Part shown: piece by piece, positions 1 through 64,000 of the stretch | Layout: each line of letters begins with the position of its first letter | Numbering within the stretch: position 1 is the stretch's first letter | Source of the DNA: Streptomyces sp. SCUT-3 | GTDB taxonomy: Bacteria > Actinomycetota > Actinomycetes > Streptomycetales > Streptomycetaceae | Direction: 5' to 3' | NCBI RefSeq assembly: GCF_014083985.1 | Contig: NZ_CP046907.1 | Span: 3,142,001 to 3,206,000, forward strand | DNA: 64,000 bases | Program-made: the position numbers and the translations under genes | Notes under the pieces: model-generated | Told to the model about the DNA's origin: nothing | What the model saw: only the letters and a program-made list of their open reading frames with translations | Databases searched by the model: none

Positions 1-1
1 C

Positions 2-256
2 TGGTACGGCCTGGTGGATGTTTCTTTTCAGCACGACGGCAAGAGGACAACGGTCGGTCCTGTTGCCGTCGTCGACACCGGCACCGATCCAAAGTTTCGC
101 CCGGACGGTGATGGCTGGATCATCGAGAACGTGGACGGCCCGGACTGCTTGGACGAGACGTCCTCGCTGGTGGACCGCCTCATGGGTACCCCTGACGTCA
201 TCGTCTCGAAGGAGTTGAAGTCGCTGCGGGACAAGCTGACCTCCATGGGGCACTGA
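2..256 (+). CDS. Unknown protein, 3' end only
   Basis: The reading frame is open from the first complete codon of the window (Trp-Tyr-Gly-Leu-Val-Asp) to a TGA at 254-256, giving 84 residues. A GTG at 14 could be a start, but no ribosome binding site is visible before it, so the gene more likely begins outside the window. The fragment is acidic, ends in a charged helix-like stretch (SKELKSLRDKLTSMGH) and has no membrane segment. I do not recognise the family. It converges with the M50 protease gene; the 168 bases between them hold no obvious feature. Confidence 0.5.
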   Translation, partial: WYGLVDVSFQHDGKRTTVGPVAVVDTGTDPKFRPDGDGWIIENVDGPDCLDETSSLVDRLMGTPDVIVSKELKSLRDKLTSMGH

Positions 257-424
257 GCCCCCGCGCCAGGACGCGGACGGTGTCCCACCGGGTTGAAACG
301 GGGGAGGAGGGCCGAGTGGCTTCGGGGGGACCGGAGGTTCCTTCCGGGTGCGCTCGCGGCTCGGCGAGTTGCTTTTCCCGGCCCGTGCCACTGCCGGCCG
401 GTTCACCGTTCGTTGGCGGCGCCC

Positions 425-1582
425 CTACTTCCGGGCCGCCCGGTCGTCGCCGCCGCGGTCGGCGGAGGACATCAGCCACGCCACGGTCCGGCTGACGTCG
501 GAGGCGGAGAGGATTCCGACCAGCCGTCCGGCGTCCAGCACCAGCACCCGGTTGTCGGCGCCGGACCGGACGTCGGGCAGCAGGTCCGCCAGCGGGGTCC
601 CCGGTGTACTGACGGTTGCCTCCGGCAGCGGCAGCATGACCTCGCCCACGGTCCGCACCTCCCGCAGTTCCTCCGGGACGTCCCTGACCCGTTCCAGGGT
701 CACCAGCCCTGCCGGGGCGCCGTCCTCCGCCGTGACGGGGAACGCCGAGTGCCGGTACCGGTAGAGCGGGTCGCCCAGGAACTCCGCCACCGTCAGCGCG
801 GCGGGCACCGTGACCGGGTCCGGCGTCATCGCGTGCCGCACGGCGACGCCGGCCAGCGCGGCGCGCAGCTGGGACTGCTGCCCCTCGACCGTGGCGGCGG
901 CGACGAGGAACCAGCCGATCAGCGCCATCCACACCCCGCCGACGGCGTCGCCCATCACGAACAGCCACAGGCCGAGGATCACCAGCAACCAGCCGAACGC
1001 CCGGCCCGCGGCGGTCGCCCCGGCGGTCGCCCGCAGCCGGTCGCCGGTGCGCCACCACAGGAAGGCGCGCAGCAGCCGGCCCCCGTCCAGCGGCGCGGCC
1101 GGGACCGAGTTGAACAGGGCCAGCAGGATGTTGATGCCGGCCAGCCAGACCACCGCCTCGACCGCCGGCCCGGTCACGGACAGCAGGCCCAGGATCCACG
1201 CGGCCAGGCCGAAGAGGGCGCCCAGGACCAGGCTGACCAGCGGTCCCACCCCTGCGATCCGCAGTTCCGCGCCCGGGCTCGGGGCCTCGCTCCTGATCCG
1301 GGAGGCCCCGCCGAGCAGCCACAGGACGATGTCCTCCACCTCCACCCCGTTGCGCCGGGCCACGACGGAGTGGGCCATCTCGTGCGCGAGGAGCGAGGCG
1401 AGGAAGACCAGGGACGTGGCGACGGCCAGCCCCCAGTACACCAGCGGGGAACTGCCGGGGTGGGCCTCGGGCAGGCGGCCCTCGGCGAGGCCGAGGGCGA
1501 GCAGGAGGAGGATGACCACGACGCTCCAGTGGACCCCGACCTTGATCCCGGCGATCCGCCCCAGTGTGAAGGTTGCCTTCAC
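425..1582 (-). CDS. Site-2 protease family (M50) membrane metalloprotease with CBS domains
   Basis: A 385-residue intramembrane zinc protease of the S2P/M50 family, probably of the Rip3-like CBS subgroup. HEMAH at residues 67-71 supplies the two His ligands and catalytic Glu, and the PLDGG motif near 164-168 supplies the Asp ligand. Hydrophobic segments lie at about 18-34, 48-66, 110-135 and 143-160. The C-terminal third, about 225-370, reads as a pair of CBS domains, which usually bind adenine nucleotides and gate membrane proteins. In this family the enzyme cleaves membrane-embedded substrates such as anti-sigma factors; no substrate can be named from the context. The ATG at 1582 begins the conserved N-terminus. 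A 12-bp tandem repeat lies just upstream. Confidence 0.9.
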   Translation of the reverse strand: MKATFTLGRIAGIKVGVHWSVVVILLLLALGLAEGRLPEAHPGSSPLVYWGLAVATSLVFLASLLAHEMAHSVVARRNGVEVEDIVLWLLGGASRIRSEAPSPGAELRIAGVGPLVSLVLGALFGLAAWILGLLSVTGPAVEAVVWLAGINILLALFNSVPAAPLDGGRLLRAFLWWRTGDRLRATAGATAAGRAFGWLLVILGLWLFVMGDAVGGVWMALIGWFLVAAATVEGQQSQLRAALAGVAVRHAMTPDPVTVPAALTVAEFLGDPLYRYRHSAFPVTAEDGAPAGLVTLERVRDVPEELREVRTVGEVMLPLPEATVSTPGTPLADLLPDVRSGADNRVLVLDAGRLVGILSASDVSRTVAWLMSSADRGGDDRAARK

Positions 1583-1603
1583 CGTGTTCCTCCTCGTGTC
1601 CGT

Positions 1604-1651
1604 GCCGTCCCGAAGGCCGTCCCGAAGGCCGTCCCGAAGGCCGTCCCGAAG
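1604..1651. repeat. 12-bp tandem repeat, 4 copies
   Basis: Four perfect head-to-tail copies of GCCGTCCCGAAG lie immediately upstream of the M50 protease start. They sit in the 5' leader or promoter of that gene, so a change in copy number would alter leader length rather than a protein. Confidence 0.9.
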
Positions 1652-1785
1652 GGCGCCCGTGCCGCGCCGTGCCCGGGCCGCCGGGCCGCCGGGCCGCCGT
1701 CCGCCCCCGCCTCTCCCGGCCCGCAGCGGGGGCGGGCGTGAGGCGGGGGCGGACGGGGACGGGCCGCGGCGTCCGCCGGCGGTGC

Positions 1786-2961
1786 CTACCAGCGCAGCAG
1801 GGCGGCCACGCCGTCCGTCCCGGCGAGCCGGGGGGCCGATTCCGGCGCGAGGACGGTGACCTCGGCCCCCTCCAGCAGCGCGCGTTCGATCATCCGCTCG
1901 CCGAGTTCCGGCTCCGGATCGGTCTCGGGCCCGTCGGGTGCGCGCTCGCCCTCGGGGAACAGGCGCCCGTCACGGGCACGGCTGCCCGGCCACTCCTTCT
2001 CCCCGTCGATGAGCAGGTGCGCGATCCTGCCCTCGTTGAGGGAGCCCAGGGTGTCGCTGAGGCCGCAGGTGCCCGTGCCCCCGGACAGTGCGGCGTCCAT
2101 GACCTTCTCGACGAGCCGCTGCTCCCGGCGCTGCCGGGCCTCGGCCAGCGCGGGGCCGACGGCCTCGGCGACCTTGGCCGGGGACAGCGGGTGGAGCACC
2201 TGGGAGAGGCGGACGACGTCCGTGCCGTGCATCTCCGGCAGCCGGTCCGCGAGCATCTCCACCAGCCGCCGCTCGCCGGAGACGACGAGGTACTGCCAGC
2301 CCTGCTCGGTCGTGTGCCGGACCACGTCGGAGGTGGCGGCGCTCAGGAGCCGGCCGAGCCGGTCCTCCATCCTGTTGTGGAACCGGTCGACCTGGGAGAC
2401 GTTCTGCTGGCCCGACGACGGGTTGCCGCTCGCCGGGCCGCCGCTGCGGCGCCAGTCCTCGAACTCGATGGTGAAGTCCGTCGCCCGGATCTCCCTGGCG
2501 CGGCCGAACCGGAGGTCGAGCAGGCGCAGGCCCTCGCGGCCGACGGCCGCCACCCCGGCGGGTGCGCCGGCGCTCGCGGCGGCGGCCAGCGGCCGGATGT
2601 GGGCCGAGGGTTCCAGGGTCACCACGTCGGGGAGCGGCATCTGGATCTCCACGGTCCGCACCTCGCCGTCGCTGACCGGAGCGAACAGCGCCCTGCCCAG
2701 GCCCGGGCGGGACGCCTGGACCAGGGAGTGCAGCGAGGGCCCCAGCTGCTGCAGGCGCTTCTCCAGTACGGTCCGCCGCTCCCTGGGCAGCTCGGTCCGG
2801 GCCCGCTCCCGCAGGGCCGCCAGCCCGTTCTCGACCCGCACCTGCCAGGCCGGCCTGGTCGTGGACTCCTGCCTGGGATCGGCGGTCACGTACACGGAGA
2901 GGACACCGGTCTCGTCGGTCATGCCGGCAAGGAGACGAAGATCCTCCTGGACGAATTCCAT
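1786..2961 (-). CDS. baeRF/Vms1-type eRF1-like protein
   Basis: A 391-residue soluble protein resembling the bacterial archaeo-eukaryotic release factor (baeRF, eRF1/Vms1-like) families. It opens with the leader seen in these proteins (DLRLLAGMTDETGVLSVYV), followed by an Arg-rich helical stretch, an all-beta segment, a middle domain containing a Ser-Gly-Gln-Gln loop where eRF1 has GGQ, and a C-terminal L7Ae-like alpha/beta domain ending at a conserved Leu-Leu-Arg-Trp. The start at 2961 is chosen because GGAAGGAGC lies just upstream; an in-frame ATG at 3000 has none. Relatives are linked to ribosome rescue or tRNA cleavage on stalled ribosomes, but that role is inferred. It lies downstream of the ABC exporter on the same strand, separated by a terminator-like hairpin. 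Confidence 0.65.
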   Translation of the reverse strand: MEFVQEDLRLLAGMTDETGVLSVYVTADPRQESTTRPAWQVRVENGLAALRERARTELPRERRTVLEKRLQQLGPSLHSLVQASRPGLGRALFAPVSDGEVRTVEIQMPLPDVVTLEPSAHIRPLAAAASAGAPAGVAAVGREGLRLLDLRFGRAREIRATDFTIEFEDWRRSGGPASGNPSSGQQNVSQVDRFHNRMEDRLGRLLSAATSDVVRHTTEQGWQYLVVSGERRLVEMLADRLPEMHGTDVVRLSQVLHPLSPAKVAEAVGPALAEARQRREQRLVEKVMDAALSGGTGTCGLSDTLGSLNEGRIAHLLIDGEKEWPGSRARDGRLFPEGERAPDGPETDPEPELGERMIERALLEGAEVTVLAPESAPRLAGTDGVAALLRW

Positions 2962-3106
2962 CGCCTGCTCCTTCCTGCTCGGGGTCCTCCCCTCCAGCAT
3001 GTGCCGGGCGGCGGGTTTCCGCAGGGGACCGGACGGGCCGGGCGGCGGCCGAAGGTCCCGGCGGGGCGGGCTCCGGCACGGCAGGGGAGCAGACGGGACG
3101 ACGACC

Positions 3107-3152
3107 GGCAGGGCCGGCGTCCCCGGTGCTGCCGGGAGGCGCCGGCCCTGCC
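3107..3152 (-). terminator. Hairpin terminator candidate after the ABC exporter
   Basis: A perfect 13-bp inverted repeat, GGCAGGGCCGGCG (3107-3119) against 3140-3152, lies 59 bases past the stop of the minus-strand ATPase gene. There is no T-run, as is common for high-GC actinobacterial terminators. Confidence 0.5.
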
Positions 3153-3191
3153 GGGAGGCGTGGTCGGGGGTCGGGAGGCGTGGTCGGGGGG
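3152..3191. repeat. 20-bp direct repeat, 2 copies
   Basis: CGGGAGGCGTGGTCGGGGGT is followed directly by a second copy with one mismatch at the last base, between the ATPase stop and the hairpin. Confidence 0.8.
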
Positions 3192-3210
3192 GCGGACGGT
3201 CGGGCGGGGG

Positions 3211-3891
3211 TCAGGCCGCGGCGGGCACGGTCAGGCGGCCGTCGCGGACCTCGACGACCCGGTCGGCCGCGCCGAGGTGGGCGTGGTCGTGGGTGACCAG
3301 GACGGTGGCGGTGCCCCGCAGGCGGGTCAGTTCGGTGACCAGTCCGACGACCGCGGCGCCGCGCTCGTGGTCCAGGGCGCTGGTGGGTTCGTCGACCAGC
3401 AGCACCCGCGGCTCGTTCATCAGCGCGCGGGCGATGTTGACCCGCTGGCGCTGGCCCCCGGAGAGCTGGTGGGGGCGCCGGTCGGCCTGCCCGGCCAGTC
3501 CGACCGCCTCGAGCAGCTCCAGCGCCCGGGGCCGCGCCGCGCGGGGGGAGCGGCCGGCGAGGTGCGCCATGACCTGCAGCTGCTCGGCCGCGGTCAGCGA
3601 CGGCAGCAGGTTGGGCTGCTGGAAGACCATGCCGATCGTGGTGCGGCGCAGGGCCGCCAGTTCGCGCCGCGACAGCCCGGTGGTGTCGGTGCCGTCGACG
3701 ACGACCCGCCCGCTGTCCGGGGTGATCAGCGTGGCGGCCACGGCCAGGAGGCTGGACTTGCCGGAGCCCGAGGGGCCGACCACGGCCGTCACGCTGCCGG
3801 GGGGCACCTGAAGGTCGACCCGGTCCAGGGCGGTCAGGCGGCCGTCTCCGTCGGGGTAGGTCAGGGTGACGTCGGTCAGGTTCAGGCTCAT
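3211..3891 (-). CDS. ABC transporter ATP-binding protein (LolD/MacB type)
   Basis: A 226-residue ATPase. Visible motifs are Walker A (GPSGSGKSS, about residues 39-47), the Q-loop (GMVFQQPNLLP), the signature LSGGQRQRV, Walker B (VLLVDEPTSALD) and the switch His (VTHDHAHL). This size and sequence are typical of ATPases partnering FtsX-like permeases that move substrates mechanically out of the membrane or periplasm, unlike classic exporters. It overlaps the end of the permease gene by four bases (3888-3891), so the two are one operon. The divergently transcribed sensor kinase and regulator next door are the likely controllers, by position only. Confidence 0.93.
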   Translation of the reverse strand: MSLNLTDVTLTYPDGDGRLTALDRVDLQVPPGSVTAVVGPSGSGKSSLLAVAATLITPDSGRVVVDGTDTTGLSRRELAALRRTTIGMVFQQPNLLPSLTAAEQLQVMAHLAGRSPRAARPRALELLEAVGLAGQADRRPHQLSGGQRQRVNIARALMNEPRVLLVDEPTSALDHERGAAVVGLVTELTRLRGTATVLVTHDHAHLGAADRVVEVRDGRLTVPAAA

Positions 3892-4991
3892 CGGGCGCTC
3901 CCCAGGGCGGTCAGCGGGTCGACGGAGGTGATGCGGCGGACGGACAGGGCGGCGCCCGCGGTGCCGAGGGCGGTCATGACCAGGGCCGGGACGGCGACGG
4001 TCTCCGCGTCCAGGACGAAGGGCACGCTGCCGCCGACCGCGGCGCCGAGGGCGGCCGCGATCGCGGTGCCGGCCGCGGTGCCGGCCGCGAGCAGGACGAG
4101 GGCCTGGCCGAGGGCGTCGCGCAGCAGGTGGCCGGTGGAGGCGCCGAGCGCCTTCAGCACGGCGACGTCGCCGCTGCGCTGGATGGTCCAGACGGTGAAG
4201 AAGGCGCCCACGACCAGGGCGGAGATGACGAACAGGAAGCCGCGCATCAGCTGCAGGGAGCCGTTCTCGGCGGCGAAGGAGCCGATGGCCTGCAGGGCGT
4301 CGTCACGGGTGGCGGTCTCGGTGCCGGCGGCCTCGTCGGCGGCGGCCCGGTCGGTGTCGTCGAAGCCGTCGGCCGTGGTCAGGGCGATCACGGTGGCCCG
4401 CGGGCCGTCCGCGTCCCCGCCGGCGGCCGGCCGGGCCAGGTGCTGCCAGTCGTCCAGGGACGTCCACACCACGGGGGTGTGGCTGTAGGAGGCGTCGCCG
4501 GAGACGGCGGCCACCTTCAGCTCCCGGCCGCCGGACAGGACGAGGTCCTCGCCGGGGGCGAGGCCCAGTTCCTCGGCGGCGCCCTCGGACAGGACCGCGC
4601 GCCCGTCCCGGAGCGCGTCCTCCTGCGGGGCGAGGCCGGAGCCGGGCCGCACGCCGAAGGCGGACACCGACGCGGTGCGCCCGTCCGCCTCCGCCCGGAC
4701 GGTGGTCACGCCCAGCGGCTCGGCGCTCTCCACGCCCGGGGCCGCGGCCCACCGGCGCCACTGCTCCTCGGTCACCGAGGAGTCGGTGAAGGACAGCTCC
4801 TGCCCGTCGGCCGGGGCGGAGAAGGCCAGGCGGTCGGCCGGCAGGCCGGTGACGGCGGAGACGTTCTCCCGGCCCAGCCCGGCGGTCAGCCCGGACAGCA
4901 TCCCGACCAGTGCGGTGATCAGCACGACGACGGTTCCCATCAGGGCGAACCGCCCTTTGGCGAACCGCAGGTCTCTCCAGGCGACGAACAT
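3888..4991 (-). CDS. FtsX-like ABC transporter permease
   Basis: A 367-residue permease with one N-terminal membrane segment (about residues 15-37), a large extracytoplasmic domain (about 40-240) and three membrane segments at the C-terminus (about 260-360), the MacB/FtsX architecture. The ATG at 4991 starts the conserved MFVAWRDLRFAKGRF and has GGAAGGA upstream. An upstream in-frame ATG at 5114 would add 41 low-complexity residues without a ribosome site. It overlaps the ATPase gene by four bases. The substrate is unknown; a lipid, peptide or antibiotic are all possible. Confidence 0.9.
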   Translation of the reverse strand: MFVAWRDLRFAKGRFALMGTVVVLITALVGMLSGLTAGLGRENVSAVTGLPADRLAFSAPADGQELSFTDSSVTEEQWRRWAAAPGVESAEPLGVTTVRAEADGRTASVSAFGVRPGSGLAPQEDALRDGRAVLSEGAAEELGLAPGEDLVLSGGRELKVAAVSGDASYSHTPVVWTSLDDWQHLARPAAGGDADGPRATVIALTTADGFDDTDRAAADEAAGTETATRDDALQAIGSFAAENGSLQLMRGFLFVISALVVGAFFTVWTIQRSGDVAVLKALGASTGHLLRDALGQALVLLAAGTAAGTAIAAALGAAVGGSVPFVLDAETVAVPALVMTALGTAGAALSVRRITSVDPLTALGSAR

Positions 4992-5148
4992 GACGGGCGC
5001 GGTCCTTCCGGTGGGGGGTGGTCTGTGCACCCCCCACCCTCCGTCCCGGGGCCCCGCCGGGGCATCGCGCCGCGGACCGGTCCTCCGGCATCGAAGGGTG
5101 CAGGCAGCGGTCAACCTTTTGATCGATGGCCGCCCCTCGGGGTCTGCT

Positions 5149-5154
5149 TACAGT
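5149..5154 (+). promoter_or_regulatory. Candidate -10 for the kinase gene
   Basis: TACAGT lies nine bases before the GTG at 5164. The GGAAGGG between them is too close to the GTG to work as a normal ribosome site, so a very short or absent leader is possible. No convincing -35 was found. Confidence 0.3.
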
Positions 5155-5163
5155 GGAAGGGCT

Positions 5164-6540
5164 GTGAACCTTCCTCCCCTCACCCCCGTCCTCCGCCTCA
5201 TGAGCCGGCTGCTGCACCTGCTCGTCGCGGGGCTGCTGGCGCTCGCGGCGGGCCGGGCCCTGGTCGCCGGCGGGCCGGACGGCGCCGCGGTGACCGCGGC
5301 GGCGGTACTGACCGGCGCCGTCTACGCGGCCGGCCCCCTGCTGCCGGTCACCCGGTGGGGGCGGGGCCCCGCCGTGTGGCTCCTCGTCCTCGGCGGGGCG
5401 TGGCTGGTGCTGCTGTGGCTGGCCCCCGACGGGATCTGGCTGGCCTTCCCGCTCTTCTTCGTGCAGTTGCAGCTGCTGCCCGTGCGCTGGGGCACGGCCG
5501 CGGTCGCGGCCACCACGGTCGCGGCGGTCGCCGGCTTCGCCTGGCACCGGGGCGGGCCGAGCGTGGGCACGGTCGTCGGGCCGGTCCTGGGGGCGGCGGT
5601 CGCGGTCGCCACCGTCCTCGGCTACCAGGCGCTGTACCGGGAGAGCGAGGAGCGCCGGCGGGTCGTCGAGGAGCTCACCGAGGCCCGGGAGGGCCTGGCC
5701 GCCGCCGACCACGCCGCCGGCGTCATGGCCGAGCGGGAGAGGCTGGCCCGCGAGATCCACGACACCCTCGCCCAGGGGCTGTCCAGCATCCAGCTGCTGC
5801 TGCGGGCCGCCGAGCGGGCGCTGCCCGACGGGGCCGGGGACGCGCAGGAGTACGTCCGCCAGGCCCGGCAGGCGGCCCAGGACAACCTCGCCGAGGCGCG
5901 CCGGTTCGTCCGCGCCCTGACCCCGCCCGGCCTGGAGGGCTCCTCCCTGTCCGCCGCCCTGGAGCGGCTGTGCGCCACCACCGCCGCCCAGCACGGGCTG
6001 CCGGTGCACTTCCACGTCTCCGGCCACCCCTGCGCCCTGCCCACCACGCACGAGGTGGCCCTGCTGCGCATCGCCCAGTCGGCCCTGTCCAACACGGTCC
6101 GGCACGCCCGCGCGACGCAGGCGGAGGTGACCTTGAGCTACATGGACACCCAGGTCGCGCTGGACGTGGTGGACGACGGGACGGGCTTCGACCCCGCAGC
6201 GGTGCCACCGCCGGGCGGGGGCTCCGACCGCGGCGGCTTCGGACTGGCCGCGATGCGCGCCCGGACCCGGGCGCTGGGCGGCGTGCTGACCGTGGAGTCC
6301 GCGCCCGGCCAGGGGACCGCCCTGGCCGCCATGCTGCCCCGCGCCGCCCAGGAGCCCGGGGCCCAGGAGTCCGGGGCCGAGGAGTCCGGGGCCCAGGAGT
6401 CCGGGGCCGAGGAGTCCGGGGCCGAGGAGCCCGCCGTCCGGAAACCCGCTGCCGCCCAGGAGCCCGGGGCCGGGCGCGCCGGGGGCGTCCGCGGATCCGG
6501 CCCGGCCGCCGACCCCTTCGTGAGGACCGCCGATGAGTGA
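5164..6540 (+). CDS. NarL-type sensor histidine kinase
   Basis: A 458-residue HisKA_3 kinase. The first 140 or so residues form four to five membrane segments, a coiled-coil linker follows, and the phospho-acceptor motif [10 protein letters not shown] places His near residue 199. The ATPase domain shows N- and G-box elements ([28 protein letters not shown]). After the ATPase domain comes a repetitive Glu-Ser-Gly-Ala tail encoded by six 15-bp repeats, which kinases of this type normally lack. It overlaps the response regulator by eight bases (translational coupling). An ATG at 5200 is an alternative start. By position it may sense the substrate of, or damage relieved by, the divergent ABC exporter. 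Confidence 0.9.
6346..6435. repeat. 15-bp in-frame tandem repeat, 6 copies
   Basis: Units of the form GCC(C/G)AGGAGTCCGGG alternate to encode Ala-Gln/Glu-Glu-Ser/Pro-Gly in the C-terminal tail of the histidine kinase. Copies differ at one or two bases. Unit length is divisible by three, so the frame survives copy-number change. Confidence 0.9.
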
Positions 6541-7168
6541 ACCGATCCGCCTGCTGATCGCCGACGACCACCCGGTGGTCCGCGCGGGCCTGCGCGCCGT
6601 CCTGGCCACCGAGCCCGGCCTGGAGGTCGTCGCCGAGGCGCCGACGGCCGAGGAGGCCGTCGCCCTGGCGGCCGAGCACCGGGTCGACGTGGTCCTGATG
6701 GACCTCCAGTTCGGCGGCGGGATGAGCGGCTCCGAGGCCACGGCAGCGATCACCTCGCGCCCCGGCGCACCCCGGGTGCTGGTGGTCACCACCTACGACA
6801 CCGACGCCGACACCCTCGCCGCCGTGGAGGCCGGGGCCACCGGCTACCTCCTCAAGGACGCGCCGCCCGAGGAGCTCGCCGCGGCGGTGCGCGCGGCGGC
6901 GGAGGGCCGGACCACCCTCGCGCCCGCGGTCGCCAACCGCCTCATGGACCGGGTCCGCACCCCGGCGGCCGCCCTCAGCCGCCGGGAGACCGAGGTCCTG
7001 GAACTGGTGGCGGAAGGGCTGTCCAACCTGCAGATCAGCAGGCGGCTCCACCTGAGCCAGGCCACCGTCAAGTCCCACCTGGTGCACGTCTACACCAAGC
7101 TCGGGGTCGACTCCCGGACCGCCGCGGTGGCGGCCGCCACCGCCCGCGGCATCCTGCGCCGCCGGTGA
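6533..7168 (+). CDS. NarL/LuxR-type response regulator
   Basis: A 211-residue two-domain regulator. The receiver domain (about 1-120) carries the acidic pair Asp-11/Asp-12, the phosphorylated Asp-57 (VVLMDLQFGG) and Lys near 104 (YLLKDAPP). The LuxR-type helix-turn-helix (about 145-205) has the usual LSRRETEVLELVAEGLSN start and ATVKSHLVHVYTKLGV recognition region. It is coupled to the upstream kinase by an eight-base overlap. The likely target, from the divergent layout, is the FtsX-type exporter operon. Confidence 0.95.
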   Translation: MSEPIRLLIADDHPVVRAGLRAVLATEPGLEVVAEAPTAEEAVALAAEHRVDVVLMDLQFGGGMSGSEATAAITSRPGAPRVLVVTTYDTDADTLAAVEAGATGYLLKDAPPEELAAAVRAAAEGRTTLAPAVANRLMDRVRTPAAALSRRETEVLELVAEGLSNLQISRRLHLSQATVKSHLVHVYTKLGVDSRTAAVAAATARGILRRR

Positions 7169-7195
7169 CGACCGCCCTCCGCGGCCGGGGAGGGA

Positions 7196-7945
7196 TCAGG
7201 GGGCGCGGTAGGACTGCAGGTGCGCGAAGACCACGACGTTGGCCGTGTAGTCCTTGGCCTTCTTGTCGTAGTTGCCGCCGCAGGTGATCAGGCGCAGCTG
7301 GGCGTCGTCGGTGTGCCCGTAGACCCGCTCGTCGGGGAAGTCGTCCTTGGCGAAGGTCTCCACCGCGTCGACGGTGAACACGGCGGTGCTGCCGTCCTCG
7401 CGGGTGATGTTCACGGTGGTTCCGGGAGTGACCGTGCCGAGCCGCCAGAAGACGGCCGGGCCCGTCTTGGTGTCCACGTGGCCGGCCACGATCGCGTTGC
7501 CGCGCTCACCGGGCGTGACGCCGTCCGCGTACCAGCCGACCAGGTTGTTGTCGTCGGGCGACGGCGCTTCCAGCGTGCCGTTCTCGTCCAGGCCCAGTTC
7601 GCTGAACGGGGCGTTCACCCCGATCCGGGGGATGGTGAGGCGCTTCGGGGCGGAGGACGGCATGGCGGGCCCGCCCGGCCCCTGGGCGTCGGCGGACGGC
7701 CCGGCCGGATCGTTCGCGGGGGAGCCGGGCGGGGTGCCGGGCGGGGCGCCGGCGGCGACGGTGGGGGCGCCCGCGGCGGCCGGCTCGGACGGCGAGGACG
7801 ACGAGGCGTCCACGGAGTTGTAGATCAGCAGGAGCCCGATGAGCGCCGATCCGGCGGCCCAGCGCAGGAGACGGCTGCCGTTCTCGGGTGCCTTCGGTTC
7901 CTTCGTCGCGGGAGTCTTCTCGGTCGGGGCCTGCGTGTCCTTCAC
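7196..7945 (-). CDS. Class F sortase
   Basis: A 249-residue membrane-anchored transpeptidase. A cytoplasmic N-terminus is followed by one membrane segment (about 29-43), a Pro/Ala/Gly-rich spacer (48-100) and the sortase fold (101-249). The catalytic His lies in AGHVDT (His-156) and the Cys in LITCGG (Cys-222), which is typical of actinobacterial class E/F enzymes. Such enzymes cleave a C-terminal sorting signal and attach the protein to the wall. The next gene on the same strand encodes a secreted protein with a C-terminal membrane segment and basic tail, its probable substrate. The 27 bases after its stop converge with the response regulator. Confidence 0.92.
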   Translation of the reverse strand: MKDTQAPTEKTPATKEPKAPENGSRLLRWAAGSALIGLLLIYNSVDASSSSPSEPAAAGAPTVAAGAPPGTPPGSPANDPAGPSADAQGPGGPAMPSSAPKRLTIPRIGVNAPFSELGLDENGTLEAPSPDDNNLVGWYADGVTPGERGNAIVAGHVDTKTGPAVFWRLGTVTPGTTVNITREDGSTAVFTVDAVETFAKDDFPDERVYGHTDDAQLRLITCGGNYDKKAKDYTANVVVFAHLQSYRAP

Positions 7946-8052
7946 GGCGGTGCCTTTCTTCGGGGACGGTGCGGTCTGCGTCCGGCGCCGGCGTGGCCAC
8001 CGCCGCGGTGCGGACGGTGGCCACGCCGAGAGGCATACGGCAGCGGGCGGGT

Positions 8053-8673
8053 TCAGACCGCGGTGCCGGCAGGGGTGCGGCGGCGCAGGGCGTAGGCGCC
8101 GGCGCCGAGACCGCCGAGGAGCAGGATCGCGCCGGAGGCCATGCCGCTCCCGGAGAGGGCCATGCCGCCGCCGCCGGTGTGCACGCCGCCGCGGGGCTTG
8201 TCGTAGTCGTTCCCCTTGCCCCCGCCGTACTCCTTGTGCTCGTCCTTCCTGGAGTCCTCGTACTTGCCGTAGTCGTCCTTCTTGGAGTCCTCGTACTTGC
8301 CGTAGTCGTCCTTCTTGGAGTCCTCGTACTTACCGGACTCCTCGTACTTGCCGCCCTCGTCCTTCTTGCCGTAGTCGTCCTCGTGCTTCCAGTCCTTCTC
8401 CTGCTTCCAGTCCTTGTCGTAGCCGCCTTCGTGCTTCCAGTCCTTGTCGTGCTTCCAGTCCTTGTCGTGGTCGCCTTCGTGCTTCCAGTCCTTCTCCTGC
8501 TTCCAGTCCTTGCCGTGGTCGTCCTCGTGCTTCCAGTCCTTGCCGTGGTCGCCACCGGAGGAGTTGGAGTAGCCGTGGTCGTCGGGGGACTGGTCGGCAT
8601 GGGCGACACCGCCACCCATGGTCAGCGCTGCGGCGACCGCGGTCGCGGCGAGAAGCGTGCGAGCAGAACGCAT
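8053..8673 (-). CDS. Secreted repeat-rich surface protein, probable sortase substrate
   Basis: A 206-residue protein with a signal peptide (basic start, hydrophobic core, Ala-His-Ala cleavage site near residue 26). Two repeat blocks follow: short Asp-Trp-Lys-rich units (KDWKHE/KDWKQE) over about 40-95, then 11-residue units (DDYGKYEDSKK) over about 110-145. A Gly-rich stretch (RGGVHTGGGG), a membrane segment (about 180-198) and a basic tail (LRRRTPAGTAV) end the protein. This is the layout of a wall-anchored protein, but no LPxTG-like motif is present; the Gly-rich stretch may be the signal. The start at 8673 is preceded by GGAAGGAT. The repeats are strongly charged and aromatic, suggesting a wall- or polymer-binding role, which is inferred. 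Confidence 0.75.
   Translation of the reverse strand: MRSARTLLAATAVAAALTMGGGVAHADQSPDDHGYSNSSGGDHGKDWKHEDDHGKDWKQEKDWKHEGDHDKDWKHDKDWKHEGGYDKDWKQEKDWKHEDDYGKKDEGGKYEESGKYEDSKKDDYGKYEDSKKDDYGKYEDSRKDEHKEYGGGKGNDYDKPRGGVHTGGGGMALSGSGMASGAILLLGGLGAGAYALRRRTPAGTAV
8242..8340. repeat. 33-bp in-frame tandem repeat, 3 copies
   Basis: Three near-identical 33-bp units encode the 11-residue Tyr/Lys/Asp-rich repeats of the surface protein. The third copy has diverged at its end. Confidence 0.9.
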
Positions 8674-8864
8674 GGGGAGTGATCCTTCCGGCGCTGCCTG
8701 CGACGGCTGACGGTTCGTCAGCTCGGGAATCACAGTGACGCCTACCTCACCGTCAGTCACCCGGGCCCGGTCTGCCACCGGAAAACGCCGTACCGGGGCC
8801 CGTATGTGGGCCCTTCAGGTGGCGGGAGCGGCCGTTTTCACTCGTTGGGCCCACCACTGCGGGA

Positions 8865-8907
8865 GCAACGCGGCTCCCGGCGCGTCGAGCGCCGGGAGCC
8901 GCGTTGC
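8865..8907 (-). terminator. Perfect 19-bp hairpin ending the pigment/carboxylase operon
   Basis: GCAACGCGGCTCCCGGCGC (8865-8883) pairs perfectly with 8889-8907 around a five-base loop. It lies 32 bases past the accC stop on the minus strand and before the surface-protein gene, so it marks the end of the long operon. There is no T-run. Confidence 0.8.
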
Positions 8908-8938
8908 CCGGGGGCGGTGCCGCAGGGGCGACGGTCCG

Positions 8939-10372
8939 TCAGGAGACTCCGGCGGGTGCCTCCTCGGCCCGCCCGGACGCACCCTCGGGGGCCGGGGCGG
9001 GGGCCGGTTCCGGGGCGGGGGCCGGTTCCGCGGTCATCGTGTCGACCAGCCCGGTGGTGTGCGTGGCCGAGCGGAACTCCGGGCGTGCCAGGGTGCGGCG
9101 CAGGAAGTCGATGGTCGTGCGCACCCCCCGGCCGTCGATCCGGAACTCGCTCAGCGCGCGGTCCATGCGGGCGACGGCCTGGGCCCGGTCGGGGGCCCAC
9201 ACCACGGCCTTCGCCAGCAGCGAGTCGTAGTCGGGGCCGATCGTCCAGCCCGGGTGGGCGTGGGTGTCGACCCGCACGAACGGCCCGCCCGGCGTCACGA
9301 ACTCGGTCAGCGGGCCGGGGGTCGGGACGAACCCCCGGGCGGGGTTCTCGGCGTTGATCCGGCACTCCACGGACGATCCGCGCACCACCACGTCGGACTG
9401 ACGGATGCTCAGCGGGAGCCCGGCGGCGACGAGGATCTGCTCGCGGACGATGTCGATCCCGGTGACCATCTCGGTGACCGGGTGCTCCACCTGGAGCCGG
9501 CAGTTGATCTCCATCAGGTAGAACTCGCCGGACGGGGCCAGGACGAACTCGAACGTCCCCGCCCCGGCGTACCCGACGGCCTTCGCGCCGCGCACCGCCG
9601 CCTCGCACATCTCCGTGCGCAGGGAATCGGGAAGGTTCGGGGCGGGGGACTCCTCGATCAGCTTCTGGTGGCGCCGCTGCACCGAGCAGTCCCGCTCGCC
9701 CAGGTGCACCGCCGCGCCGTGCCGGTCGCAGATCACCTGCACCTCGATGTGCCGGGCGTCCTCGACGTACCGCTCCAGGTAGAGGCGGTCGTCGCCGAAG
9801 ACGGCCCGGGCGTGGGCCCGCGTCTCGTTGTAGGCGCGCACCAGGCCGTCGGCGCTGCGGACCACGGCCATCCCGCGTCCGCCGCCGCCGGCCACGGCCT
9901 TGAGGATCACCGGGTAGCCGACCTGCTGGGCGGTCTCCTTGGCCTCCGCGGAGGAGGCCAGGGCGCCGGTGCTGCCCGGCAGCACGGGCAGCCCGGCCTG
10001 CGCCATCAGCGTGCGGGCCGCGGCCTTGTCGCCGAGCTGCTGCATCACCTCCGGGGACGGCCCGATGAAGGTGATCCCGTTCTCCTCGCAGATCTCCGCG
10101 AAGTCGGGGTCCTCGGAGAGGAACCCGTAACCCGGGTGGACGGCCTGCGCGCCGGTGCGCTGGGCCGCCTCGACGATCGCGGGGATGTTGAGGTAGCTGC
10201 CCCTGGCCGCGGGGGGCCCGATCTGGACTGCTTCGTCCGCGAAGCGGACGACCGCGGAGTCACGGTCCGCGGTGGAGTGGACCGCCACCGTCCGGAGGCC
10301 GAGTTCGCGGCAGGTGCGGGCCACCCGCAGCGCGATCTCCCCCCGGTTGGCGACGAGGACGGTAGAGAACAT
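8939..10372 (-). CDS. accC: Acetyl-CoA carboxylase, biotin carboxylase subunit
   Basis: A 477-residue ATP-grasp biotin carboxylase. It has the N-terminal Rossmann domain (VANRGEIALRVART), the Gly-rich ATP loop (GGGGRGMAVV), the catalytic region ERDCSVQRRHQKLIEE, EINCRLQVEHPVTEMVTG and the C-terminal domain. The last 40 or so residues are a non-conserved Ala/Pro/Glu tail. It carboxylates biotin on the carrier protein encoded just upstream. The ATG at 10372 is preceded by GAGAGGTG. It is the last gene of the minus-strand operon that begins with the pigment PKS genes, which points to malonyl-CoA supply for that pathway, although it could also serve general metabolism. Confidence 0.95.
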   Translation of the reverse strand: MFSTVLVANRGEIALRVARTCRELGLRTVAVHSTADRDSAVVRFADEAVQIGPPAARGSYLNIPAIVEAAQRTGAQAVHPGYGFLSEDPDFAEICEENGITFIGPSPEVMQQLGDKAAARTLMAQAGLPVLPGSTGALASSAEAKETAQQVGYPVILKAVAGGGGRGMAVVRSADGLVRAYNETRAHARAVFGDDRLYLERYVEDARHIEVQVICDRHGAAVHLGERDCSVQRRHQKLIEESPAPNLPDSLRTEMCEAAVRGAKAVGYAGAGTFEFVLAPSGEFYLMEINCRLQVEHPVTEMVTGIDIVREQILVAAGLPLSIRQSDVVVRGSSVECRINAENPARGFVPTPGPLTEFVTPGGPFVRVDTHAHPGWTIGPDYDSLLAKAVVWAPDRAQAVARMDRALSEFRIDGRGVRTTIDFLRRTLARPEFRSATHTTGLVDTMTAEPAPAPEPAPAPAPEGASGRAEEAPAGVS

Positions 10373-10459
10373 GCGGTCACCTCTCTGCGGTGTCGGAACG
10401 CCCGCCGGACCCCCGGCGGAGTGCGCGGGGGGCGGCGGCGTTCTCGGGGCGGAGCCCGC

Positions 10460-11110
10460 CTAGCGGCGGTCGTCCGCCTCGTCGTCGGAAAGCGGCTCCA
10501 CGGCCAGGAGGCGCTGCTGGAACTCCACGGGCTGCCCGTTGGGCGCGACGACCTCGACGACCCGTCCGGCCACGTCGGCCTCGACGGTGCTCATCATCTT
10601 CATGACCTCGAGGATCCCGACGGGCTGGCCGGGCCGGACCAGGTCGCCGACCGAGACGAACGGCGGCGCCTCCGGCTCGCGGGCGTGGTAGAAGGTGCCG
10701 ACCATCGGGGCGCACACGTACCGCAGCCGGTCCTGGGCGGCGGGGGCCGCCTCCGGGGCCGGGCCGGCGGCGACGGCGGCCGCGGCGGGTGCGGCGGCCG
10801 CGGCCACGGCGGCCGCGGCGGGGGCGGGCACGGGCGCCGGGCCCGGCCACTCCATCTCGACCGTCGTCTGCCCGTGCTGCAGCCTGATCCGGCTCGGGGG
10901 CTCGGGCGCGGTCCTGGCCAGTTCCGTCACGCTGCGGCACACCGAGTCCAGGGCGGCCTGCGACGGCGGCGCCTGCCCGTTGGCCTGCTGCTGCCCGCTC
11001 GCGTGCTGCACGTTGGCGTGCTGCACGGGGTCGGCGGCGACGATCTCGCCCATCACGCCGACCGGCCGGTGGCCGTTCTCGCGGTGTTCCCGCGTATCAC
11101 TGTTGATCAT
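10460..11110 (-). CDS. accB: Biotin carboxyl carrier protein of acetyl-CoA carboxylase
   Basis: A 216-residue BCCP with a variable N-terminus, an Ala/Pro-rich flexible linker (about 85-130) and a C-terminal biotinyl domain (about 135-205). The biotin site reads EVMKMMS, with Lys between Met residues; Val replaces the more usual Ala. A thumb-like insertion typical of AccB precedes it. The ATG at 11110 shares one base with the TGA of the upstream accDA gene, so translation is coupled. A TTG three bases earlier is less likely. The 87-base gap before accC contains that gene's ribosome site. Confidence 0.93.
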   Translation of the reverse strand: MINSDTREHRENGHRPVGVMGEIVAADPVQHANVQHASGQQQANGQAPPSQAALDSVCRSVTELARTAPEPPSRIRLQHGQTTVEMEWPGPAPVPAPAAAAVAAAAAPAAAAVAAGPAPEAAPAAQDRLRYVCAPMVGTFYHAREPEAPPFVSVGDLVRPGQPVGILEVMKMMSTVEADVAGRVVEVVAPNGQPVEFQQRLLAVEPLSDDEADDRR

Positions 11111-12942
11111 CAACGATGCACCTCTTCAGGGGTTTCTTCCGGCAGGTCGGGCGTCTCGACGCCGAAGCGGTGGAACCGCTCCCTGCGCTCGCGGAGCAGC
11201 CGGCCGGGCTCCCACGGCACCAGTTCGTCGAGGGCCTCGGACAGGGCGTCGCCGAGGAGCAGGGCCGCCTCGGCGTGGTCGCTGTGGGCGCCGCCCGGCG
11301 GTTCGGGGACGACCCCGTCGACGATGCCGAGGCGCAGCAGCTCCCCGGCGTGCATGCGCAGTGCGGACGCCGCGGCGGGCACGGCCTTGGGGTCCTTCCA
11401 CAGGATGGCCGCGCAGCCCTCGGGGCTGATCACCGAGTAGACGCCGTTGGCGCTGACGAGCACCCGGTCCGCGACGGCCAGGGCCAGCGCGCCCCCGCTG
11501 CCGCCCTCGCCCACGACGACGGTGACGATCGGCACCGGCAGCTGCGACATCAGCCGCAGGTTCTCGGCGATGGCGAGCGCCTGGCCGCCCCGCTCCGCGT
11601 CCGGCCCGGGGTTGGCGCCGGGGGTGTCGACCAGGGTGACCACCGGCATGCCCAGCTTGGCGGCCAGCCGCATGAGCCGGGCCGCCTTGCGGTAGCCGCC
11701 GGGGGTCGGCATGCCGAACAGGCGGCGGCGGCGCTCGGACAGGTCGGCACCGCCCTTGTGGTGGCCGATCAGCATCACCGGCCGGCCGCCCAGGCGCCCC
11801 GGTCCGCCCACGACGGCGGGGCAGTCCTCGTGGAGCCGGTCGCCGTGCAGCTCGTGGAAGTCGTCCACCAGGTGCCCGATGTAGTCGAGGGAGGTGGGGC
11901 GGTCGGCGTGCCGGGCCAGGCGCACCGCCTCCCAGGAGTCCCGGTCGGGGAGGTCCTCGGCCCGCCGCAGCAGGCTCCCGGGACGGGGCCCCGCCGGGGC
12001 CCGCCCGTCCGCGGCGGCCTGCGCGTCCGCGGCGGCCTGCGCGTCCGCGGCGGCCTGCGCGTCCGCGGCGGCCTGCGCGTCCGCGGCGGCCCGCCCGTCC
12101 GCGTCCGGGCCGGGGGCGGGCCGGAGGGAGAGCAGCCGCGCCAGGACGCCCCGCAGGGCGGGCCGCGCCACGACGTCGTCCACCATGCCGTGCGCGAGCA
12201 GGAACTCCGCGGTCTGGAAGCCCTCCGGCAGCTTCTCGCCGATGGTCTGCTCGATCACCCGCGGCCCGGCGAAGCCGAGCCTGGCCCCCGGCTCGGCGAG
12301 GATCACGTCCGTGAGGGTGGCGAAGGACGCCGCCACGCCCCCGTAGGTGGGGTCGGTGATCAGGGAGACCGTCAGGATCCCCGCCTCGTCGAGCTCGGCG
12401 AGCGCCTGCGCGGTCTTGGCCATCTGCATCAGGGACAGCACGCCCTCCTGCATCCGTGCGCCGCCGGAGGCGGTGACGATCAGCAGCGGGACGCGCTCGC
12501 GCAGACTGGTGCGGGCGGCCCCGGCGATCAGCGCGCCGACCCCACAGCCCAGGCTGCCGCCGAGGAACCGGAAGTCCATGGCGGCCACGACCAGGGGCTT
12601 TCCCTCGATGCTGCCCCGCACGCACACCACCGCCTCCCGCAGGCCGGTGGCCGCACGGGCCTGTTCCAGCCGTTCGGGGTAGGGCCGGGTGTCGGTGAAG
12701 GCCAGGGGGTCGTCGAGGGGCTCCACCTCCTCCAGGGGCACGGCCGAGCCGGGGTCGAGCAGGTGTTCCAGCCGCTGGTGCGCCGTCAGGCGGTCGTGAC
12801 GGCCGCAGTCCGGGCACACCCGCAGCAGGCGGGTGAAGCGCTTGCCGTAGACCAGCGCGGCGCAGCCCTCGCACCGGACCCAGTCGGGCGTGCCGGGCGT
12901 GTCGGGTGCGCGGGTGGTCGGCCGGTCGTCGATCTCGACCAT
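11110..12942 (-). CDS. accDA: Acetyl-CoA carboxylase carboxyltransferase, fused beta-alpha (AccD-AccA)
   Basis: A 610-residue fusion of both carboxyltransferase subunits. The beta half opens with a Cys4 zinc finger (Cys-24, 27, 43, 46) followed by the AccD crotonase fold ([19 protein letters not shown]). The alpha half, from about 320, contains the AccA region GHHKGG, the loop [10 protein letters not shown] and [11 protein letters not shown]. The halves are joined by an Ala-Asp-Ala-Gln repeat linker (about 283-312) encoded by an 18-bp repeat. The product transfers CO2 from carboxybiotin to acetyl-CoA. Fused plant- or E. coli-type carboxylases are uncommon in actinobacteria, which mostly use separate acyl-CoA carboxylase complexes, so this points to a pathway-dedicated enzyme. 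GGAGGAA precedes the ATG. Confidence 0.93.
12007..12096. repeat. 18-bp in-frame tandem repeat, 5 copies, in the AccD-AccA linker
   Basis: Four perfect copies and one variant of an 18-bp unit (GTCCGCGGCGGCCTGCGC on the plus strand) encode a repeating Ala/Asp/Gln linker between the two carboxyltransferase halves. Confidence 0.93.
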
Positions 12943-12982
12943 GGGTGGGTTCCTCCGGTGTCCGTCGGCCGTCAGGGGTGGT

Positions 12983-13327
12983 TCACAGGGAGATGGAGGT
13001 GCTTCCCTCGCGCTCCCAGCGGTAGAACTCGTTGGCCATGGCGTCCTTCGGGACCCGCCAGGTCTCCGGGTCGTAGGCCTCGATGTAGGGCCGGAGCTTC
13101 CGGCTGATGTCCTGGAACTCCGGGTGCTTGGTGTAGCGGGCGACCTGGGGGCCGGGCGGGGTCTCGGACTCGACCAGGTGCATGTACAGCTCGCCGAACT
13201 GGAACAGGCTGCGGCCGGTGACTCCGATCAGGTGCGGCAGTTCGCCGCGGTCGGACTCGGCGAAGACGTCGGCGACGTCGGGGGCGGACTCGGGCTTCAT
13301 ACGGGCGACGATCAGGACGCGGTGCAT
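12983..13327 (-). CDS. TcmI-family polyketide cyclase (WhiE ORFVII type)
   Basis: A 114-residue protein of the TcmI/Cyclase_polyket family (dimeric ferredoxin-like fold) that closes later rings of aromatic polyketides. Visible family signatures are HRVLIVARM at the start, the [12 protein letters not shown] strand and the C-terminal region with [12 protein letters not shown]. Length matches TcmI (about 110). GGAAGGAA precedes the ATG. It lies between the aromatase and the carboxylase genes, matching ORFVII in whiE order. The 207-base gap before it contains a purine-only tract. Confidence 0.93.
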
Positions 13328-13403
13328 GCGTCGGGTTCCTTCCTGGGACGGGCTTCTCGGTGCCCGGGGTGGGTGGTGAGGCCCGTCTGGGGGCCGGGGG
13401 AGC

Positions 13404-13449
13404 GGGGAGGGAGGGGGAGAAGGGGGAGGGGGAGAAGGGGGAGGGAGGG
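13404..13449. repeat. 46-base all-purine, G-run tract with 15-bp repeat
   Basis: From 13404 to 13449 the plus strand contains only G and A, with many runs of four or five G. The core 13412-13446 is a 15-bp unit, AGGGGGAGAAGGGGG, in just over two copies. It lies between the aromatase and cyclase genes, so the operon transcript carries the pyrimidine complement and the coding-strand template carries the G-runs. Confidence 0.85.
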
Positions 13450-13535
13450 CGCCGGGCCCGCCGGGCCGCCGGGGTGGCGGCCCGGCCGGTGGCGGGGCGC
13501 CGGCCGGGAGTACCGCGCCGGCCGGCCGGGGCGTG

Positions 13536-14298
<763 letters not shown>

Positions 14299-14365
14299 CA
14301 GGGGTTTCTCCTTGTCGGTAGGGCCGCCCCGGGCGCCCCGGCGGGGCGCGGGGAAGGGCGGCGGG

Positions 14366-15607
14366 TCAGGTCGGTGCGTCGCCCCGGCGCAGCACCAGGG
14401 CCGAGTTGGAGCCCATGAGCCCCCGGGAGAGCACCAGTGCGGTGCGCAGCTCGGCGGTCCGGGCCAGGCCGGTCACCAGGGCGATGTCGTGGCAGACGTC
14501 GGTGACGCCCGGGGTGGGCGGCACGACGCCGTGCTCCATGGCGAGCACCGCGGCGGCGGTGTCCAGCAGGGCGGTGCCGCAGTAGGCCCGTCCGGTGCCG
14601 GCCTTGGGCGCGGTCACCGGGACCCGCGAGCCGTGCGGCCCCAGGGCGTCGGTGATCGCCAGCGCCTCGGCGCGGTCGGCCTCGGGCACGCCGAGGGCGT
14701 CGGCGAAGACCACGTCGACCTCCTCCGGCGCGCACGCCGCGTCCTCCAGTGCCGTCCGGACGGCACGGGCCAGGCCCTCCCGGGACCGCTCCCACCCGGC
14801 GGTACCGGTGAAGGTGGCCCCGTGCCCGGCGACGACCGCCCGGACCGGTGCGCCGCGGCGGCGGGCCGCCGACTCCTCCTCCGCCACGAACATCGCGCCG
14901 CCCTCGGCGGGCACGAACCCGCAGGCGTCCGCGCTGAAGGGGAGGTAGGCCCGCGCGGGGTCCGCCGACCGGCTGAGCTCGTCGTAGCCGAGCTGGCAGA
15001 CGATCGAGTACGGGGCCAGGGGGGCTTCGGCGGCCCCGACGACCATCGCGTCCGTGCCGCGCCGGATGCCGCGGCGGGCGTGCGCGAGGGCGTCCAGTCC
15101 GCCCGCCTCGTCACTGGCCACCACCCCGCAGGGGCCCTTGAAGCCCCCGCGGATGGAGATCTGGCCGGTGCTGGCCGCGTAGAACCAGGCGATGGACTGG
15201 TAGGGGCCGACGAAGCGGGGTCCCTGCCCCCACAGCCGCTGCAGCTCGTGCTGGCCGAACTCCCCGCCGCCGGAACCGGTGGCGGTCACCACGCCCACCG
15301 CGAACGGCGAGCCGTCGGCGGTGTCGAGCCGGGCGTCCTCCAGGGCGAGGTCGGCCGCCGCCATCGCGAGGTGCGTGAACCGGTCGGTCTGGACCAGGTA
15401 CCGGCCCTCGATCACCGATGCCGGGTCGAAGGACCGGATCTCGCCGGCGACCTTCAGCGGGAGGTGCTCGCACCCCTCCCGGGAGATCGGGTCGAGGACG
15501 CTCACCCCTTCCTTGGTCGCCTTCCAGAAGGCGTCGGCGCCCACGCCGTTGGGGGCGACCACGCCCATGCCCGTGAGGGCCGTGCGCCGTTTCGTCGGTG
15601 AATCCAT
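14366..15607 (-). CDS. Ketosynthase chain-length factor (KS-beta, WhiE ORFIV type)
   Basis: A 413-residue KS-like partner of KS-alpha that sets chain length and primes by decarboxylating malonyl-ACP. The thiolase fold is complete (RRTALTGMGVVAPNGVG at the start). The nucleophile position, aligned through GPCGVVASDEAGGLD, carries Glu instead of the Cys of a ketosynthase; most chain-length factors have Gln there. The ATG at 15607 lies two bases after the KS-alpha TAA stop; a much longer open frame upstream is the KS-alpha shadow. The pair forms the heterodimer of the minimal PKS. Confidence 0.95.
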   Translation of the reverse strand: MDSPTKRRTALTGMGVVAPNGVGADAFWKATKEGVSVLDPISREGCEHLPLKVAGEIRSFDPASVIEGRYLVQTDRFTHLAMAAADLALEDARLDTADGSPFAVGVVTATGSGGGEFGQHELQRLWGQGPRFVGPYQSIAWFYAASTGQISIRGGFKGPCGVVASDEAGGLDALAHARRGIRRGTDAMVVGAAEAPLAPYSIVCQLGYDELSRSADPARAYLPFSADACGFVPAEGGAMFVAEEESAARRRGAPVRAVVAGHGATFTGTAGWERSREGLARAVRTALEDAACAPEEVDVVFADALGVPEADRAEALAITDALGPHGSRVPVTAPKAGTGRAYCGTALLDTAAAVLAMEHGVVPPTPGVTDVCHDIALVTGLARTAELRTALVLSRGLMGSNSALVLRRGDAPT

Positions 15608-15609
15608 CG

Positions 15610-16872
15610 TTACCTCGCTCCCGTGCGGCGGAGGACCACCGCGGACTGGAAGCCGCCGAACCCGCTGCCGACGGACAGCACTGTCCGCAGCGGCATCTCG
15701 CGCGCCGTCCTGGGCACGTAGTCCAGGTCGCACTCGGGGTCGGGGACCTCGTAGTTCGCGGTCGGGGGGACGACACCGCGGGCCAGGGCCAGGGTGCAGG
15801 CCACGACCTCTATCGCTCCGATGGCCCCCAGCGAGTGCCCGACCATGGACTTGATCGAGCTCATCGGGGTCTCGTAGGCGTGCTCGCCCAGCGACCTCTT
15901 GACCGCCGCGGTCTCGTGCCGGTCGTTCTGCTTGGTGCCCGAGCCGTGGGCGTTGACGTAGTCGACCTCGGTCCTGTCGGCCCGGGCGTGCGCCAGTGCC
16001 TCGTCGATGGCCCGGGACATCTCCAGGCCCTCGGTGGTCAGCCCGGTCATGTGGTAGGCGTTGCCGAAGGTGGCGAAGCCGCCGACCTCGCACAGCACCT
16101 CGGCGCCGCGGCGCCGGGCGTGCTCCAGCTCCTCCAGGACGAGGACGGCGCCGCCCTCGCCCAGGACGAAGCCGTCCCGGCGGGCGTCGAAGGGGCGGGA
16201 GGCGCCGGCCGGGTCGTCGTTGTTCGCCGTGGTCGCCTTGATGGCGTCGAAGCAGGCCACGGTGATCGGGGAGATCGGCGAGTCCGCGGCGCCGGCCAGG
16301 ACGATGTCCGCCCGTCCCTCCTCGATGCTGTGGAAGGCGTAGCCGATGGCGTCCAGGCCGGAGGTGCAGCCCGTCGAGACGGTCTGCACCGGGCCGTGGG
16401 CGCCGTGCGCCTCCGCCACGTGCGAGGCCAGGGTGCTGGGTGCGAACACCCGCTCCAGGTGCGGCCCGACCCGGCGGTGGTCCACGTCCCAGCGGCTCCC
16501 GGAGGCGCTGGCCAGGACGTAGTCGTGCTCCAGGCGGGTGGTGCCGCCGACCGCGGAGCCCAGCGACACCCCCACCCGCCAGGGGTCCTCGGCGGCCAGG
16601 TCGAGACCGGAGGCGCGCACCGCCTCGGCCGCGGCGGCCAGGGCGAACTGCACGTACCGGTCGGCGGTCGCGATCTGCTCGTCGTCCAGGCCGCAGGCCG
16701 CCGGGTCGAAGTCGCACTCGGCGGCGACCCGGGAGCGGTACCCGGACGCGTCGAAGAGGGTGATGCCGCGGGTGGCGGTGCGGCCCGCGGTCAGCAGGTC
16801 CCAGAACGCCGGGACGCCCACCCCTCCGGGAGCGACGATGCCGATTCCGGTGACCGCCACGCGCCGGGTCAC
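15610..16872 (-). CDS. Ketosynthase KS-alpha (WhiE ORFIII type)
   Basis: A 420-residue beta-ketoacyl synthase, the catalytic half of the minimal type II PKS. The nucleophile is Cys-169 in [11 protein letters not shown], and the two catalytic His residues lie in VNAHGSGTK and [10 protein letters not shown]. Overall sequence is closer to spore-pigment synthases than to the actinorhodin type, by memory. Its GTG start overlaps the TGA of the cupin gene (16869-16872), giving tight translational coupling. It ends in TAA, rare in this genome. Confidence 0.96.
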
Positions 16873-17321
16873 GTGGCCGCCCCGGCGGGCTCGGGCGGCA
16901 CCGCCCCGCCGCCGACCATGCCCTCGTCGGAACCCTCGGTGACCTCGGTGTCCACGTGGCCGAGTTCGGGGCGCGGGGCGAGCGGGCCCAGGTGGAAGAC
17001 CACGCGGGCCTCCACGTTGCCCACGTTGCGGAAGCGGTGCCGCATGTCGATCGGGATCATCAGGCCCTGCTCGGGGCGCAGCGGCACGGTGGTGCCGTTC
17101 AGGTCCACCTCGAGGTCGCCGCAGACGACGTACACGAACTCCTCGGAGTACGGGTGGTAGTGCTCGCCGATCCGCTCGCCCGGCTTCATGATGGCCACGC
17201 CCATGAACCCGCTGGTGGAGCCCACCGTCTTGGGGGTGAGCATGGCGCGCAGGTCGCCGCCGCGGCGGCGGTTGGGCGGGGCCTCGTCGAGGTTGACGAT
17301 GCGTGGGAGCTGCGTGGTCAT
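16869..17321 (-). CDS. Cupin protein (WhiE ORFII/CurC type)
   Basis: A 150-residue single-domain cupin. The metal-binding motif is visible as [17 protein letters not shown], with a second motif around MRHRFRNVG. The equivalent gene sits in the same place, just before KS-alpha, in whiE and related spore-pigment clusters; its reaction is unresolved, with ring-closure or oxygenation roles suggested. The C-terminal 25 residues are low complexity. The start ATG at 17321 follows a plausible GAGGAGAA. Confidence 0.9.
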
Positions 17322-17376
17322 GGTGTTCTCCTCGGGAGATGAGGGCGGTACTGCCGCGTCCGGCGCGGGCGCGGTG

Positions 17377-18600
17377 TCATCGGTCCTGGGCCAGTCGGTC
17401 GGTGACCAGGGCCATGTCGCAGTCGGCGAGGAGGCTCCGCAGCCCCTCTTCGCCGGCCGTGTCGGTTTCCGCTCCGGCCTCCAGCAGCCGGAGGGCGGCG
17501 GCGGCCTGGCGGGGGGTGCCGAGTCCGAGCACCGCGGCGGGCCCGTCCTCCGGTGCGGTGCGCGTGTCGACGACCCGCACGACGGTGTCGTCGCGCCGCA
17601 GGACGGTGCTGCGCACCACGGGGTGGGCCGGGTCGGCCACCGCCTCGTCGTCCCGGCGCGCCAGCAGCCGGGCCAGCTCCCCGCCGCACCCGGGCCGCAC
17701 GGGGTACAGGAAGGCGCGGCGCCGCGCGTCGCCGGGCACGGGCCCGTCGGCGGCCGCGTGGTGGAACAGCGGCAGGGCCGCGCGGGCGTAGAACTCCCGG
17801 GCGGCCTCCGGGCTGCCCAGGTCGCGGTTCTCCTCCAGGTGGGGGCGCACCGCGTCCTCGACGGCCTGCACCTCGGGCTGGGCCGCCACGTGCCGCAGTG
17901 CGGCGGCCAGGTCGCCCCCGACCTCGATCACCCGCACCACCCGGTTGCGGTGCATGAACAGCGAGGTGCGCAGCAGCCGGGTCTCGTCGTCGACCCGCGT
18001 CTCCGGGACGGCGTAGCCGGACATGATCTCGGCCACCGCCTGCTCGCTGCCGGGACGCACGGTGAAGGTGAGGCCGTGCCGGACGACGCCGTCGGCGCAC
18101 GGCCGCGAGGCGGGGCCGTGCGCACCGTTCGCCTTTGTGCCGTTCGCCTGTGCGCCGTTCGCCTGTGTGCCGTGCGCCTGTGTGCGCGGGGTGCCGTCGG
18201 GGGCGGGGGCGCCGGTGTCGGCGGGGCCCGACGTCTCCCGGACGACCTCGAAGCGCAGCGAGCGCATCTCGCGGATGCACACGCGCATCGGCTTGACCAT
18301 GTCCCGGTGCTCCTGGCTGTCCACCCACTCCAGGAAGGGACGGGCGTCCTCCCACTCGCTGGTGATCAGCCACTGCGAGGGGTCGTCGATCGACTGGCAC
18401 AGCTGGTCCTTGATGTGCCCGGGGGTGGCGGCGACCAGGTGCCGCAGGTCCTCGTAGGCGTCCAGGAACCGGTCGCCCGCGCCCTCGTGGAGGTCGAGCA
18501 TCAGCAGCACGCGCAGCCGTGAGCCCTTCGGCCCGCCCGGGCCGTCCGGCACGTCCGGGCGGACGGGGGCGGCATGGGGCCTCTCGGACAGTGTCGTCAT
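17377..18600 (-). CDS. SchA/CurD-like protein (WhiE ORFI type)
   Basis: A 407-residue protein with two SchA/CurD-type domains. The N-terminal one (about 25-120) has a ferredoxin-like, antibiotic-monooxygenase-like strand pattern ([28 protein letters not shown]). The second spans about 150-270 and a third, looser region follows. The halves are linked by an Ala/Asn/Gly/Thr repeat encoded by a 15-bp repeat. This family is known only beside spore-pigment PKS genes and its role in pigment tailoring is not established. The start at 18600 is preceded by AAGGAG; an upstream in-frame start at 18879 runs through non-coding sequence. It is the first gene of the ten-gene operon. Confidence 0.88.
18126..18185. 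repeat. 15-bp in-frame tandem repeat, 4 copies, in the SchA/CurD-like gene
   Basis: Units close to CGTTCGCCTGTGTGC encode an Ala-Asn-Gly-Thr-Gln type linker. Copies differ by one or two bases. Confidence 0.9.
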
Positions 18601-19019
18601 GTTCTCGTTTCTCCTTACGCGAGGGAGCGGCCCGGCGGTGCGGGCGGTGGCGGTCACCGCCCGGCGGTGCCAGGTCGGAGACGGTGCAGGAGGGTCGACG
18701 GTCCTGCGCGTCGCCGGTGCGGCGGCGGGGCGTTCCCTCCCCCGAGACGTTCCGGGTCCGGGCCGTTGCCGGCCGGCCCCCGGTTCCCCGTTGGCGGTTC
18801 CCCGTCCGGTCCGCCGGCCGCCGGTGGGCGGCAGGCGTTCCGTGACGGGTGCACAGAAGTGATCGTGGTGCGAAGTCAAGGGAGGCGCGATTTTGACAGG
18901 CCATCCGGGCGAACAGGGGCAAACCGACCCTCCCGGGCGGGGAGAGAACCACCCCGGGCACCGCCGGAGGCGGCGGCCGGACGGCCGGGCCCTATCCCAT
19001 CCACAGGCTGGAGCAAGCG
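18601..19019. promoter_or_regulatory. Divergent promoter region of the pigment cluster
   Basis: These 419 bases separate the minus-strand PKS operon from the plus-strand monooxygenase. TTGACA at 18893-18898 (plus) and TTGACT read on the minus strand at 18874-18879 could be back-to-back -35 hexamers, but no good -10 follows either. Two direct copies of GGTTCCCCGT lie near 18780-18800. The in-frame extension of the SchA/CurD gene into this region has no ribosome site and is treated as non-coding. In S. coelicolor the matching region drives whiE during sporulation; that control is assumed, not seen. Confidence 0.45.
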
Positions 19020-20648
19020 ATGACCCCGAAGACCGACGACCGGGTGCCGGTCCTCGTCGTGGGCGGTTCCCTGGTGGGACTGTCCACGTCCCTCTTCCTG
19101 GGCCGACTGGGCATCAGGAACCTGCTGGTCGAGAAGCACGCGACCACCTCGCACCACCCCCGCGGACGGGGCAACAACGTCCGCACCATGGAGCTGTTCC
19201 GCACCGCCGGGGTGGAGGGCGACATCCGCGAGGCCGCGTCCGTCCTGGCCGGCAACCACGGCATCCTGCAGGCGCACTCCCTCACCGGGACGGACGCCGA
19301 ATGGCTGTTCAAGGAGATGGACCCCGACGGCAGGCTCGCCCTCATCAGCCCCAGCGGCTGGTGCCTGGGCAGCCAGAACGACCTGGAGCCCGTCCTGCTG
19401 CGGCACGCCGCCGACCTCGGCGCCGACATCAGGTTCGGCACCGAGATGGTCTCCTTCGAACAGGACGCCGACGGCGTCACCGCCGAACTGCTCGACCGCG
19501 CGAGCGGCGGGCGGCGCACCGTGCGCGCCGACTACCTGGTCGCCGCGGACGGCCCCCGCAGCCCCGTGCGGAAGCGGCTGGGCATCGGGCAGACCGGGCC
19601 CGGCGCGCTGTTCCACAACGTCAGCGTCACCTTCCGGGCCAAGGGACTGGCCGACGTGGTGGGCGACCGCCGCTTCATCGCCTGCTACATCACCAACCCC
19701 GAGGCCGAGGGCGCCCTGCTGCCGGTGGACAACGCGGAGAACTGGGTCTTCCACGCCCCCTGGCACCCCGAGGACGGCGAGGACCTGGAGGAGTTCACCG
19801 ACGAGCGGTGCGCGCAGCACATCCGCACCGCCACAGGAGTGCCCGACCTCGAGGTCGAGATCACCGGAAAGGCCCCCTGGCACGCCGCCGAACGGGTGGC
19901 CGACCGCTACGGCAGCGGCCGCGTCTTCCTCGCCGGCGACTCCGCCCACGAGATGTCCCCCACCGGGGCCTTCGGCGCCAACACCGGCATCCAGGACGCG
20001 CACAACCTCGCCTGGAAGCTCGCCGCCGTCATCGACGGCTGGGCCGGCCCCGGCCTGCTGGACACCTACGAGGCCGAGCGGCGCCCGGTGGCGAGGGCGA
20101 CGGCCGAGCGGGCCTCCGGCCGCTCCGCCGAGCACAGCCACCCCGGCTACGAGGCCGTGCCCGGCGTCGGACGCCAGGGCAACGTGATGGCGGTGGTCCT
20201 GGGCTACCGCTACACCTCCGGCGCCGTCGTCGGCGTCGACCCCTCCCTGCCGGCCGTGCCCGAGCAGTTCCGCCCCGCGGCGGAGCCGGGCTGCCGGGCC
20301 CCGCACATGTGGCTGCGCCGCGGCGGCGAGCGGCTGTCCACGCTGGACCTGTACGAGCGGGTGCCGGTCCTGCTCACCGGGGCGGGCGGCGCGGCCTGGC
20401 AGGAGGCGGCCCAGCGGGTCGCCGGACGGCTCGGCGTCCCCCTGGAGGTCCACCGGGTCGGCGAGGGGCCGGGGTGCGACCTGGCGCCCGAGGACGGCGC
20501 CGACTGGGCGAAGGTCCACCGTGCGGCGGACGACGGCGCGGTCCTGGTGCGCCCGGACGGATTCATGGCCTGGCGCTCGGAGAGCGCCGCGGAGGACCCG
20601 GAGCGGATCCTCACCGAAGTCCTCAGGTCCCTGCTGAACCGGGCCTGA
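19020..20648 (+). CDS. FAD-dependent aromatic monooxygenase (WhiE ORFVIII/SchC type)
   Basis: A 542-residue group A flavin hydroxylase. The N-terminal FAD site (VLVVGGSLVGLSTSLFLGRLG split as VLVVGGSLVGL and STSLFLGRLG), the middle Asp-Gly motif (VAADGPRSPVRK) and the C-terminal FAD ribityl site (GDSAHEMSPTGAFGANTGIQ) are all present. The C-terminal 130 residues form the thioredoxin-like domain of larger PKS hydroxylases. It would hydroxylate the aromatic polyketide using NAD(P)H and O2. Divergent placement from the PKS operon is the classical whiE arrangement. A perfect 22-bp hairpin follows seven bases after the stop. Confidence 0.94.
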   Translation: MTPKTDDRVPVLVVGGSLVGLSTSLFLGRLGIRNLLVEKHATTSHHPRGRGNNVRTMELFRTAGVEGDIREAASVLAGNHGILQAHSLTGTDAEWLFKEMDPDGRLALISPSGWCLGSQNDLEPVLLRHAADLGADIRFGTEMVSFEQDADGVTAELLDRASGGRRTVRADYLVAADGPRSPVRKRLGIGQTGPGALFHNVSVTFRAKGLADVVGDRRFIACYITNPEAEGALLPVDNAENWVFHAPWHPEDGEDLEEFTDERCAQHIRTATGVPDLEVEITGKAPWHAAERVADRYGSGRVFLAGDSAHEMSPTGAFGANTGIQDAHNLAWKLAAVIDGWAGPGLLDTYEAERRPVARATAERASGRSAEHSHPGYEAVPGVGRQGNVMAVVLGYRYTSGAVVGVDPSLPAVPEQFRPAAEPGCRAPHMWLRRGGERLSTLDLYERVPVLLTGAGGAAWQEAAQRVAGRLGVPLEVHRVGEGPGCDLAPEDGADWAKVHRAADDGAVLVRPDGFMAWRSESAAEDPERILTEVLRSLLNRA

Positions 20649-20654
20649 CGACCC

Positions 20655-20703
20655 GCGCGGGCGGGGCCGCGGCCGCAGGAGGCGGCCGCGGCCCCGCCCG
20701 CGC
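20655..20703 (+). terminator. Perfect 22-bp hairpin after the monooxygenase
   Basis: The arms 20655-20676 and 20682-20703 pair perfectly around the loop AGGAG. The first arm starts seven bases after the TGA. There is no T-run, but a stem this long and GC-rich should block or protect the transcript end. Confidence 0.8.
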
Positions 20704-20844
20704 CGTGCCGCCCCCGGGCCCGGCCCGGTTTGCCCCCGAGTGGTCGGGAAGGATCGGAAGAGGGACGATCACGGCGGGCGGCGCTGCGCAGCGGGCCCGG
20801 AGGAGGCCGGGAGCGGCCGTGCGAGGAAGGCGGGAGGCACGCCG

Positions 20845-23322
20845 ATGGACGAGGACGCCGCCGGCCGTCCGGTGGCCGCCGCCTCACTGGACGACCAGGG
20901 ACTGGTGCTGGCCTGGAGCGAGGGCGCGCGCCTGATGCTGGGCCACTCCCGGGAGGAGACCGTGGGGCGCCCCGGGGCCGCCCTCCTGGCCAGGCCCCTG
21001 CCGGAAGTGGCGCAGCGCAGCATGGACCTGGGCCGGGAGTGGCACGGGGAGATCCTCCTGCGGCACCGCAGCGGCCGCCCGGTGCCCGTCCGCCTCCGGG
21101 CGCACCCGCTGCAGGGCGCCGACGGCACCCGCCACTGGTTCGTCACCGCGGACGAACCCGCCCCCCGCGGCCCGTCCGCCCGCCCCGCCCCGTCCACCGC
21201 CGCCGCCGCGAACCCGTCCGCGGCCCCCGGCCCGGCGGCCGCGGCCGCGGCCGCCGGGCTGCTCGGGCCGCTCGGGGCGCGGGCCCTGGAGCAGCTGCCC
21301 TTCCCGGTGGCCGTCTACGACGGCCGGGCGCGCCTGACCGGGGCGAACGAGCAGATGGTGCACCTGACTGGCATGCCGGAGGAGGCCATGCTGGGGCTGC
21401 GCCTGAGCGAGATCGAGTCCCGGTCGGGCGTCGTCGAGCTGGAACGGCTCCAGGAGCAGGTGCTCCGCACCGGGCGGACCCTCCACCACCGCATCTACGA
21501 CCGGAGCCCCGGCGAGACCCGGGACCACGCCTGGTCGGTGTTCGTCTTCCCCGTCAAGGACCCGGACGGGCGGGTGCAGGGCGGCGGGGTCCTGGCCTTC
21601 GACGACACCGAGCAGCATTGGGCCCGCCGCCGGCTGGCGGTGCTCTCCGAGGCCGGCACCCGCATCGGCACCACCCTCGACGTCACCCGCACCGCGCAGG
21701 AACTGGCGGACGTGGCCGTCGGCATGTTCGCCGACTTCGTCGGCGTCGACCTGCTGGAGGACGTCTGCCGGGGCGAGGAGCCGCAGGAGCCGCAGCCCGG
21801 CGGGCAGGCCCGCTTCCGGCGGGTCGCCCAGCAGTCCGTCCTGCCCGGCTGCCCCGAGGCCGGGGTCCCGATCGGGGACTTTGACTCCTGCCCCCCGGAC
21901 TCCCCGCCGGCCCGGGCCCTGGCCACCGGCCGGGCCGCCCGCTACTACGCCGACGACCCCCTCATCCTCCGGTGGGCCCTCGCGCGGGCGGAGAGGGAGA
22001 GGAGCATCGTCGAGTACGGGGTCCACTCGGGAATGGTGGTGCCCCTGCAGGCGCGCGGCGCCAACCTCGGCTTCGCCGTGTTCCTGCGCCACCGCACCCA
22101 GGAACCCTTCGACGACGACGACCTGCTCCTCGCCGAGGAGATCGCGGCCAGGGCGGCGGTGGCCGTCGACAACGCCCGCCGCTACACCCGCGAGCGCGCC
22201 ACCGCCATCACCCTCCAGCGCAGCATGCTCCCGCACGGGGTGCCCCGGCAGTCGGCGGTGCAGGTGGCCTCCCGCTACCTGCCGGCCGGCCCCAGGGCCG
22301 GGGTGGGCGGCGACTGGTTCGACGTGATCCCGCTGTCCGGCGCCCGGGTCGCCCTGGTCGTCGGCGACGTCGTCGGCCACGGCCTGCACGCCTCGGCCAC
22401 CATGGGCCGGCTGCGCACCGCGGTGCGCACCCTCGCGGACGTGGACCTGCCCCCCGACGAGCTCCTCACCCACCTGGACGACCTCGTGGTGCGCCTCGAC
22501 ACCGAGGAGGGCCCGGAGGGCCGCGGCGAGATCGAGCACCCCGTGGGCGAGACCGGCGCGACGTGCCTGTACGCGGTCTACGACCCGGTCTCGCGGATCT
22601 GCTCCCTGGCCCGCGCCGGCCACCCCCTGCCCGCCCTCGTCACCCCCGACGGGCGGTTCGAGTACCTCGACCTGCCCGCGGGCCCCCCGCTGGGCGTCGG
22701 CGGCCTGCCCTTCGAGGCGGTCGAGGTCGAACTGCCCGAGGGCACCCTCCTCGCCCTCTACACCGACGGGCTGGTCGAGAACGCCGAGCACGACACGGAA
22801 CAGGGCATGCAGCGGCTGCGCGAGGTCCTCTCCGGGCCGCACCGGCCCCTGGAGCAGACCTGCGACACCGTCCTGAAGGCCCTGCGGCCCCAGCGTCCCA
22901 CCGACGACATCGCCCTGCTGCTCGCCCGCACCCGCGCCCTGGACTCCGAGCACGTCGCCACCTGGGACCTGCCCGCCGACCCCGCCGTCGTCGCGGACGC
23001 CCGCAGGCTGGTCTCCCGGCGGCTGGCCGCTTGGGAACTGGAGGAGGCCGCCTTCACCACCGAACTGGTCGTCAGCGAACTGGTCACCAACGCCATCCGC
23101 CACGCCTCGCCCCCCATCCAGCTGCGGCTGATCAAGGACACCACCTTGATCTGCGAGGTCTCCGACGCCAGCAGCACCGCCCCCCACCTGCGCCGCGCCC
23201 GCACCTTCGACGAGGGCGGCCGCGGCCTCCTCCTGGTCGCCCAGCTCACCCAGCGCTGGGGCACCCGCCAGACCCCCACCGGCAAGACCATCTGGGCCGA
23301 GCAGCCCCTGCCGGGGACGTGA
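20845..23322 (+). CDS. PAS-GAF-SpoIIE phosphatase with fused anti-sigma-type ATPase domain
   Basis: An 825-residue signalling protein. Two PAS domains (about 5-105 and 145-260) are joined by an Ala/Pro-rich linker, then come a GAF domain (about 265-450), a PP2C/SpoIIE Ser phosphatase (about 455-690; metal ligands in GVGGDWFDV, VVGDVVGHG and TDGLVE) and a C-terminal RsbW-like HATPase (about 700-825; ELVTNAIRHAS, GRGLLLVAQL). Such proteins pair a phosphatase and kinase acting on anti-sigma-antagonist proteins. No partner gene is adjacent. The ATG at 20845 is preceded by GGGAGGC with seven-base spacing. It could serve sporulation or stress sigma-factor control; inferred from family only. Confidence 0.93.
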   Translation: MDEDAAGRPVAAASLDDQGLVLAWSEGARLMLGHSREETVGRPGAALLARPLPEVAQRSMDLGREWHGEILLRHRSGRPVPVRLRAHPLQGADGTRHWFVTADEPAPRGPSARPAPSTAAAANPSAAPGPAAAAAAAGLLGPLGARALEQLPFPVAVYDGRARLTGANEQMVHLTGMPEEAMLGLRLSEIESRSGVVELERLQEQVLRTGRTLHHRIYDRSPGETRDHAWSVFVFPVKDPDGRVQGGGVLAFDDTEQHWARRRLAVLSEAGTRIGTTLDVTRTAQELADVAVGMFADFVGVDLLEDVCRGEEPQEPQPGGQARFRRVAQQSVLPGCPEAGVPIGDFDSCPPDSPPARALATGRAARYYADDPLILRWALARAERERSIVEYGVHSGMVVPLQARGANLGFAVFLRHRTQEPFDDDDLLLAEEIAARAAVAVDNARRYTRERATAITLQRSMLPHGVPRQSAVQVASRYLPAGPRAGVGGDWFDVIPLSGARVALVVGDVVGHGLHASATMGRLRTAVRTLADVDLPPDELLTHLDDLVVRLDTEEGPEGRGEIEHPVGETGATCLYAVYDPVSRICSLARAGHPLPALVTPDGRFEYLDLPAGPPLGVGGLPFEAVEVELPEGTLLALYTDGLVENAEHDTEQGMQRLREVLSGPHRPLEQTCDTVLKALRPQRPTDDIALLLARTRALDSEHVATWDLPADPAVVADARRLVSRRLAAWELEEAAFTTELVVSELVTNAIRHASPPIQLRLIKDTTLICEVSDASSTAPHLRRARTFDEGGRGLLLVAQLTQRWGTRQTPTGKTIWAEQPLPGT

Positions 23323-23465
23323 CCGCCCGGCGCCCGGGACCCGCCGCCCCGCAGCGGCGCGGACCCGCGCGGGGCCCGGCGGCACGGGGCCCGGCGGCAC
23401 GGGGGCGGCGGGGGTCCGCCCGCAGCCCGGCGGCGCGGGGCCGGGGACGCCCGGCCCGGCCGGGG

Positions 23466-24485
23466 TCAGCGGTACAGGTCCGGCGGCGCTTCCGTCTCCA
23501 CGGCCACCCGTGCGCCCGTCTCCCGGGCGCGCACGCCCGCCTCGCAGACCGCGGCCGCCGCGTAGCCGTCCCAGCAGTCCGGCCCCTCCACCGTGCCGCG
23601 GCGGGCGGCGTCGACCCAGCGCTGCACCTGGAGGTCGTAGGCGTCGGCGAAGCGGACGAGGTAGTCCGGCGGGATCTCGCGGCACCGGGCGCCGGGGCCC
23701 TCGACTACCGGCCCGGTCTCGTCGCCGGTGCGCGCGGTGCCCCGCTCGGAGACGACCTCGCAGGCCACCTGGTAGCCGAACCCGCAGTTCAGGAAGAGCT
23801 CGACGTCGGCGACGGCCCCCCGGGACGTCTCCAGCAGCAGCAGTTGCGGATCGCCCAGGCCCTCGGGGGCGCCGGAGGAGGCGGCGGGCCGCACCACGGT
23901 CACCGCAGTGATCTCCTGGCCCAGCAGCCAGCGCACGGTGTCGAACTCGTGCACCGCCGAGTCCCGGATCGTCATCGGGCCGGTGAAACCGGGCGGGGAC
24001 GAGACGTTGCGGTGCCGGAAGTGCAGCATCAGCGGACGCCCCTGGACCCCGCTGTCCACCAGCGACTTCAGCTTCCGGAAACCCGCGTCGTAGCGGCGCA
24101 TGAAACCGACCTGCACCAGCCGCCGGCCCAGGGCGGCCTCCGCCCGCACCACGCGCAGCGCGGACTCCGGGTCGGGGGTCAGCGGCTTCTCGCACAGCAC
24201 GGGCAGCCCGCGCTCCAGGGCGGCCGTCAGCACCTCCTCGTGGGCCGGCCCGGGGGAGGCCACCAGGACCGCGCCGACGGCCGGGTCGTCGAGGACGGCG
24301 AGCGGCTCGGAGTGAACGGCGCAGTCCTCGACGCCGTCCGCGGCCCGCTCGGCGCGCTCCCGGTCGACGTCGGCGACGGCGGCGACCCGCGCGCCGCTGG
24401 TCGCCCGGTCCAGACGGCGCACGTGGTCGGCGCCCATGCGGCCCGCACCGACGACGGCGACACCGAGGATTCCCCGGAGGGTCAT
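23466..24485 (-). CDS. iolG: Inositol 2-dehydrogenase-type Gfo/Idh/MocA oxidoreductase
   Basis: A 339-residue NAD(P)-dependent dehydrogenase. The N-terminal Rossmann loop is [17 protein letters not shown], the family lysine sits in CEKPLT (about residue 95), and the C-terminal domain has the His of the catalytic region ([10 protein letters not shown]). Divergence from iolC-iolB-iolD argues for myo- or scyllo-inositol oxidation to the inosose. ATG at 24485 lies six bases after AAGGAG; a GTG three bases upstream is too close. Only 53 bases separate it from iolC, so promoters for both must overlap. It converges with the SpoIIE-type gene; the 143 bases between hold GC-rich inverted repeats. Confidence 0.88.
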
Positions 24486-24538
24486 CACGAACTCCTTGGA
24501 CGGGTGGCCCGGCTCCGGCCGGGGAAGGGTCTGTTCCG

Positions 24539-25579
24539 ATGAGCGAAGTGTTCGACGTGGTCACCATGGGGCGCGTCGGAGTGGACATCTACCCACTCCG
24601 CACCGGCGTCCCCCTTCCGGAGGTGGAGACCTTCGGCCGGTTCCTGGGCGGCTCGCCCGCCAACGTCGCGGTGGCGGCCGCCCGGCTGGGCCGCGCCTGC
24701 GCCCTGGTCAGCCGCACCGGTGACGACCCGTTCGGCGAGTACGTCCACCGGGCGCTGCGGGAGTTCGGCGTCGACGACCGCTGGGTGTCCCCGGCGGGCC
24801 CGTACCCGACCCCCGTCACCTTCTGCGAGATCTTCCCGCCCGACAGCTTCCCCCTGTACTTCTACCGCGAACCCAAGGCCCCCGACCTGTGGATCGAGGC
24901 CGCCGAACTCGACCTGGACGCACTCCGCGCCGCCCGCGTCCTGTGGACCACCGGCACCGGCCTGTCGCAGGAACCCAGCCGCTCCGCCACCCTCACCGCC
25001 CTCCGCGCCCGCGGACGCAGCCCCCTCACCGTCCTCGACCTGGACTGGCGGCCGACGCTCTGGCCCGGCCCCGGGGACGGGGGCGGTGTCGGGGGCGGGG
25101 GCGGTGTCGGTGCCGGAGGCGGTGTCGGGGACGGGCCGGGCGCCGGGGGAGAGGCCGGCCTGCGCGAACTCGCCCGCTCCTTCTACGAGGAGGCGCTCGC
25201 CCACGCCACCGTCGCCGTCGGCAACCTCGACGAGTGCGAGGTCGCCACCGGGGTGCGCGAACCGCACGCCGCGGCACTCGCCCTGCTGGACGCCGGGCCC
25301 GAACTCGCCGTGGTCAAGCAGGGCCCGCGCGGCGTCCTGGCCGCGCACCGCGACGGCACCGCCGTCGAGGTCCCGCCGTGCCCGGTCGAGGTGGTCAACG
25401 GGCTCGGCGCCGGCGACGCCTTCGGCGGGGCGCTCTGCCACGGCCTGCTGGCCGGCTGGGACCTGGAGCGCACCGTGCGCTTCGCCAACGCGGCGGGCGC
25501 GATCGTCGCCTCACGCCTGTCCTGCTCCTCGGCGATGCCGACCGAGACCGAGGTGGAGGAGCTGCTGGCCCGCAACTGA
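24539..25579 (+). CDS. iolC: 5-dehydro-2-deoxygluconokinase
   Basis: A 346-residue PfkB-family sugar kinase that phosphorylates 5-dehydro-2-deoxygluconate in inositol breakdown. PfkB signatures are the N-terminal [20 protein letters not shown] (split: [20 protein letters not shown]) and the C-terminal [12 protein letters not shown] with catalytic Asp. A Gly/Val-rich stretch at about 179-205, encoded by an 18-bp repeat, interrupts the fold in a surface loop and is not part of the family. It is the first gene of the iolC-iolB-iolD run. Confidence 0.93.
25073..25126. repeat. 18-bp in-frame tandem repeat, 3 copies, in iolC
   Basis: Three 18-bp units, each containing GGCGGTGTC, encode six-residue Gly-rich repeats ([18 protein letters not shown]). 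Confidence 0.88.
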
Positions 25580-25656
25580 CCCCGCAAGCAAGCCCGTCCG
25601 TCCCGCCCTGCTCCGCCCGCCCCGTCCGTCCGTCCCGAGCGAAAGCGAGCCACCGC

Positions 25657-26628
25657 GTGCCCCCCACGAACACCAGCGGCCTGCACCTGCCGGCCGGCAG
25701 CACGGGCCACGGCCACCACACCGTCGACGTCGGCCCCGAACAGGCCGGTTGGGACTACTGCAGTCTGCGCGTCCTCGACCTGCCCGCCGGGGCGGCCCAC
25801 TCCCTGCACACCGGGGACAGCGAGTGGATCGTGCTGCCGCTGTCCGGGTCCTGCACGGTCACCGTCGACGGGAACACCTTCGAACTGGCCGGACGGAGAA
25901 GCGTGTTCGAGGGCGTCACCGACTTCGCCTACCTCCCCCGCCGCGCCGCGGCGACCGTCACCGGCACGGCCGGCGGACGGTTCGCCCTCGCCGGGGCCCG
26001 CTGCACCCGGAGCCTGCCGGCCCGTCACGTCCCCGCCTCCGCAGTGCCGGTGGAGCTGCGGGGCGCCGGCAGTTGCAGCCGCCAGGTCAACAACTTCGGC
26101 GCGGCCGGTGTCTTCGAGGCCGACCGGCTGATGGCGGTCGAGGTCCTCACCCCCGGCGGCAACTGGTCCTCCCACCCGCCCCACAAGCACGACGAGGAGA
26201 ACCCCGGCGCCGAGTCCCAACTGGAGGAGATCTACTACTTCGAGATCGCCGGCCCGGGCGGCGGTACCGGCCCGGGCGGCGGTACCGGCCCGGACGGCGG
26301 GGCCGGGTCGGGCGGCTTCGGCTACCAGCGGGTCTCCCCCTCGGGCCGCGGCCGGAACAGCGACCTGCTCGCCGAGGTGCGCGGCGGCGACGTCGTCCTG
26401 GTCCCCGACGGCTGGCACGGGCCGTCGATCGCCGCGCCCGGCCACGACATGTACTACCTCAACGTCATGGCGGGCCCGGGCCCCGACCGCGCCTGGCTGA
26501 TCCGCGACCACCCCGACCACGCCTGGATCCGCGGCACCTGGGACGGGCAGCCCGTCGACCCCCGCCTGCCGCTGTACACCGCCCCGGCCCCGACCGGGGA
26601 CCGGACCGCCGAGGAGCGACCCGCATGA
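25657..26628 (+). CDS. iolB: 5-deoxy-glucuronate isomerase
   Basis: A 323-residue bicupin that converts 5-deoxyglucuronate to 5-dehydro-2-deoxygluconate, the substrate of IolC. Metal-site motifs are visible as HSLHTGDSEW in the first cupin and HPPHKHDEENPGAESQLEE (His-His-Glu type) in the second; VVLVPDGWHGP and GHDMYYLNVMAG mark the conserved end. A Gly-rich insertion (about 199-216) is encoded by an 18-bp repeat. The GTG at 25657 (VPPTNTSGLHLPAGS) is the start that fits the family; the ribosome site is weak. It overlaps iolD by four bases. Confidence 0.93.
   Translation: MPPTNTSGLHLPAGSTGHGHHTVDVGPEQAGWDYCSLRVLDLPAGAAHSLHTGDSEWIVLPLSGSCTVTVDGNTFELAGRRSVFEGVTDFAYLPRRAAATVTGTAGGRFALAGARCTRSLPARHVPASAVPVELRGAGSCSRQVNNFGAAGVFEADRLMAVEVLTPGGNWSSHPPHKHDEENPGAESQLEEIYYFEIAGPGGGTGPGGGTGPDGGAGSGGFGYQRVSPSGRGRNSDLLAEVRGGDVVLVPDGWHGPSIAAPGHDMYYLNVMAGPGPDRAWLIRDHPDHAWIRGTWDGQPVDPRLPLYTAPAPTGDRTAEERPA
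26251..26304. repeat. 18-bp in-frame tandem repeat, 3 copies, in iolB
   Basis: Two perfect copies of GGCCCGGGCGGCGGTACC and one diverged copy encode Gly-Pro-Gly-Gly-Gly-Thr units inserted just before the strand SGGFGYQRV. Confidence 0.9.
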
Positions 26629-28616
26629 ACGACCGCCCCTCCACCCCGCAGCCGCAGCCGCGGCCGCCGTCCCGGGAACCGGCGGCCCGGCCCGGGACCG
26701 TGCGGCTGACCGTCGCCCAGGCCCTCGTGCGCTTCCTGTCCCGCCAGTACACCGAGCGCGACGGCGTCCGGCACCGCCTGGTCTCGGCCTGCTGGGGCAT
26801 CTTCGGCCACGGCAACGTCGCCGGGATCGGGCAGGCGCTGCTGGAGACCGACTCCATGCCCTTCGTGCAGGGCCGCAACGAGCAGGCGATGGTGCACGCC
26901 GCGGTCGCCCACGCCCGGCACCGCAACCGCCTGTCCGCGCAGGCCGTCACCACCTCCGTCGGCCCCGGCGCCACCAACCTGGTCACCGGCGCCGCGCTGG
27001 CCACGATCAACCGCATCCCGGTCCTGCTGCTGCCCGGCGACACCTTCGCCGGCCGCCCCGCCGACCCGGTCCTGCAGCAGCTGGAGGTCCCCTGGGCGGG
27101 CGACGTCTCCGTCAACGACGCCCTGCGCCCGGTCTCCCGGTACTTCGACCGAGTCACGCGCCCCGAGGCGCTCGTCCCGGCCGCGCTCGCCGCCGCCCGG
27201 GTGCTGTCGGACCCGGCCGCCACCGGCGCCGTCACCCTCGCCCTGCCCCAGGACGTGCAGACCGAGGCGCACGACTGGCCCGAGGAGTTCTTCCGTGAGC
27301 GGACCTGGCACGTGCGCCGCCCCGCCCCCGACCCGGAGGAGCTGGACGGGGCGGTCCGCGCGGTCCGTGCCGCGCGCCGCCCGCTGCTGGTGGCCGGGGG
27401 CGGCATCCACCACAGCGAGGCCGAGGGGGCGTTGAAGGCCCTCGCCGACGCGACCGGCATCCCCGTCGCCTCCACCCAGGCCGGCAAGGGCTCGCTGCGC
27501 CACGACCACCCGGCCGACCTGGGCGGCATCGGCCACACCGGCACGGCGGCCGCCGACGACATCGCCCGCACCGCCGACCTGGTGATCGGCGTCGGCACCC
27601 GCTGGACCGACTTCACCACCGCGTCCGGCACCCTGTTCGCCCGCCCCGGCGTGCGGTTCCTCAACATCGGCCTCGAGGCCGCCGACGTCCACAAGCTCGG
27701 CGCCGCCACCGTCCTGGCCGACGCCCGCGCCGGCCTGGAGGCGCTCACCGCCGCACTCACCGGCGGCGGAGACGGCGGCGGAGACGGCGGCGGAGACGGT
27801 GACGGTGACGGCGGCGGGGCCTCCGGCTACCGCGTCGACGACGCCTACGTCGCCGAGTACACGGCCGGGAAGAGGGCGTGGGAGGCCGTCGTCGACGCGG
27901 CGTACGCGGCCGCCGACGAGGACGCCCGCCCCACGCAGGCCCAGGTGGTCGGCGCGCTGCAGTCCGTCGTCGGCGACGAGGACGTGGTGGTCAACGCCGC
28001 CGGGTCGCTCCCCGGCGACCTGCACCGGCTGTGGCGGGCCCGCTCCCCGCGCCAGTACCACGTGGAGTACGGCTACTCCTGCATGGGCTACGAGATCCCG
28101 GCCGGCATCGGCGTGGGCCTGGCCGCCCCGGGCACCCCGGTGTGGTGCCTGGTCGGCGACGGCACCTACCTGATGATGCCGACCGAGATCGTCACCGCCG
28201 TGCAGGAAGGCGTCGGCATCAACCTGGTGCTGGTGCAGAACCACGGCTACGCCTCCATCGGCGGCCTGTCCGAGGCCGTCGGCGCCGAACGCTTCGGCAC
28301 CGCCTACCGCCACCGCGCCGCCGACGGCACCTACACCGGCGCCCCGCTCCCCGTCGACCTCGGCGCCAACGCCGCCAGTCTCGGCATGGACCTGATCCGC
28401 GCCGGAACCGTCCGCGAACTGCGCGAGGCGCTGGCCGCGGCCCGCGCCTCCACCCGCCCCACCTGCGTGTACGTCGAGACCGACCCGGCGCAGTCCGGTC
28501 CCGGCGCCCAGGCGTGGTGGGACGTGCCGGTCGCCGAGACCGCCACGCGGCGCGCGGCGGCCGACGCCCGCCGCGCCTACGAACGGCACCGCCCCGCCCG
28601 CCGGCCCCACCTGTGA
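26625..28616 (+). CDS. iolD: 3D-(3,5/4)-trihydroxycyclohexane-1,2-dione hydrolase
   Basis: A 663-residue thiamine-diphosphate enzyme that opens the inositol-derived ring. The pyrimidine-binding domain has the catalytic Glu region (FVQGRNEQAMVHAA) and the pyrophosphate-binding domain shows GDGTYLMMPTE followed by NHGYASIGGLSE. The N-terminus carries a Pro-rich extension of about 30 residues. A Gly/Asp stretch at about 380-397, encoded by a 12-bp repeat, lies between the central and C-terminal domains. ATG overlaps the iolB TGA. iolA and iolE are not in the window, so the pathway must be completed elsewhere. Confidence 0.94.
   Translation: MNDRPSTPQPQPRPPSREPAARPGTVRLTVAQALVRFLSRQYTERDGVRHRLVSACWGIFGHGNVAGIGQALLETDSMPFVQGRNEQAMVHAAVAHARHRNRLSAQAVTTSVGPGATNLVTGAALATINRIPVLLLPGDTFAGRPADPVLQQLEVPWAGDVSVNDALRPVSRYFDRVTRPEALVPAALAAARVLSDPAATGAVTLALPQDVQTEAHDWPEEFFRERTWHVRRPAPDPEELDGAVRAVRAARRPLLVAGGGIHHSEAEGALKALADATGIPVASTQAGKGSLRHDHPADLGGIGHTGTAAADDIARTADLVIGVGTRWTDFTTASGTLFARPGVRFLNIGLEAADVHKLGAATVLADARAGLEALTAALTGGGDGGGDGGGDGDGDGGGASGYRVDDAYVAEYTAGKRAWEAVVDAAYAAADEDARPTQAQVVGALQSVVGDEDVVVNAAGSLPGDLHRLWRARSPRQYHVEYGYSCMGYEIPAGIGVGLAAPGTPVWCLVGDGTYLMMPTEIVTAVQEGVGINLVLVQNHGYASIGGLSEAVGAERFGTAYRHRAADGTYTGAPLPVDLGANAASLGMDLIRAGTVRELREALAAARASTRPTCVYVETDPAQSGPGAQAWWDVPVAETATRRAAADARRAYERHRPARRPHL
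27762..27797. repeat. 12-bp in-frame tandem repeat, 3 copies, in iolD
   Basis: Three perfect copies of GGCGGCGGAGAC, then two GGTGAC half-units, encode a Gly-Gly-Gly-Asp linker between IolD domains. Confidence 0.9.
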
Positions 28617-28685
28617 CCCGAGCCGCCGTCCGCTCCCTGCCGAGGGGTTCCGCGGAGGAACCGGGCCTCGCGCCCTTCCCGGACC

Positions 28686-28731
28686 GCCGTCACGCCTGCT
28701 CCCGGGCGGCCGTCACGCCTGCTCCCGGGCG
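28686..28731. repeat. 23-bp tandem duplication at the 3' end of the CDF gene
   Basis: The last coding bases and stop of the minus-strand cation transporter gene are repeated perfectly just beyond the stop (28686-28708 and 28709-28731). Confidence 0.85.
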
Positions 28732-29717
28732 GCGACGGCCCGGTCCAGTTCGGCGCGGTCCCGGGCGGCCCGCCGGCGGTCGGCGGCGGAGGCGCGGGTG
28801 ATGTCCAGGAAGACCTGGTCGAACTCCGGGCACGCCTCGGAGATCTGCCGCTTCACCCGGTCCGACGCCTCCTCGACATCCTCCCCGGCCACGCCCTCCA
28901 CCAGGTCCACCCGGGCGGCCAGCAGCGTGGAGTCCGTGCCCAGGCGCATGGTGAGCAGGTGGGTCACCGTGTCGACCTCGGGCTGCTCCTCCAGCAGGTC
29001 GCGTGCCTGCTGCTGGAGCTCCGGCGAGGTCGCCGTGCCGACCAGCACGTCCCGGGTCTCCCGGCCCAGCCGGTAGGCGACGTACATCAGCAGCAGCGCG
29101 ATGCCGATCGACGCCGCGGCCTCCCAGTACAGCTCGCCGGTCGCCAGGTGCAGGCCGATGCCTGTCAGGGCCAGCAGCACGCCGAGCACCGCCGTGCCGT
29201 CCTCGGCGACCACGGTCCGCAGGGCGGGGTCGTCCCCCGCGCGCAGTTCGGCGCGGAAGCCGCGGCCCGCCCGCCGGGCGTCGCCGCGTACCTGCACCAG
29301 CGCCTTGGCCAGCGACGTGCCCTCCGCCAGCAGCGCCACCACCAGCACGGCCACCGCCACCGCGTACCCGCCGGTGCCGCCGCTCTCCGACTCGCCGGAG
29401 GTCAGCGCGTGCAGGCCCTGGTAGAAGGAGAAGCAGCCGCCCATGACGAAGATGCCGACGGCCGCCAGCAGCGACCAGAAGAAACGCTCCTTGCCGTAGC
29501 CGAACGGGTGCTTGGCGTCCGGCCTGCGGCGGCTGCGCCGCAGCGCGGCGAGGAGGAAGACCTCGTTGAGGCTGTCCGCCACCGAGTGGGCGCTCTCCGA
29601 CAGCAGGGCGGGCGAGCCGGTCACCAGCCCGCCCACGGCCTTGGCCGCCGCGATCACCAGGTTCGCCCCCAGCGCGACGAACACCGTCCCCTTGGTCTCT
29701 CCGTCCTTCGTGCTCAT
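28713..29717 (-). CDS. Cation diffusion facilitator transporter
   Basis: A 334-residue CDF-family metal/proton antiporter. Six membrane segments span about 13-215; the metal-site motif of segment II reads SESAHSVADSLNE with His and Asp, and segment V carries a further Glu/Asp pair. The cytoplasmic C-terminal domain (about 215-310) is the dimerising ferredoxin-like domain. Substrate (Zn, Fe, Mn) cannot be assigned. The ATG at 29717 is chosen with AGGGCAAG upstream. It converges with the iol genes. Confidence 0.92.
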   Translation of the reverse strand: MSTKDGETKGTVFVALGANLVIAAAKAVGGLVTGSPALLSESAHSVADSLNEVFLLAALRRSRRRPDAKHPFGYGKERFFWSLLAAVGIFVMGGCFSFYQGLHALTSGESESGGTGGYAVAVAVLVVALLAEGTSLAKALVQVRGDARRAGRGFRAELRAGDDPALRTVVAEDGTAVLGVLLALTGIGLHLATGELYWEAAASIGIALLLMYVAYRLGRETRDVLVGTATSPELQQQARDLLEEQPEVDTVTHLLTMRLGTDSTLLAARVDLVEGVAGEDVEEASDRVKRQISEACPEFDQVFLDITRASAADRRRAARDRAELDRAVAAREQA

Positions 29718-29975
29718 GCCACTTGCCCTACCCGCACTTCCCGGGGCGAGTCGGACAAGATCTGAGGGCGGGCGGATCCGGACAGCGATGACCGTTGTAC
29801 GGCCGGTCCCGGAGCCCGCAGCCGGTCGGCGTGGCGCCCCGGGAGGCCGTCATCCACCTGCCCTGCGAGCCGGGCGAACCGGGGCGGCAAACCGCAAAGG
29901 AAAACGGACAAAACGCTCGGGTTTTCTACGCTTTGCCGCCACGACTGTCTCTGTCGTGCGGTGCCCTGTGCTCCC

Positions 29976-30401
29976 TCAGCTGATCGAGGTGAGGCAGAGG
30001 ACGAACTTCTCCCGGTCCCACTGCTGGGCCAGGGCCGTGTCGGAGACGTTGGCGCAGGCGTTCAGGTCGAAGGTGTCGTCGACGACCTTGACCACCTTGT
30101 AGTTGGCGTCCTTGTCGCCGCACTCCTTGGTCTCGACGTCGGGGCTGTTCTCGCTCCCGGTCACCCGCACGCAGTCCCCGGCCTCGGCGTGCACGGGAGC
30201 GTTGAAGAAGTAGGAGATGCCGAACTTCACCGCGGTCGCCACGACGATCAGGACCACGAAGCTGAGGATCTTCCTGCCGATCCCCTTCTTCTTCGGCTGC
30301 TCCGGGGCCGGGGGCGGCACCGGGGGCCCGAAGGCACCGGCGAGCGGGGGGACCTGCTGGCCGTCGGGGGCCGGGCCGGTGGCGGGAGGGGGAACGGTCA
30401 T
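29976..30401 (-). CDS. Small membrane-anchored protein, LppU/SCO3897-like
   Basis: A 141-residue protein with a Pro-rich cytoplasmic start (about 1-37), one membrane segment (about 45-63) and an extracytoplasmic domain with four Cys (AGDCVRV, TKECGD, LNACANV, FVLCLTS), likely two disulfides. This pattern resembles the Streptomyces LppU/SCO3897 family of unknown role. The start at 30401 has GAGGAAG upstream. The 258 bases after its stop, up to the CDF start, contain only a weak AAAAC/GTTTT inverted repeat near 29910. Confidence 0.75.
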   Translation of the reverse strand: MTVPPPATGPAPDGQQVPPLAGAFGPPVPPPAPEQPKKKGIGRKILSFVVLIVVATAVKFGISYFFNAPVHAEAGDCVRVTGSENSPDVETKECGDKDANYKVVKVVDDTFDLNACANVSDTALAQQWDREKFVLCLTSIS

Positions 30402-30802
30402 GGTGCTTCCTCGAAGATCACAGTGATTCGAACGGATGCACGCTACTGGGCTTTCTCGGGCCCACCCGAAATCCATAGCAAAACAAGGACATTCGGTAGC
30501 CAAGTCGTGATCTGACGGCGCGTCCGCGCAATGGATCCGCAGGCGTGTGGAAGTCAGCCGGACTCAAGGTCCGCCAGAGCCTCGGCGGTCCGGAATACCC
30601 GTACCGCATGGTCGAGCATCTCCTGGGGGATTGGGCCCGCCTGTGCCTCGTGCTCCTGGAGCAACTCCTCGATTAATTCGCGACTCCGGCGGTCAGCTCC
30701 TGCTGAATCCCGGGAGGGGTCGGGCCGCACGCAACTGTGTGCGGCCCGTCCCCGTCTCTGGCTCCGTACCGTCGTCCGCCGCTCACCGTCGTCGAGGTAT
30801 CC
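30402..30802. other. Intergenic region with lower GC and an orphan small frame
   Basis: About 400 bases lie between the divergent LppU-like and VanZ-like genes. The part near 30402-30550 is A/T-richer than the rest of the window and should hold the LppU-like promoter. The middle holds a 58-codon minus-strand frame listed separately. No mobile-element ends or inverted repeats were recognised. Confidence 0.4.
30554..30730 (-). CDS. Possible small protein or remnant of an antitoxin-like gene
   Basis: A 58-residue frame from GTG 30730. Its last 42 residues are coherent and helical (RELIEELLQEHEAQ, then GPIPQEMLDHAVRVF) and look like the C-terminal tail of actinobacterial antitoxin-type proteins. 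The first 15 residues look random and no ribosome site precedes the GTG, so this may be what is left of a longer gene. Leu-19 is encoded by TTA, the rare bldA-dependent codon. The start is uncertain. Confidence 0.3.
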   Translation of the reverse strand: MRPDPSRDSAGADRRSRELIEELLQEHEAQAGPIPQEMLDHAVRVFRTAEALADLESG

Positions 30803-32149
30803 GTGATCCGCGCCATCGTCCAATCCCATCCCTGGCTCCTCCCCGTCTTCTTCCTGCTGGGCCTGGCCCTGGCCGCCGGCATGTTCTTCCTGGCGCGGCG
30901 CCTGGTCCTGCCCCGGGGCCCCGCGGTGCTGCTCGGCCTGGCTCTGGCCGCGGAGCTCACCGCCACCTTCTATCCCATGCACCCCGGCGCCGGAGCCCCG
31001 GGCGTGTGCACCCTCAATCGCGATCTGCTCACTCCGCTGACCGGCCAACAGGGATGGATGAACATCATCATGTTCATCCCCGTGGCCTTCTTCGCCGCCA
31101 CCACCTTCCGCCGCCACGCCCTCCCCCTGGCCGGCAGCATCCTGCTCTCCGGCACCACCGAACTCCTCCAGGCGCTCACCCCCCACACCGGCCGCGCCTG
31201 CACATCCGAGGACGTGGTCGCCAACACCCTCGGCGCCGCCATCGGCGTCGGCCTGGCCGCCACGCTGCACCGGCTCCACAGCCGCCGCGCGCCGAAGACG
31301 ACCGAGCCCACCCCGGTGTTCAGCCGGACCGACCTGGCCCGCAGCGGCACCGTGCTCGCCATCGGCGGCGCAGTGCTGACCCTGGCCGCCGTGGCCACCG
31401 TCACCCCGGTCTTTGCCGAGGTGGGCGAACTCACCCGCCCCAGCAGCGCCCAGCAGCAGGTCGCCGAGAAGACGGTCCGCACCTTTCTGGGCGAGGACGC
31501 GGCCATCACCGCCGTCCAGTACACCGAGGGCCCCCAGCCGGGCTCAGGTGATCTGATGATCACCCTCAAGAACAGTTTCCTGCAGCTCTCCTGGCCCGAC
31601 CAGGAACGGATCAGCTGGTGGGCCAGCACCCCCGCCGCGCTCCCTGGAGTCCCGGAGCGGAAGGTCACCACCGATCAGGACGCCGTGCGCCAAGCCACCG
31701 CCTTCGTCCGCACCCACTTCCCCCGGATCCTGAAAGACGGCAGAACGACCGTCCACCCGACCGCCGATGATGCTCGGAGCCGCACCGTCGCCTGGCGCCA
31801 GCGCATCGACGGTGTCTTGATGCCACTGCGCATGGACGTCATCGTCGAGCCCGACGGCAAGATCTCCACGTTCCTGGTCCGGGACCAGAAGCCCCCGGCC
31901 GGGATCCCCGCGGTGAAGCTCGACAAGGAAGAAGCAGTTCAGGTTGCCGAAGAGCACACCCGGGGCCAGAAAATCACCGGGACGGAGCTGCTCGTCGAGA
32001 AGAACCGGCAGGGGAAGTGGGAAACGCGCTGGGCAGTCGACTACGCGGTCCCCGCGCCTCCCGAGAATGAATCCCCGAGCGAGACCGTCACCATCACCGT
32101 CCTTATCAACGCCACTACAGGGAAATACGTAGAAACCTCCCATGGGTGA
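30803..32149 (+). CDS. VanZ-family membrane protein with PepSY-like C-terminal domain
   Basis: A 448-residue protein. The first 150 residues form four membrane segments with the VanZ pattern (NIIMFIPVAFFAATTF, TELLQALTPHTGRACTSEDVVANTLGA split as TELLQALTPHTGRACTSED and VVANTLGA). A fifth segment (about 183-207) leads to a long extracytoplasmic region (about 215-448) with PepSY/YcdB-like repeats (DAVRQATAFVRTHF; EAVQVAEEHTRG). VanZ proteins are linked to lipoglycopeptide tolerance; plain ones end after the membrane part. GTG 30803 has GAGG at five-base spacing. It stands alone. Confidence 0.8.
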   Translation: MIRAIVQSHPWLLPVFFLLGLALAAGMFFLARRLVLPRGPAVLLGLALAAELTATFYPMHPGAGAPGVCTLNRDLLTPLTGQQGWMNIIMFIPVAFFAATTFRRHALPLAGSILLSGTTELLQALTPHTGRACTSEDVVANTLGAAIGVGLAATLHRLHSRRAPKTTEPTPVFSRTDLARSGTVLAIGGAVLTLAAVATVTPVFAEVGELTRPSSAQQQVAEKTVRTFLGEDAAITAVQYTEGPQPGSGDLMITLKNSFLQLSWPDQERISWWASTPAALPGVPERKVTTDQDAVRQATAFVRTHFPRILKDGRTTVHPTADDARSRTVAWRQRIDGVLMPLRMDVIVEPDGKISTFLVRDQKPPAGIPAVKLDKEEAVQVAEEHTRGQKITGTELLVEKNRQGKWETRWAVDYAVPAPPENESPSETVTITVLINATTGKYVETSHG

Positions 32150-32264
32150 CGGCCCCGTTCCCGGGTGCAGTCACCGTCCTGCCGTGGTGCAGCCCGCAAT
32201 GCGGCACGCAGGGCGGATTATCCTATTGGCGGGCAAACGGTAGGGAAGCGAGTGGTGCCGGCCC

Positions 32265-32756
32265 TCAACGGCTTGTGCGTGAAAGGTCCGCGCGGGAGTC
32301 GATCGGAGTCCAGTCGAACGGGCGGACAGGCAGCAGTGGGCGCGCGGACAGGGTGTAGAGCACGTCGTCGTCCGGCACCGGGAGGAGGTAGAGCCCTCCG
32401 GCGGACACCTCGTCCAGGGCCCTGGCCTGCTCGTCCCCGTCCTCCTGCCAGGTGCGCAGCACCGACGCCGGGTCGGGGGACGGCGAGGAACCCGGCCCGG
32501 CGGCCGGCGCCGCGTGCAGCGGCGCGCCGCGCAGCCACGGGGCGCCCGGCTCCGGGGTGAGCCGGGCGGCCAGCCGCCGCGCCTGGATGCGCATCCACCG
32601 CAGCGCCAGCTGGGGCGACCGCGCCCGGTACCCGGCCAGCAGCACCGCCCGGCACGGGCCCAGCGGGACGGCCGCGCACTCGCACCAGTAGCCGTCCCGC
32701 CCGAGTACGGCGGCGCGCCGGGCCGCGACGGGAACGCGCTCCCCTCCTCCCCTCAC
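32265..32756 (-). CDS. Hypothetical protein, second of a two-gene unit
   Basis: A 163-residue soluble protein with no recognised domain. It starts at a GTG overlapping the TGA of the upstream gene (32753-32756). Visible features are a Cys pair (WCECAAVPLGPC), an Arg-rich helix (RWMRIQARRLAARL) and a C-terminal strand with PVRPFDWTPI. Together with its partner it lies divergent from an XRE/DUF397 pair, an arrangement common in Streptomyces accessory loci. The 115 bases between its stop and the VanZ stop hold nothing recognisable. Confidence 0.6.
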   Translation of the reverse strand: MRGGGERVPVAARRAAVLGRDGYWCECAAVPLGPCRAVLLAGYRARSPQLALRWMRIQARRLAARLTPEPGAPWLRGAPLHAAPAAGPGSSPSPDPASVLRTWQEDGDEQARALDEVSAGGLYLLPVPDDDVLYTLSARPLLPVRPFDWTPIDSRADLSRTSR

Positions 32757-33172
32757 CGACGGCCCTCCGGACTGTGCAGCGCCTCGCACAGCACGGTGTG
32801 CAGCAGTGCCGGGTCGACGAAGGGCGCGCGCGGCGTTGGTGCGGAACGCCACGACAGCGGCCACGTCCGGCCGTCGAGGGCCGGCACGCCGACGTAGCCG
32901 ACCCCCGTCCTGCCGCCGAGCCGCACCGCCCCCGGCGGCCAGCGGCGGGCGCAGGTCGTGCCGGGCGGCAGGAGGAAGTACAGCCGCCCGGCCTCCCGGG
33001 TCTCCCGCACGACGGGCCCCGGCTCGCCGCCGGACATCCCGGCCAGCGCGTCCGCGGCCTCCTCGGCCACCGGGCCCGACACGCACACGGCGTCGAAGTG
33101 CACCCCGGTACGACGCAGACAGTGCCCCTTCTCCGGCACCCACTCAGGACGGGAGAAAAGCTGTCGGGTCAT
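32753..33172 (-). CDS. Hypothetical protein, divergent from the XRE regulator
   Basis: A 139-residue soluble protein of unknown role. Recognisable stretches are YFLLPPGTTCARRWPPGAV and the end region DPALLHTVLCEAL, which recall the small primase/polymerase-like N-domains found in Streptomyces, but this is weak. The ATG at 33172 (MTRQLFSRPEWVPEKGH) is favoured over one at 33211. It is coupled by a four-base overlap with the next gene and shares a 184-base divergent promoter region with the XRE gene. Confidence 0.6.
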   Translation of the reverse strand: MTRQLFSRPEWVPEKGHCLRRTGVHFDAVCVSGPVAEEAADALAGMSGGEPGPVVRETREAGRLYFLLPPGTTCARRWPPGAVRLGGRTGVGYVGVPALDGRTWPLSWRSAPTPRAPFVDPALLHTVLCEALHSPEGRR

Positions 33173-33356
33173 CACATCGGGTCGTGTTTCACGATTCACG
33201 CTTCTTACCATTCCCCGCCGGACCTAGCCTGACCAGCGCACAAGGAGGTACGGGACGGGCGTGCGGTGGCGCGTCACCCGTGTGCGGCCCGTGCGGTCGG
33301 CGCCGTCCGTGCGGCCGACGCGACGGGAACGCCCGGCGAAGGGGGAGACGGAAGAA

Positions 33357-34169
33357 ATGCGGGATCACGACGGCAGGTCGGTCGGCCTGGCCATCTTCGG
33401 AATGCAGTCGCGCGCACTGCGCGAGCGGCTGGGCATGACCCAGGCCGAACTGGCCGGGCACATCGGCTACTCGGAGTCCCTGGTCCGCATGGTCGAGCGC
33501 GGCGAACGCAAGCCGAGACCCGACTACGTCGAGAGGGTCGACAAGGCCCTCCGGGCCCAGGGCGTCCTCATCGCCGCAACCCCGTTCCTGCGCCAGGACC
33601 GGTACCCGCCGTGGTTCATCGAGTACGTGGAGACGGAGGCAAACGCCGTCAGCCTGTACAAGTACGACACCCATGTGGTGCCAGGGCTTCTCCAGACGGA
33701 GGAATACGCACGAGCCGTCTTCTCCGCTCATTGCCCTGCCCTGGACGACGAAGAGGTTGAAAGCAGCGTCCTGGCTCGCCTTGAGCGGCAGGTACTGCTG
33801 ACTCGCAAACCCGCACCCACCGTGGGGTTCGTTGTCGAGGAATGGGTGCTCCGCCGTCCCATCGGCGGAAAAGGGGTCCTGAAGTCACAACTGCATCGGT
33901 TGCTGAAGTGCATGGCGATGCGGAACGTAACAATTCAGGTCATGCCGATGGGGTGTGAGGCACACGCAGGGTTCGACGGTCCGATGACCTTGTTGGAGAC
34001 GCCCGAGGCGCGCAGGCTGGGATATGTGGAAGGGCAGGGCGTAAGCACCTTCGTCACCAAGGAGACGGAAGTCAGCGTTCTTGAGCGGCGGTATGGAATC
34101 ATCCGCACGCAAGCCCTCACGACAGAGGACTCCGCACGTCTCATCGAGTGTCTGGCAGGGGAGCTATGA
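33357..34169 (+). CDS. XRE-family regulator with DUF5753 (WhiJ-like)
   Basis: A 270-residue protein with an N-terminal helix-turn-helix (about 16-72; RERLGMTQAELAGHIGYSES split as RERLGMTQAEL and AGHIGYSES) and a C-terminal DUF5753 ligand-type domain (about 85-268; YDTHVVPGLLQTEEYARAV). These are the DNA-binding half of the Streptomyces XRE/DUF397 systems to which WhiJ belongs. ATG 33357 follows GGAAGA. A strong AAGGAGGT at 33242-33249 lies 11 bases before an in-frame GTG at 33261, so a 302-residue form with a basic N-terminal extension is possible. Its stop overlaps the DUF397 ATG. Confidence 0.93.
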   Translation: MRDHDGRSVGLAIFGMQSRALRERLGMTQAELAGHIGYSESLVRMVERGERKPRPDYVERVDKALRAQGVLIAATPFLRQDRYPPWFIEYVETEANAVSLYKYDTHVVPGLLQTEEYARAVFSAHCPALDDEEVESSVLARLERQVLLTRKPAPTVGFVVEEWVLRRPIGGKGVLKSQLHRLLKCMAMRNVTIQVMPMGCEAHAGFDGPMTLLETPEARRLGYVEGQGVSTFVTKETEVSVLERRYGIIRTQALTTEDSARLIECLAGEL

Positions 34170-34453
34170 GCACCGAGCAGATCGAACGCGGTACCGCTGA
34201 TCTTGCGTGGTTCAAGAGCAGCTACAGCGGTAGCCAGGGCGGTGATTGCGTCGAGGTCGCGGTCGAGTGGCGCAAGAGCAGCCACAGCGGCAGCGAAGGC
34301 GGCGAATGCGTCGAGGTCGCTGCGTGTCCGGGGACGGTGCACGTACGGGACTCGAAGGACCGGGGCGGTCCGGTGCTGTCGTTCTCGCCCGAGGAGTGGG
34401 CGGCGTTCGTCGGTTTCACGCGGGAGCAGCAGGCAGGGGCCGGCGGCGCCTGA
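34166..34453 (+). CDS. DUF397 protein with duplicated signature
   Basis: A 95-residue partner of the XRE protein, coupled by the ATGA overlap. The DUF397 signature (Trp-x-Lys-Ser-Ser-x-Ser-Gly-x-x-Gly-Gly-x-Cys-Val-Glu-Val) occurs twice, at about 16-34 and 36-54, followed by one normal C-terminal half (VHVRDSKDRGG, FSPEEWAAFV). In related pairs DUF397 binds and antagonises the XRE protein. Usual length is 60-75, so the doubling accounts for the extra size. Confidence 0.93.
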   Translation: MSTEQIERGTADLAWFKSSYSGSQGGDCVEVAVEWRKSSHSGSEGGECVEVAACPGTVHVRDSKDRGGPVLSFSPEEWAAFVGFTREQQAGAGGA

Positions 34454-34500
34454 GGCCGCACGGCACGGCACAGCGCCGCACGATACGGCCCGACGCGGCA

Positions 34501-34545
34501 CGGCGGGGGCGGGACACCGGATGCACCGGTGTCCCGCCCCCGCCG
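34501..34545. terminator. Perfect 20-bp bidirectional hairpin
   Basis: The arms 34501-34520 and 34526-34545 pair perfectly around ATGCA, between the convergent DUF397 and exporter genes. It ends four bases before the exporter stop, so it can serve both strands. Confidence 0.8.
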
Positions 34546-34549
34546 TCGT

Positions 34550-35257
34550 TCAGCCGGCCGAGGCGACGGACAGCTTGGCGGCGAAGCCGAGGAAGAGGGC
34601 GCCCGCGCCGGAGGTGAGGCCGGCCGACAGGCGGCGTCGGCGGCGGAACTGGGCGGCCAGGTAGGTGCCGGCCAGGATCAGCGTGCTCAGGTAGCAGAAG
34701 CTGAAGAACTGCAGGATGCCGCCGAGCAGCAGGAACGACAGTGCCTGGTGCGGGTAGGCCGGGTCCACGAACTGCACGAAGAAGGAGATGACGAACAGGA
34801 TCGCCTTCGGGTTGAGCAGGCTGATGGTCAGCGCCTTGCGGAACGGCCGCTCGCCCGGGACGGCGGCCCCCGGCCCGGTGGCGGCCGCCGTGCCCGAGGC
34901 GTCCGCGGCCGCGTCGGCCGCCGCCTCCGCGACGGCCCCGGCCGGTTCGTGGCGGGCGCGCCACATGGTGGCGGCGGAGCGCAGCATGCCGATCGCGATC
35001 CACGCCAGGTAGGCCGCGCCCGCGTACTTGACCACGGCGAACAGCATCGCGTTGGTCTGGAGCAGCGAGGCGGCCCCGGCCGCGGCCAGGGTCATCAGCA
35101 CGGTGTCGCCGCACAGCACGCCGAACGCCGCCCGGTAGCCGGCGCGGACGCCGCCGCGGGCCGCCACGGACAGGGCGTACAGCGAGTTGGGGCCCGGTAG
35201 CAGGACGATCAGCACGGTGCCGATCACATACGTCGAAAGGTCGTTCACTCCCAGCAC
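34550..35257 (-). CDS. LysE/LeuE-type amino-acid exporter
   Basis: A 235-residue RhtB/LysE-family exporter with five to six membrane segments. The family start is LIVLLPGPNSLYALSVAARG and the middle shows NPKAILFVISFFVQFVDP. A hydrophilic Ala-rich loop at about 112-140 is longer than usual. It resembles LeuE most by eye. GTG 35257 is the most likely start; no clear ribosome site is present, and a GTG six bases earlier is possible. Its upstream region is the tipA promoter, so it may share TipA control. Confidence 0.85.
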   Translation of the reverse strand: MLGVNDLSTYVIGTVLIVLLPGPNSLYALSVAARGGVRAGYRAAFGVLCGDTVLMTLAAAGAASLLQTNAMLFAVVKYAGAAYLAWIAIGMLRSAATMWRARHEPAGAVAEAAADAAADASGTAAATGPGAAVPGERPFRKALTISLLNPKAILFVISFFVQFVDPAYPHQALSFLLLGGILQFFSFCYLSTLILAGTYLAAQFRRRRRLSAGLTSGAGALFLGFAAKLSVASAG

Positions 35258-35278
35258 GCGCACAGTGTCGCACCGGGC

Positions 35279-35309
35279 TTGCACCTGCCGTCGCGTGAGG
35301 TCGCACAGT
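35279..35309 (+). promoter_or_regulatory. tipA promoter with 19-bp MerR-type spacer and operator
   Basis: TTGCAC at 35279-35284 and CACAGT at 35304-35309 are separated by 19 bases. The spacer and flank carry an imperfect inverted repeat (ACCT at 35283-35286 with AGGT at 35298-35301, and CGTCGCG at the centre). The stretch closely resembles the thiostrepton-inducible ptipA promoter as I remember it (TTGCACCTCACGTCACGTG). A 19-bp spacer is the hallmark of MerR-activated promoters. It lies 22 bases upstream of the divergent exporter start. Confidence 0.8.
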
Positions 35310-35406
35310 GGACTGCGCAAGCGCCCGGAGCGGCGCCCGGGGGCCGCCCTTGCGGGCCCCGGGGCCCGCCGCCGCGGGCGGTGTCCGAGCAGGGAGGAGG
35401 GGAGCC

Positions 35407-36165
35407 GTGGGCTACTCGGTGGGACAGGTCGCGGAGTTCGCCGGGGTGACCGTGCGGGCGCTGCACCACTACGACGCGATCGGTCTGCTGTCGCCCGGCG
35501 GCCGCAGCGCGGCCGGGCACCGGCGGTACGACGACGCCGACCTCGACCGGCTGCAGCAGATCCTGTTCTACCGGGAGCTCGGCTTCCCCCTCGACGAGGT
35601 CGCGGCGATCCTCGACGACCCGGACGCGGACCCGGTGGCGCACCTGCGCCGGCAGCACGAGCTGCTCACCGGCCGCATAGCCCGGCTCACGGAGATGGCC
35701 GAGGCCGTCGAACACGCCATGGAGGCGAGACGCATGGGAATCAACCTCACGCCCGAGGAGAAGTTCGAGGTCTTCGGGGACTTCGACCCCGAGGAGCACG
35801 CCGGGGAGGCGGAGCGGCGCTGGGGCGGCACCGACGCCTGGAGGCAGTCGCAGGCCCGCGCCGCCCGCCGCACCAAGGAGGACTGGCTGCGGATCAAGGA
35901 GGAGTCCGAGGACTGGAACCGCAGGTACGCGGAGCTGATGGATGCGGGGGAGTCGGCCGACGGCGAGCGGGCCGCGGCCCTGGCCGAGGAGCACCGCCTG
36001 CACATCTGCGGCTGGTTCTACGACTGCCCGTACGAGATGCACGTCGCCCTGGGCGACATGTACGTCGCCGACCCGCGGTTCACCGCCACCTACGAGGCGG
36101 TCCGTCCCGGTATGGCGGCCCACCTGAGGGACGCGATCACGGCGAACGCGCTGCGCCGCCTGTAG
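35407..36165 (+). CDS. tipA: MerR-family thiopeptide-responsive activator TipA
   Basis: A 252-residue regulator matching TipAL (about 253). The MerR DNA-binding domain spans 1-75 (VGYSVGQVAEFAGVTVRALH, HHYDAIGLLSP), a long coiled coil follows (76-108), and the TipAS antibiotic-binding domain fills 110-252 (MGINLTPEEKFEVFGDFDP). The Cys that captures thiopeptides is present as Cys-207 in YDCPYEMH. An internal ATG at residue 110 (35734) is preceded by GGAGG, as needed for separate TipAS synthesis. GTG 35407 follows AGGAGGGG. Drug binding in the family turns it into an activator of its own promoter. Confidence 0.96.
   Translation: MGYSVGQVAEFAGVTVRALHHYDAIGLLSPGGRSAAGHRRYDDADLDRLQQILFYRELGFPLDEVAAILDDPDADPVAHLRRQHELLTGRIARLTEMAEAVEHAMEARRMGINLTPEEKFEVFGDFDPEEHAGEAERRWGGTDAWRQSQARAARRTKEDWLRIKEESEDWNRRYAELMDAGESADGERAAALAEEHRLHICGWFYDCPYEMHVALGDMYVADPRFTATYEAVRPGMAAHLRDAITANALRRL
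35734..36165 (+). CDS. tipA: TipAS, internally started short form of TipA
   Basis: Same frame as tipA. The ATG at 35734 has GGAGG at 35721-35725, eight bases upstream, and begins at the exact point where the known short form starts (MGINLTPEEKFEVFG). The product is 143 residues, the drug-binding domain alone, which in the family is made in excess and sequesters thiopeptides. Confidence 0.75.
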   Translation: MGINLTPEEKFEVFGDFDPEEHAGEAERRWGGTDAWRQSQARAARRTKEDWLRIKEESEDWNRRYAELMDAGESADGERAAALAEEHRLHICGWFYDCPYEMHVALGDMYVADPRFTATYEAVRPGMAAHLRDAITANALRRL

Positions 36166-36325
36166 CGGTTCCCGCCCGCCCGTTCGCGGTTCCGTGATAG
36201 GGGGAACGGAGGCCCGCCCGGGGACGTTGGTAGGTTGTTCTCTCCTGCGAACACCCTTACCACCGTGACCATCCCGCCGGCGGGCCCTGCGCTGCCCGGC
36301 ACCGCGCACTAGGAGTCCAGGACCC

Positions 36326-37045
36326 GTGACCACCCTTGCACTGGGCCCGAGCTGGCTCGATCCCGACTACCTGATCCAGACGTTCGGGATGATCGGCATC
36401 CTGACGATCGTCTTCGCCGAGTCGGGCCTGCTGATCGGCTTCTTCCTGCCCGGTGACTCGCTGCTGTTCACCACCGGCCTCCTGGTGGCCGGCCAGGAGT
36501 ACATCACCATGCCGCTGTGGCTGGTGTGCACCCTGATCGTCATCGCGGCGATCCTGGGCGACCAGGTCGGCTACCTCTTCGGCCGCAAGGTGGGCCCGGC
36601 GCTGTTCAGGCGCCCGGACTCCAAGTTCTTCAAGCAGGAGAACGTCGAGAAGGCGCACGAGTTCTTCGAGCGGCACGGCGCCAAGTCGATCGTGCTGGCC
36701 CGCTTCGTGCCGATCGTGCGCACCTTCACCCCGATCATCGCCGGGGTGAGCAGGATGAACTACCGCACGTTCATCACCTACAACCTCGTCGGCGGCGTCC
36801 TGTGGGGCGCGGGCGTCACGGTGCTGGGCTACTTCCTCGGGCAGATCGCCTTCGTGCGCGAGCACATCGAGGCGATCCTGATCGGCATCATCTTCGTCTC
36901 CGTCCTCCCGGTGGTCTTCGAGCTCCTGCGGGCCCGCAAGGGCAGCAAGGGCAACAAGGCCGCGCCGGGCGGCACGCCGGGCGGACAGGGCGGGCCGGGC
37001 GACCGGCCCGGCGGCACCGAGCGCGGGCGCCACGCCAGGCGCTGA
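36326..37045 (+). CDS. DedA-family membrane protein
   Basis: A 239-residue member of the DedA/SNARE-associated family, lipid scramblase or undecaprenyl/PE flippase-type proteins. The FFLPGDSLLFTTGLL motif, the Gly/Arg motif GDQVGYLFGRKVGP and ARFVPIVRTFTPIIAGVSRM are intact, including the two Arg residues essential in characterised members. The last 35 residues are a hydrophilic Gly-rich tail. GTG 36326 follows AGGAG. Upstream, TAGGTT near 36230 may be a -10. Confidence 0.93.
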   Translation: MTTLALGPSWLDPDYLIQTFGMIGILTIVFAESGLLIGFFLPGDSLLFTTGLLVAGQEYITMPLWLVCTLIVIAAILGDQVGYLFGRKVGPALFRRPDSKFFKQENVEKAHEFFERHGAKSIVLARFVPIVRTFTPIIAGVSRMNYRTFITYNLVGGVLWGAGVTVLGYFLGQIAFVREHIEAILIGIIFVSVLPVVFELLRARKGSKGNKAAPGGTPGGQGGPGDRPGGTERGRHARR

Positions 37046-37081
37046 ACGCTTCCCGGGCCCGCGGGGGCCCGGAAACCCCGC

Positions 37082-37156
37082 GAACGGGGAACGAGCACAC
37101 CGCGGCCGGTGCGGCCGCCGCCACGGGCGGCGGACCGCACCGGCCGTTCCCCGTTC
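37082..37156 (+). terminator. Long compound hairpin after dedA
   Basis: GAACGGGGAACG (37082-37093) pairs perfectly with 37145-37156, and inside it GGCCGGTGCGG and GCCGCC pair with CCGCACCGGCC and GGCGGC to fold a second stem. It starts 37 bases after the dedA stop. Confidence 0.7.
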
Positions 37157-37292
37157 AGGGCATGTCCTCCCGAGGTCGGGGCACACGACGGGTCGGTCGT
37201 GCATCGTTGGGGGAAGGACGACCCGTCCGTGTCCCCGCCCGGCCGGCGGCACGGCGGGGGCAGGCTTTCAGGAACCCAGGGAGAACGAAGAA

Positions 37293-39008
37293 GTGGCGGA
37301 TCCCGGACGGAGCGCCGAGCGGCCCGGCAGGGCCCTTGAGGACAGCACCCCCGAGGAGGGGAAGCCGCTGTCCGACGAGGCGCACTCCGCGTTCACCCCG
37401 CCGTTGGGCGTCCCGCTCCCGCCGCCCCCCGAACCGGCGGCGCCGGCCTCGGAGTTCACCCCGCCCGCGGGCGTCCCCGCGCCGTCGCAGGCCCCGGAGG
37501 AGCCCGAGGGGTCGGCCTTCGCCCCGCCGGGCGGCAGGGCGCCGGCCGCGGACCACGGCTTCGCCGCGGGCTTCACCCCGCCCACCGGCATCCCCCTGGT
37601 CCGGTTCGACAAGGAGTCGCCCTGGCCGGACCGGATGCGGGCGCTGGTGCGCATGCCGGTGGCCGAGCGGCCGGTCCCGGAGCGGGCCGAGAAGCCGGAG
37701 GACGGCGCCGGTCCGTCCGTGCCGCGCGTGCTGGACCTGACCCTGCGCATCGGGGAGCTGCTGCTGGCCGGCGGCGAGGGCGCCGAGGACGTCGAGGCGG
37801 CGATGTTCGGCATCGCCCACGCCTACGGGCTGGCCCGCTGCGAGCCCAACGTCACCTTCACCCTGCTGTCGATGTCCTACCAGCCCTCCCTGGTGGACGA
37901 CCCGGTGACCGCGAGCCGCACCGTGCGGCGGCGCGGCACCGACTACACGCGCCTGGCGGCCGTGTACCGGCTGATCGACGACATCACCAGCGGCGACGAC
38001 CTCTCCCTGGAGGAGGCGTACGGCCGCCTCGCCGAGATCCGCCGCAACCGCCACCCCTACCCGGGCTGGGTGCTGACCGCCGCGGGCGGCCTGCTCGCCG
38101 GCGCGGCCAGTGTGCTGGTCCTGGGCGCCCGGCCCACGATCGCGGTCGTCTTCCTGGCCGCCGCCGTGGGCGCGATGCTCGGCGACCGGCTGGCCTGGCT
38201 GTTCGCCGGGCGCGGGCTGCCGGAGTTCTACCAGTTCGTGGCCGCCGCGATGCCGGCCGCCGCGATGGGCGTGGCGCTGACCCTCGCGCACGTCGGGGTG
38301 CCGGGGTCCGCGGTGATCACCGGCGGCCTGTACGCCCTGGTCCCGGGGCGGGCGCTGGTGGCGGCGGTGCAGGACGGCCTGACCGGTTTCTACATCACGG
38401 CCTCCGCGCGCCTGCTGGAGGTCGGCTACCTGGTCGTCGGCATCGTGTGCGGGGTGCTGCTGGTCCTCTACGGCGGGGTGCAGCTGGGCGCGCCCCTCAA
38501 ACCGGAGCAGGCGGTGACGGGGGCGGAGTCCCCGCTGGTGAAGCTGCTGGCCGCGATGACACTGTCCCTGGCCTTCGGGGTGATGCTCCAGCAGGAGCGC
38601 CGCACGCTGCTCGCCGCCACGCTCAACGGCGGCGTCGCCTGGGCGGTCTTCGGCGCCATGCACCTGCAGGGCGGCATCTCCCCGGTGATCAGCACCACCG
38701 CGGCGGCCGGCCTGGTCGGCCTCTTCGGACAGCTGCTGTCGCGGTACCGCTTCTCGTCCGCGCTGCCGTACCTGACGGCGGCCATCGGCCCGCTGCTGCC
38801 CGGTAGCGCGATCTACTACGGGCTGCTCGGCTTCGCCCAGGGCGACACCGACGCCGCGTTCGGCTCGCTGACCAAGGCCGCGGCCCTGGCCCTGGCCATC
38901 GCCATCGGGGTGAACCTCGGCGGCGAGATCGCCCGGCTGTTCATGCGGGTGCCCGGTGCCGGGGACCCGGCCCAGCGGCGCGCCGCCAAGCGCACCCGCG
39001 GCTTCTGA
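37293..39008 (+). CDS. Threonine/serine exporter (ThrE family)
   Basis: A 571-residue exporter. After a 140-residue Pro-rich cytoplasmic start comes the ThrE N-domain (about 145-255; IGELLLAGGEGAEDVEAAM) and then ten membrane segments (about 258-560). The N-terminal part holds four copies of Phe-Thr/Ala-Pro-Pro-x-Gly-x-Pro (about 31, 52, 72, 93), not part of the family core. GTG 37293 follows AGGGAGAA. Family members export Thr and Ser; here that is assumed. Confidence 0.9.
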   Translation: MADPGRSAERPGRALEDSTPEEGKPLSDEAHSAFTPPLGVPLPPPPEPAAPASEFTPPAGVPAPSQAPEEPEGSAFAPPGGRAPAADHGFAAGFTPPTGIPLVRFDKESPWPDRMRALVRMPVAERPVPERAEKPEDGAGPSVPRVLDLTLRIGELLLAGGEGAEDVEAAMFGIAHAYGLARCEPNVTFTLLSMSYQPSLVDDPVTASRTVRRRGTDYTRLAAVYRLIDDITSGDDLSLEEAYGRLAEIRRNRHPYPGWVLTAAGGLLAGAASVLVLGARPTIAVVFLAAAVGAMLGDRLAWLFAGRGLPEFYQFVAAAMPAAAMGVALTLAHVGVPGSAVITGGLYALVPGRALVAAVQDGLTGFYITASARLLEVGYLVVGIVCGVLLVLYGGVQLGAPLKPEQAVTGAESPLVKLLAAMTLSLAFGVMLQQERRTLLAATLNGGVAWAVFGAMHLQGGISPVISTTAAAGLVGLFGQLLSRYRFSSALPYLTAAIGPLLPGSAIYYGLLGFAQGDTDAAFGSLTKAAALALAIAIGVNLGGEIARLFMRVPGAGDPAQRRAAKRTRGF

Positions 39009-39067
39009 CCCGCGGCGCCCGACACCCGACACACGGCGCCCGACACACGGCGCACGGCGCCCCGCAC

Positions 39068-39115
39068 ACGGCGGCGCCCCGTCCGGACCCCGGGGCCCGG
39101 ACGGGGCGCCGCCGT
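39068..39115 (+). terminator. Hairpin after thrE
   Basis: A 19-bp perfect inverted repeat (39068-39086 with 39097-39115, outer pair A-T) flanks the ten-base loop ACCCCGGGGC, 60 bases after the exporter stop. Just before it lie short CGGCGCCCGACAC-like repeats. Confidence 0.75.
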
Positions 39116-39124
39116 ACGTCGTGC

Positions 39125-39174
39125 GCGGGCCCCGTCGGCCGCCGGCGTCCGCGCCGGTGACCGACGGGGCCCGC
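39125..39174 (-). terminator. Hairpin after ppa
   Basis: GCGGGCCCCGTCGG (39125-39138) pairs perfectly with 39161-39174, with a second small stem (CCGGCG/CGCCGG) in the loop. It lies 16 bases beyond the minus-strand ppa stop. Together with the previous hairpin it separates two convergent genes. Confidence 0.75.
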
Positions 39175-39189
39175 GGGCACCCGTCCGGC

Positions 39190-39681
39190 TCAGTGGCCGC
39201 CGGCGTCCTTGAAGCGCTTGTAGGACGCCTCGATCTCGGCCTCGGCCTCGGCGCGGCCGACCCAGTCGGCGCCCTCGACGGACTTGCCGGGCTCCAGGTC
39301 CTTGTAGACCTCGAAGAAGTGCTGGATCTCCAGTCGGTCGAACTCCGACACGTGGTGGATGTCGCGCAGGTGCTCCACCCGCGGGTCGGACGCCGGGACG
39401 CACAGCAGCTTGTCGTCGCCGCCGGCCTCGTCGGTCATCCGGAACATGCCGATGGCGCGGCAGGTGATGAGGCAGCCGGGGAAGGTCGGCTCGTCGAGGA
39501 TGACCAGGGCGTCCAGCGGGTCGCCGTCCTCGCCCAGGGTGTCCTCGACGAAGCCGTAGTCGGCGGGGTAGCTGGTCGAGGTGAAGAGCCTGCGGTCCAG
39601 ACGGATGCGACCGGTCTTGTGGTCGACCTCGTACTTGTTCCGCGAACCCTTCGGGATCTCGATGGTGACGTCGAACTCCAA
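39190..39681 (-). CDS. ppa: Inorganic pyrophosphatase
   Basis: A 163-residue family I soluble pyrophosphatase that hydrolyses PPi and drives biosynthesis. Catalytic stretches are [25 protein letters not shown] and the Asp-rich [12 protein letters not shown]. The start codon is TTG (39679-39681), directly after GGAGGAGCC; the encoded [13 protein letters not shown] matches the conserved N-terminus. It is divergent from dacB with an 82-base gap. Confidence 0.97.
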
Positions 39682-39763
39682 GGCTCCTCCAAGATCAACA
39701 CAGGCGTGTGGTGATTAAGTGTCTCCCACGCAAGGATGTGCTGGCGAAAGGGGCTGGTCCGCG

Positions 39764-41323
39764 GTGAACGGAGCGATGTGGTTCCGCCGGGCGTCCACGG
39801 GGCGGCTGGCAGCGGTGTCCGCCGCGACCGGCCTGGTCCTGGCGCTCACGGCGGTGGCCGCGGCCGGGCCGTGGGAGTCGGGCCGGCGCACGGCGGAGCG
39901 GGCCCGCGCCGAGGCCCTGGACCGCGACCCGGGACGGGCCCCCGACGCCGCCCACCGGCTCGCCCCCTACGTGCTGGAGCCCCTGGGCGCCCCCGCGGAG
40001 GAAGACCAGGAGGCCGCGGGCAGGAGCGGCGGGCGGCGGGGCGCCGCCACGATCCCGGTGCCCACCCGGCAGGGCCTCACCGACGCGCTCGGCCCCCTGC
40101 TGGAGGACCCCGACCTCGGCCCGGACAGCAGCGCCGCAGTGATCGACGCCACTACCGGCGAACTCCTCTACGGCGCCCGCGAGAGCGTGCGGACCACCCC
40201 CGCCTCCACGGTCAAGATCGCCACGGCCGCGGCCGTGCTGGAGGTCCTGGGCCCCCAGTACCGCATCCCCACCACCGTCGTGGCCGGCGCGAAGCCCGGG
40301 CGGATCGTCCTGGTCGGGGGCGGGGACCCGACCCTGACCGCCCGCGGCAGGGGGAACGGGGACGACGAGTCGGCCCCCGCCTCGCTGCGCACCCTCGCCC
40401 GGAACACCGCCCGGGCCCTGAAGGGCGCGGGCGCCGCGGGCACCGGCGGGAACGGCGGGCCCGGCGGCGCTCCGAAGGTCACTCTGGCCTACGACACCTC
40501 CCGTTTCACCGGGCCCTCCCTGCACCCCATCGGGGTCAACGACAACATCGCCCGGGTCACCGCCCTCATGGCCGACCAGGGCCGGGTCGACCCGGAGACC
40601 ACCGGCCACGCGCCCCGCGTCGCCGACCCCGCCGCCTCCGCCGCCCGGACCTTCGCCGACCTGCTCCGCGAGGAGGGCGTCGAGGTCGACGGCGAGCCGA
40701 GGCCCGGACGGGCCCCGGTGGGCGGCGAGGGCCGCCTCGCCGAGGTCCGCTCCCAGCCGCTGTCCACGCTGGTCGAGCACATGCTCCTGCACAGCGACAA
40801 CGACGTCGCCGAGGCCCTGGCCCGCCACACCGCCCTGGCCTCCGGCCGCCCGGGGAGCTTCGAGGGCGCGGGCGACGCCGTCGAGGCCGCCCTGCGCGGG
40901 GCCGGCGTCGACCTCGACGGCGCGGTGATCGCCGACGGCAGCGGACTGGACCGCGCCGACGACGTCTCCGCGGGCTTCCTCGCGTCCGTGCTCGCCCTCG
41001 CCGCGGACCCCGGCCGCCCCGGGCTGCGCCCGGTCCTGACCGGCCTGCCGGTCGCCGGGTTCTCCGGCACCCTGAGGAACCGCTTCGGGGACGACGAGGA
41101 GAAGGCCGCGGGCCGCGCCTCGCAGGCCGCCGGGCTGGTCCGGGCCAAGACCGGCACGCTCACCGGCGTCAACACCCTCGCCGGGACCGTCGTGGACGCC
41201 GACGGGCGGCTGCTGGCCTTCGCGTTCATGACCCGCGGCACCACGGACCCGGTCGGCGCGCAGGCCGCCCTCGACCGCCTCGCCTCGGCCCTGGCCAACT
41301 GCGGCTGCCGCCTGGCCGCCTGA
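39764..41323 (+). CDS. dacB: D-alanyl-D-alanine carboxypeptidase/endopeptidase (PBP4 type)
   Basis: A 519-residue penicillin-binding protein of the S13 family, secreted through an N-terminal membrane signal (about 12-35). Active-site motifs are STVK (148-151), SDN (344-346) and KTG (462-464). It trims peptidoglycan stem peptides or cleaves cross-links. GTG 39764 has AAAGGGG upstream; an ATG at 39776 is an alternative. A Gly/Asn-rich loop (about 225-250) interrupts domain II. Confidence 0.93.
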   Translation: MNGAMWFRRASTGRLAAVSAATGLVLALTAVAAAGPWESGRRTAERARAEALDRDPGRAPDAAHRLAPYVLEPLGAPAEEDQEAAGRSGGRRGAATIPVPTRQGLTDALGPLLEDPDLGPDSSAAVIDATTGELLYGARESVRTTPASTVKIATAAAVLEVLGPQYRIPTTVVAGAKPGRIVLVGGGDPTLTARGRGNGDDESAPASLRTLARNTARALKGAGAAGTGGNGGPGGAPKVTLAYDTSRFTGPSLHPIGVNDNIARVTALMADQGRVDPETTGHAPRVADPAASAARTFADLLREEGVEVDGEPRPGRAPVGGEGRLAEVRSQPLSTLVEHMLLHSDNDVAEALARHTALASGRPGSFEGAGDAVEAALRGAGVDLDGAVIADGSGLDRADDVSAGFLASVLALAADPGRPGLRPVLTGLPVAGFSGTLRNRFGDDEEKAAGRASQAAGLVRAKTGTLTGVNTLAGTVVDADGRLLAFAFMTRGTTDPVGAQAALDRLASALANCGCRLAA

Positions 41324-41366
41324 CCCCCGCCGCCCGATCCCGCCGCAGGCCACGCCGCGGGCCACG

Positions 41367-41427
41367 CCGCCGGGCCCCGCGGGACGCGCGCCGGGCCCGG
41401 CCGGCGGGCCGCCGCGGGGCCCGGCGG
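41367..41427 (+). terminator. Hairpin after dacB
   Basis: CCGCCGGGCCCCGCGG (41367-41382) pairs perfectly with 41412-41427. The 29-base interior can form its own GCCGGGCCCGGC stem. It starts 44 bases past the dacB stop. Confidence 0.65.
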
Positions 41428-41462
41428 GCCGGTACCGCCTCCCGGAAGGCCCGCGGGGCACG

Positions 41463-41468
41463 TACGGT
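41463..41468 (+). promoter_or_regulatory. -10 for a probable leaderless transcript
   Basis: TACGGT ends six bases before the ATG of the metalloprotease gene, and no Shine-Dalgarno sequence is present, so the transcript likely starts at or next to the ATG. Confidence 0.5.
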
Positions 41469-41474
41469 GAAGCC

Positions 41475-42620
41475 ATGACGAGCTTCGGTGGAGCCCAGAC
41501 GGTCGACTGGAACCTCGCGGCGTCGACCGCGGTCAGACTGGTCCGGCCCGGGCCGGAGGTCAGCCGCGACGAGGCCCGGGCCGTCGTCGCCGAGCTGCGG
41601 CGGCACGCGACGGCCTCCGAGCGCCACGTGCGGGAGTACACGGCCATGGGCTCCCCGGACGGCGACGGGGGCGGCACCCCGGTCCTCGTCGTCGACCGGC
41701 CGGGCTGGATCAGGGCCAACGTCGCGGGGTTCCGCACCCTCCTGACGCCGCTGACCGACAAGCTGCAGCAGCGCCGTGCGGACATGCCCGGCAGCTCCGT
41801 CCTGGGACCGGTCAGCGGCAAGGTCGCCGGCGCCGAGGTCGGCGTGCTCCTGTCCTTCCTGTCCTCCAAGGTCCTGGGCCAGTACGAGACCTTCGCCCCG
41901 GCCGCCCGGGACCTGCCGGCGGGGCCGGCCGAACCCGGCCCCGGGGGCCCCGGGACCGGCCGGCTGCTGCTGGTCGCCCCCAACATCGTCCACGTCGAGC
42001 GCGAACTGGACGTGGACCCGCACGACTTCCGCCTGTGGGTCTGCCTCCACGAGGAGACCCACCGCACCCAGTTCACCGCCGTGCCCTGGCTGCGCGACCA
42101 CCTGGAGAGCGAGATCCAGGGGTTCCTCGCCGAGACCGACGTCGACCCCGGCACGCTCTTCGAGCGGTTCCGCGAGGCCGCCCAGACCTTCGTCGGCGCG
42201 GGCCGCGACCGGGAGGCGGGCGGCGCCGAGCCGGCCCGCAGCCTCGTCGAGATCGTCCAGAGCCCCGCGCAGCGCGAGATCCTGGCCCGCGTCACCGCCG
42301 TGATGTCCCTGCTGGAGGGCCACGCCGACTACGTCATGGACGGGGTCGGCCCCTCGGTGGTGCCCTCGGTCGCCGAGATCCGGGAGAAGTTCGCCAAGCG
42401 CCGCGAGGCCGGGGCCGGGCGGCTGGACGCCGTGCTGCGCAGGCTCCTCGGGCTCGACGCCAAGCTGCGCCAGTACCGCGACGGCGAGCGGTTCGTGAGG
42501 GCCGTGGTGGAACAGGTCGGCATGGAGGGCTTCAACCGGGTGTGGACCTCTCCGAACACCCTCCCGACCAAGGCGGAGATCGCCGCGCCCGCCGACTGGA
42601 TCGCACGCGTGCACGGCTAG
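41475..42620 (+). CDS. Zinc-dependent metalloprotease, DUF2342 type
   Basis: A 381-residue zincin-like protein of a family widespread in actinobacteria and sometimes labelled F420-biosynthesis-associated. The zinc motif HEETH (in VCLHEETHRTQF, about residues 193-197) and the downstream EGHADYVMDG (about 279-288) provide likely ligands. No signal peptide is present, so it is cytoplasmic. It precedes tilS and hpt in conserved order, but there is a hairpin and a promoter-like region between them. The substrate is unknown. Confidence 0.88.
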   Translation: MTSFGGAQTVDWNLAASTAVRLVRPGPEVSRDEARAVVAELRRHATASERHVREYTAMGSPDGDGGGTPVLVVDRPGWIRANVAGFRTLLTPLTDKLQQRRADMPGSSVLGPVSGKVAGAEVGVLLSFLSSKVLGQYETFAPAARDLPAGPAEPGPGGPGTGRLLLVAPNIVHVERELDVDPHDFRLWVCLHEETHRTQFTAVPWLRDHLESEIQGFLAETDVDPGTLFERFREAAQTFVGAGRDREAGGAEPARSLVEIVQSPAQREILARVTAVMSLLEGHADYVMDGVGPSVVPSVAEIREKFAKRREAGAGRLDAVLRRLLGLDAKLRQYRDGERFVRAVVEQVGMEGFNRVWTSPNTLPTKAEIAAPADWIARVHG

Positions 42621-42694
42621 TCGCACGAACGGGCGTAACGGTGCGCGGAAGGGGGCTTCGGCCACACGGGCGAGGGCCGTACGGACCCATACAT

Positions 42695-42725
42695 CACCCT
42701 TCCGAGGGACCGTGCGGGAAGGGTG
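42695..42725 (+). terminator. Short inverted repeat before tilS
   Basis: CACCCTTCC (42695-42703) pairs with GGAAGGGTG (42717-42725) around 13 bases. It may end the metalloprotease transcript, 75 bases past its stop, or be an operator for tilS, whose -10 candidate TACCCT is at 42771-42776. Confidence 0.45.
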
Positions 42726-42811
42726 GGCGTGCGATGCTCGGGTACTCCCCGAATTCTGTCACGATCTAACTACCCTCCGTGCGCACCGGCTCCTGAAGGA
42801 GTGATCGAAAC

Positions 42812-43825
42812 ATGGGTCCCCATCCCGCGGTCGCGGCGATACGCCTGGCCGTCCGCCGCGCCCTCGCCGACGTCCTGGACTCCCTGCCCCCGCGCAGCAG
42901 CGCCGAGCCCCCGCCCCTGGTCCTGGCCGCAGTCAGCGGCGGAGCCGACTCCATGGCGCTCGCCAGCGCCCTCGCCTTCGAGGCGCCCAAGCTCGGGATC
43001 CGCGCCGGCGCCGTCACCGTCGACCACGGCCTGCAGGACGGCTCCGCCGACCGCGCGGAGGGCGTCGCCGCCCGCCTGCGCACCCTCGGCCTCGACCCGG
43101 TCGACGTGGCCGGCGTCACCGTCGGCCGCCGCGGCGGCCCCGAGGCCGCCGCCCGCGACGCCCGCTACGAGGCCCTCTCGGCCTCCGCCCGCAGCCACGG
43201 CGCCTGCAGCGTCCTCCTCGGCCACACCCGCGACGACCAGGCGGAGACCGTCCTGCTGGGCCTGGCCCGCGGCTCCGGCACCCGCTCGCTCTCCGGAATG
43301 CCCGCGGTCAACGGCCTGTACCGCCGCCCGTTCCTCCTCCTGGACCGCGACAGCACCCGCAAGGCCTGCCACGTCCAAGGCCTCGACGTGTGGGAGGACC
43401 CGCACAACCGCGACCCCGCCTACACCCGGGCCCGGGTGCGGCACGAGGCCCTGCCGGTCCTGGAGAAGTCCCTCGGCAAGGGCGTCGTGGAGGCCCTCGC
43501 CCGCACCGCGCAGCTGTTCCGGGACGACGCCGACGCCCTCGACACCTGGGCGGCCAGCGCCGAGCAGGACGTCAGGGACGCGGACGGCGCCCTGGACACC
43601 CGCCGGCTGGACAGCCTGCCCAGCGCGGTCCGCCGCCGCGTCCTGCGCCGGGCCGCCATAGCGGCGGGCAGCCCGGCCGGCTCGCTCTTCGCCCGCCACG
43701 TCGAGGAGGTCGACCGGCTGGTCACCGGCTGGCGCGGCCAGGGGCCGCTCAACCTGCCGGGCGGCGTGGAGGCCCGCCGCACGTGTGGGAGGCTGTTGTT
43801 CAGGCGCGCCGGCGGCGAAGGATGA
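42812..43825 (+). CDS. tilS: tRNA(Ile)-lysidine synthase
   Basis: A 337-residue ATP-dependent enzyme that changes C34 of tRNA-Ile(CAU) to lysidine. The PP-loop SGGADS is at 42-47, followed by VTVDHGL and [12 protein letters not shown]. It has the N-terminal catalytic domain and a short C-terminal region (TilS_C is reduced), giving the small size typical for actinobacteria. GAAGGAG lies upstream of the ATG. Confidence 0.95.
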
Positions 43826-43874
43826 ACCGCGGGCGCCGCCGGGAGCCGGATCCGACCTGGTAGGAAGTAGCGCG

Positions 43875-44429
43875 GTGGACGAGAAGGACATGGGTACCGA
43901 CCTCGAGAAGGTGCTCATCACCAAGGAAGAGATCGACGCCAAACTGGCCGAGCTGGCGGCGCGGATCGACCGGGACTACGCGGGCAAGGACCTGCTGATC
44001 GTCGGCGTCCTCAAGGGCGCCGTGATGGTCATGGCCGACCTGGCCCGGGCCCTCGGCTCGCACGTGACCATGGACTGGATGGCGGTCTCCTCCTACGGCG
44101 CGGGCACCAAGTCCTCCGGCGTGGTCCGCATCCTCAAGGACCTGGACACCGACATCGCCGGCCGCGACGTCCTCATCGTCGAGGACATCATCGACTCCGG
44201 CCTGACCCTGTCCTGGCTGCTGAGCAACCTGCGCTCGCGCCGCCCCGCCTCGCTGAACGTGTGCACGCTGCTGCGCAAGCCGGAGGCGGCCAAGGTCGAC
44301 ATCGACGTCGCCTACGTCGGCTTCGACATCCCCAACGAGTTCGTCGTCGGCTACGGGCTGGACTTCGCCGAGAAGTACCGCAACCTGCCCTTCGTCGGCA
44401 CCCTCGCGCCGCACGTCTACGGGGGCTGA
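43875..44429 (+). CDS. hpt: Hypoxanthine phosphoribosyltransferase
   Basis: A 184-residue purine-salvage enzyme making IMP/GMP from base and PRPP. The PRPP motif is VEDIIDSG (102-109), and [14 protein letters not shown] and [18 protein letters not shown] are conserved. GTG 43875 has AGGAAG seven bases upstream; the ATG at 43890 (MGTDLEKVL) is a weaker alternative. It follows tilS after 49 bases, as in many Gram-positive genomes. Confidence 0.96.
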
Positions 44430-44679
44430 CCCCCCTCCGCGCCCCCTTCGCCGCCCTCCCGCGCCCCGACGGGGGAAATCGGGGACGAATCGGGTGGCGG
44501 ATCGGGGAACGACCGGAGCCCGTGCGGCGTTGCAGGGTGGTAACCGAGTTTGTTAACGGTCCTCCACGCCTGCGGGCGACAATGCTGGGGTACCGTCCGA
44601 AGGTCGGGTCATACCAACAGGACGCACAGGCGGCACCCCGCCGCCGGTGCTCTCAATCTGGCAGGAGGGACGGGGCGCC

Positions 44680-46737
44680 GTGCGCCCCGCATGGATGGAC
44701 GTCAAGCGCTACTTCCGTGGGCCGGTCATGTGGATCGTGCTGGCCGTCCTCGCCGTGGTCGTGTTGATGCAGGTCGTCGGCTCCTCGGGCGGCTACAAGA
44801 CCGTCGACACCGGTGAGGTCGTCCAGGCGATCAACAACAACCAGGTCCAGTCCGCCCAGCTGACGACCGGCGAGGAACAGACCGTCAAGGTCCAGCTGAA
44901 GGACGGCGTCAAGGTCGACGGAGCCACCAAGATCCAGGCTTCGTACATCGGCGACCAGGGCGTCGAGATCGCCAAGAACCTGCAGGCCAAGTACGAGGGG
45001 AAGGACATCCCCGACTCGTACACGGTCTCGCCGACCCAGCAGAACGCCTTCGTCAGCATCCTGCTGTCGCTGCTGCCCTTCGTCCTGATCGTCGTCGTCT
45101 TCCTGTTCCTGATGAACCAGATGCAGGGCGGCGGCTCCCGGGTCATGAACTTCGGGAAGTCCAAGGCGAAGCTGCTCACCAAGGACACCCCGAAGACGAC
45201 CTTCGCCGACGTGGCGGGGGCCGACGAGGCCGTCGAGGAGCTCCACGAGATCAAGGAGTTCCTCCAGGAGCCGGCCAAGTTCCAGGCCGTCGGCGCCAAG
45301 ATCCCCAAGGGCGTGCTGCTGTACGGCCCGCCCGGAACCGGCAAGACCCTGCTCGCCCGCGCCGTCGCCGGCGAGGCCGGGGTGCCGTTCTACTCGATCT
45401 CCGGCTCCGACTTCGTCGAGATGTTCGTCGGTGTCGGCGCCTCCCGCGTCCGCGACCTGTTCGAGCAGGCCAAGGCCAACGCCCCGGCGATCGTCTTCGT
45501 CGACGAGATCGACGCCGTCGGCCGGCACCGCGGCGCGGGCCTCGGCGGCGGCCACGACGAGCGCGAGCAGACCCTGAACCAGCTGCTCGTCGAGATGGAC
45601 GGCTTCGACGTCAAGGGCGGCGTGATCCTCATCGCGGCCACCAACCGGCCCGACATCCTCGACCCGGCGCTGCTGCGCCCGGGCCGCTTCGACCGGCAGA
45701 TCGCCGTCGAGCGCCCGGACATGCAGGGCCGCCTGGAGATCCTCAAGGTCCACCAGAAGGGCAAGCCGATCGCCCCGGACGTGGACCTGGCCGCGGTCGC
45801 CCGCCGCACCCCCGGCTTCACCGGCGCGGACCTGAACAACGTGCTGAACGAGGCGGCCCTGCTGACCGCCCGCTCGGACAAGAAGCTCATCGACAACCAG
45901 GTGCTGGACGAGGCGATCGACCGCGTCGTGGCCGGTCCGCAGAAGCGCACCCGGATCATGAGCGACAAGGAGAAGAAGATCACCGCGTACCACGAGGGCG
46001 GACACGCCCTGGTCGCGGCGGCCTCCCCCAACAGCGACCCGGTGCACAAGATCACCATCCTGTCCCGCGGCCGCGCCCTCGGCTACACCATGGTCCTGCC
46101 GGACGAGGACAAGTACTCGACCACCCGCAACGAGATGCTCGACCAGCTCGCCTACATGCTGGGCGGGCGCGCGGCGGAGGAACTGGTCTTCCACGACCCG
46201 ACCACCGGCGCGGCCAACGACATCGAGAAGGCGACCGCCACCGCGCGGGCCATGGTCACCCAGTACGGCATGACCGAGCGCCTGGGCGCGATCAAGTTCG
46301 GCTCCGACAACTCCGAGCCCTTCCTGGGACGCGAGATGTCCCACCAGAGGGACTACTCGGAGGAGGTCGCCGGCCTGGTCGACGAAGAGGTCAAGAAGCT
46401 CATCGAGAACGCGCACAACGAGGCCTGGGAGATCCTGGTCGAGAACCGCGACGTGCTCGACAACCTCGTCCTGGCGCTCCTGGAGAAGGAGACGCTCAAC
46501 AAGGAGGAGGTCGCCGAGATCTTCAAGTCGATCGTCAAGCGCCCGCCGCGCCCGGCGTGGACCGGCTCCTCCCGGCGCACCCCCTCCACCCGGCCCCCGG
46601 TGCTCTCCCCCAAGGAGCTGGCCCTGGCCAACGGCCAGAGCCTCCCCGGGCCCACGGTGACCACCACGCTCGGCAAGGCCGACTCCGCGGCCGACCCGGT
46701 CGAGGAGCCCCGCGAGCCCCGCACCGACGAGAACTGA
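44680..46737 (+). CDS. ftsH: ATP-dependent membrane zinc protease FtsH
   Basis: A 685-residue AAA protease with two membrane segments (about 12-30 and 118-138), an extracytoplasmic domain between, the AAA domain (Walker A GPPGTGKT at 216-223; Walker [15 protein letters not shown] region) and the zinc site HEGGH at 438-442. It degrades short-lived or misfolded membrane and cytosolic proteins. GTG 44680 lies 11 bases after GGAGG; ATG 44695 ([10 protein letters not shown]) is the alternative. The C-terminal 50 residues are poorly conserved. A promoter is likely near TACCGT at 44592-44597. Confidence 0.96.
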
Positions 46738-46740
46738 CAG

Positions 46741-46770
46741 CACCTGGCAGTACCTGGCAGCACCTGGCAG
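46741..46770. repeat. 10-bp tandem repeat, 3 copies, after ftsH
   Basis: Three units of (C/T)ACCTGGCAG begin three bases after the ftsH stop. They are not in frame with any gene. Confidence 0.85.
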
Positions 46771-46793
46771 TACGTCCGGGCCCGACCCGGAAT

Positions 46794-46838
46794 GGATGCC
46801 GCATTCCCCGCGCTCTAGCCTGTGGGAATGCGGCATCC
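46794..46838. promoter_or_regulatory. Perfect 15-bp inverted repeat between ftsH and folE
   Basis: GGATGCCGCATTCCC (46794-46808) is repeated in perfect inverted form at 46824-46838, with a 15-base interior that contains TAGCCT (46817? region), a plausible -10. The layout fits a dimeric repressor operator around a promoter, or a transcript hairpin. There is no T-run. The stem is less GC-rich than the terminators in the window. Confidence 0.6.
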
Positions 46839-47002
46839 GGCGTGTCCGGGCCGGAACGGCTCCGCCCGGGACCGTCCGGAACCGGCTCCGCCCGGAACCG
46901 GGCGCCCGCAACGTCCCACCGGGTCCCGGGAGGCCGCCGCACCCGACGGCCGACGGCCCGTCCACCCGCACGAGCATCCATCGCCACTGAAACGAGCAGC
47001 AC

Positions 47003-47608
47003 ATGATCGATCCGGTGAGTCTGGACGGCCCCGCGGCCGTCGGCGAGTTCGACGAGAAGCGGGCGGAGAACGCCGTCCGGGAACTGCTGATCGCGGTCGG
47101 CGAGGACCCCGACCGCGAGGGGCTGCGGGAGACCCCGGCCCGCGTGGCCCGCGCCTACCGGGAGATATTCGCCGGCATGTGGCAGCAGCCGGAGGACGTG
47201 CTGACCACGACCTTCGACCTCGGCCACGACGAGATGGTGCTGGTCAAGGACATCGAGCTGGTCAGCCAGTGCGAGCACCACCTGGTGCCCTTCACCGGCG
47301 TCGCCCACGTCGGCTACATCCCCTCCGCCGACGGCAAGATCACCGGCCTGTCCAAGCTGGCCCGGCTGGTCGACGTCTTCGCCCGCCGCCCCCAGGTGCA
47401 GGAGCGCCTCACCACGCAGGTCGCCGACTCGCTGATGCGGATCCTGGAGCCGCGCGGCGTGATCGTGGTCGTCGAGTGCGAGCACATGTGCATGTCGATG
47501 CGCGGCATCCGCAAGCCCGGCGCGAAGACCACCACCTCCGCCGTCCGGGGCCAGCTGCGGGACCCGGCCACCCGCTCGGAGGCCATGAGCCTGATTCTCG
47601 CCCGCTGA
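47003..47608 (+). CDS. folE: GTP cyclohydrolase I
   Basis: A 201-residue enzyme making dihydroneopterin triphosphate, the first step of folate synthesis. Zinc and active-site residues are visible in [10 protein letters not shown] and [13 protein letters not shown]. The hallmark [12 protein letters not shown] and HVGYIP are present. It begins the folE-folP-NTF2-folB-folK cluster. Upstream lies the perfect inverted repeat. No strong ribosome site is visible before the ATG, though ACGAGCAG is present. Confidence 0.97.
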
Positions 47609-47619
47609 CCCGCGCGTCC

Positions 47620-47625
47620 TACCCT
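47620..47625 (+). promoter_or_regulatory. -10 for a probable leaderless folP transcript
   Basis: TACCCT ends six bases before the folP ATG at 47632, in the 23-base gap after folE. No Shine-Dalgarno is present, so folP may have its own leaderless transcript in addition to read-through. Confidence 0.5.
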
Positions 47626-47631
47626 GTCCGC

Positions 47632-48486
47632 ATGAGGTCAGTTCGCGGCCGGGTGGCCGGTCTTCCCGACATCGACCGGTGTGCGGTCATGGGTGTCGTC
47701 AACGTCACTCCCGACTCGTTCTCCGACGGCGGCCGCTGGTTCGACACCTCGGCCGCAATCAAGCGCGGCCTGGACCTGGCCGCCGCCGGCGCGGACTTCG
47801 TGGACGTCGGCGGCGAGTCCACCCGGCCCGGCGCGGCCCGGGTGGACGAGGCGGAGGAGCTGCGGCGGGTCGTCCCCGTGGTCCGCGAACTGGCCGCGGC
47901 CGGGATCCCGGTCAGCGTCGACACCATGCGGGCCTCGGTCGCCGAGCGGGCCGTCGAGGCCGGCGCGGCGATCCTCAACGACGTCAGCGGGGGACTGGCG
48001 GACCCGGCGATGGTGCCGGTGGCCGCCGCCGCCCGGGTGCCCTTCGTGGTGATGCACTGGCGCGGCTTCAGCGAGGACATGAACAGCCGCGCCGTCTACC
48101 GCGACACGGTCGGCGAGGTCGTGGCGGAGCTGCGGCAGCGGATGGACGCCGTCGTCGACGGCGGCGTCGACCCCGAGCGGATCATCGTCGACCCGGGCCT
48201 GGGCTTCGCCAAGGAGGCCGAGCACGACCTCGCGCTCCTGGCCCACCTGGCCGAGCTGCGCGCGCTGGGCCGGCCCGTGCTGGTGGCCGCCTCCCGGAAG
48301 CGGTTCCTCGGCAGGGTCCTGGCCGGCCCCGGCCAGGCCCCGCCGCCCGCCCTGGAGAGGGACGCGGCCACCGCCGCGGTCTCCGCCATCGCCGCCCGCG
48401 AGGGCGCCTGGGCGGTGCGCGTGCACGACGTGCGGCCCACCGCGGACGCCGTGCGGGTGGCCCGGGCGGTCGAGGGAGCGACGTGA
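47632..48486 (+). CDS. folP: Dihydropteroate synthase
   Basis: A 284-residue TIM-barrel enzyme that joins p-aminobenzoate to the pterin, the sulfonamide target. Signatures are MGVVNVTPDSFSDGG, DVGGESTRPGA and the phosphate site ASRKRFLGRVL. The long upstream open frame reaching back past 46822 is a shadow of folE. It overlaps the NTF2-like gene by four bases. Confidence 0.96.
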   Translation: MRSVRGRVAGLPDIDRCAVMGVVNVTPDSFSDGGRWFDTSAAIKRGLDLAAAGADFVDVGGESTRPGAARVDEAEELRRVVPVVRELAAAGIPVSVDTMRASVAERAVEAGAAILNDVSGGLADPAMVPVAAAARVPFVVMHWRGFSEDMNSRAVYRDTVGEVVAELRQRMDAVVDGGVDPERIIVDPGLGFAKEAEHDLALLAHLAELRALGRPVLVAASRKRFLGRVLAGPGQAPPPALERDAATAAVSAIAAREGAWAVRVHDVRPTADAVRVARAVEGAT

Positions 48487-48956
48487 ACAGGCCGGCGCGC
48501 ACCGCCGAGGCGGAGGCGGAAGCGGTCCTGAAGGCCAACCAGGCCTTCTACGACGCGATGGAGACCGGCGACCTCGCCGCGCTGGAGGCGCTGTGGCTGA
48601 GCGGCCCGCAGGCCGCCTCGGTCACCACCGTCCACCCGGGCTGGCCGGTGCTGCGCGGACGCGACGAGGTGCTGCGCTCCTACGCCCTGATCATGGCGAA
48701 CACCGAGTACATCCAGTTCTTCCTCACCGACGTCGAGGTCGGCGTCGCCGGCGACACCGCCCTGCTGTCCTGCACCGAGAACATCCTCAGCAGCAACCCC
48801 GGCGAGGAGGACGGCACCGTCGGCAACCTGATCGGCGGGCTGGTCGTGGCGACCAACGTCTTCCGCCGCACCCCGGCCGGCTGGCGGCTGTGGTCGCACC
48901 ACGGCTCCCCGGTCATGGCCGGGGAGGACGACGAGGACGACGAGGACGACGAGTAG
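48483..48956 (+). CDS. NTF2/SnoaL-like protein
   Basis: A 157-residue protein with the cone-shaped NTF2-like fold (NQAFYDAMETGDLAALEALW; VFRRTPAGWRLWSHHGSPV). It ends in a run of Asp and Glu (GEDDEDDEDDE). Its GTG start overlaps the folP stop, so it is translated with folate genes; genes like it sit in the same position in other Streptomyces. No catalytic role is known. Confidence 0.88.
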   Translation: MNRPARTAEAEAEAVLKANQAFYDAMETGDLAALEALWLSGPQAASVTTVHPGWPVLRGRDEVLRSYALIMANTEYIQFFLTDVEVGVAGDTALLSCTENILSSNPGEEDGTVGNLIGGLVVATNVFRRTPAGWRLWSHHGSPVMAGEDDEDDEDDE

Positions 48957-49253
48957 GGGCGGCGGGCCGGGCAGGCGGGCGGGGCGGCAGGCGGGGCGGC
49001 AGGGCCGGCGGGCCCGTCGTTCGCCGTTCGCCGTCCGTACCGCAGGCGGTCCGCCGTGCGTCGTCGGCCGTCCGTACCGTCCGATCGGGCCACGGAGCCC
49101 GCCTCCATGCGTGGACCCTCCGCCGCTCGGGTATGCGGGGCGGGCGGACACCCGCCGGAAGGGGCTGCGGGGGCCCGCAGGTACATTCGAGACAGCCGGC
49201 CCCCCGGCAGGCCGGGGCACCCGGCCGTCCCGCAACCGGACGAGAGGAACAGC

Positions 49254-49613
49254 GTGGACCGTGTCGCGCTGCGCGGCCTGCGGGCCCGCGGTCACCACGG
49301 AGTCTTCGACCACGAGCGCGCCGAGGGGCAGACGTTCGTGGTGGACCTGGTGCTCGGCCTGGACACCCGGCCCGCCGCGGCCGCCGACGACCTGACCCTG
49401 ACCGTTCACTACGGGATCGTCGCGGAGGAGGTCGTCGCCGTGGTCTCGGGGGAACCGGTCGACCTGATCGAGACCCTCGCCCAGCGCATCGCCGACCGGT
49501 GCCTGGCGCACGAGGCGGTGCAGGAGGTCGAGGTGACCGTCCACAAGCCGAACGCCCCGATCACCGTCCCCTTCGACGACGTGACCGTCACCATCACCAG
49601 GAGGCGCACATGA
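49254..49613 (+). CDS. folB: Dihydroneopterin aldolase
   Basis: A 119-residue aldolase that removes glycolaldehyde from dihydroneopterin. The N-terminal VDRVALRGLRARGHHGVFDHE carries the conserved Gly-x-His region (read in two parts: VDRVALRGLRARG, HHGVFDHE) and YGIVAEEVVAVVSG and VEVTVHKPNAPI follow. GTG 49254 has GAGAGGA upstream. The 297-base gap before it holds GGCAGGCGGGGC-type and CCGTCCGTACCG-type repeats and a possible -10 (TACATT at about 49182). It overlaps folK by four bases. Confidence 0.95.
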   Translation: MDRVALRGLRARGHHGVFDHERAEGQTFVVDLVLGLDTRPAAAADDLTLTVHYGIVAEEVVAVVSGEPVDLIETLAQRIADRCLAHEAVQEVEVTVHKPNAPITVPFDDVTVTITRRRT

Positions 49614-50200
49614 CGAGCGACCCGACCGTGCAGCCCGTCCCCGCCTCGGTCGAGCACCAGGTGGACGCTGCCGACACCACCCTGCACAACCCCCAGTGGG
49701 CCGTGCTCTCCCTCGGCAGCAACCTGGGCAACCGCCTGGAGACCCTCCAGGGCGCGGTCGACGCGCTCGAGGACACCCCCGGTGTCCGGATCAAGGCCGT
49801 CTCCCCGGTCTACGAGACCGAGCCGTGGGGCGTCGAGCCCGGCTCGCAGCCCAACTACTACAACGCCGTGGTGCTGCTGAGGACCACCCTGCCGCCGTCC
49901 TCGCTGCTCGAGCGGGCCAACGCGGTCGAGGAGGCGTTCTCGCGCACCCGCACCGAGCACTGGGCGGCCCGCACCCTGGACGTCGACATCGTCTCCTACC
50001 AGGACGTGGTCTCCGACGACCCGGTGCTGACCCTGCCGCACCCCAGGGCCCACGAGCGGGCCTTCGTCCTGGTCCCGTGGCACGACGTCGACCCCGGCGC
50101 CGAACTGCCCGGCCGGGGCCCGGTCGCCGACCTGATCGGCGCCGTCGGCGGGACCGGGGTCGAGCGCTGCGAGGGCGTGGAGCTCCACCTGCCCGAATAG
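49610..50200 (+). CDS. folK: HPPK, 2-amino-4-hydroxy-6-hydroxymethyldihydropteridine diphosphokinase
   Basis: A 196-residue pyrophosphokinase that activates the pterin for FolP. The core signatures LSLGSNLGNR, SPVYETEPWG and the metal pair in RTLDVDIVSY are intact, and PHPRAHERAFVLVPW marks the end of the fold. The first 28 residues are a non-conserved extension. ATG overlaps the folB TGA. Confidence 0.96.
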   Translation: MTSDPTVQPVPASVEHQVDAADTTLHNPQWAVLSLGSNLGNRLETLQGAVDALEDTPGVRIKAVSPVYETEPWGVEPGSQPNYYNAVVLLRTTLPPSSLLERANAVEEAFSRTRTEHWAARTLDVDIVSYQDVVSDDPVLTLPHPRAHERAFVLVPWHDVDPGAELPGRGPVADLIGAVGGTGVERCEGVELHLPE

Positions 50201-50267
50201 CCCCCGCCCACCCTGTAGCGTGGGGCCCGCGGGCCCGGACCGAGCGACGCCAAGGAGCATGAACCCG

Positions 50268-50774
50268 GTGAAACAGCTGCGGATCGGAGTGCTGTTCGGC
50301 CTCTTCGCGGCGGCCGGGGTGCTCGCCTGGGGCACGGCCCGGATGTGGAGCTCCTTCGGGACGCTGCCGAGCGTCCCGGTCGCAGCCCCCGTCGTGCTCG
50401 CGGTCATCGCGGTGGTGCTGGCCGCCACCGCCCTGTCGCTGCGGTCGAGGCTGCGGGAGCAGCGCGAGCGGGAGCCGGACGCCAAGGGCGTCGACCCGCT
50501 GGTGGCCGCCCGCGCCGTGGTGTTCGGGCAGGCCAGCGCCCTGGTCGCCTCCGTGGTGTCCGGCCTCTACGGCGGTCTCGCCGTCCACCTGCTGTCGACC
50601 CTGGCCCACATGCCCGCCCGGCGCGACCAGGCCCTGTACGCGGGGCTGGCCGCGCTCGCCGGCGCGGGCGTCGTGGCCGCCGCGCTCTTCCTGGAGCGGG
50701 TGTGCCGGCTCCCCGACGAGCCGGACGACCCCGGCGCCGCCTCCGGCCCCGGCGGCAACACCGTCGCCCCCTGA
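50268..50774 (+). CDS. DUF3180 membrane protein
   Basis: A 168-residue protein with four membrane segments (about 5-22, 36-56, 84-106, 124-144), a family that follows folK in actinobacteria and has no known role. GTG 50268 has AAGGAG at ten-base spacing. An ATG at 50259 is nearer the usual annotation but only one base from the ribosome site. TAGCGT at 50216-50221 may be its own -10. Confidence 0.85.
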   Translation: MKQLRIGVLFGLFAAAGVLAWGTARMWSSFGTLPSVPVAAPVVLAVIAVVLAATALSLRSRLREQREREPDAKGVDPLVAARAVVFGQASALVASVVSGLYGGLAVHLLSTLAHMPARRDQALYAGLAALAGAGVVAAALFLERVCRLPDEPDDPGAASGPGGNTVAP

Positions 50775-50844
50775 CCCCTGACCGTCCCGCCGGGGCGGAC
50801 GGACGGGCGGGCGGGACGGGAGGCGCTCCGGCTGCCCCGGCCGC

Positions 50845-51990
50845 TCACCCGCCCACCCGCTCACCCCCGGCCGTCGGACGGCGCAGCGCCCCGTGCAGCC
50901 GTTCCGGGGTCAGCACGCCGAGGAAGCGCTTCCCGTCGAGCACCGCGACCCAGCCCTCGTCGTGCCGGATCATGGTGCCGAACGCCTCCTCCAGAGTGGC
51001 GGAGGCCGGGACCGCGGCCTTCACGGGGCGGAGGCGGTCCCGCACACTTCCCCCGGCGCCGTCCCCGGACCCGTTCCCGTCGCCCGAGAGCGCCGCGGCG
51101 GGGACCCAGCCCTCCAGCGTGTCGCCCGGGCCCAGCACGACGGCCCGGCGGGCGCCCTCGACGGCCAGCCGGACCGCGGCCCGCGCCGCGTCCTCCTCCG
51201 GCCGCAGCACGGGAGGGCGCTCCAGGTCCTCGGGCGCGATCCCGGTCACCGACAGCCGCCCGAGCGTGCGCCCGGCGCCGACGAAGTCCGCGACGTACGG
51301 CGACGCGGGCGCGCCCAGGACCTCCGCGGGGGTGCCGAGCTGCTCGATGCGGCCCCGCCCGTAGACCGCGATGCGGTCGCCCAGCCGCACCGCCTCCCCG
51401 ACGTCGTGGGTGACGAACAGCACGGTCCGGCGCATCCGCCGCTGCAGCTCCAGGAACTCCTTCTGCAGCCGCTCGCGGACCACCGGGTCCACGGCCCCGA
51501 AGGGCTCGTCCATCAGCAGCACGGGCGGGTCGGCGGCGAGGGCGCGGGCGACCCCGACCCGCTGCCGCTGCCCGCCGGACAGCTGGTGCGGCCATCGGTG
51601 GCCGTACACCGCCGGGTCGAGGCCGACCAGGTCCAGCAGCTCCGCCGCGCGCTCGCGGCTCTCCCGCTTCGACCGGCCGAGCAGCCGGGGCACGGTCGCG
51701 GCGTTGTCCAGCACCGTGCGGTGAGGGAGGAGGCCCACCTGCTGGATGACGTAGCCGATGCGGCGGCGCAGCAGCACCGGGTCCTGCCCGGCGACGTCCC
51801 GCCCGTCGAGCAGGACCCGGCCGGAGGTGGGCTCCGTCAGCCGGTTGACCATCGTCATCGTGGTCGTCTTGCCGCACCCGGAGGGGCCCACGAGGGCGAC
51901 CACCTCCCCCTCGCCGACCTCGAACGACAAGTCCTCCACGGCGGTGGTGCCGTCCGGGTGGCGCTTGGTGGCGTGCTCGAACCGGATCAT
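50845..51990 (-). CDS. Quaternary-amine ABC importer, ATP-binding protein with CBS domains
   Basis: A 381-residue ATPase of the ProV/OpuCA class. Walker A is GPSGCGKTTT, the signature LSGGQRQRV and Walker B LLMDEPFGAVDP. After the ATPase domain (1-235) come two CBS-type halves (about 255-300 and 335-370), which sense ionic strength or c-di-AMP in relatives. A Gly/Ser-rich linker joins them. The ATG at 51990 has GGGGAGC; longer frames upstream are unsupported. It is divergent from the permease genes with a 221-base gap. Confidence 0.93.
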   Translation of the reverse strand: MIRFEHATKRHPDGTTAVEDLSFEVGEGEVVALVGPSGCGKTTTMTMVNRLTEPTSGRVLLDGRDVAGQDPVLLRRRIGYVIQQVGLLPHRTVLDNAATVPRLLGRSKRESRERAAELLDLVGLDPAVYGHRWPHQLSGGQRQRVGVARALAADPPVLLMDEPFGAVDPVVRERLQKEFLELQRRMRRTVLFVTHDVGEAVRLGDRIAVYGRGRIEQLGTPAEVLGAPASPYVADFVGAGRTLGRLSVTGIAPEDLERPPVLRPEEDAARAAVRLAVEGARRAVVLGPGDTLEGWVPAAALSGDGNGSGDGAGGSVRDRLRPVKAAVPASATLEEAFGTMIRHDEGWVAVLDGKRFLGVLTPERLHGALRRPTAGGERVGG

Positions 51991-52211
51991 TGCTCCCCAT
52001 CGGCGGCATGGCGCCGTCGTCGTCGGCGCGGCGTCGCAGGCCGGGCGTCGCCGGCCTGCCCCTGCGGCCCCCCGCCCCTCGCGGGGGCCGGGGGCCATCC
52101 GGACCTGTACCCCCGTGCCGGGCGCGGAAGCCCGCGGGGACGCGGGCGGGCCGCACGGGCGCCGCGAGGACGGGGAATCCGGGCGGCGTACACGGCGGCG
52201 GAGGCGGGTAG

Positions 52212-52988
52212 GTGGCGGTGGTGACTGCGACGACCGCGGGGCGGGAGGCCGCCGCGCCGCCGGGGGACTGCCTCGCGGCCAACGAGTGGATCTGCGGCGA
52301 GTACCTGCGTACCCGCAGTCAGGAACTGGTGGACGCCACGCTCCAGCACGTCGGCATCACCGCCGCGTCCGTCCTCCTGGGGCTGGTGCTGGCAGTGCCC
52401 CTGGCCCTGCTGGCGCGGCGCGGCCGCCGCGCGGCCGGCACGGTCCTGGGGCTGACCACCGCCCTGTACACGGTCCCCTCGCTGGCGATGTTCTCGCTGC
52501 TGCTCCCGCTGTTCGGCCTCTCGGCGGCCGTCGTGGTCGCCGGCCTGACGCTGTACTCGCTGACCGTGCTGGTGCGAAACGTGCTGGCCGGCCTGGAGGC
52601 CGTCCCCGAGGAGGTTCGGGAGGCGGCCCGCGGCATGGGGTACGGGCCCGCCGGGATGCTGCTGAAGGTCGAACTGCCCCTGGCCCTGCCGGCGGTGACG
52701 GCGGGTCTGCGGATCACCGCGGTCTCCGCGGTCTCGCTCACCACGGTCGGCGCGATCGTCGGCCACGGCGGGCTCGGCAACCTGATCTACTCGGGCATGA
52801 AGAGCGTGTTCAGGGCGGAGGTGCTCACCGCCTCGGTGATCTGCGTGCTGCTCGCAGTCCTCGCCGACCTGGCGCTGCTGGGCCTGCAGCGGCTGCTGAC
52901 CCCGTGGACGCGCCCGGCGCGCCCGCCCCGCGCCCGGCGGGTGCCCCGGCGGGACGCGGCCGCCCCGCCCGCGAAGGAGGCGGTGTGA
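52212..52988 (+). CDS. Quaternary-amine ABC importer permease 1
   Basis: A 258-residue ProW/OpuCB-type permease with about six membrane segments. The EAA-loop reads EEVREAARGMGYGPAGMLLKVELPLALP. A Cys-Ile-Cys-rich start (GDCLAANEWICGEYL) precedes the first segment. GTG 52212 has GGAGG seven bases upstream. One base separates it from the next permease. Confidence 0.93.
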   Translation: MAVVTATTAGREAAAPPGDCLAANEWICGEYLRTRSQELVDATLQHVGITAASVLLGLVLAVPLALLARRGRRAAGTVLGLTTALYTVPSLAMFSLLLPLFGLSAAVVVAGLTLYSLTVLVRNVLAGLEAVPEEVREAARGMGYGPAGMLLKVELPLALPAVTAGLRITAVSAVSLTTVGAIVGHGGLGNLIYSGMKSVFRAEVLTASVICVLLAVLADLALLGLQRLLTPWTRPARPPRARRVPRRDAAAPPAKEAV

Positions 52989-52989
52989 G

Positions 52990-53700
52990 GTGGGCGTCCT
53001 CGCGGACACGTGGGCCTGGCTGGCAACCGCCTCCCACTGGACAGGCCCGGACGGGGTGTGGACCCGGCTCGGCGAGCACCTGTACCTGACCGCGGTGTGC
53101 CTGGTGATCTCCTGCGCGCTCGCCCTTCCCGCGGGGATCGTCCTGGGCCACCTGGGCCGGGGCGGGGCGCTGGCGGTGAACATCTCCAACGCGGGCCGCG
53201 CCGTGCCCACGTTCGCCGTGCTCGTCCTGCTGCTGATGAGCCCGCTGGGCACCCACGGGCAGTGGCCGACGGTCGTCGCCCTCGTGCTCTTCGCGGTCCC
53301 CCCGCTGCTGACCAACGCCTGGACGGGGATGCGCGAGGTGGACCGGGACGCCGTCCTGGCCGCCCGGGGCGCCGGGATGTCCGGCGGCCAACTGCTGCGG
53401 CAGGTCGAACTCCCCCTGGCCGCCCCGATGGTGATGACCGGCGTGCGCTCGGCCGCGGTGCAGGTCGTGGCCACCGCGACCCTGGCCGCGCTGCCGGGCG
53501 GCGGCGGCCTGGGCCGCATCATCACCGCGGGCTTCGCCCGCTACGACACCCCGCAGGTGGTGGCCGGGGCGGTCCTGGTGGCCGCCCTGGCGCTGCTGGT
53601 GGAGGGCGTGCTCGCCCTCGCCCAGCGGTCGGCCGACCCCCTGCGGCGCACCCGCCCGACCCCTGTCCCCTCCCTGCCCGACAACCAGACCGGACGGTGA
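52990..53700 (+). CDS. Quaternary-amine ABC importer permease 2
   Basis: A 236-residue partner permease with five membrane segments and an EAA-loop (DAVLAARGAGMSGGQLLRQVELPLA, read as DAVLAARGAGM and SGGQLLRQVELPLA). Two distinct permeases are the OpuC/Bil-type pattern for choline, betaine or carnitine uptake. GTG 52990 directly follows the TGA of the first permease. Seven bases separate it from the binding protein. Confidence 0.92.
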   Translation: MGVLADTWAWLATASHWTGPDGVWTRLGEHLYLTAVCLVISCALALPAGIVLGHLGRGGALAVNISNAGRAVPTFAVLVLLLMSPLGTHGQWPTVVALVLFAVPPLLTNAWTGMREVDRDAVLAARGAGMSGGQLLRQVELPLAAPMVMTGVRSAAVQVVATATLAALPGGGGLGRIITAGFARYDTPQVVAGAVLVAALALLVEGVLALAQRSADPLRRTRPTPVPSLPDNQTGR

Positions 53701-53707
53701 CCCGCCG

Positions 53708-54739
53708 ATGCCCCTCCATTCCCCGACCCTCTCTCCCGCCTCTCCCGCCTCCCCCGCGAGCCGCACCCGCGCCCGCACCCGCCGCCGCGCCCGCGGCACG
53801 GCGGTGGTGGCGGCCGCACTGGCCGTCCTGCTGACCGGCTGCGGCGGCAGCAGCCTGGAGAGCGAGGGCGGCGGAGAGGGCGGCGGCGCGGGCGGCGGCA
53901 CGGCGGAGCCGCTGGTGGTCGGCTCCGCCGGCTTCACCGAGAGCGTCGTGATGGCGCACCTGTACGCGCAGCTGCTCGAGGACGCCGGCCGTCCCACCGA
54001 GGTGAAGACCGTCGAGAACCGCGAGCTGTACGAACCCGCCCTGGAGAAGGGGGAGATCGACGTCGTCCCCGAGTACGCGGCGACGCTCGCCGAGTTCCTC
54101 AACGCCAAGGAGAACGGCGCCGACGCGCCCCCGGTCGCCTCCCCCGACGTGGACGACACCGTCGAGGCGCTGCGCGGACTCGCCGGGCCCCGGGGCCTGA
54201 AGGTGCTGGACCCGGGCGCGGCGGTGGACCAGAACGCCTTCGCGGTCACCGAGGGGTTCGCGAAGAAGCACGGGCTGAAGACCCTGTCCGACGTGGGGGA
54301 GAAGAAGCTGAGGATCAGGCTGGCCGCCGGCGACGAGTGCCCGGACCGGCCGTTCTGCGAGCCCGGGCTGGAGAAGACCTACGGGATCGACGTCGTCGCG
54401 GTCGACCCCAAGGGGGTGGGCACCCCGCAGGCCAAGCAGGCGGTGAAGGACGGCACCGACCAGATGGTGCTCACCACGACCACCGACGCCACGCTGGAGC
54501 AGTTCGGCCTGGTGCTGCTCGAGGACGACCGGAACCTGCAGAACGCCGACAACGTGCTGCCGGTCGTCAACGCCGACAGCGCCGGGTCGGAGGAGGTCGC
54601 GAAGGCCCTGGGCCGGCTCACCGAGGTGCTCACCACCGAGGACCTGACAGGGCTCAACCGGCAGGTCGACGCGGAGCGCAGGAAGCCCGCCGACGTCGCC
54701 GCCTCCTACCTCGAATCCAAGGGCCTGCTCAAGGGCTGA
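53708..54739 (+). CDS. Quaternary-amine-binding lipoprotein
   Basis: A 343-residue substrate-binding lipoprotein. The N-region is very long (Pro/Ser-rich, then an Arg-rich stretch, about 1-33) before the hydrophobic core and lipobox LLTGC (Cys near 43). The mature part has the type II OpuAC fold (VGSAGFTESVVMAHLYAQ; VVPEYAATLAEF). Aromatic cage residues cannot be confirmed by eye. A shorter start inside the Arg-rich region is possible but no better ribosome site was seen. Confidence 0.9.
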   Translation: MPLHSPTLSPASPASPASRTRARTRRRARGTAVVAAALAVLLTGCGGSSLESEGGGEGGGAGGGTAEPLVVGSAGFTESVVMAHLYAQLLEDAGRPTEVKTVENRELYEPALEKGEIDVVPEYAATLAEFLNAKENGADAPPVASPDVDDTVEALRGLAGPRGLKVLDPGAAVDQNAFAVTEGFAKKHGLKTLSDVGEKKLRIRLAAGDECPDRPFCEPGLEKTYGIDVVAVDPKGVGTPQAKQAVKDGTDQMVLTTTTDATLEQFGLVLLEDDRNLQNADNVLPVVNADSAGSEEVAKALGRLTEVLTTEDLTGLNRQVDAERRKPADVAASYLESKGLLKG

Positions 54740-54855
54740 ACGCCCGAAACAAGATCCTTTGGAATGTGAGGAGCGACACCCGGGGCGACACGCCGTGCCC
54801 CGGTCGGCGCGCAGGGTGATTGTTCGCACGGTCATCAGGACAAAACGGACCGCGA

Positions 54856-54886
54856 GTACCCATGGGTACGCCGCGCACGCTAAGTT
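54856..54886 (+). promoter_or_regulatory. Palindrome and -10 before the coiled-coil protein gene
   Basis: The perfect 14-bp palindrome GTACCCATGGGTAC (54856-54869) sits where a -35 would lie relative to TAAGTT (54881-54886). The ATG follows TAAGTT by six bases with no ribosome site, so the transcript is probably leaderless and may be under operator control. Confidence 0.5.
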
Positions 54887-54892
54887 CGGGCC

Positions 54893-55978
54893 ATGCCACG
54901 TGGACGCCATCGCCAATCCTCATCTCTGCGCCGGCTCCTTCCCTCTTCGACGGTCTTCGGCGTGACACTCGCCTGCGCCGTCGCCGCCTGGCTGGTCGAG
55001 GATCCCGCCGGCCTCCGTGTGCTCGTCGCGGTCGGTCTGGCCACCGCCGTGGCCTGCGTCCTCTGGGCGACCCGGACCGCCCGCGAGGCCGAGCGGAAGA
55101 TCCACCGCATCACCGTCGCCCGCACCCGCGACGAGTGGCGCACCGAGGAGCGGATCGCCGAGCTGGAGATCGACCTGGAGGAGGCCCGCGAGATCCGCGC
55201 CGGCCTCGAGCGCCGCCTCCGGGCGAAGCGGTCCGAACTGGCCAGGCTGCGCGGCGACCATGCCGCGCTGCTGCGCCGCTACGCCACCGCCGAGAGCGAG
55301 CGGGCCCGCGCCCTGGAGAGCAGCCGCACCAGCGCGACGGGCCCCGTGGCGGGCCTCGTGCAGAGTGTCGCGGCCGGCCCCGTTCCGCAGGCGCCCGCCG
55401 GCGTGCACGTGCCCTCCACGGCCCTCGTTCTGCGGTCGGGCCCCGCGACCGCCGCGCCGGCCGCGACCGCCGCGACCGCCGCGCCCCTGGACCCGGCGGC
55501 CTTCCGCCGGGCGGCCGACGCGCTGCGGCACATGGCCCGCAACGCCGCCCGCCAGCAGGCGCTGCGCACGGTGGAGGAGGCCCGCCGCCGCGACGCCGAG
55601 GAGCAGCGCCACGGGGACGAGCCCCGGGGCCGGCACGCCCAGGGCAGCCGGCCCCCCGCCGCGGACCGCCCCGCGCTGCCCGTGCGCACGCAGCGCACCG
55701 GCCCGGCCGTCGCGATCGTCCCGGCCGGTCACCGCGCGGACCGCGAACGCCGCCCCACCCCGGGCGGGTTCGACTTCTTCGGCCTGAACAAGCAGGCCGC
55801 CGGTGTCGGCCGCGACCTGGCCGACGTGGTCGGCGACGAGGCGTACGCCGAGCACGAGCGCTCCCTCGGCGACGGGGGGCGCGACCGCGCCCACGGCGCG
55901 GACCCCGAGGTCATCGACCTGACCGCGCACGACGAGACCGAGCAGATCGACGTCCGTCCGCTGCGCGCCCTCTCCTGA
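54893..55978 (+). CDS. Membrane protein with coiled coil, unknown function
   Basis: A 361-residue protein with a basic N-terminus, two membrane segments (about 20-37 and 42-58), a long charged coiled coil (about 63-145; ERIAELEIDLEEAREIRAGL, then ERRLRAKRSELARL) and a Pro/Ala/Arg-rich, probably disordered C-terminal half. The end carries a small conserved-looking stretch (GGFDFFGLNKQAAGVG). No enzymatic motif is visible. Shape suggests a scaffold at the membrane, for instance in cell division or wall assembly, but nothing supports a firm assignment. Confidence 0.8.
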   Translation: MPRGRHRQSSSLRRLLPSSTVFGVTLACAVAAWLVEDPAGLRVLVAVGLATAVACVLWATRTAREAERKIHRITVARTRDEWRTEERIAELEIDLEEAREIRAGLERRLRAKRSELARLRGDHAALLRRYATAESERARALESSRTSATGPVAGLVQSVAAGPVPQAPAGVHVPSTALVLRSGPATAAPAATAATAAPLDPAAFRRAADALRHMARNAARQQALRTVEEARRRDAEEQRHGDEPRGRHAQGSRPPAADRPALPVRTQRTGPAVAIVPAGHRADRERRPTPGGFDFFGLNKQAAGVGRDLADVVGDEAYAEHERSLGDGGRDRAHGADPEVIDLTAHDETEQIDVRPLRALS

Positions 55979-56018
55979 CCGGGCCTTCCCGCCGGGTCCT
56001 TCGACCCGGTACCGGCGC

Positions 56019-56060
56019 GAACGCCGCGGGCCCCGCCGACCGGCGGGGCCCGCGGCGTTC
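56019..56060 (+). terminator. Perfect 20-bp hairpin after the coiled-coil gene
   Basis: The arms 56019-56038 and 56041-56060 pair perfectly with AC at the turn, beginning 41 bases after the stop. Confidence 0.8.
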
Positions 56061-56063
56061 CGC

Positions 56064-56095
56064 GTGCCGGGGAGCGTCCGTGCCGGGGAGCGTCC
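56064..56095. repeat. 16-bp direct repeat, 2 copies
   Basis: Two perfect copies of GTGCCGGGGAGCGTCC lie directly after the hairpin, upstream of the EF-hand gene. Confidence 0.85.
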
Positions 56096-56261
56096 GGGCC
56101 GGGCCGGGCCGTGCGCCGGGCCGGGGCCGCCACCGATGCGCGCCGTTCGGCGGGCGGTGGTCACCGGATCGGGTGCCGCGCCTGCGGCTCGGTGTGCCCT
56201 CGGAAGGCTTCGATCCCAAGCTGGAGGAGCCGCGAGACAAGATCACGAGAGGACTTGGCCC

Positions 56262-56813
56262 ATGACCACGACGGTGCAGGACATCATCACCATCAAGCTC
56301 GAGCGTGAATTCGAAGCCATGGACGCCAACCACGACGGCTACCTGGACCGGACGGACTACCAGAAGCTCGCCGACCGCTACATCCAGGCCTACCGGATCG
56401 ACAAGGACGACCGCCGGGCCAGGGCACTCCAGACCTTCTGCCAGATCTACTGGCTGGAGCTGCTGCGCCACGCGGGCGTGGACGGCGACCGGCTCACGAA
56501 GGACCAGTTCGTCATGGCCAACCGCCTCGCGGTCATCGACACCAGCCGGCTCAACGTGACCGAGGGCGGCGGCCACGCGATCTTCGACGTCATCGACGTC
56601 GACGGCGACAACGAGATCAGCAGGGCCGAGTTCGAACGCTTCCTGAGGGACGTGCGGAGGAGCGAGGCACCCGACGCGATGGACTCGTTCGCCAGGCTGG
56701 ACACCGACGGGGACGGCACGATCTCGCGCTACGAGTTCATCCGCGCGATCCGTGAGCACTTCTTCTCGCACGACCCGGACGCCCCGGGCAGCCTGTTCTT
56801 CGGGCGCGTCTGA
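56262..56813 (+). CDS. EF-hand calcium-binding protein (calerythrin-like)
   Basis: A 183-residue cytosolic protein with four EF-hands. Loops 1 (21-32, DANHDGYLDRTD), 3 (112-123, DVDGDNEISRAE) and 4 (147-158, DTDGDGTISRYE) are canonical; loop 2 (about 71-82) is degenerate, as in calerythrin of Saccharopolyspora. Such proteins buffer or sense Ca2+ in actinomycetes. ATG 56262 has GAGAGGAC upstream. It stands alone, convergent with the nuoD-like gene. Confidence 0.92.
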   Translation: MTTTVQDIITIKLEREFEAMDANHDGYLDRTDYQKLADRYIQAYRIDKDDRRARALQTFCQIYWLELLRHAGVDGDRLTKDQFVMANRLAVIDTSRLNVTEGGGHAIFDVIDVDGDNEISRAEFERFLRDVRRSEAPDAMDSFARLDTDGDGTISRYEFIRAIREHFFSHDPDAPGSLFFGRV

Positions 56814-56859
56814 CCCGCCCGCCGCCGGGCTCCCGCCGGTTCCGGCAGGGAGCCCCCGC

Positions 56860-56891
56860 GGCCGTCCCGGGAGTCCGCTCCCGGGGCGGCC
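56860..56891. terminator. Near-perfect 14-bp hairpin between convergent genes
   Basis: GGCCGTCCCGGGAG (56860-56873) pairs with 56878-56891 with one mismatch around TCCG, between the EF-hand and nuoD-like stops. Confidence 0.6.
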
Positions 56892-56981
56892 GTCGCCGGT
56901 CGTCCGGCCGGTCGTCCGGCCCGTGCGTCCCGCAGCGTGGCCGGGCACCGCCGCCCGGCCGTCACCGCTGCCCGGTGCGCG

Positions 56982-58133
56982 TCACTTGTCGATGTCGCCG
57001 ACCACGAAGAACATCGACCCCAGGATCGACACCATGTCCGCGACCAGGGTGCCGGGCAGCAGCTCGGCCAGCGCCTGGATGTTGTTGAAGGACGCCGAGC
57101 GCAGCTTCAGCCGCCACGGCGTCTTGTCGCCCTTGGAGACCAGGTAGTAGCCGTTGAGCCCCAGCGGGTTCTCGGTCCACGCGTAGGTGTGGCCCTCGGG
57201 GGCCTTGAGGACCTTCGGCAGCCGCTGGTTGACCGGCCCCGGGGGCAGCTCCTCCAGCCGGTCCAGGCAGGCGTCCGCCAGGTCGAGGGCGTTGTGGGTC
57301 TGCTCCAGCAGGCACTCGAACCGGGCCAGGCAGTCGCCCTCGGAACGGGTCACCACGCGCAGGGTGCCGGCCAGCTCCCCGTAGGCCAGGTACGGCTCGT
57401 CGCGGCGCAGGTCGAAGTCGACGCCCGAGGCGCGGGCGATCGGACCGCTGATCCCGTAGGCGTGCACCGCCTCCCGGGACAGCACCCCGACGCCGCGGGT
57501 GCGGCCGCGGAAGATCTCGTTGCCCATGATCAGGTCGTCGAAGACGGCGATGCGCGCGCGGACGGCCGACACGGCCTGCCGGACCCGGCCGAGCCAGCCG
57601 TTGGGCAGGTCCTCCTTGAGGCCGCCCACCCGGTTGAACATGTAGTGGATGCGGCCGCCGGACGCCTCCTCCATCACGTGCTGCAGCGTCTCGCGCTCGG
57701 TGAAGGCGTGGAACATCGGCGTGATCGCGCCCAGCTCCAGCGGGTAGGAGCCCAGGAACATCAGGTGGTTGAGCACCCGGTTCAGCTCCGCCAGCAGGGT
57801 GCGGGTCCACACGGCGCGCTCGGGCACCTCCATGCCGAGCATCCGCTCGACCGCCAGGACGACCCCCAGCTCGTTGGAGAACGCCGACAGCCAGTCGTGA
57901 CGGTTGGCCAGCATGATGATCTGGCGGTAGTCCCGGGCCTCGAACAGCTTCTCCGCGCCGCGGTGCATGTAGCCGACCACCGGTTCGGCCGAGGTGATCC
58001 GCTCGCCGTCCAGCAGCAGCCGCAGCCGCAGCACACCGTGCGTGGACGGGTGCTGCGGGCCGATGTTCAGCACCATGTCGGTGCTGTCGATGTCCGCCGA
58101 CCCCGCACCGATGCCGACTGTCGTCTCCGTCAT
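56982..58133 (-). CDS. nuoD2: Orphan NADH-quinone oxidoreductase subunit D
   Basis: A 383-residue NuoD/49-kDa-type subunit, the quinone-site partner in complex I. The N-terminus has [17 protein letters not shown] and [12 protein letters not shown], with the quinone-site His-28/His-32 pair and the Arg-58 near cluster N2 conserved; the C-terminal DPVMGSVDR-like end is replaced by [10 protein letters not shown]. No other nuo subunit is nearby, so it is a stand-alone copy beside a presumed full nuo operon elsewhere. It overlaps the methyltransferase stop by four bases. Confidence 0.92.
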
Positions 58134-59245
58134 GGCCCCGAGTCTGCCACTGCCCCGGCACCCGGCGGACGGTGCCCGGCGGACGGCGGCAGCACCCGGT
58201 CCACCGGCACCCCCACCCCGTGCACCAGCCAGTCGAAGTCCCCCAGCCCCCCGGCCGCCGTCAGCTCCGCCGCCTCCCCGGCGCCCGCCAGCGCCCGCAC
58301 GTACGCCGCGGGGTCGCTCGAGGCCAGGGACAGCGGCGGCCGGGCGCCCGAGACCCCCAGGGCCCGCAGCGCCTCGCGCTGCGTGGTCAGCAGCGTCCCC
58401 GCCCCGGAGGCCGCCCGGCCGTCCGCCCCGCCGTCCGCCGCGCCCGCGGCCGCCTCCGCGGCGGCGGCGCAGGCGTCCAGCGCCACGTGCGCGGTGACGT
58501 CGCACGACCCGTCGGGCACCGGCGGCACCTGCCGGCCCCCGCGGAAGCCGGCCAGCGTGCCGAACGGCGGGCGGGCGTCGCGCCCGTGGGCGTAGTCCAC
58601 CGCGACCGCCGCGCCCCGCCGCACGCGGGCCACCGCCCGCGCCCACGCCTCGTCCCGCGGGAGTCCGATCTCCGCGCGCAGCCCCGGGCGCCCGGCGATC
58701 GGCCACCACCGCTCCAGCCACGCCGCGTCCGCCCCCGCCACCGGCCCGCCGGGCAGCTCCGCGCCGTCCTCCGGCCGCACCAGCACGTACCGGGGCACGC
58801 CGTCCTCCCCGGTGGCGGCGACGTCCACCGGCACGTTGTCCAGCCACTCGTTGGCGAAGAGGACCCCGGTGACGCCCTCGGGCACCGCGTCGGTCCAGGC
58901 GATCCGCGGGTCCAGCCCGTCCGGCCGGGCGGCCCGCTCCACGGCGGTCGCCCGCAGCCGCCGCGCGGTGCCGGACGGCAGGGCGGCGGCCACCGCGGCG
59001 GTCAGCTCGCCCCGCCCGGCGCCGACGTCCACGAAGTCCAGCACCGGGGGCCGGCCCAGGGCCTCGTCGACCGACTCCACCAGCCGCGCCACGGCGCCCG
59101 CGAACAGCGGCGAGGCGTGCACGGAGGTGCGGAAGTGCCCGGCCGGCCCCTCGGGGCGCAGGTAGAAGCCCGCCCGGTCCCCGGGCCCGCCGCCGTACAG
59201 GGCCTGCTCGGTCGCGTCCCGCCAACCCGTCCATCCGCCGCTCAC
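58130..59245 (-). CDS. MidA/NDUFAF7-family SAM-dependent methyltransferase
   Basis: A 371-residue class I methyltransferase of the DUF185/MidA family (SAM_MT). The SAM-binding motif reads [15 protein letters not shown], with [13 protein letters not shown] (motif typical of MidA) and the start [18 protein letters not shown]. In eukaryotes the ortholog NDUFAF7 dimethylates an Arg of the complex I subunit NDUFS2 (NuoD homolog). Here the gene overlaps the nuoD2 start by ATGA, so both are made together. An Ala/Gly/Asp-rich insertion lies at about 265-285. The ATG at 59245 has a weak ribosome site. Confidence 0.9.
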
Positions 59246-59326
59246 AAGGGCGACAGGCTACAGCTCACTCCCGGGGAGTAGACGGGATCGCCCTGCCGGT
59301 TGATCCGGCGGCGCCGCGCCGGTGCA

Positions 59327-59332
59327 TACGCT
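59327..59332 (+). promoter_or_regulatory. -10 for a probable leaderless kinase transcript
   Basis: TACGCT ends seven bases before GTG 59340 and there is no ribosome site, so the transcript may begin at the GTG. The promoter overlaps the divergent methyltransferase leader. Confidence 0.5.
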
Positions 59333-59339
59333 GGGCGGC

Positions 59340-60533
59340 GTGCAGCGCCTCTACGCCTTCATCCGCAGACACCCGACGTGGGTCGACACGTTCTGGGCGG
59401 TCTGCCTCCTCGGCCTGTCGCTGCTCGGCCTCGTCAGCGGGGCCCACCCCGCCCGGTACTGGGCCGCCGTGCCCGTCGTCGTCGCCCAGTCGGTGACGGT
59501 GGCCCTGCGCCGCCGCGCGCCGGAGCGGATGCTGCTGCTCACCTTCGGCTACGGGATCGCGCAGCTGGCCCTCGACGTGAGCAGCAACCCGGGCGACATC
59601 GCGATGCCGGTCGTCGTCTACACCGTCGCCTCCTGCGGTGCGGCGTGGGCCTCCCGCCTGGCGCTCCTCGGCGCGCTCACCGCCCCCGCCCTGTCCGTGC
59701 TGCGCTGGCCGAGCGACTACGGCGGGGCGTGGGACAACCTCCTGGGGGCCTTCTTCCTCACCGTGCCGTTCGTCCTGGCCTGGGTGCTCGGCGACTCGGT
59801 GCGCACCCGCCGCGCCTACTACGCGCAGCTGGAGGAGCGGGCCGCCCGCCTGGAGCGGGAGCGCGAGGCGCAGTCCAAGGTCGCCGTCGCCGCCGAACGG
59901 GCCCGCATCGCCCGCGAGCTGCACGACGTCGTCGCGCACAACGTGTCGGTGATGGTCGTCCAGGCCGACGGCGCCGCCTACGTCCTCGACAGCTCCCCGG
60001 AGCAGGCCCGGGAGGCACTGGGGACCATCTCCTCCACCGGCCGCCAGGCGCTCGCCGAGATGCGCCGGCTGCTGGGCGTGCTGCGCTCTCCCGAGCAGCC
60101 GGAGGGCGGGGAGTACGTGCCCCAGCCCGGCGTGGACCAGCTGGACGACCTCGTCGAGCAGGTCCGCGGCGCCGGGCTGCCGGTCGACTTCCGGGTGCAG
60201 GGCACGCCCGTGCCGCTGCCGCGCGCCGTGGAGCTGACCGCCTACCGGATCGTGCAGGAGGCGCTGACCAACGTGCGCAAGCACGGCGGCGCCGGCGCGG
60301 AGGCGGTCGTCCGGATCGCCCACGGCGAGGACGAGCTGGACGTCCTCGTCGAGGACGACGGGCACGGCGCCGACCGCGGAATGTACCTGGAGGGCGGCGC
60401 GGACGGGCTCGGCCACGGCCTGATCGGCATGCGCGAACGCGTGCGCCTGGTCGGCGGGACGCTGGAGGCCGGACCCGCCGCGGGCGGCGGTTTCCGGGTG
60501 AGCGCGCGCCTGCCGCTGGGCGGTGAACGGTGA
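59340..60533 (+). CDS. NarL-type sensor histidine kinase
   Basis: A 397-residue membrane kinase. About five membrane segments span residues 18-155, then a coiled coil, the HisKA_3 motif RELHDVVAHNVSVMVVQA (His-195) and the ATPase domain with N- and G-boxes (EALTNVRKHGGAGA, DDGHGADR, GLIGMRERVRLVGG). It is of the common actinobacterial DesK/NarL type with unknown signal. The start used is GTG 59340; a GTG at 59322 overlaps the -10. A response regulator follows after 193 bases. Confidence 0.93.
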   Translation: MQRLYAFIRRHPTWVDTFWAVCLLGLSLLGLVSGAHPARYWAAVPVVVAQSVTVALRRRAPERMLLLTFGYGIAQLALDVSSNPGDIAMPVVVYTVASCGAAWASRLALLGALTAPALSVLRWPSDYGGAWDNLLGAFFLTVPFVLAWVLGDSVRTRRAYYAQLEERAARLEREREAQSKVAVAAERARIARELHDVVAHNVSVMVVQADGAAYVLDSSPEQAREALGTISSTGRQALAEMRRLLGVLRSPEQPEGGEYVPQPGVDQLDDLVEQVRGAGLPVDFRVQGTPVPLPRAVELTAYRIVQEALTNVRKHGGAGAEAVVRIAHGEDELDVLVEDDGHGADRGMYLEGGADGLGHGLIGMRERVRLVGGTLEAGPAAGGGFRVSARLPLGGER

Positions 60534-60544
60534 GGCCGGCGAGG

Positions 60545-60592
60545 CCCCGCCCGGCCCGGCTCCAGTTCCCCCGCCCGGCCCGGCTCCAGTTC
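60545..60592. repeat. 24-bp tandem repeat, 2 copies plus a partial third
   Basis: CCCCGCCCGGCCCGGCTCCAGTTC occurs twice in tandem, with a third incomplete copy, in the gap between kinase and regulator genes. Later in the same gap GCACCCGCACGGCCGC-like units repeat. The frame here does not look coding. Confidence 0.85.
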
Positions 60593-60726
60593 CCCCGCCC
60601 GGCCTCCCCGGGGGCCGGCCGCACACCCGCACGGCCGCGCACCCGCACGGCCGCCCCGCCGCTCCGCACACGGCCGCCCGCGCGCGCAGACCGCGCACCG
60701 GGCACGGCAGAAGGGACCTCCCGCCC

Positions 60727-61413
60727 ATGACGATCCGCGTGATGCTCGTCGACGACCAGGCGCTGCTCCGCGCCGGCTTCCGGATGGTGCTCCAGGCACA
60801 GGACGACATGGAGGTCGTCGCGGAGGCCGGCGACGGCCTCGAGGCCCTGGAAGTGCTGCGCTCCACCCGGGCGGACGTGGTCCTGATGGACGTGCGGATG
60901 CCCCGCATGGACGGCGTCGAGGCCACCGCCGAGATCTGCCGAGGGGCCTCCGGCGACGGCCCGGGCGCGCCGAAGGTCCTCATCCTGACCACCTTCGACC
61001 TCGACGAGTACGCGTTCTCCGCCCTGAAGGCGGGCGCCTGCGGCTTCATGCTCAAGGACGTGCCGCCGGCCGAGCTGCTGTCCGCGATCCGGACCGTGCA
61101 CAGCGGCGACGCGGTCGTCGCGCCGAGCACCACCCGGCGGCTGCTGGACCGCTTCGCCCCGCTGCTGCCCAGCACCGCCGAGCCGGCCGCCGAGGAGCTG
61201 GGGCGGCTCACCGAGCGCGAGCGCGAGGTGCTGCTGCAGGTCGCCCAGGGGCTGTCCAACGGGGAGATAGCCGCGCGCCTGTTCGTCTCCGAGGCGACCG
61301 TCAAGACCCACGTCGGCCGCATCCTCGCCAAGCTGCACCTGCGCGACCGGGTGCAGGCCGTCGTCCTCGCCTACGAGACCGGCCTCGTCCGGGCCGGCGG
61401 CCCCCGCCCCTGA
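60727..61413 (+). CDS. NarL/LuxR-type response regulator
   Basis: A 228-residue regulator with receiver domain (Asp-9/Asp-10, phospho-acceptor Asp-55 in VVLMDVRMPR, Lys in FMLKDVPP) and LuxR helix-turn-helix (about 160-220; LTEREREVLLQVAQGLSNGE, then ATVKTHVGRILAKL). ATG 60727 has AAGGGA upstream; in-frame longer starts run through the repeats. The 193-base gap from the kinase is larger than usual for such pairs. Confidence 0.95.
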   Translation: MTIRVMLVDDQALLRAGFRMVLQAQDDMEVVAEAGDGLEALEVLRSTRADVVLMDVRMPRMDGVEATAEICRGASGDGPGAPKVLILTTFDLDEYAFSALKAGACGFMLKDVPPAELLSAIRTVHSGDAVVAPSTTRRLLDRFAPLLPSTAEPAAEELGRLTEREREVLLQVAQGLSNGEIAARLFVSEATVKTHVGRILAKLHLRDRVQAVVLAYETGLVRAGGPRP

Positions 61414-61597
61414 CCGGCGGCCCCCGCCCCTGACCGGGGACGCCCGTCCCGATCCCGCCCCACGCCGCCCGCGCCGCCCCTCCCGCCGTCCCTCCCGGCC
61501 CCTCCACCGAGGGCGCCGGGACGTGTCGGGCGCTGGCGTAGCATGGCCGGGAACGTCCGGTACCCGCCGCGGACTGGAACGGAAGAGGGCAGGGACC

Positions 61598-62512
61598 ATG
61601 ACCCGTACCGACGGCACCGAGGACGCCGCGAGCCGCCCCGCACGGCTCGCCGTGGGCGTCGTCGGCGCGGGCCGCGTCGGCACCGCGCTCGCCGCATGCC
61701 TGCGGCTGGCGGGCCACCGCCCCGTCGCCGCCTCCGGCGTCTCCGACGCCTCCCGCCGCCGCGCCGAGGCGCTGCTGCCCGGCGTGCCCCTGGTCGAGCC
61801 CGCCGAGGTGCTCGCCCGCGCCGACCTCGTCCTGCTGACCGTGCCCGACGACGCCCTGCCGGGCCTGGTCGAGGGGCTGGCGGCGACCGGCGCGGTCCGA
61901 CCCGGCCAGCTGGTCGTCCACACCTCCGGCCGGTACGGCACGGACGTGCTGGAGCCGGTGGTGCGCGCCGGCGGCCTGCCGCTGGCCCTGCACCCGGTGA
62001 TGACCTTCACGGGCAGCCCGGTGGACGTGGAGCGCCTGGCCGGCTGCTCGTTCGGCGTGACCGCCCCGGAGGAGCTGCGGCTGGCCGGCGAGGCCCTGGT
62101 GGTGGAGATGGGCGGCGAGCCCGAGTGGATCTCCGAGGCCGACCGGCCGCTGTACCACGCGGCCCTGGCGCACGGCGCCAACCACCTGGTCACCCTGGTC
62201 GCCCAGTCCCTGGAGATGCTGCGCGGCGCCGGGGTGGGGGCCCCGGACCGGATGCTCGGCCCGCTGCTCGGCGCCGCCCTGGACAACGCGCTGCGCTCCG
62301 GCGACGCGGCCCTGACCGGCCCGGTCGCCCGCGGCGACGCCGGCACCGTGCGCACCCACGTCGAGCAGCTGCGCCGCCACGCGCCGCAGACCCTGGCGTC
62401 CTACCTCGCCATGGCCCGCACCACCGCCGACCGCGCCCTGGCCGGCGGCACCCTGAAAGCCGAGTCCGCCGAGGCGCTCCTGGACGTCCTCGCAGACGGG
62501 AGCCCCCGATGA
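61598..62512 (+). CDS. Rossmann-fold/DUF2520 protein
   Basis: A 304-residue NAD(P)-binding protein with a Rossmann domain ([20 protein letters not shown]) and a DUF2520 C-terminal domain, similar in plan to ketopantoate reductase and 6-phosphogluconate-type dehydrogenases. It is coupled to panC by an ATGA overlap; genes of this family are usual panC neighbours in actinobacteria, so a role in pantothenate synthesis is possible but unproven. AGGGCAGGGA precedes the ATG; TAGCAT at 61538-61543 may be the -10. Confidence 0.9.
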
Positions 62513-63387
62513 GCACGCCCGGCGTCGACCTGCTGTACACCGCCGCCGAGCTGCGGTCCCGGCCGCGCCCGCCGGCCGGCCGTGCCGTGGTGATGACCAT
62601 GGGCGCCCTGCACGCCGGGCACGCCGCGCTGGTCCGGGCGGCCCGCGAGCACGTCGGGGCGGCCGGGCAGGTCGTCGTCACCGTCTTCGTCAACCCGCTG
62701 CAGTTCGGCGAGGGCGAGGACCTGGACCGCTACCCGCGCACCCTCGGCGCCGACCTGGAGGTCTGCGCGGACGCCGGCGCGGACGCCGTCTTCGCCCCCT
62801 CCGTCGCCGAGGTCTACCCCGGCGGCGACCCGCAGGTGCGGATCACGGCCGGCCCGATGGGGGAGCGGCTGGAGGGCGCCAGCCGGCCCGGCCACTTCGA
62901 CGGGATGCTCACCGTCGTCGCCAAGCTGCTGCACCTGACCGCGCCGGACACCGCGTTCTTCGGGGAGAAGGACGCCCAGCAGCTGGCCCTGATCCGGCGG
63001 ATGGCCGCCGATCTGAACTTCCCCGTGGAGGTCGTCGGCGTGCCGACGGTCCGCGAGGCCGACGGGCTCGCCCTGTCCAGCCGCAACGCCTACCTGTCCG
63101 AGGCCGGGCGCGCCTCCGCCCTCGCCCTCTCCCGGGCCCTGTTCGCCGGACGCGACGCCCGCGCGGGCGGCCCCAAGGAGATCAGGGCCGCCGCCCGCGC
63201 CGTCCTGGACGACGCCGCCCGCCTGGACCCGCCGGTGATGCTGGACTACCTGGCGCTGGTCGACCCGGCCGACTTCACCGACGCCGCCGAGGACCACACC
63301 GGCCCGGCCGTCCTGGCCGTCGCCGCCCGGGTCGGCACCACCCGCCTGATCGACAACGTCCCCCTCGACCTGGGAGCCCCCCGATGA
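62509..63387 (+). CDS. panC: Pantothenate synthetase
   Basis: A 292-residue ligase that joins pantoate and beta-alanine with ATP. The HIGH-like motif is HAGH (in [14 protein letters not shown]), with [22 protein letters not shown] and LSSRNAYLS conserved. ATG overlaps the upstream stop and its own stop overlaps the nadB start, so the three genes form one operon. Confidence 0.96.
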
Positions 63388-64000
63388 CCGGCATACGCCT
63401 GACCGCGCCCGACCCCGGGTGGGCGATCGACGCCGACGTGGTCGTCGTCGGTTCCGGCGTCGCCGGGCTGACCGCCGCCCTGCGCTGCTCCGCGGCCGGC
63501 GCCCGCACCGTGGTCGTCACCAAGGCCCGCCTCGACGACGGCTCCACCCGCTGGGCCCAGGGCGGCATCGCCGCCGCCCTCGGCGAGGGCGACACCCCCG
63601 AGCAACACCTGGACGACACCCTGGTCGCCGGCGCCGGACTGTGCGACGAGGACGCGGTGCGGCTGCTGGTCACCGAGGGCCCGGCCGCCGTGCGGCGGCT
63701 CATCGCCACCGGCGCGGCCTTCGACACCGGCGCCGACGGCGAGATCCTGCTGACCCGCGAGGGCGGCCACCACCGCCGCCGCATCGCGCACGCCGGCGGC
63801 GACGCCACCGGCGCCGAGATCTCCCGCGCCCTGGTCAAGGCCGTCCACGAAACGGGCATCGAGACGATCGAGGACGCCCTCGTCCTGGACCTGCTCACCG
63901 ACGACGCCGGCCGCGCGGCCGGCGTCACCCTGCACGTCATGGGCCAGGGTCAGCGCGACGGCGTCGGCGCCGTCCACGCCCGCGCCGTGGTGCTGGCCAC
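63384..64000 (+). CDS. nadB: L-aspartate oxidase, 5' part (cut by window end)
   Basis: The first 205 codons are present with no stop before the window end. FAD-binding [21 protein letters not shown] (read as [11 protein letters not shown] and [10 protein letters not shown]), [14 protein letters not shown] and the Arg/His stretch [19 protein letters not shown] (catalytic Arg region) identify L-aspartate oxidase, first step of quinolinate and NAD synthesis. ATG overlaps the panC stop. Confidence 0.95.

Follow-up and report, generated by a model that had tools for sequence, protein, structure and literature searches.

Does polyketide synthesis at the spore stage need its own malonyl-CoA? The question is raised by a locus in the window, the whole 64,000-nucleotide stretch analysed here (Streptomyces sp. 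SCUT-3, NZ_CP046907.1, positions 3,142,001 to 3,206,000; coordinates below count from its first letter). There a gene run in the order of whiE, the reference for the coupling of spore maturation to secondary metabolism, continues into genes for a carboxylase.

A whiE-ordered gene run with a complete acetyl-CoA carboxylase

The minus strand from 18600 to 8939 carries the whiE gene order together with a complete acetyl-CoA carboxylase, and a divergent FAD-dependent hydroxylase lies alongside. All ten minus-strand genes and the hydroxylase matched the expected Pfam or NCBIfam families, confirming the whiE plan that the initial annotation had read from the bare sequence. The run starts with a SchA/CurD protein containing an ABM domain in the position of whiE ORF I (17377..18600; PF04486, 145.1 bits; PF03992, 61.1 bits) and a cupin cyclase in that of ORF II (16869..17321; PF07883). 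These are followed by KS-alpha (KS; 15610..16872) and the chain length factor (KS-beta, CLF; 14366..15607), both matching PF00109/PF02801 and the latter assigned with the help of gene order, by the acyl carrier protein (ACP; 14044..14298; PF00550), by an aromatase/cyclase (ARO) in the position of ORF VI (13536..14042; PF03364) and by a TcmI-type cyclase (CYC) in that of ORF VII (12983..13327; PF04673, 148 bits). The hydroxylase (19020..20648, plus strand) occupies the position of ORF VIII and is divergent in the loci of relatives too; its best NCBIfam match was the RdmE-type aklavinone 12-hydroxylase, at 531.5 bits and under the family cut-off of 700.

Among the matches listed, KS-alpha was 76-85% identical to whiE-type KS, and on the KS+CLF tree it fell in their clade, apart from antibiotic-type KS, the best E-values of the two types being split between 1e-184 and 1e-207. 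The best solved relatives of the aromatase were the polyketide cyclases 3tvr, 3tl1 and 2kf2 (226-228 bits), which we take to be S. coelicolor WhiE ORF VI, with TcmN behind at 180 bits. In the divergent intergenic region (18601..19019), the upstream promoter search yielded a single block, 18901-18913, which is found again in other whiE loci, whether or not they have carboxylase genes. With at most one mismatch allowed, the 9-mers starting at 18901-18905 had matches in 44-49 of the 79 upstream regions and in 6-12 of 79 base-shuffled ones, with 13-16 of the matches falling in the 36 carboxylase-bearing loci, suggesting modest conservation.

The last three genes of the run, all on the minus strand, are accDA (11110..12942), accB (10460..11110) and accC (8939..10372). 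The accDA product (P0002) is a true AccD-AccA fusion of carboxyltransferase beta and alpha. Its AccD half matched TIGR00515 (327.6 bits, residues 20-273), and its AccA half matched PF03255 (346.2 bits, residues 335-594), exceeding the Pfam and AccA_sub cut-offs and lying just under two equivalog cut-offs (348.3 versus 357; 319.1 versus 319.3). The accDA stop is overlapped by the ATG of accB, which encodes a biotin carboxyl carrier protein (TIGR00531, 116.5 bits, over the cut-off) containing the lysine motif EVMKMM, presumably the biotin site. The accC product, the biotin carboxylase subunit, matched TIGR00514 (628.5 bits, over the cut-off) and aligned with a solved biotin carboxylase over 450 residues. 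All four AccABCD functions were found, with AccD, AccB and AccC over equivalog cut-offs and AccA over that of Pfam, in agreement with the complete carboxylase initially proposed. The three genes are intact and complete, and in many relatives they likewise close the run on its 3' side. The genome also encodes several other PF01039 carboxyltransferases. Taking the explanation as a whole, with function and history included, we consider it quite probable that the locus is a whiE-type spore-pigment gene run ending in a complete acetyl-CoA carboxylase, with a pigment as its predicted product.

Distribution of the carboxylase block

We examined 249 genomes of the family, 184 of which contained a whiE-type KS. 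The same three carboxylase genes were present at the same place in 37 of the 184, so that carriage by most whiE clusters, the outcome that the initial annotation had named as fatal to its reading, did not occur. Its statement that classical whiE has no carboxylase was borne out: none of the 67 Streptomyces with a whiE-type KS in this sample, and 2 of 392 Streptomyces in a larger one, contained the block. The block was absent from 147 of the 184 clusters, so the pathway does not generally require it; 46 of the 147 were fetched and read, and for the other 101 absence means that no AccD match above 67% identity was found genome-wide, where draft assemblies may hide some. Presence was patchy (8/33 in genus code g7 and 17/64 in Kitasatospora).

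Loci of other genomes with an AccD half more than 70% identical were fetched, and all 38 had the order divergent hydroxylase, SchA, cupin, KS, CLF, ACP, ARO, CYC, accDA, accB and accC, the exceptions within them being three without cupin and ARO matches, one with a broken KS (L125) and one cut by a contig end (L126); the last two were left out of the trees, the hairpin counts and the congruence analysis. The carboxylase-bearing arrangement is common to several genera of the family. No account of a whiE variant with a carboxylase block was found in the literature searched.

Gaps, hairpins and predicted co-transcription

The 40-bp gap between the cyclase and accDA folded no better than chance (z 0.26), consistent with the claim that no terminator stands at this junction. 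Folding against shuffles detected a very strong terminator-like hairpin after accC (8820-8940, minus strand; minimum free energy -76.2 kcal/mol, z -5.13, 0/200 shuffles). This hairpin had been described as the only strong one; its presence held, and its uniqueness did not, since the accB-accC spacer was also structured (-50.5 kcal/mol, z -2.03). Neither a sigma-70-like promoter nor a T-run terminator was detected by a consensus scan of 8500-19100, and the hairpin after accC is therefore not a canonical T-run terminator.

Perfect hairpins with a stem of at least 12 bp followed CYC in 22 of 46 clusters without the carboxylase versus 2 of 36 with it (Fisher p 2e-5, relatedness ignored), a comparison biased because the 120-bp windows after CYC extend into accDA coding sequence in the carboxylase-bearing loci. 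Such hairpins followed accC in 11 of the 36 carboxylase-bearing loci, the other 25 having no long stem there, and control sequences made by first-order resampling, not exact shuffling, gave 0/230 and 1/180. A long stem was also present after ARO in 5 of the 46 loci without the carboxylase. This placement of hairpins supports a predicted co-transcription of the PKS and carboxylase genes.

The longest gap of the run is not that before accDA but the C/T-rich aromatase-cyclase gap of 208 bp (13328..13535, minus strand), whose folds were no stronger than expected by chance (z 1.70 and -1.10). It may contain a promoter or a transcript end, in which case the run could be transcribed here in two parts. 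Based on estimated gene starts, the carboxylase-bearing relatives had median gaps of 18 bp between ARO and CYC (33 loci, one of which reached 200 bp), an estimated 38 bp between CYC and accDA (34 loci) and 9 bp between accB and accC (36 loci). For this genome, the long gap is thus where the case for a single operon is weakest, and its length and composition would fit a separate, perhaps silent unit of cyclase and carboxylase genes starting within it. We regard such a unit as unlikely, because the gaps are short in relatives, the placement of hairpins speaks against it and the cyclase would be parted from its PKS too. Selection also argues against it: in 10 close pairs of relatives, with the window itself outside the pairs, the median dN/dS was 0.20 for accDA, 0.17 for accC and 0.45 for accB (KS, 0.14; CLF, 0.18), and the carboxylase genes in relatives evolve under purifying selection.

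Shared history of the carboxylase and the PKS

A phylogeny of AccDA against other PKS-linked carboxylases, suggested in the initial annotation, placed the 37 whiE-linked AccDA in one separate clade (SH-aLRT 99; 100/100 in a smaller tree of 7 rows). The AccDA tree and the KS+CLF tree of the same 37 loci had 27 of 34 splits in common (1000 label shuffles: mean 0.25, maximum 3), with no conflict among branches supported at 95 or above and a distance correlation of 0.90. The carboxylase genes in relatives share the history of the PKS.

On KS+CLF, a single clade of carboxylase-bearing clusters was rejected (p-AU 2e-72, 40 rows), and the carboxylase state changed at least 9 times in the 96-row tree and 10 times in each of the 64-row and 40-row trees. 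Row L207 of the 64-row tree, with 27% of columns filled, formed an artefact branch and was replaced in the 40-row tree by the full locus L219. The latter, one of the two carboxylase-bearing Streptomyces, appeared outside the Streptomyces rows, in a poorly resolved position. Loss alone and gain alone required 11 events each. Our preference for loss comes from the single AccDA clade and the agreement of the trees.

As an alternative, several whiE clusters could have acquired the block by separate insertions, each time behind the cyclase, with other type II PKS clusters or other whiE clusters as donors. The KS+CLF tree could be accounted for by eleven gains and no loss, the patchy presence fits, and other actinobacterial PKS clusters also contain a CYC-accDA-accB-accC block. 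Outside the family, the closest KS relatives (L189-L192, 68-70% identical) had no carboxylase genes in the 19.5 kb read, and such genes were found in 5 of 15 stretches from outside the family, all 5 from one genus code. The outgroup alone is thus no proof of the ancestral state. Against insertion, all 37 whiE-linked AccDA form one clade that follows the PKS tree without strongly supported conflict, and the AccDA of other clusters are only 53-64% identical. We consider repeated insertion rather improbable.

Inheritance with the PKS followed by repeated loss is the best reading of the trees and flanks, with the textbook Streptomyces whiE as the probable reduced form. Flanks were compared directly, clustering of raw open reading frames having been dropped after it chained unrelated frames in high-GC DNA. 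Downstream DNA was common to a locus with and a locus without the block in 9 of 10 comparisons; for example, positions 740-2998 after accC in L010 matched positions 65-2360 after CYC in L129 at 82%, counted from the ends of tblastn matches. No carboxylase remnant was detected in 46 flanks of clusters without the block (best E 0.13), and thus no half-way loss was caught.

Proposed function and significance

The block probably functions as a dedicated source of malonyl-CoA. AccC would carboxylate biotin on AccB, AccDA would transfer the carboxyl group from there to acetyl-CoA, and the minimal PKS would use the resulting malonyl-CoA. Higher flux, or scarcity of primary malonyl-CoA in aerial spores, was suggested in the initial annotation and would be a possible reason for such a source. 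The genes might instead carboxylate acyl-CoA for general lipid or other purposes in sporulation, or provide starter units, and not supply the extender of the pigment; the other PF01039 carboxyltransferases of the genome could be cited in favour of this. We give this little credence: the sequences are of the acetyl-CoA type (accD, accB and accC over cut-offs; accA over AccA_sub and just under equivalog), the linkage follows the PKS, and perHIJ of the persiamycin type II PKS cluster are described (PMC7296137) as forming malonyl-CoA. Chance adjacency of PKS and carboxylase was rejected because all 38 matching loci show it, a single lateral gain confined to this genome because the same order occurs in seven genus codes, and an antibiotic-type pentangular cluster because the window's KS, CLF and AccDA fall in whiE clades, neither KS nor AccDA grouping with carboxylase-bearing PKS of that type.

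The initial annotation missed that the carboxylase-bearing arrangement is spread over several genera and probably predates the textbook whiE form. The family's carboxylase-bearing clusters would descend from an early ancestor in which the block already accompanied the PKS. Many losses would have followed, among them those in nearly all the Streptomyces examined, and these would now have to rely on the primary carboxylase for malonyl-CoA. We tentatively suggest, as a serious possibility, that the spore-pigment operons of the family originally had their own carboxylase, making the malonyl-CoA supply of the maturing spore independent of the vegetative enzyme, and that repeated clean loss rewired this supply to primary metabolism, leaving textbook whiE as a derived form. 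The block would show a biosynthetic operon shedding its precursor-supply module many times, and it provides, at one site among close relatives, a natural presence/absence series for the question posed at the outset. In Streptomyces the block is nearly always absent, and this is the genus from which all characterised spore-pigment clusters listed in PMC8487521 come.

Comparison with known systems

The window has the gene order and divergent hydroxylase of the whiE/cur/sch clusters of Streptomyces (ORF I-VIII), a KS 76-85% identical among the matches listed and, in most comparisons, a common downstream context; those clusters stop after the cyclase, whereas the window continues with accDA, accB and accC. 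The initial annotation took fused AccDA to be unusual in actinobacteria, a view that the loci do not support: besides 6 whiE-type loci, 18 of 80 loci found by AccDA similarity had AccDA beside a type II KS and CLF in other actinobacteria. Micromonospora and Salinispora clusters have the order CYC-accDA-accB-accC-ARO-cupin-KS-CLF, in which the first four genes are arranged as in the window, and the persiamycin cluster, with perHIJ, likewise has AccDA with AccB and AccC. In these other actinobacterial carboxylase-bearing type II PKS clusters, however, the remaining genes are in a different order, and KS (58-68% identical to that of the window) and AccDA (53-64%) form separate clades. All subunits of the Escherichia coli-type multi-subunit acetyl-CoA carboxylase (AccA, AccB, AccC and AccD) are represented in the window, but here AccD and AccA are joined in one chain and encoded within a PKS gene run.

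Gene content of the run and completeness of the carboxylase

Ten successive genes on the minus strand, from 18600 down to 8939, encode SchA/CurD, cupin, ketosynthase KS-alpha (KS), chain length factor (CLF), ACP, aromatase and TcmI-type cyclase, followed by AccDA, AccB and AccC, and an FAD hydroxylase gene (19020-20648) is divergent from this run. The accD half of the AccDA product scored above the cut-off of TIGR00515 (327.6 bits), and the accA half matched PF03255 (346.2 bits) and scored above the cut-off of NCBIfam AccA_sub and slightly below those of two accA equivalogs. AccB and AccC both exceeded equivalog cut-offs, and AccC aligned with a solved biotin carboxylase over 450 residues. Since a biotin carboxylase, a carrier and both carboxyltransferase halves were identified, the carboxylase is, judged by sequence, complete. 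The nearest solved structures to the aromatase were the polyketide cyclases 3tvr, 3tl1 and 2kf2, which we take to be S. coelicolor WhiE ORF VI, with TcmN behind. In the window's AccDA, the linker between the AccD and AccA halves contains an AADAQ-type repeat (about 11940-12120).

A second AccDA-type fusion, 36-39% identical, was observed in the same genome (G000:C1:5092742-5094355; 7581-9359 of the fetched locus L188). It lies near protease genes and a short-chain dehydrogenase gene, and no accB or accC match was found in the 17 kb read around it.

Distribution of the carboxylase block

KS was searched in 249 Streptomycetaceae genomes evenly drawn from 17 genera, 228 of which gave a match at 1e-140; best E-values divided between 1e-184 and 1e-207, which defined 184 whiE-type genomes, the window's genome counted. 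The AccD half gave matches of >70% identity in 38 other genomes, and all 38 places, fetched and read, lay 3' of the cyclase in a whiE-type run. Matches at 41-45% occurred at 39 places, the second fusion of the window's genome counted. With the window, 39 genomes bear the block (accDA, accB and accC), 37 of them among the 184; the other two have a broken or cut KS. By genus code, the block was found in 1/1 (g1), 3/3 (g2), 3/3 (g3, Streptacidiphilus), 3/3 (g5), 2/2 (g16), 8/33 (g7, Actinacidiphila) and 17/64 (g14, Kitasatospora) whiE-type genomes, and in 0/67 (g10, Streptomyces), 0/3 (g12), 0/3 (g13), 0/1 (g9) and 0/1 (g17).

A whiE-type AccD was present, at 81%, in 2 of 392 Streptomyces genomes, one of which (L219) was confirmed across the entire run and the other (L208) read from CLF to accDA; L208, with the same position as L012, is very likely S. 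pathocidini. The same gene order was found in two Kitasatospora, Streptomyces sp. PH10-H1, Streptacidiphilus melanogenes and Actinacidiphila soli, the last with cupin and aromatase unmatched. Cupin and aromatase were also unmatched in three block-bearing Actinacidiphila runs (L091, L104 and L116), and these genomes have other aromatase-like genes (55-64%) elsewhere.

Common history with the PKS and probable loss of the block

The whiE-linked AccDA proteins formed one clade (100/100 in a 7-row tree; SH-aLRT 99 in a 37-row tree). AccDA and KS+CLF trees of the same 37 clusters had 27 of 34 splits in common, whereas 1000 label shuffles never gave more than 3; no branches at >=95 conflicted, and the distance correlation was 0.90. 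PKS and carboxylase thus moved together. A single KS+CLF clade of block-bearing clusters was rejected (p-AU 2e-72). On KS+CLF, presence of the block changed at least 9 times in a 96-row tree and 10 times in a 40-row tree; S. pathocidini L012 sat among block-free Streptomyces rows (7-row clade, 100/98), and L219 was placed, without resolution, apart from the Streptomyces rows.

Taken together, the single origin, the common history and the scattered absence favour repeated loss of the block. Counting against this reading, event counts alone fitted 11 losses and 11 gains equally well in the 96-row tree; the most similar KS sequences from beyond the family (L189-L192) had no acc genes in the stretches read; and of 15 outside-family stretches, five, all of one genus code, have the order cyclase-accDA-accB-accC-aromatase-cupin-KS-CLF, some of the other ten being cut short at contig ends.

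The downstream flanks were compared with positions counted from the ends of tblastn matches. DNA 740-2998 3' of accC in L010 corresponded to that starting 65 bp after the cyclase in L129, a close block-free relative (2.3 kb at 82% identity). This common stretch opens with a convergent O-methyltransferase gene (PF00891; L010 14327-15364), which adjoins the 3' end of the whiE run in both loci and has matching DNA in other loci; it is a possible candidate for pigment modification. Downstream DNA was common to 9 of 10 block-bearing versus block-free comparisons, the exception being L013-L167; L011 and L013, both block-bearing, had none in common. In L153 and L182, common DNA started 1.6-1.8 kb after the cyclase. 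No carboxylase remnant was found in 46 block-free flanks (best E 0.13).

In the window, the next minus-strand gene 3' of the hairpin after accC (8053-8673) encodes a secreted protein in which a charged KDWKHE-type unit is repeated in tandem and whose C terminus combines a hydrophobic stretch with RRR. A sortase gene (7196-7945, minus strand; PF04203) comes next; the two may represent a surface protein together with its anchor. A sortase match lay 3' of the cyclase in 18/46 block-free loci and 3' of accC in 3/41 block-bearing loci.

Spacers and the putative transcript unit

The initial annotation described an operon running on into its own carboxylase, with a strong hairpin only after accC. The cyclase-accDA spacer (40 bp) indeed folded no better than chance. 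The hairpin after accC is present but lacks a T-run, and it is not the only structure, the accB-accC spacer being structured too (z -2.03). The widest gap, 208 bp and C/T-rich, separates aromatase and cyclase, and a separate transcript could start there rather than in the cyclase-accDA gap named initially. This gap had a median of 18 bp in block-bearing and 19.5 bp in block-free relatives, reaching at least 200 bp in 1/33 and 1/46, respectively.

Perfect stems of >=12 bp followed the cyclase in 22/46 block-free versus 2/36 block-bearing clusters (Fisher p 2e-5, relatedness ignored), a comparison biased by the 120-bp segment scanned after the cyclase, which extends into accDA where the block is present. 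Such stems followed accC in 11/36 block-bearing clusters, occurred elsewhere in the run in 0-3/36 and followed the aromatase in 5/46 block-free clusters; resampled sequences gave one in total. This placement supports, without proving, a single transcript ending 3' of the last gene.

Selection and putative function

Median dN/dS over ten close pairs of relatives, the window left out, was 0.20 for accDA, 0.17 for accC and 0.45 for accB, and 0.14 for KS and 0.18 for CLF. The block is present, complete and conserved, and its history is common with that of the PKS; the substrate, timing and benefit of the carboxylase we infer. Most likely, AccC would put CO2 onto AccB-biotin, AccDA would yield malonyl-CoA, and the minimal PKS would use up that malonyl-CoA. 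Higher flux and a malonyl-CoA shortage in aerial spores, both proposed initially, are possible explanations, and the results favour neither.

Comparison with known clusters

In the parts of the literature consulted, whiE is described as eight genes with whiE-like pathways in other genera (PMC4255298), and the characterised spore-pigment clusters listed in PMC8487521 are from Streptomyces only. Spore-pigment clusters are named in Embleya, Yinghuangia, Kitasatospora and an acidophilic Streptomyces (PMC13152386, PMC8236941, PMC11117518, PMC6998099); the word "carboxylase" is absent from the main texts of these papers and from that of PMC4383371 on type II clusters. No description of a carboxylase-bearing spore-pigment cluster was found in the literature searched, which took in few subscription papers. 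In PMC7296137, the persiamycin cluster is reported to contain an acetyl-CoA carboxylase, perHIJ; the paper also covers Nocardiopsis clusters regarded as spore-pigment-like. The whiE plan is known; on this literature, the form with the carboxylase block is therefore called new.
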